Shown here: one piece after another, positions 1-11,318 of the stretch
Position numbering within the stretch: the first letter of the stretch is position 1
Layout of the letters: the number at the start of each line of letters is the position of its first letter
Source: Candidatus Delongbacteria bacterium
GTDB taxonomy: Bacteria; Delongbacteria; UBA4055
Reading direction: 5' to 3'
DNA: 11,318 nt
Assembly: GCA_027858795.1 (NCBI GenBank)
Contig: JAQICF010000011.1
Coordinates: 1-11,318, forward strand
Notes under the pieces: generated by a model
What the model was told of the DNA's origin: nothing
Database searches by the model: none
What the model saw: only the letters and a program-made list of their open reading frames with translations
Translations under genes and position numbers: made by a program

Positions 1-6
1 TAATCA

Positions 7-30
7 TTTTACAGATACGTATTTGTAAAA
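7..30. other. 24-bp dyad (one mismatch) upstream of the phosphatase gene
   Basis: The left arm TTTTACAGATAC pairs with GTATTTGTAAAA; the only mismatch is position 14 against 23. It lies 72 bp upstream of the phosphatase start, and a T9 run follows at 51-59. It could be an operator, or the hairpin of a terminator for a gene off the left edge. The T-run is about 20 bp away, too far for a textbook intrinsic terminator. Confidence 0.4.
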
Positions 31-101
31 CTTAACTAGATTATTAGCAGTTTTTTTTTACAAAATAAATCAATAGAACTAATTGATAACTATTCGATAT
101 T

Positions 102-701
102 ATGAAAATACATTTAATAAGACACGCAAAAACTGATGCGAACTCTAAAGGTTTACTTATTTGTGATCCTAACGAACCTTTGAGTGACGTGGGTTTCAAA
201 CAAGCTGAAAAACTTAGAGATTATCTTAAATCATTAGATATCTCTGATATTTGGTGTAGTTCACTTCCAAGAGCAATACAAACAATAAAACCATTTCTTG
301 AATATAGTAGTCGTAAAGTTACTTTGCTCCCTGAACTAACTGAAGGTCAACTTAATCTTGATTCTAGTGTACCTTTAGAAGAACCATGTTACCGAAATTT
401 TACATTACCGGATAGGTTGAAAAACTTTGACCTTAGTGAAGTGCCTGTCAGGATTCCTGTTCTAGATGAAACAGTTGGTCAATTCAGAGGTAGAGTTAAT
501 GAATTTATTAAAGCACTAAAGACTGCAAAAGATATTGATTCATTGCTAGTGATTACACATGGACATTTTATAAGAGAGTTTTTAAATATGTTCCTTGAAT
601 GTAAAAATTGCTTTCGCTTTCCTGCTAAGAACTGCTCTGAGACATTGATTGAATTTGGGGAAGATATTATTATTCATCATATCAATAAAGAAGTGTTTTA
701 A
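102..701 (+). CDS. Histidine phosphatase family protein (phosphoglycerate mutase-like)
   Basis: A 199-residue protein of the histidine phosphatase superfamily, which removes phosphate from small molecules or proteins through a phosphohistidine intermediate. The N-terminal signature LIRHAKT (residues 5-11) gives the RH motif with nucleophile His8. SSLPRAIQT (about 53-61) gives the second conserved Arg, ELTEG (about 78-82) the acidic proton donor, and THGHFIRE (about 152-159) the second catalytic His. All catalytic positions are therefore present. The length matches the compact CobC/GpmB-like branch, but the substrate cannot be read from the sequence. There is no signal peptide, so it is cytoplasmic. 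The start is fixed by the superfamily N-terminus falling right after Met1. No clear Shine-Dalgarno precedes it. It stands alone, followed by repeat-rich DNA. Confidence 0.88.
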   Translation: MKIHLIRHAKTDANSKGLLICDPNEPLSDVGFKQAEKLRDYLKSLDISDIWCSSLPRAIQTIKPFLEYSSRKVTLLPELTEGQLNLDSSVPLEEPCYRNFTLPDRLKNFDLSEVPVRIPVLDETVGQFRGRVNEFIKALKTAKDIDSLLVITHGHFIREFLNMFLECKNCFRFPAKNCSETLIEFGEDIIIHHINKEVF

Positions 702-719
702 AACAAAATATTATTTTTT

Positions 720-750
720 AGCTTTCTTTTGTTTGCCCCAAAAGAAAGTT
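720..750. repeat. CTTTCTTTTG hairpin repeat
   Basis: CTTTCTTTTG (722-731) and CAAAAGAAAG (739-748) form a perfect 10-bp stem with a 7-nt loop, extendable by two pairs including one wobble. The motif, followed by a GGAAAGAAAAAGG tract, resembles a dispersed intergenic element I recall from many bacterial genomes; this was not checked by search. It is 18 bp past the phosphatase stop, but no T-run follows the stem, so it is not called a terminator. Confidence 0.5.
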
Positions 751-777
751 GGAAAGAAAAAGGCAGCGGAACTAATC

Positions 778-855
778 GTAGGGGCAGGTCTTGTGCCTGC
801 CCGTTTGAATTTATGATATATTATAAAACGGGCGACCACAAGGGTCGCCCTTACG
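778..855. repeat. Compound GTAGGGG-type palindromic repeat (two units)
   Basis: Two G+C-rich hairpins are linked by an AT-rich bridge. GGGCAGG (782-788) pairs with CCTGCCC (796-802). GGGCGACC (830-837) pairs with GGTCGCCC (843-850). The outer ends CGTAGGGGC and GCCCTTACG also pair with one wobble, and GCCCGTTT (799-806) is complementary to AAACGGGC (826-833), so the whole could fold as a cruciform or clover. The second unit is nearly the same as the element at 2569-2599, showing a dispersed family in this genome. Confidence 0.7.
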
Positions 856-879
856 AACAGGATCTACCCTATTTATTCT

Positions 880-947
880 CTCCATTTGTTGCAGTTGTTG
901 TGTAAAAACACACACAACTATTGCAACGGCAATTCAACAGAATGGAG
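880..947. repeat. Long interrupted hairpin
   Basis: The inner stem 888-903 pairs with 912-927: 16 positions, essentially one mismatch and one wobble, with an 8-nt A-rich loop. The outer stem CTCCATT (880-886) pairs with AATGGAG (941-947) across an asymmetric 13-nt bulge. It may be a structured transcript element or a small transposable remnant; no function is claimed. Confidence 0.45.
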
Positions 948-1070
948 AAACCTGCTTCACTGCTATAAATAAGTTATTACTTAGAGGATAAAAATTTGAA
1001 CTGCCTTGATTTTTGTAACATTTTATCAAGAAAAAGTTAAGAAAGCCCCATAATGATATGAGCGTATTAT

Positions 1071-2435
1071 TTACAAAACTTCAACAAGCTCAAGAGCAGC
1101 TTTTCCAATATCCTTATTTGATTCTCCTAAAGCAATAAAACGAATCTCAAACTCTTGAAAAATATCGGGATATTTCTGCATTGCCGAAGATAAAGTTTTA
1201 TTATCCGAGATATCTTTTAAAACTTCCTCATAGATAGTTTTTAATTTATCATCAGCCACAAATAAAGCAAGGTGCAAAGCATCTTGAAACAAATGAAAAA
1301 CATTTCTGTCCAGCAACTTTATTTTTTTATTTGTCTCATTTTTTTCATTAAATTTTTCTACATGCTTGAGGTAATGATTATAAGTAGTATTATCAGTAGA
1401 TTCGAAATCTTCGCCTTCAAAATATCCTAATACCTTCCAGTAATTTTTTCTTTTTTCTTCTTCAGACTCAGCTTCCTCTTTCATTTTAACAACGTTTGGC
1501 AACATACCGATAAAAGCCTCAAAATGACCGGATTCTTCACCAATTCTTACCGTCTCCCTCTCAAGTTCTGTGAAAATTTCCGGTCTAGAATTGAGAGTAT
1601 CCATAAGAGTTGACATATTGATTATTTCTTCTATCATTTGGTCTATAACAGATCTTAATTTTTCATCTGCCCATTCAGATGCTTCTTTTAAACTCTGTGT
1701 TATTGTTATCCCAGATTCTATAAGTAAAGCGAAAGTTTTCCAATATTTTGATCTTGTATTTTTTTCTCCTTCAACTTTATAAGGTAATCCCACTTCTTCA
1801 ATATGAATACCTACCTTATTTGAGACTTGTGCAAGTTTATCAGATTCTTCTCCAGAATATATTACTAGTATTTCAAACCGAGTAAAGACAGTTTTATTGT
1901 TGTTTAATAATTCGTATAATTTATTACCCTTTTTTACTCCTTCGATAATTTCTTTGATGATAGACTTAACTTCTTCATCTGCACTTTTTGAGGCTATCTT
2001 TAAAGAATCTATAATTGTAACCTTCTGGCGAAGTAAATTAGCGAAGATTTTCCAAAACCTACTTCTTTGTTTCGATGTATTATTTATTTCAGTCATGGTA
2101 GTACTCCTTTTTAACTTTTCATTGATCAAACCCATTACGAAATTATATTTCGTGATCTTATCCTCAATGACATCTTTTTGTTTTTCAAGAAGTTCAGCTA
2201 AAACAGATTCATCATCCTGATTATCTACTATCTCTTTTATCTCTGCTAAAGAAAGATCGAACTGCTTGAAGAAATTTATTAGTTTCGCAGTTTCTAAATT
2301 ACTCTCACTATAATACCGGTACTTTGAAAATTCATCCACTTTTGCAGGTATTAAAAGTTCTTTATCCTGATATAGTTTCAACATTTTCTGTGTTAAATTA
2401 GTTAACTTCGAGAATTCTCCGATACTATAGAACAT
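1071..2435 (-). CDS. MerR-type regulator fused to GspF/PilC-like helical repeats (copy 1)
   Basis: A 454-residue protein. Residues 2-70 are a MerR winged helix-turn-helix (YSIGEFSKLTNLT, LKLYQDKELLIP, SKYRYYS, then FDLSLAEIKEIVD), followed by a coiled-coil-like dimerisation helix to about 112. The rest has no known MerR sensor domain. It carries repeated helical units that I read as soluble type II secretion F (GspF/PilC) domains: about 127-208, 231-316 and a diverged one at about 385-454. Each has the family-like layout of an FWK..L/YWK opening, a helix with a 'DEE/DEK' turn, NKL or KTLSSAM, a '.VF/.IF' step and a GEES or GESN motif (195, 299, 437). The membrane helices of real GspF are absent and no Cys is present, so metal sensing is unlikely. 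The ATG is preceded by a degraded GGA, unlike the good site of copy 2. The GspF reading is by eye and needs profile searching. Confidence 0.75.
   Translation of the reverse strand: MFYSIGEFSKLTNLTQKMLKLYQDKELLIPAKVDEFSKYRYYSESNLETAKLINFFKQFDLSLAEIKEIVDNQDDESVLAELLEKQKDVIEDKITKYNFVMGLINEKLKRSTTMTEINNTSKQRSRFWKIFANLLRQKVTIIDSLKIASKSADEEVKSIIKEIIEGVKKGNKLYELLNNNKTVFTRFEILVIYSGEESDKLAQVSNKVGIHIEEVGLPYKVEGEKNTRSKYWKTFALLIESGITITQSLKEASEWADEKLRSVIDQMIEEIINMSTLMDTLNSRPEIFTELERETVRIGEESGHFEAFIGMLPNVVKMKEEAESEEEKRKNYWKVLGYFEGEDFESTDNTTYNHYLKHVEKFNEKNETNKKIKLLDRNVFHLFQDALHLALFVADDKLKTIYEEVLKDISDNKTLSSAMQKYPDIFQEFEIRFIALGESNKDIGKAALELVEVL
2094..2109 (-). promoter_or_regulatory. Internal Shine-Dalgarno and in-frame ATG at the domain junction (copy 1)
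   Basis: On the minus strand AAGGAG (2104-2109) sits 7 nt before an in-frame ATG (2096-2094, Met114). This is a better initiation site than the gene's own start. Met114 falls exactly between the MerR/coiled-coil part and the first GspF-like repeat. Initiation here would give a protein of about 341 residues without the DNA-binding domain. The paralogue has the same arrangement. Confidence 0.5.
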
Positions 2436-2462
2436 TTTACATCCAATTGAATTTTATAATGA

Positions 2463-2478
2463 TTGTGTGATCGCACAA
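2463..2478. promoter_or_regulatory. 16-bp leader dyad (copy 1)
   Basis: TTGTGTGATCGCACAA is palindromic apart from its sixth/eleventh pair. It lies a few bases past the predicted transcription start of the minus-strand gene and is identical at 4011-4026. It could be a second operator or a leader hairpin. Confidence 0.5.
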
Positions 2479-2483
2479 TTACT

Positions 2484-2514
2484 AATGTAAATATTAACCC
2501 AGGGTTAAAGTCAA
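2484..2514 (-). promoter_or_regulatory. MerR-type promoter with 19-bp spacer and spacer palindrome (copy 1)
   Basis: Read on the minus strand, the -35 box is TTGACT (2514-2509), the spacer is 19 bp and the -10 box is TACATT (2489-2484). The spacer begins with the perfect palindrome TTAACCCTGGGTTAA (2508-2494). An overlong 19-20-bp spacer holding a dyad immediately after the -35 is the hallmark of promoters controlled by MerR-family proteins (merT is the type case), where the regulator untwists the DNA. This strongly suggests autoregulation. Confidence 0.7.
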
Positions 2515-2568
2515 GTAATATTTTTTTTAAAATTATTTATTCGAAGATTAATGTTTGTGAAAAATGAC

Positions 2569-2599
2569 CGTAGGGGCGACTCTTGTGGTCGCCCTTACG
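2569..2599. repeat. GTAGGGG-type palindromic repeat (single unit)
   Basis: Arms CGTAGGGGCGAC (2569-2580) and GTCGCCCTTACG (2588-2599) pair over 12 bp with one wobble and a 7-nt loop. It shares sequence with the second unit at 828-855. It sits between the two MerR-type paralogues, about 28 bp beyond the stop of copy 2 and upstream of the promoter of copy 1, where it could also help separate the two transcripts. Confidence 0.75.
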
Positions 2600-2627
2600 A
2601 GATGGCGAGTAAGTCAAAAGATATCAA

Positions 2628-3983
2628 TTACAAAATTTCAACCAGTTCATTTGCAGTTTTTCCGATATCCTTATTTTCTTCTCCGAAAACAATAAACTTA
2701 GTCTCAAACTCCTGAAAAATATCTTGATACTTTTCCATTATTGATGATAATGATTTATTATTCGTTAAATCTTTCAAAATTTCCTTAGATATCTTTTTTA
2801 ATTTATCATCAGCTACAAATAAAGCAAGACGAATTACTTCAGGATAAAAATGAAAATCACTTTTTTTAGGGAGTGGACTTGTTCTTTTGAATTTTTCATT
2901 CATATAATTTATAGACTTACAAATAGAATCATAAATATTACTATCATGGGTTTCAAAATCGATTCCTTCATAATCTCCTATCACTTTCCAGAAATTTTTT
3001 CTTTTATCTGACTCATCCTCAGTTTCCTCTATCATTCTGACGATAATTGGTAATTTAGGGATCATGACATCCAAGTTGCCATTAGCAAACCCAATTCTCA
3101 TCATTTCTATCTCAGGTTCTGTGAAAATTTCCGGTCTGCTTTTAAGATTAGTAAGAAGATCTTTTACACTGTTTATTTCTATCATTTGGGCTGTAACAGA
3201 TTGTACTTTTTCATCTGCCCAAGCACTCGCTACTTCCATACCTTTTGTTACGGTAACCCCTGATTCTAAAAGTAAACCGAAAGTTTTCCAATATTTTGAT
3301 CTCGTATTTTTTTCACCCTCAATATTGTCAGGAAACCCTACTTCTTCGAAAAAGTTACCTAACATATTCGAAGCAATAGCCAGATGGTCTGTTTCTATTG
3401 CTGAGTATATCACCATCCTCTCTAATTCAGTAAAAACAGTTTTGGAGTTGTTTAAGATGTCATGTAATTTATTTCCCTGTTTTACTTCATTAATAATATC
3501 AGGCAATACTGCTTTCAATTCTTCATCAGCACTTTTTCCAGCTGTTTTCAAAGAATCTACTACAGAAATCTCCTGTTTAATTAATTTCGCAAATATTTTC
3601 CAGAATCTACTTCTTAGTTTCGATGTATTATCTATTTCACTCATGATAGTACTCCTTTTTAATTTTTCATTGATCAAACCCATTACGAAATTATATTTCG
3701 TGATCTTGTCCTCAATTACATCTTTCTGCTTTTCAAGTAGTTCAGCTAAAACAGATTCATCATCCTGATTATCTACTATCTCTTTAATCTCTGCTAAAGA
3801 AAGATCGAACTGCTTAAAAAAGATTATAAGGTTTGCTGTTTCAAGGTTTGACTTGTTGTAATACCGGTATTTTGAAAATTCATCTACTTTGGCAGGTATT
3901 AAGAGTTCTTTCTCCTGATACAATTTTAACATTTTAGGAGTTAAATTTGTTAACTTTGAGAATTCTCCGATACTATAATACAT
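2628..3983 (-). CDS. MerR-type regulator fused to GspF/PilC-like helical repeats (copy 2)
   Basis: A 451-residue paralogue of the gene at 1071-2435. The first 112 residues (MerR winged helix and coiled-coil helix) differ at only 7 positions, so both should bind the same operator. The remaining region is much less alike, roughly 55-60% by eye. The same helical repeats are visible: FWKIFAKLIKQ (about 128), YWKTFGLLLESGV (about 231) and RLALFVADDKLK in the C-terminal unit, which ends in a GEENKDIG motif. The GE motifs of repeats 1 and 2 are degraded (YSAIETD, RIGFANG). No membrane helices or signal peptide are seen, so it should be cytoplasmic and DNA-bound. The start is supported by GGAGGT 3 nt upstream and by the MerR N-terminus. 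It diverges from the membrane protein/YehS operon, its most likely neighbouring target. Effector unknown. Confidence 0.75.
   Translation of the reverse strand: MYYSIGEFSKLTNLTPKMLKLYQEKELLIPAKVDEFSKYRYYNKSNLETANLIIFFKQFDLSLAEIKEIVDNQDDESVLAELLEKQKDVIEDKITKYNFVMGLINEKLKRSTIMSEIDNTSKLRSRFWKIFAKLIKQEISVVDSLKTAGKSADEELKAVLPDIINEVKQGNKLHDILNNSKTVFTELERMVIYSAIETDHLAIASNMLGNFFEEVGFPDNIEGEKNTRSKYWKTFGLLLESGVTVTKGMEVASAWADEKVQSVTAQMIEINSVKDLLTNLKSRPEIFTEPEIEMMRIGFANGNLDVMIPKLPIIVRMIEETEDESDKRKNFWKVIGDYEGIDFETHDSNIYDSICKSINYMNEKFKRTSPLPKKSDFHFYPEVIRLALFVADDKLKKISKEILKDLTNNKSLSSIMEKYQDIFQEFETKFIVFGEENKDIGKTANELVEIL
3642..3657 (-). promoter_or_regulatory. Internal Shine-Dalgarno and in-frame ATG at the domain junction (copy 2)
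   Basis: On the minus strand AAGGAG (3652-3657) lies 7 nt before an in-frame ATG (3644-3642, Met114), exactly as in copy 1. The bases between change in a way that keeps spacing and start (ACC to ATC just before the ATG). This suggests either a second start or the scar of an old fusion of two adjacent genes. Confidence 0.5.
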
Positions 3984-3986
3984 TTT

Positions 3987-3992
3987 ACCTCC
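3987..3992 (-). promoter_or_regulatory. Ribosome binding site of MerR-type copy 2
   Basis: GGAGGT on the minus strand, 3 nt before the ATG at 3983. The equivalent bases of copy 1 (2439-2444) read GGATGT, so initiation of copy 1 at its first ATG may be weaker. Confidence 0.7.
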
Positions 3993-4010
3993 AAATGAAT
4001 TTTCTGATAT

Positions 4011-4026
4011 TTGTGTGATCGCACAA
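4011..4026. promoter_or_regulatory. 16-bp leader dyad (copy 2)
   Basis: TTGTGTGATCGCACAA, identical to 2463-2478 and at the same distance from the -10 box. The surrounding bases up to the -10 are also identical in both copies, so the whole initial transcribed region is conserved. Confidence 0.5.
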
Positions 4027-4031
4027 TTACT

Positions 4032-4062
4032 AATGTAAATATATACCCAAGGTTCAAGTCAA
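4032..4062 (-). promoter_or_regulatory. MerR-type promoter with 19-bp spacer (copy 2)
   Basis: On the minus strand TTGACT (4062-4057), a 19-bp spacer and TACATT (4037-4032). The spacer dyad is imperfect here but keeps the core AACCYTGGGT shared with copy 1. It lies about 90 bp from the start of the divergent membrane-protein gene, so a bound regulator could act on both directions. Confidence 0.68.
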
Positions 4063-4092
4063 GTAATAATAAAAAAAAGATTATCGTTCTTC

Positions 4093-4121
4093 TTGACTTG
4101 GAATGAGATATTCGATAAGTT
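4093..4121 (+). promoter_or_regulatory. Possible promoter of the membrane protein/yehS operon
   Basis: TTGACT (4093-4098) followed by a 17-bp spacer and TAAGTT (4116-4121). The -35 is good and the -10 is poor (3 of 6). A small dyad, GATAAGTTATC (4114-4124), overlaps the -10. If real, it excludes the ATG at 4103 as a start. Confidence 0.3.
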
Positions 4122-4153
4122 ATCAAGTTGATATTAATAGGAAATCAGAATTT

Positions 4154-4504
4154 ATGACTAAGTCAAAGAGAGCAGCACTACTATCAGCTTTAGTGATTCC
4201 GGGAGCAGGACATTTATTCTTAAAAAAACGTATTCGTGGTTTTGCATTTATAGGCCTTAGTATAATGTCACTCTATTTTATTATATCAAAATTGTTAGAG
4301 AGAGCCTATTCAATCCTGGAAAAAATCGAAAAAGGTGAAGTTCAGCCAAATATAGTAGCAATTATGGATATGGTATCCAAACAACCCACCGGACAGGAAG
4401 CTAAAATAATTAGTATAGCTACATACATCCTAATCATAACTTGGATAATTTCTATAATTGATTCATACAGGATTGGGAAAAAAATCCAAAAAGAAAAGGA
4501 ATAA
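4154..4504 (+). CDS. Small membrane protein with PGAGH motif, function unknown
   Basis: A protein of 116 residues from this start, with three likely membrane segments. The first (about 7-23) contains the turn VIPGAGHLFLKK, typical of small bacterial TM2/DUF5683-like proteins. The second is at about 29-48 and the third at about 84-104. A charged, Lys/Glu-rich loop lies between TM2 and TM3, and the C-terminus is strongly basic. The gene could start at 4103 in the same frame (133 residues). I prefer 4154 because the extra 17 residues look non-conserved, a possible -35 box lies at 4093, and AGGAA lies upstream at 4138-4142. It ends 3 bp before the YehS-like gene, so the two are almost certainly co-transcribed. 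It is divergent from a MerR-type gene. No reaction can be assigned. Confidence 0.65.
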   Translation: MTKSKRAALLSALVIPGAGHLFLKKRIRGFAFIGLSIMSLYFIISKLLERAYSILEKIEKGEVQPNIVAIMDMVSKQPTGQEAKIISIATYILIITWIISIIDSYRIGKKIQKEKE

Positions 4505-4507
4505 ACT

Positions 4508-4972
4508 ATGTTAAATAACGATATTTTAAGAAGAATTAGATATACATTTGATTTTGAAGATCTACAAATGATAAAGATCTTTGGCTTGGCGGATCTAGAA
4601 GTAACTCGTGCTCAGGTTAGTAACTGGATGAAAAAAGATGATGATGAGGATTATCAGCCAATAAACGATAAAATATTTGCAACTTTTTTAAACGGTTTGA
4701 TAAATCTCAAAAGAGGGAATAGGGAAGGGAAGCAACCAGAACCTGAGAAAAAACTAACGAATAATATTATTTTAATGAAATTAAAGATAGCCTTAAATCT
4801 TAAATCAGATGAGATTTTAGATGTTTTAAGTATTCATGATATAAGGATTAGTGAGCATGAATTGAGTGCTTTCTTTCGTAAGCCTGGGCATAAACACTTT
4901 AGAGAATGTAAAGATCAGATCTTGCGTAATTTTTTAAAGGGAATTCAAGTTCAATATCGTGGGAAAGATTAA
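4508..4972 (+). CDS. yehS: YehS/DUF1456 family protein
   Basis: A 154-residue soluble protein closely matching E. coli YehS (DUF1456), a conserved family without an established function. It has two copies of the same helical domain. Copy one, about 2-69, holds NDILRRIRYTF, the WMKKDD segment and FLNGLINLKRG. Copy two, about 83-150, holds NNIILMKLKIALNLK, FFRKPGHKHFRECKDQ and LRNFLKGIQ. Length and motif order are as usual for the family. The start is supported by the family N-terminus (ML.NDILR) and by a GGA-containing purine stretch about 7 nt upstream. It is the second gene of an operon with the membrane protein (3-bp gap). The following gene has its own strong promoter. Gene symbol by family only. 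Confidence 0.88.
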   Translation: MLNNDILRRIRYTFDFEDLQMIKIFGLADLEVTRAQVSNWMKKDDDEDYQPINDKIFATFLNGLINLKRGNREGKQPEPEKKLTNNIILMKLKIALNLKSDEILDVLSIHDIRISEHELSAFFRKPGHKHFRECKDQILRNFLKGIQVQYRGKD

Positions 4973-5001
4973 TTTGTAGTAATAAAGCATGATCAAAAGT
5001 G

Positions 5002-5030
5002 TTGACAATGTCCATACAATGTCATATATT
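5002..5030 (+). promoter_or_regulatory. Strong sigma-70 promoter of the toxin-antitoxin operon
   Basis: TTGACA (5002-5007), 17-bp spacer, TATATT (5025-5030). The predicted transcription start falls at about 5036-5038, on or next to the toxin ATG at 5037. No Shine-Dalgarno precedes that ATG, so the toxin mRNA may be leaderless. Confidence 0.7.
5004..5024. promoter_or_regulatory. Candidate operator: repeated ACAATGTC sites between -35 and -10
   Basis: ACAATGTC occurs twice in the same orientation (5005-5012 and 5016-5023), 11 bp apart, about one helical turn. The first copy is also a dyad (GACAATGTC). Ribbon-helix-helix antitoxins commonly bind such closely spaced repeats to repress their own operon, so this is the expected site for the antitoxin encoded at 5311-5592. 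Confidence 0.5.
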
Positions 5031-5036
5031 TAAATT

Positions 5037-5318
5037 ATGAAAATATTCAAATGGAATGCTGAAAAAAACAAATTACTTCTTAAAGAAAGAGGAATTACTT
5101 TTGAAGAGGTTGTGCAGAAGATAGAATCCGGTGCCAGAGTAATTGAAACAGAACATCCGAATAAATCAAAATATCCTAACCAAAAGATATTGATCGTTGA
5201 TGTAGAAGGATACGCATATTTAGTTCCTTGCGTGATTAAAGAAGATGAGTATTTTCTGAAAACAATAATTCCCAGTCGTAAGGCTACAAAAAAATACTTG
5301 GGAGGCTATGATGACTAA
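5037..5318 (+). CDS. BrnT-like toxin of a type II toxin-antitoxin pair
   Basis: A 93-residue basic protein of the BrnT/RelE-like fold type. BrnT toxins are ribonucleases that cut RNA and stop translation until bound by antitoxin. Family features visible: FKWNAEKNKLLLKERGITFEEVV at the N-terminus (BrnT: W..K...N...HG..F.EA; the usual His is Glu here), a central strand run ILIVDVEGYAYLVPCVI, and the C-terminal IIPSRKATKKY that matches the ISARKA....Y signature. The position of each catalytic residue cannot be fixed by eye. The gene has its own strong promoter and overlaps the antitoxin gene by 8 bp (11 if the antitoxin starts at 5308), the normal translational coupling for such pairs. Toxin first, antitoxin second is the BrnT arrangement. 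Confidence 0.75.
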   Translation: MKIFKWNAEKNKLLLKERGITFEEVVQKIESGARVIETEHPNKSKYPNQKILIVDVEGYAYLVPCVIKEDEYFLKTIIPSRKATKKYLGGYDD

Positions 5319-5592
5319 AAAGCAAAAGAAGATAAAACTTGATGCATATGAAAATGAGATATTAGAAGCTTTTGAGGATGGTAGACTTATAATATCGGAA
5401 TCTAAAAATGACTATCAAGAGATAGCTTCAAATACTTTAAGGAAGAATAAAAAGATAAATATAAGAATTTCGGATAACGATCTTTCAGCACTTCAGAGAA
5501 AAGCTGCAAGAGAAGGAGTTCCTTATCAAACTTTGATCGGGAGTGTTCTCCATAAATTTGTAACCGGATTATTAAAAGAAGCAGTAGAGTAA
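5311..5592 (+). CDS. Ribbon-helix-helix antitoxin
   Basis: A 93-residue protein. The C-terminal half is a ribbon-helix-helix DNA-binding domain: strand KINIRIS (about 50-56), helix DLSALQRKAAREG, then VPYQTLIGSVLHKFVTG. This matches the CopG/BrnA-type antitoxins paired with BrnT-like toxins. The acidic N-terminal half (DAYENEILEAFEDG) is the likely toxin-binding part. It should neutralise the protein from the preceding gene and repress the operon through the repeats at 5004-5024. Two ATGs are adjacent (5308 and 5311). GGAGG at 5301-5305 is only 2 nt from the first but 5 nt from the second, so 5311 is chosen. The gene ends 17 bp from the stop of the convergent UvrA-like gene. Confidence 0.78.
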   Translation: MTKKQKKIKLDAYENEILEAFEDGRLIISESKNDYQEIASNTLRKNKKINIRISDNDLSALQRKAAREGVPYQTLIGSVLHKFVTGLLKEAVE

Positions 5593-5609
5593 TATCTCAT
5601 CACTATCTT

Positions 5610-8600
5610 TTACTTAATTATAGAACCGCCTTTCTCACCTGAACCTTTACCCAGTTCAATAGACTTTCCAGCGCAGGAAATTACATCACGATCATGCTCG
5701 GTGATAACTAATGTATTATTCTCTATAATAATTTCAAAAGATTTCAATAGTACCTCAATATCGTGCAGATCCAGTCCAGCTGATGGTTCATCAATAACAA
5801 TAAGATTATTTTTTGGGTTCTTAAGCAGATCTTTGATGATTACAAGTCTTTTTCTTTGCCAAACCGAGAGAGTCGTAAATTTTCTGTTCAGAGAAATATT
5901 CTTTATTCCAAGATCTTTGAAGTATTTATTCAACTTGGATAGCTGATCTTTTTGAATTATCTCAGAGAGTTCTTCTGTAGGTAGATCAAGCAGTTCAGAA
6001 ATATTCTTATCAGAGAGTTTATGTTCAAGTATCTCAGGTTTATACTTCTGTCCTTCACAAACAGAACAAACTTTATCAGTTTCTCTCAAGAAATCAAGAT
6101 TCCCTTTGATATAACCTTTTCCCTGACAGGCAGGGCAATAACTGCTTGATGCTGAAAATAACGACTTTTTGACTTTGTTAGCTTTAGCCAACTTATCGAT
6201 AACAATACTATTCATACCGAAGAAAGAACCTACAGTTATAGAAGAATAATGATCTTCAGCTATAATAATATTTTCAAAGTTTGCATCAACAGATTTACAT
6301 CCTGTAATATTGTTTTTCAGTGACTCAGCGAGGACTTTGAATACGAGAGTAGATTTACCACTACCGCATGGTCCGTGAATGATATTTAAAGTATCGTAAG
6401 AGAAGTCCACATCTATATTCTTTAAATTATGCAGATAAGCACCTAAGACCGAGAAAGTTCCATTGCCTTTAGGAAATACTCGTTTAGTTAATGAATGGTC
6501 GTTAACATAGATTTTTGAAGTGTTGTTGTATTGAACTACTCCATCTTCAAGTTCAACAACATTGTCCGCTGCTGAAACAAATCTTTCTTTCGGATCAGAG
6601 ATAACTACCGTATTTCCAAGCTCCTTCAATTCTTTCAAAGCTTCACTGATAAGATGTTCTTCCTTATAATAAAGTCCGTTAGCAGGTTCATCGAGAATGT
6701 ATAAAATGTCTGTAAGTTTTTCCTCTGCTAACATAGCCAGTCTTAATCTCTGTTTCTCTCCGGAAGATAAAGTATTATATGATCTGCCCAGAGTAATATA
6801 ATCAAGATTAAATTTTTCAAGTCGTTGTAACTTTTTAAGTATCTTTTCAGTCAGCATTTCACTGTTCTTTAACTTAAGTTCATCAAAAAATGAAATTGAA
6901 TTCTTCACACTGAATGATGTTAGTTCACTGATCGATAGTTCGTTGATCTTATAGCTGAGAGCTATTTCGTTTAGTCGTCTTCCACCGCAGACTTGACATT
7001 CTTTCTCAGACAGTAAAGTTTCAAAGTTCTTCTTTTTTAGATTGTGAAGATTTTTCAGATAATCCTCTTTGATCAGATTTGCAAAGCCTTTCCAGGCAGT
7101 CTTAAACTTGTGAACTCCTTTACGGTTAGCTCTCTCGTATGCCCAGTTGACATCGTATTCAATTTCTCCGGTACCGTAGAAAATTATATTAAGCTCTTTC
7201 TCTGTGTAATCCTTAAGTTTTTTCCCCGAAGTAATATTATTCAATTCGAATACAGTATATAAAGTTGCCATGTATTGACCTGTTAACTCAGAGAAGAATT
7301 TTCCCGGTTTGCTTCCATTCATAGCCCCATCTTCAAGTGAAAGTTTGAAGTTTGCCAATTTATTAACATCAACTTCATCAACAATACCTCTTCCACTGCA
7401 ATTCTGACAGGCTCCATTGATATGTAAGAATGAGAACAGTGAATTATTTTTCTGGTGTACAGGAAGTTCTATATCAGTTGAGCTGAATCTTGAGTAGAGC
7501 AATCTGTAAAGTTCGTAGATCCCGCTTACCTGTGCAAATGATATCCTGTCCGCCCGTTTCTTTTCCTGAGAAAGTGAAATTGCAGGACTTAGGTTTTTTA
7601 TCGATCCAAATTCTCCTTTCGATGATGTGCCTATGAATTGCCTTGCGTAAGCCGAAAGTGAAGACAAATATAAATTATTCGCTTCGTTGAAAAGAGTTTC
7701 AGTGATCAGGCTGGTTTTACCTGCACCTTCTCCACCTTTGACAAGAGTGATCTTATTCTTTTCGATCTCAAGGCTGATATTTTTCAGATTATTTGTAGAA
7801 ACATCTTCAAGTTTGATCTTATCCGAGATAATATTTTCTCTGCCAACAATTTTATTATCAAGGTCAAATATCTTAGCGGTCAGAGATCTTTTGCAGTTGA
7901 GTAAACCTTTTACCGAACCCTGATAAAGAACTTCTCCACCATTATCTCCTGCACCGGGACCGAGATCGACGATGTGATCTGCCTGAGAAATGAAATAAGC
8001 ATCATGTTCTATAGCTATGATAGTATTGCCGACCTTGCAGATATCCTCAAGGTTCTTCAGCAGAATTTTTGTATCGTACATTGAAAGACCGGTCGTAGGT
8101 TCATCAAGCAGTATTAGATTATTCTTTGCATTTGTATCTAAGTAGGCTGAAAGTTTTAATCTCTTAGCTTCTCCACCGGATAAAGTTGAAGTCGGTTGAC
8201 CCAGTTTTAAATAGCCCAGTCCAAGCCTGTTAAGAATATCCAGTTTTGAGAATATTTTCTTTTCCTCTCTGAAAAAATCACAAGCTTCTGTGATTTCAAG
8301 CTCAAGGACATCATAAATGCTTTTATCTCTGTATTTTATTTTAAGTACATCATCATGAAATCTTTTACCGTTACAGCTACTGCAGGTCAACTTAATATTA
8401 TCAAGGAAATGCATAGTGATCTCAGTTTCGCCTTTGCCAAGACATTCTTCACATCTGCCTGTTCCTGTGTTGAAAGAGAATGCCGTTGCAGGTAGAGAAT
8501 CAGGGAGTTTTGAGAAGAGCTTTCGTATATCTTCAAATATCCCAGTGTATGTTGCAGCATTACTTCGGGAGTTTTTTCCGGGTTGCTTTGCATCTATCTC

Positions 8601-10196
8601 AACTACATTTTTGAATTTTTTAGCAACTACTCCGCTAACAAGGCTTGATTTTCCTGCTCCGGATACTCCAGTTACTACATTCAAGCTGTTTAATTTAAAA
8701 TCTACATCAATATTTTTCAGGTTATTTATATTTGCACCTTTTACCGACAGATATTCGGAGTCATTTTGAGCAGGTTGTTTAAAAACTATCTCGTTGTTTA
8801 ATTCTTTTTGCGTGATGGATTCCGATTCGGACAACCATAGGAGGTTGTCCCTACGGATAAAATCGCTTGTATTACCGTTGAATAATAATTTGCCTCCGAG
8901 GTAACCTGCTCCGGGACCGATATCAATAATATGATCAGCTGCTAAAATAGTTTCCTTATCATGCTCAACGACAATGACAGAATTTCCTCTGCTGACAAGT
9001 TCTTTGAAAACAGTTATAAGCTTAAAGTTGTCAGTTCCATGTAAACCAATCGATGGTTCATCAAAGATATACATGATCCCTGACATTTTACTATCGAGTA
9101 CTGAAGCGATTCGCAATCTTTGAGACTCACCACCTGATAAAGTATTCGATCTTCTTTCAGGAGTAAGATAACCTAATCCCAGATTGATCAGCGTTTGACA
9201 CTTTTTCAAGATAGCTGAGAATATTTCTTTCTGAACTTCATCTTTTGATTTGATAGCTGTGAAAGTATCATTTAACTCTGAAAATGTTGTGCCTGTGTAA
9301 TATGGAAAATTCTTTTCATTGAAAGTTACTTCCAAGGATTCTTTCTTAAGTCCTGAACCGTTACAATGAGAACATGTTTTCGATGAAACAAATTTAAGAA
9401 TATTCTTATTACGATCTCTCTTAAGTATCTCGGACATTATAGGAATAATACCTTTATAGTATCCTTCATCTCTCGGTTTTGCAGTGATACCCACCCATTT
9501 CATCCTCGATTCAAGAGTATGTTTCCCGAAAGCGATTTTGATCTTATCACTGCCGTGAAAAATTACATTTCTCTGATAATCAGTTAATTCATTGAAAGGA
9601 ATATCAACGTTGAAACCTTCACTCCTGCAAACCTGATCAAGCACATCAATTGTTACCTGAGAATAAATTGTATATCCATCTTTCAGTGTGATTTTGAGCG
9701 CTCTTTCTCTGAGAGTTTTAGTTTCATCTTCGATAAGAAGTTTCTCATCGACATATTCCTCTTCTCCGAGACCTTTGCAATACCCACATTGACCTGCTGG
9801 ATTATTAAATGAGAACATTCCACGGGAGAGTTTAATGTTTTTATCGGGGGTCTTTCCACAACGGGCAAATATGAGTCTTAAAAGGTCTGTAATGCCACTC
9901 AGAGTTCCTGCTGTAGATCTAAGATCACCTGTTATAGTTTTCTGCTTGATAGATACTACCGGTCTTATACCAGAAATTTCAGCATCAACTTCACCTGTCT
10001 TAGCAAGATACTGCCTTGCGTAAACAGAGAAAGATTCGAAGAAGCGTTTGTTCGCTTCCTTTTCAATAATATCTGCGACAAGGCTGGATTTCCCTGAACC
10101 TGAAACACCTGTGATACATACAAATTTATTGTGAGGTATCTCAACAGAGAAATCTTTAAGATTATGTATATGTGCGTTTTTAATTTTTAAATACAT
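5610..10196 (-). CDS. Tandem UvrA-like ATPase (four ABC domains, UvrA2-type, no UvrB-binding domain)
   Basis: 1528 residues: two UvrA-like units in one chain (about 1-780 and 790-1528). UvrA finds DNA damage for excision repair. Walker A motifs are at 30 (GVSGSGKSS), 510, about 820 and 1275; Walker B/DEP at 379, 698, 1169 and 1469. CxxC zinc pairs lie at 137/275, 582/605, 930/1067 and 1354/1377. In both units the chain runs directly from the Q-loop region to the FSF..(N)GxC zinc segment (about 113-140 and 903-933), so the UvrB-binding insertion of ordinary UvrA is missing, as in UvrA2/DrrC. ATPase domains 1 and 2 are intact (LSGGE at 353 and 672; EHD at 411 and 730). Domain 3 has LSSGE and lost the H-loop (ISDPKE, 1199-1204). 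Domain 4 lost the signature (LSVWQ, 1443) but keeps EHD. Likely role: UvrB-independent DNA-damage or drug tolerance. No Shine-Dalgarno is seen; the start matches the family. Confidence 0.9.
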   Translation of the reverse strand: MYLKIKNAHIHNLKDFSVEIPHNKFVCITGVSGSGKSSLVADIIEKEANKRFFESFSVYARQYLAKTGEVDAEISGIRPVVSIKQKTITGDLRSTAGTLSGITDLLRLIFARCGKTPDKNIKLSRGMFSFNNPAGQCGYCKGLGEEEYVDEKLLIEDETKTLRERALKITLKDGYTIYSQVTIDVLDQVCRSEGFNVDIPFNELTDYQRNVIFHGSDKIKIAFGKHTLESRMKWVGITAKPRDEGYYKGIIPIMSEILKRDRNKNILKFVSSKTCSHCNGSGLKKESLEVTFNEKNFPYYTGTTFSELNDTFTAIKSKDEVQKEIFSAILKKCQTLINLGLGYLTPERRSNTLSGGESQRLRIASVLDSKMSGIMYIFDEPSIGLHGTDNFKLITVFKELVSRGNSVIVVEHDKETILAADHIIDIGPGAGYLGGKLLFNGNTSDFIRRDNLLWLSESESITQKELNNEIVFKQPAQNDSEYLSVKGANINNLKNIDVDFKLNSLNVVTGVSGAGKSSLVSGVVAKKFKNVVEIDAKQPGKNSRSNAATYTGIFEDIRKLFSKLPDSLPATAFSFNTGTGRCEECLGKGETEITMHFLDNIKLTCSSCNGKRFHDDVLKIKYRDKSIYDVLELEITEACDFFREEKKIFSKLDILNRLGLGYLKLGQPTSTLSGGEAKRLKLSAYLDTNAKNNLILLDEPTTGLSMYDTKILLKNLEDICKVGNTIIAIEHDAYFISQADHIVDLGPGAGDNGGEVLYQGSVKGLLNCKRSLTAKIFDLDNKIVGRENIISDKIKLEDVSTNNLKNISLEIEKNKITLVKGGEGAGKTSLITETLFNEANNLYLSSLSAYARQFIGTSSKGEFGSIKNLSPAISLSQEKKRADRISFAQVSGIYELYRLLYSRFSSTDIELPVHQKNNSLFSFLHINGACQNCSGRGIVDEVDVNKLANFKLSLEDGAMNGSKPGKFFSELTGQYMATLYTVFELNNITSGKKLKDYTEKELNIIFYGTGEIEYDVNWAYERANRKGVHKFKTAWKGFANLIKEDYLKNLHNLKKKNFETLLSEKECQVCGGRRLNEIALSYKINELSISELTSFSVKNSISFFDELKLKNSEMLTEKILKKLQRLEKFNLDYITLGRSYNTLSSGEKQRLRLAMLAEEKLTDILYILDEPANGLYYKEEHLISEALKELKELGNTVVISDPKERFVSAADNVVELEDGVVQYNNTSKIYVNDHSLTKRVFPKGNGTFSVLGAYLHNLKNIDVDFSYDTLNIIHGPCGSGKSTLVFKVLAESLKNNITGCKSVDANFENIIIAEDHYSSITVGSFFGMNSIVIDKLAKANKVKKSLFSASSSYCPACQGKGYIKGNLDFLRETDKVCSVCEGQKYKPEILEHKLSDKNISELLDLPTEELSEIIQKDQLSKLNKYFKDLGIKNISLNRKFTTLSVWQRKRLVIIKDLLKNPKNNLIVIDEPSAGLDLHDIEVLLKSFEIIIENNTLVITEHDRDVISCAGKSIELGKGSGEKGGSIIK
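8829..8855. repeat. GTAGGGG-family palindrome inside the UvrA-like gene
   Basis: GGACAACC (8829-8836) and GGTTGTCC (8843-8850) form a perfect 8-bp stem with a 6-nt loop. On the coding strand it begins CGTAGGGACAACC, 10 of 13 bases like the start of the 2569 element. It is in frame and encodes residues about 448-457 (RRDNLLWLSE) in the linker after ATPase domain 1. Confidence 0.6.
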
Positions 10197-10523
10197 GATG
10201 TCACTTATTTTAAATTAGGAAAGGAAGTTAAGAAAGTATGAAAAGATATTCCATGTTTAAAATTATCATGAAATCAACAAACATGACATTAATCATAAAA
10301 CTACTTGACTTTTTATCAAAAATAATTTTTATTACCAGATACCTTTTTGATAGGTATGTAAAATATTAATAATAGAAATTAAAATAAAATTTTAAAAATG
10401 GAACACTAATAGGTACAGGAATCCTTGCCACAACAGATGCCTTTAGCTGGTCTCCTCCGGCTATAGGACCTGTACCTAAGATTCTACTGTTTTTACTTCC
10501 ATTTCTTACACGATCATAAATTC
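10197..10523. other. Gene-free stretch between the propeller and UvrA-like genes
   Basis: Very AT-rich and no coding region is seen. It must hold the promoter of the UvrA-like gene, but no convincing -35/-10 pair could be picked. It contains a small inverted repeat, ATACCT/AGGTAT (10339-10344 and 10352-10357), and the nested element at 10396-10504. Confidence 0.5.
10396..10504. repeat. Nested inverted-repeat element
   Basis: Three nested complementary pairs share one centre region. The outer arms are AAATGGAA (10396-10403) and TTCCATTT (10497-10504). The middle arms are TAGGTACAGG (10410-10419) and CCTGTACCTA (10469-10478), perfect over 10 bp. The inner hairpin is TAGCTGG (10444-10450) with CCGGCTA (10457-10463), containing one wobble. 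The core is richer in G+C than its flanks. It lies just past the stop of the propeller gene. It could be a small mobile element, a structured RNA or a transcript end; no T-run makes it a standard terminator. Confidence 0.5.
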
Positions 10524-11318
10524 CTAATAATCAAATACTTTGATCTCATTTGCTTCCATATCAAGCGAATAAATATAATCACCTATGAAGTATAGTTGTC
10601 GACCGATGTCGAAATAATCAGCTCCGGTAAGTTGAGGAACTTCGATCTTGTTCAGATAAATTCCATCCTTGAAAAGATCAGCATAAAATACATCCTGATT
10701 TGTTGAATCTCTTTCTGTAGAAGTAAGTGACCATAATCTGCCATATTTATCAAAATGTAATCCATTAACCGCCCTTTTAGGAACTGATACTTCATCCATA
10801 CCCAGTCCGAATGTTTTCTGCATTCCTGCATTGAACAGTTTCATTTCTTTTGCTGACATCATTTGTTTTCTGTAATTTTTACCGATACGGTATAATTCGT
10901 TACCTTCATGATCGAATACATTTATATACAATTTGTCTGCCGAAGGAGAGCAAATAAATATATTTTCCTTTGAATAAGCGAATGCGCCGATCATATCAGC
11001 AATATTAAATTTTCCTGGTATGAATTTTTTTGTTGTTGAATCAAGAACTTTTACTTCATTGAATTTATTGTCTATAATTGAAAGAGCCACAGTAACAACA
11101 TAATCTTTGTCTTCCATACCTTCGAACCATACATAACCGATGGAATGTTTGTCGTTCATGGATGAGAACACTTTAGGTATCCTTGCAGCCCCGAATGATG
11201 TATCAGAGATATGATTTCCGTCAAAGTCAAATTTTACAAGTTTTCTACCTGAATCATCCGCTACAACTACTGTATCTCCGACAATATTCATTGCAATACC
11301 ATCTCTGATCTCACCAGG
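10524..11318 (-). CDS. Six-bladed beta-propeller protein, 3' part
   Basis: The reading frame is open to the right edge, so the true start lies outside the window. An internal ATG at 11291 is not a likely start, because the nine residues before it (PGEIRDGIA) continue the propeller pattern. The visible 264 residues are beta-rich with recurring blades, such as VADDSGRKLVKFDFDGN, INVFDHEGNELYRIG, LHFDKYGRLWSLT and IYSLDMEANEIKVFDY, spaced as in NHL/six-bladed propellers common in Bacteroidota-like genomes. Such proteins are usually exported and bind ligands or other proteins; the N-terminal signal cannot be checked here. It is on the same strand as the UvrA-like gene but separated by 327 bp, so a shared transcript is doubtful. 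Confidence 0.7.
   Translation of the reverse strand, partial: PGEIRDGIAMNIVGDTVVVADDSGRKLVKFDFDGNHISDTSFGAARIPKVFSSMNDKHSIGYVWFEGMEDKDYVVTVALSIIDNKFNEVKVLDSTTKKFIPGKFNIADMIGAFAYSKENIFICSPSADKLYINVFDHEGNELYRIGKNYRKQMMSAKEMKLFNAGMQKTFGLGMDEVSVPKRAVNGLHFDKYGRLWSLTSTERDSTNQDVFYADLFKDGIYLNKIEVPQLTGADYFDIGRQLYFIGDYIYSLDMEANEIKVFDY

Follow-up and report, generated by a model that had tools for sequence, protein, structure and literature searches.

What is the cytoplasmic domain of a secretion platform doing on a transcription factor? In type II secretion and in type IV pili the GspF/PilC platform protein is integral to the membrane, with three membrane helices, and its cytoplasmic domain couples the filament to its motor. 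In the window, as the whole 11,318-nucleotide stretch of a Candidatus Delongbacteria contig is called here, lie two tandem genes which an initial annotation, made from the letters alone, had read as MerR regulators with an N-terminal winged helix and three GspF/PilC-like repeats lacking membrane helices. Their parts are as follows.

2628..3983, minus strand: MerR-T2SSF fusion gene, upstream copy, 451 aa (open reading frame, Pfam, copy-versus-copy alignment)
1071..2435, minus strand: MerR-T2SSF fusion gene, downstream copy, 454 aa (same evidence)
2208..2435, minus strand: MerR winged-helix DNA-binding domain, downstream copy, residues 1-76 (PF13411 at residues 3-72; profile match to BmrR, residues 2-111)
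2100..2207, minus strand: linker helix, downstream copy, residues 77-112, expected dimer coiled coil (the BmrR match reaches residue 111)
1800..2066, minus strand: T2SSF repeat 1, downstream copy, residues 124-212 (Pfam, hhalign)
1488..1754, minus strand: T2SSF repeat 2, downstream copy, residues 228-316 (Pfam, hhalign)
1074..1451, minus strand: T2SSF repeat 3, downstream copy, residues 329-454, with an insertion of ~35 residues (Pfam, hhalign)
3348..3614, minus strand: T2SSF repeat 1, upstream copy (Pfam, repeat motif comparison, hhalign)
3039..3302, minus strand: T2SSF repeat 2, upstream copy (same evidence)
2631..3002, minus strand: T2SSF repeat 3, upstream copy (same evidence)

End to end, the two proteins share 65% identity, and Pfam finds in each the reported layout: MerR_1 (PF13411) at residues 3-72 (5e-14 and 6.7e-13, above the cut-off) followed by three stretches matching T2SSF (PF00482), with E 6.6e-31 and 107 bits for the protein of 1071-2435 and E 2.8e-16 and 60 bits for that of 2628-3983 (cut-off 25.2 bits; the limit for individual stretches was lax, E<=5). 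The profile check that had been proposed for residues 114-454 thus came out strongly positive, and it did so repeat by repeat. When profiles of single repeats, built from 24 family proteins, were compared by hhalign with N-terminal PilC T2SSF domains, the probabilities were 97.3, 99.3 and 97.0 for repeats 1, 2 and 3, against 0.3 for the MerR part as a control, with repeat 3 aligned over 59 columns only and at 16.5 to the C-terminal PilC domain. The whole-family profile reaches solved PilC and EpsF/GspF domains through repeat 1 or 2 (3jc8_Ca 1.7e-12, 2vmb 1.6e-5, 2whn 3.2e-4, 5nbg 5.9e-4). By 19-residue hydropathy no membrane helix is predicted in any of the 24 members, whose top values of 0.83-1.64 compare with 2.74 and 2.85 for two Delongbacteria PilC proteins, so that the absence of membrane helices is borne out as well. 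What did not hold was the GE motif as a constant mark of the repeats: among nine members sampled of the 24 its E is retained in 4/9, 7/9 and 8/9 for repeats 1 to 3, and in the protein of 2628-3983 it is gone from repeats 1 and 2. In a tree the fusion repeats form one clade, separate from the sampled PilC domains (support 100/97), and the three look like a single captured domain, tripled.

The fusion accordingly shares its T2SSF cytoplasmic domains with GspF/PilC and departs from it in having three repeats rather than two, no membrane helices and an attached DNA-binding domain; it also lies outside pil/gsp operons, with a separate PilC-type protein in all five genomes that carry it. Bundles like PulF Cyto1 are described, in the part of the source seen, also in the V-ATPase C subunit, where one chain with three such bundles forms a socket on the rotary ATPase, and in SpoIIIAB (PMC10790770); neither is a MerR-type regulator.

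Could an annotation or assembly artefact have joined two genes? Apart from the rarity of the domain pairing nothing speaks for it, and it is practically refuted by the many single-frame fusions (both domains in one frame in 25/36 protein-search matches, the two of the window included, from several sources and contigs) and by five encoding genome contigs, one of which ends within the gene. A second protein search gave 26 fusions among 49 matches, so the further MerR-T2SSF proteins for which the annotation had suggested looking do exist. They make up a conserved family, found only in the Delongbacteria phylum in the searches made: 5/13 genomes of that phylum have it, all with a profile score of 2.6e-104 or better, and with this as positive reference the same profile at E<=1e-45 found none in the phylum to which G014 belongs (Planctomycetota; 392 genomes) and none in that of G015 (Spirochaetales; 392 genomes). 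A scan of 84,980 species genomes, dependent on two exact peptide patterns, gave 5 fusion loci among the 80 listed of 130. A mobile-element origin was set aside: viral contigs held no fusion (2 loci match by the MerR part only), plasmids no match covering 80% of the query (35 records) and phages none (7 records).

The two halves of the protein have evolved at different rates. Over the 21 pairs of seven fusion genes the MerR part has a mean identity of 88% and a dN of 0.07 with high dS, whereas the T2SSF repeats have identities of 55-60% and dN of 0.28-0.35; on these values the DNA-binding part has changed little and the repeats fast, the pattern of a diversifying sensor that works on a single DNA target. 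Gene conversion as the source of the MerR-part conservation is ruled out since its synonymous sites are saturated in 13/21 pairs. In several pairs synonymous divergence is lower in repeats 2 and 3, which hints at shuffling among copies.

What might that single DNA target be? Ahead of the genes lie the following elements.

4032..4062, minus strand: MerR-type promoter/operator, upstream copy: TTGACT, 19-bp spacer with AACC-NNN-GGT dyad, TACATT (promoter alignment, pattern scan)
2484..2514, minus strand: MerR-type promoter/operator, downstream copy (promoter alignment, pattern scan)
2494-2508, minus strand: 15-bp dyad TTAACCCTGGGTTAA in the spacer of the downstream-copy promoter (sequence)
4010..4027, minus strand: inverted repeat ATTGTG-N6-CACAA between -10 and start codon, upstream copy (upstream-DNA alignment)
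2462..2479, minus strand: inverted repeat ATTGTG-N6-CACAAT between -10 and start codon, downstream copy (upstream-DNA alignment)

What is new is a MerR-type promoter common to every fusion gene for which the upstream region could be read, seven in all (two in the window and those of loci L001-L005), with -35, dyad-holding spacer of 19 bp in each, and -10. Spacers of MerR promoters are given as 19-20 bp in the portion of the source consulted (PMC9909328), and a TTGAC-N18-20-TA promoter stands at 9/11 non-fusion MerR loci checked (11 of 75 such loci). In the element 26/36 columns are invariant among the seven genes versus 0/43 immediately upstream, and the two exact sites in the window compare with a shuffle mean of 0.00 (200 shuffles, 3 mismatches allowed). 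At <=2 mismatches, by a strict and a looser pattern, each of the five fusion genomes has one site and the eight others have none. From the promoter type and this distribution the regulator is most likely self-controlling, each fusion gene seeming to be under its own product; since predicted operator sites in the 13 genomes occur only at the fusion's own gene, no target is known beyond autoregulation. The further proposal of the initial annotation, that the platform fold had been reused as a sensor or protein-interaction module, is supported as far as a soluble regulator module goes, because membrane helices are absent and both a MerR domain and a MerR-type promoter are present. The inverted repeat 3' of the promoter was tried as a regulon mark and dropped: with one mismatch it gave 32 sites in 8 genomes versus 22 for the reversed pattern, and no regulon was seen; its sole exact match in the genome scan is at the G001 fusion.

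The nearest familiar relatives are the multidrug MerR regulators of BmrR/TipA type, with which the fusion shares the N-terminal MerR domain (BmrR gives the family profile its best solved-structure matches, 8.7e-13), the 19-bp-spacer promoter with internal dyad and a large C-terminal effector part. The effector differs: in place of a GyrI-like (PF06445) or TipAS (PF07739) domain there are three T2SSF domains. Nor is an efflux gene consistently linked, ABC-2 transporter genes preceding the fusion only in L003 and L005. Regulators of the TipA class form minimal systems under their own control, and from two start codons they yield both the complete regulator and a separate ligand-binding part, as far as the source was seen (PMC7762955). 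Candidate internal starts in the fusion genes are these.

2094..2108, minus strand: possible internal translation start, downstream copy: AGGAGT ... ATG at residue 114 (motif scan)
3642..3656, minus strand: possible internal translation start, upstream copy: AGGAGT ... ATG at residue 114 (motif scan)

Does the fusion then work as a ligand trap, with repeats that bind a small molecule or peptide under a self-controlled promoter, and with the repeats-only product from Met114 as a sink, as TipAS beside TipAL? A Shine-Dalgarno sequence with an in-frame ATG at the domain boundary occurs in 6/7 fusion genes and, by the motif set used, is the only one in frame in the gene; position 114 is Met in 21/24 aligned proteins; the operator site is alone in its genome and the sensor diverges fast; and among 12 non-fusion MerR relatives nine have GyrI-like PF06445 and one (P0032) has TipAS PF07739. 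The reading is slightly lowered, however, because Met114 is no better conserved than several linker neighbours (of 24: L108 23, E116 22, N118 21, S121 23, K122 21). The internal start is weak evidence because, given the codon use of each gene, a Shine-Dalgarno sequence would arise there by chance with a probability of 0.04-0.30, and because the genes share ancestry; L003 has GAA in place of the ATG. TipAS (PF07739) is absent from the window proteins at E<=5. GspF domains, moreover, are known as protein-binding and not as drug-binding. This is the main rival to docking on an ATPase, and we consider it rather unlikely.

Guilt by neighbourhood was set aside, as neighbours vary between the window and L001-L005. 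UvrA, DUF1456 and phosphatase genes are common to the window and L001; by eye UvrA and DUF1456 genes are also in L002, whose contig ends inside the fusion, and the neighbours in L004 differ again. Translations, with Pfam on part of the neighbours, revealed no pilus or secretion operon beside the fusion in the window, L001, L002, L004 or L005, and in L003 only a lone partial T2SSE gene without N1. Beta-propeller lipoproteins near fusions and short ATPases are uninformative as linkage, because every one of 13 genomes has 5-33 matches. A defence system was also set aside: PADLOC gave weak mad1 matches to the fusion's MerR part and one weak mad8 match to a short ATPase, the stronger mad3/mad8 and other ATPase matches being to the UvrA-like neighbour. 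Tandem copies, variable neighbours, dispersed repeats between genes and toxin-antitoxin-like genes nearby in the window (Pfam below cut-off), L004 and L005 might suggest a family confined to the lineage, with little function, that duplication near such elements has maintained, but the low dN of the MerR part with its high dS and the conservation of the promoter both argue for function and make that very improbable.

To what protein might the sensor bind? The reading we prefer, at a probability of roughly 0.4, is that the regulator controls its own promoter and that its three soluble T2SSF domains are a sensor docking on a GspE-type ATPase. MerR proteins act as dimers, the coiled coil presumably being the linker helix, a role we take from the family at large; each regulator would therefore offer six GspF/PilC-type six-helix T2SSF domains, the number with which a platform-protein trimer would face a GspE/PilB ring and its six N2 domains. 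Direct contact between platform proteins and the extension ATPase is described in the part of PMC10191384 seen, where the six subunits of the ATPase are taken to be met by six Cyt domains; in an AF2 model, likewise from a source seen in part, the contacts run from each Cyto domain of PulF to an N2 domain of PulE, which was modelled without N1 (PMC10790770). The sensor would dock on a short GspE-like paralogue of the same lineage or on the cell's own PilB, and docking or its loss would change how the MerR dimer bends the 19-bp-spacer promoter and so reset the amount of regulator, whatever purpose such output may serve.

The candidate partner is a family of GspE/PilB ATPases alike in sequence to the canonical ones but short, lacking the N1 domain (PF05157), and found in 3/5 fusion genomes and 0/8 others: three copies in G001, two in G002 and one partial in G003, with none in the other 10 of the 13. 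The fusion genomes in which it was not found, G004 and G005, are drafts in many contigs. In G003 the partial gene starts 204 bp after the fusion's end, directly downstream, and its 82 residues at the contig end match the short family at 32/74 versus 24/71 for the genome's own PilB. Contig sizes of 10461 and 8909 bp are common to fusion and short-ATPase records, with none in common with the 93 canonical PilB records; short ATPase and fusion are probably on the same contig in two further cases. The short protein L162:6245-7444, for one, shares 47-50% identity with PilB-type proteins of 12/13 genomes, and its alignment to solved PilB/GspE covers residues 5-394. Another residue stands in for the Walker B glutamate in 12/27 short-ATPase rows versus 0/24 canonical PilB, and conservation is higher in N2 than in the ATPase core, whereas canonical PilB shows the opposite; on these sequence features the ring, if formed, would be partly degenerate as an ATPase. 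Two other candidates were rejected, G003:C258 as PilT-like by eye, and a T2SSE of 472-475 aa in G007 (33% identity with the short query) for its extra N-terminal part, canonical motifs and, by eye, secretin-like neighbour.

Weighing against docking are the missing pilus or secretion operon, a short ATPase that adjoins the fusion in one case only and was not found in G004 and G005, the indirect nature of the evidence from shared contig sizes, the loss of the GspF-typical GE motif in some repeats, and operator sites confined to the fusion's own gene.

If PilB itself is the partner, the repeats, in full-length or short product, might compete with PilC for it and damp pilus assembly, the MerR part only setting the dose. 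All five fusion genomes do have an ordinary PilC-type protein, whose contig in every case also has a PilB-type T2SSE gene, and the repeats keep a PilC-like core by hhalign. Their standing as a fast-diverging clade apart from the sampled PilC domains is, however, unlike a mimic bound to one conserved partner, and no linkage to pil genes was seen; such antagonism is distinctly improbable. The fullest form of docking on a GspE-type ATPase, which we offer as a speculative and unlikely possibility, is that a pilus/secretion motor pair has moved from the membrane to DNA, the six membrane-free GspF domains of a MerR dimer, one per N2 of a partly degenerate N1-less GspE-like ring, turning the presence or state of the ring into transcription.

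The cytoplasmic domain of GspF/PilC is met here as a soluble module of a transcription factor, and the MerR family gains a new effector domain, T2SSF. If the partner is indeed a GspE-type ATPase, the two would form a small soluble pair, and a promoter reporter could then follow the GspF-GspE contact, which is poorly understood, with neither membranes nor pili.

The two fusion genes of the window, which join a MerR regulator to T2SSF domains, are open frames in tandem:

2628-3983, minus strand: upstream fusion gene, 451 aa
1071-2435, minus strand: downstream fusion gene, 454 aa

Their products are 65% identical over the full length, and in both Pfam places the MerR domain at residues 3-72 with three T2SSF (PF00482) stretches C-terminal to it (whole-protein E 2.8e-16 for 2628-3983 and 6.6e-31 for 1071-2435), which bears out the architecture proposed in the initial annotation. 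NCBIfam models for HofC, GspF and PilC, together with those for MerR regulators, match the same regions, all far under the cut-offs of the full-length families. The top PF00482 match covers profile positions 4-90 of 125, a span we take to be the helices of the cytoplasmic domain, with the membrane helix lying outside it; this agrees with the low hydropathy of the fusion proteins (maximum ≤1.64 in 24/24, versus 2.74 and 2.85 in the PilC proteins of two loci; of three further loci, two yielded no protein and one the adjacent ATPase), and the suggestion of GspF/PilC-like repeats devoid of membrane helices holds as well. As far as sequence goes, reuse of a secretion-platform domain as a regulator module is supported, the fusion appearing to be a MerR-family regulator whose effector part is new.

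A search for further fusions gave 36 relatives at the protein level, 25 of them joining both domains in a single frame (the window's two counted), five with T2SSF alone and six others, and a profile built from 24 of those 25 gave 49, of which 26 have both domains, six T2SSF alone, 12 are other MerR proteins and five PilC-like; both searches scored just the ~8000 candidates with most shared words. Database entries already bear both domain labels, some being titled ‘type II secretion system F family protein’ or ‘MerR family transcriptional regulator’. Among the literature titles listed, most subscription papers lying outside the search, no published account of a MerR protein with T2SSF/GspF was found, and titles on MerR domain architecture were likewise silent. 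Six fusion records from the protein search name an organism, five Candidatus Delongbacteria and one, P0013, with a Clostridiales label; the P0013 protein is also encoded in locus L004 of genome G004, which is grouped in one phylum with G001. The fusion is present in 5/13 genomes of that phylum, each of which has a separate two-domain PilC-type protein (5/5), and the remaining 8/13 gave partial matches only, in PilC-type or MerR-type frames, with no fusion.

In L001, a Candidatus Delongbacteria locus, the fusion is single-copy and has UvrA, DUF1456 and phosphatase neighbours as in the window, which probably belongs to this group too. The window's UvrA-like protein (5610-10196, minus strand, 1528 aa, with a 1529-aa relative in L001) has two UvrA DNA-binding domain stretches and matches the 1809-position excinuclease model PRK00635 under its cut-off. 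At 5037-5592 (plus strand) are two short overlapping genes like BrnT toxin and BrnA/CopG antitoxin, under Pfam cut-offs. A dispersed repeat around GGGCGAC..TTGTGG.CGCCC occurs at 770-802, 830-855 and 2569-2594, including between the fusion genes, and by eye a similar stretch lies near 1975 of L162, a locus considered below.

Upstream of 7/7 fusion genes with readable DNA stands TTGACTTgAACCNNNGGTNNATaTTTACATT, a -35 and a -10 separated by exactly 19 bp, with an AACC-NNN-GGT dyad inside the spacer adjoining the -35; the copy ahead of the downstream window gene has a 15-bp dyad, TTAACCCTGGGTTAA. Invariant columns number 26 in the 36-column element and 0 in the 43 columns preceding it. Spacers of 19-20 bp are given as a hallmark of MerR-regulated promoters in PMC9909328, and as a control 9/11 other MerR loci checked, drawn from 75 non-fusion MerR loci, have TTGAC-N18-20-TA promoters with, by eye, their own dyads. 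At ≤2 mismatches, with a strict and with a looser pattern alike, the element has one site per genome in 5/5 fusion genomes, in every case the one preceding the fusion, and no site in the other eight; the reversed pattern gave 0 strict matches and two looser ones, both in one genome. Since the element is single and always at the fusion gene, the simplest reading is that the regulator would act on its own gene and on few others, if any; a regulon whose sites have diverged further is possible. Between promoter and start codon lies an inverted repeat, ATTGTG-N6-CACAAT (2462-2479, where it is perfect, and 4010-4027), the same in L001, variant in L002 and L005, and absent from L003 and L004.

A tree was built from 61 T2SSF domains (92 columns, midpoint root; weakly resolved, long branches flagged). 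In it the 27 repeats, taken from nine fusion proteins, cluster together (support 100/97) and separately from the sampled PilC N and C domains, and R1, R2 and R3 each make a cluster of their own (98/90, 98/94 and 99/96). Because of this grouping the repeats may, with caution, be viewed as a single captured domain tripled prior to diversification of the family. By hhalign probability R2 resembles PilC most closely (99.3 with PilC-N); R3 does so least, with 97.0 for PilC-N (59 columns aligned) and 16.5 for PilC-C. Over 21 pairs from seven genes the MerR part has a mean identity of 88% and dN of 0.07, and the three repeats 55-60% and 0.28-0.35. Gene conversion as the source of the MerR-part conservation is ruled out, since synonymous sites there are saturated in 13/21 pairs. 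Judged from these comparisons, promoter and DNA-binding part are held constant while the sensor diversifies. At 1071-2435, synonymous divergence in R2 and R3 is lower than in the MerR part for several gene pairs, hinting at recombination among copies. Four database proteins (P0015, P0020, P0021 and P0023) have a ~23-residue in-frame insertion within R1 that repeats adjoining sequence.

Might the gene also make a second, repeats-only product? In 6/7 fusion genes a Shine-Dalgarno sequence lies 6-7 bases 5' of an in-frame ATG at residue 114, the MerR/T2SSF junction, and with the motif set applied no other in-frame pair of this kind occurs in those six; the L003 gene has no ATG there. The chance of a Shine-Dalgarno at this site is 0.04-0.30 per gene, the genes being related and the statistics weak. 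Four of the five T2SSF-only proteins of the protein search (P0017, P0025, P0028 and P0030) start at this ATG, all from 1.1-1.8 kb contigs where the true start may be lost. Met114 is present in 21/24 proteins, several neighbouring linker residues in 21-23/24, so it is no better conserved. PMC7762955 describes TipA, whose one gene has two start codons giving a full regulator and a short ligand-binding form. Initiation at residue 114 is possible, and the main rival reading is of a TipA-like ligand sink.

The reading we prefer is that the T2SSF domains of an autoregulatory MerR dimer would dock on a GspE-type ATPase ring. A search for such ATPases found ~400-aa proteins with N2 and ATPase parts and no N1 (PF05157): three copies in G001, two in G002 and one partial in G003, with none found in the other ten of 13 genomes searched. 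They occur in 3/5 fusion genomes versus 0/8 others (10/286 = 0.035, own arithmetic on draft genomes). G007 has a longer GspE, which was considered as a short-type ATPase and discarded. In L003, the fusion locus of G003, the short ATPase gene (T2SSE match 4.8e-6) starts 204 bp past the fusion end, has the orientation of the fusion and is cut short by the contig end. By our own count, 24/120 among the protein-database matches listed (of 7341) are of the short kind, 398-414 aa with no PF05157. In a comparison of contig sizes (30 distinct fusion and 21 distinct short-ATPase values) two short-ATPase sizes, 10461 and 8909, recur among fusion records bearing an identical source label, indirect evidence that fusion and short ATPase share these contigs; none of 93 canonical PilB records is on a contig matching a fusion record in size.

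Conservation in the short ATPases is 0.60 for N2 versus 0.47 for the ATPase core (27 aligned rows, P0063 twice), the reverse of canonical PilB (0.79 versus 0.86; n=24, every fourth of the 93 and a more closely related set, with only the order within each set comparable). At the Walker B position another residue stands in place of glutamate in 12/27 short rows versus 0/24 canonical PilB. At two loci with short ATPases, L162:3728-9850 and L163:2-3640, tandem N1-less GspE-like ATPases are interspersed with lipoprotein-like 6-bladed beta-propeller proteins, a family with 5-33 matches per genome across the 13.

According to a review (PMC10191384), direct binding of the platform protein to the extension ATPase is established for several systems; the review draws six Cyt domains on six ATPase subunits. 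A published AF2 model of PulF on PulE, built without N1, seats every Cyto domain on a single N2 domain (PMC10790770). With three repeats per chain a MerR dimer would present six T2SSF domains, matching this six-on-six scheme, and because of that match we infer, by analogy, that the T2SSF sensor may dock on a GspE-type ATPase.
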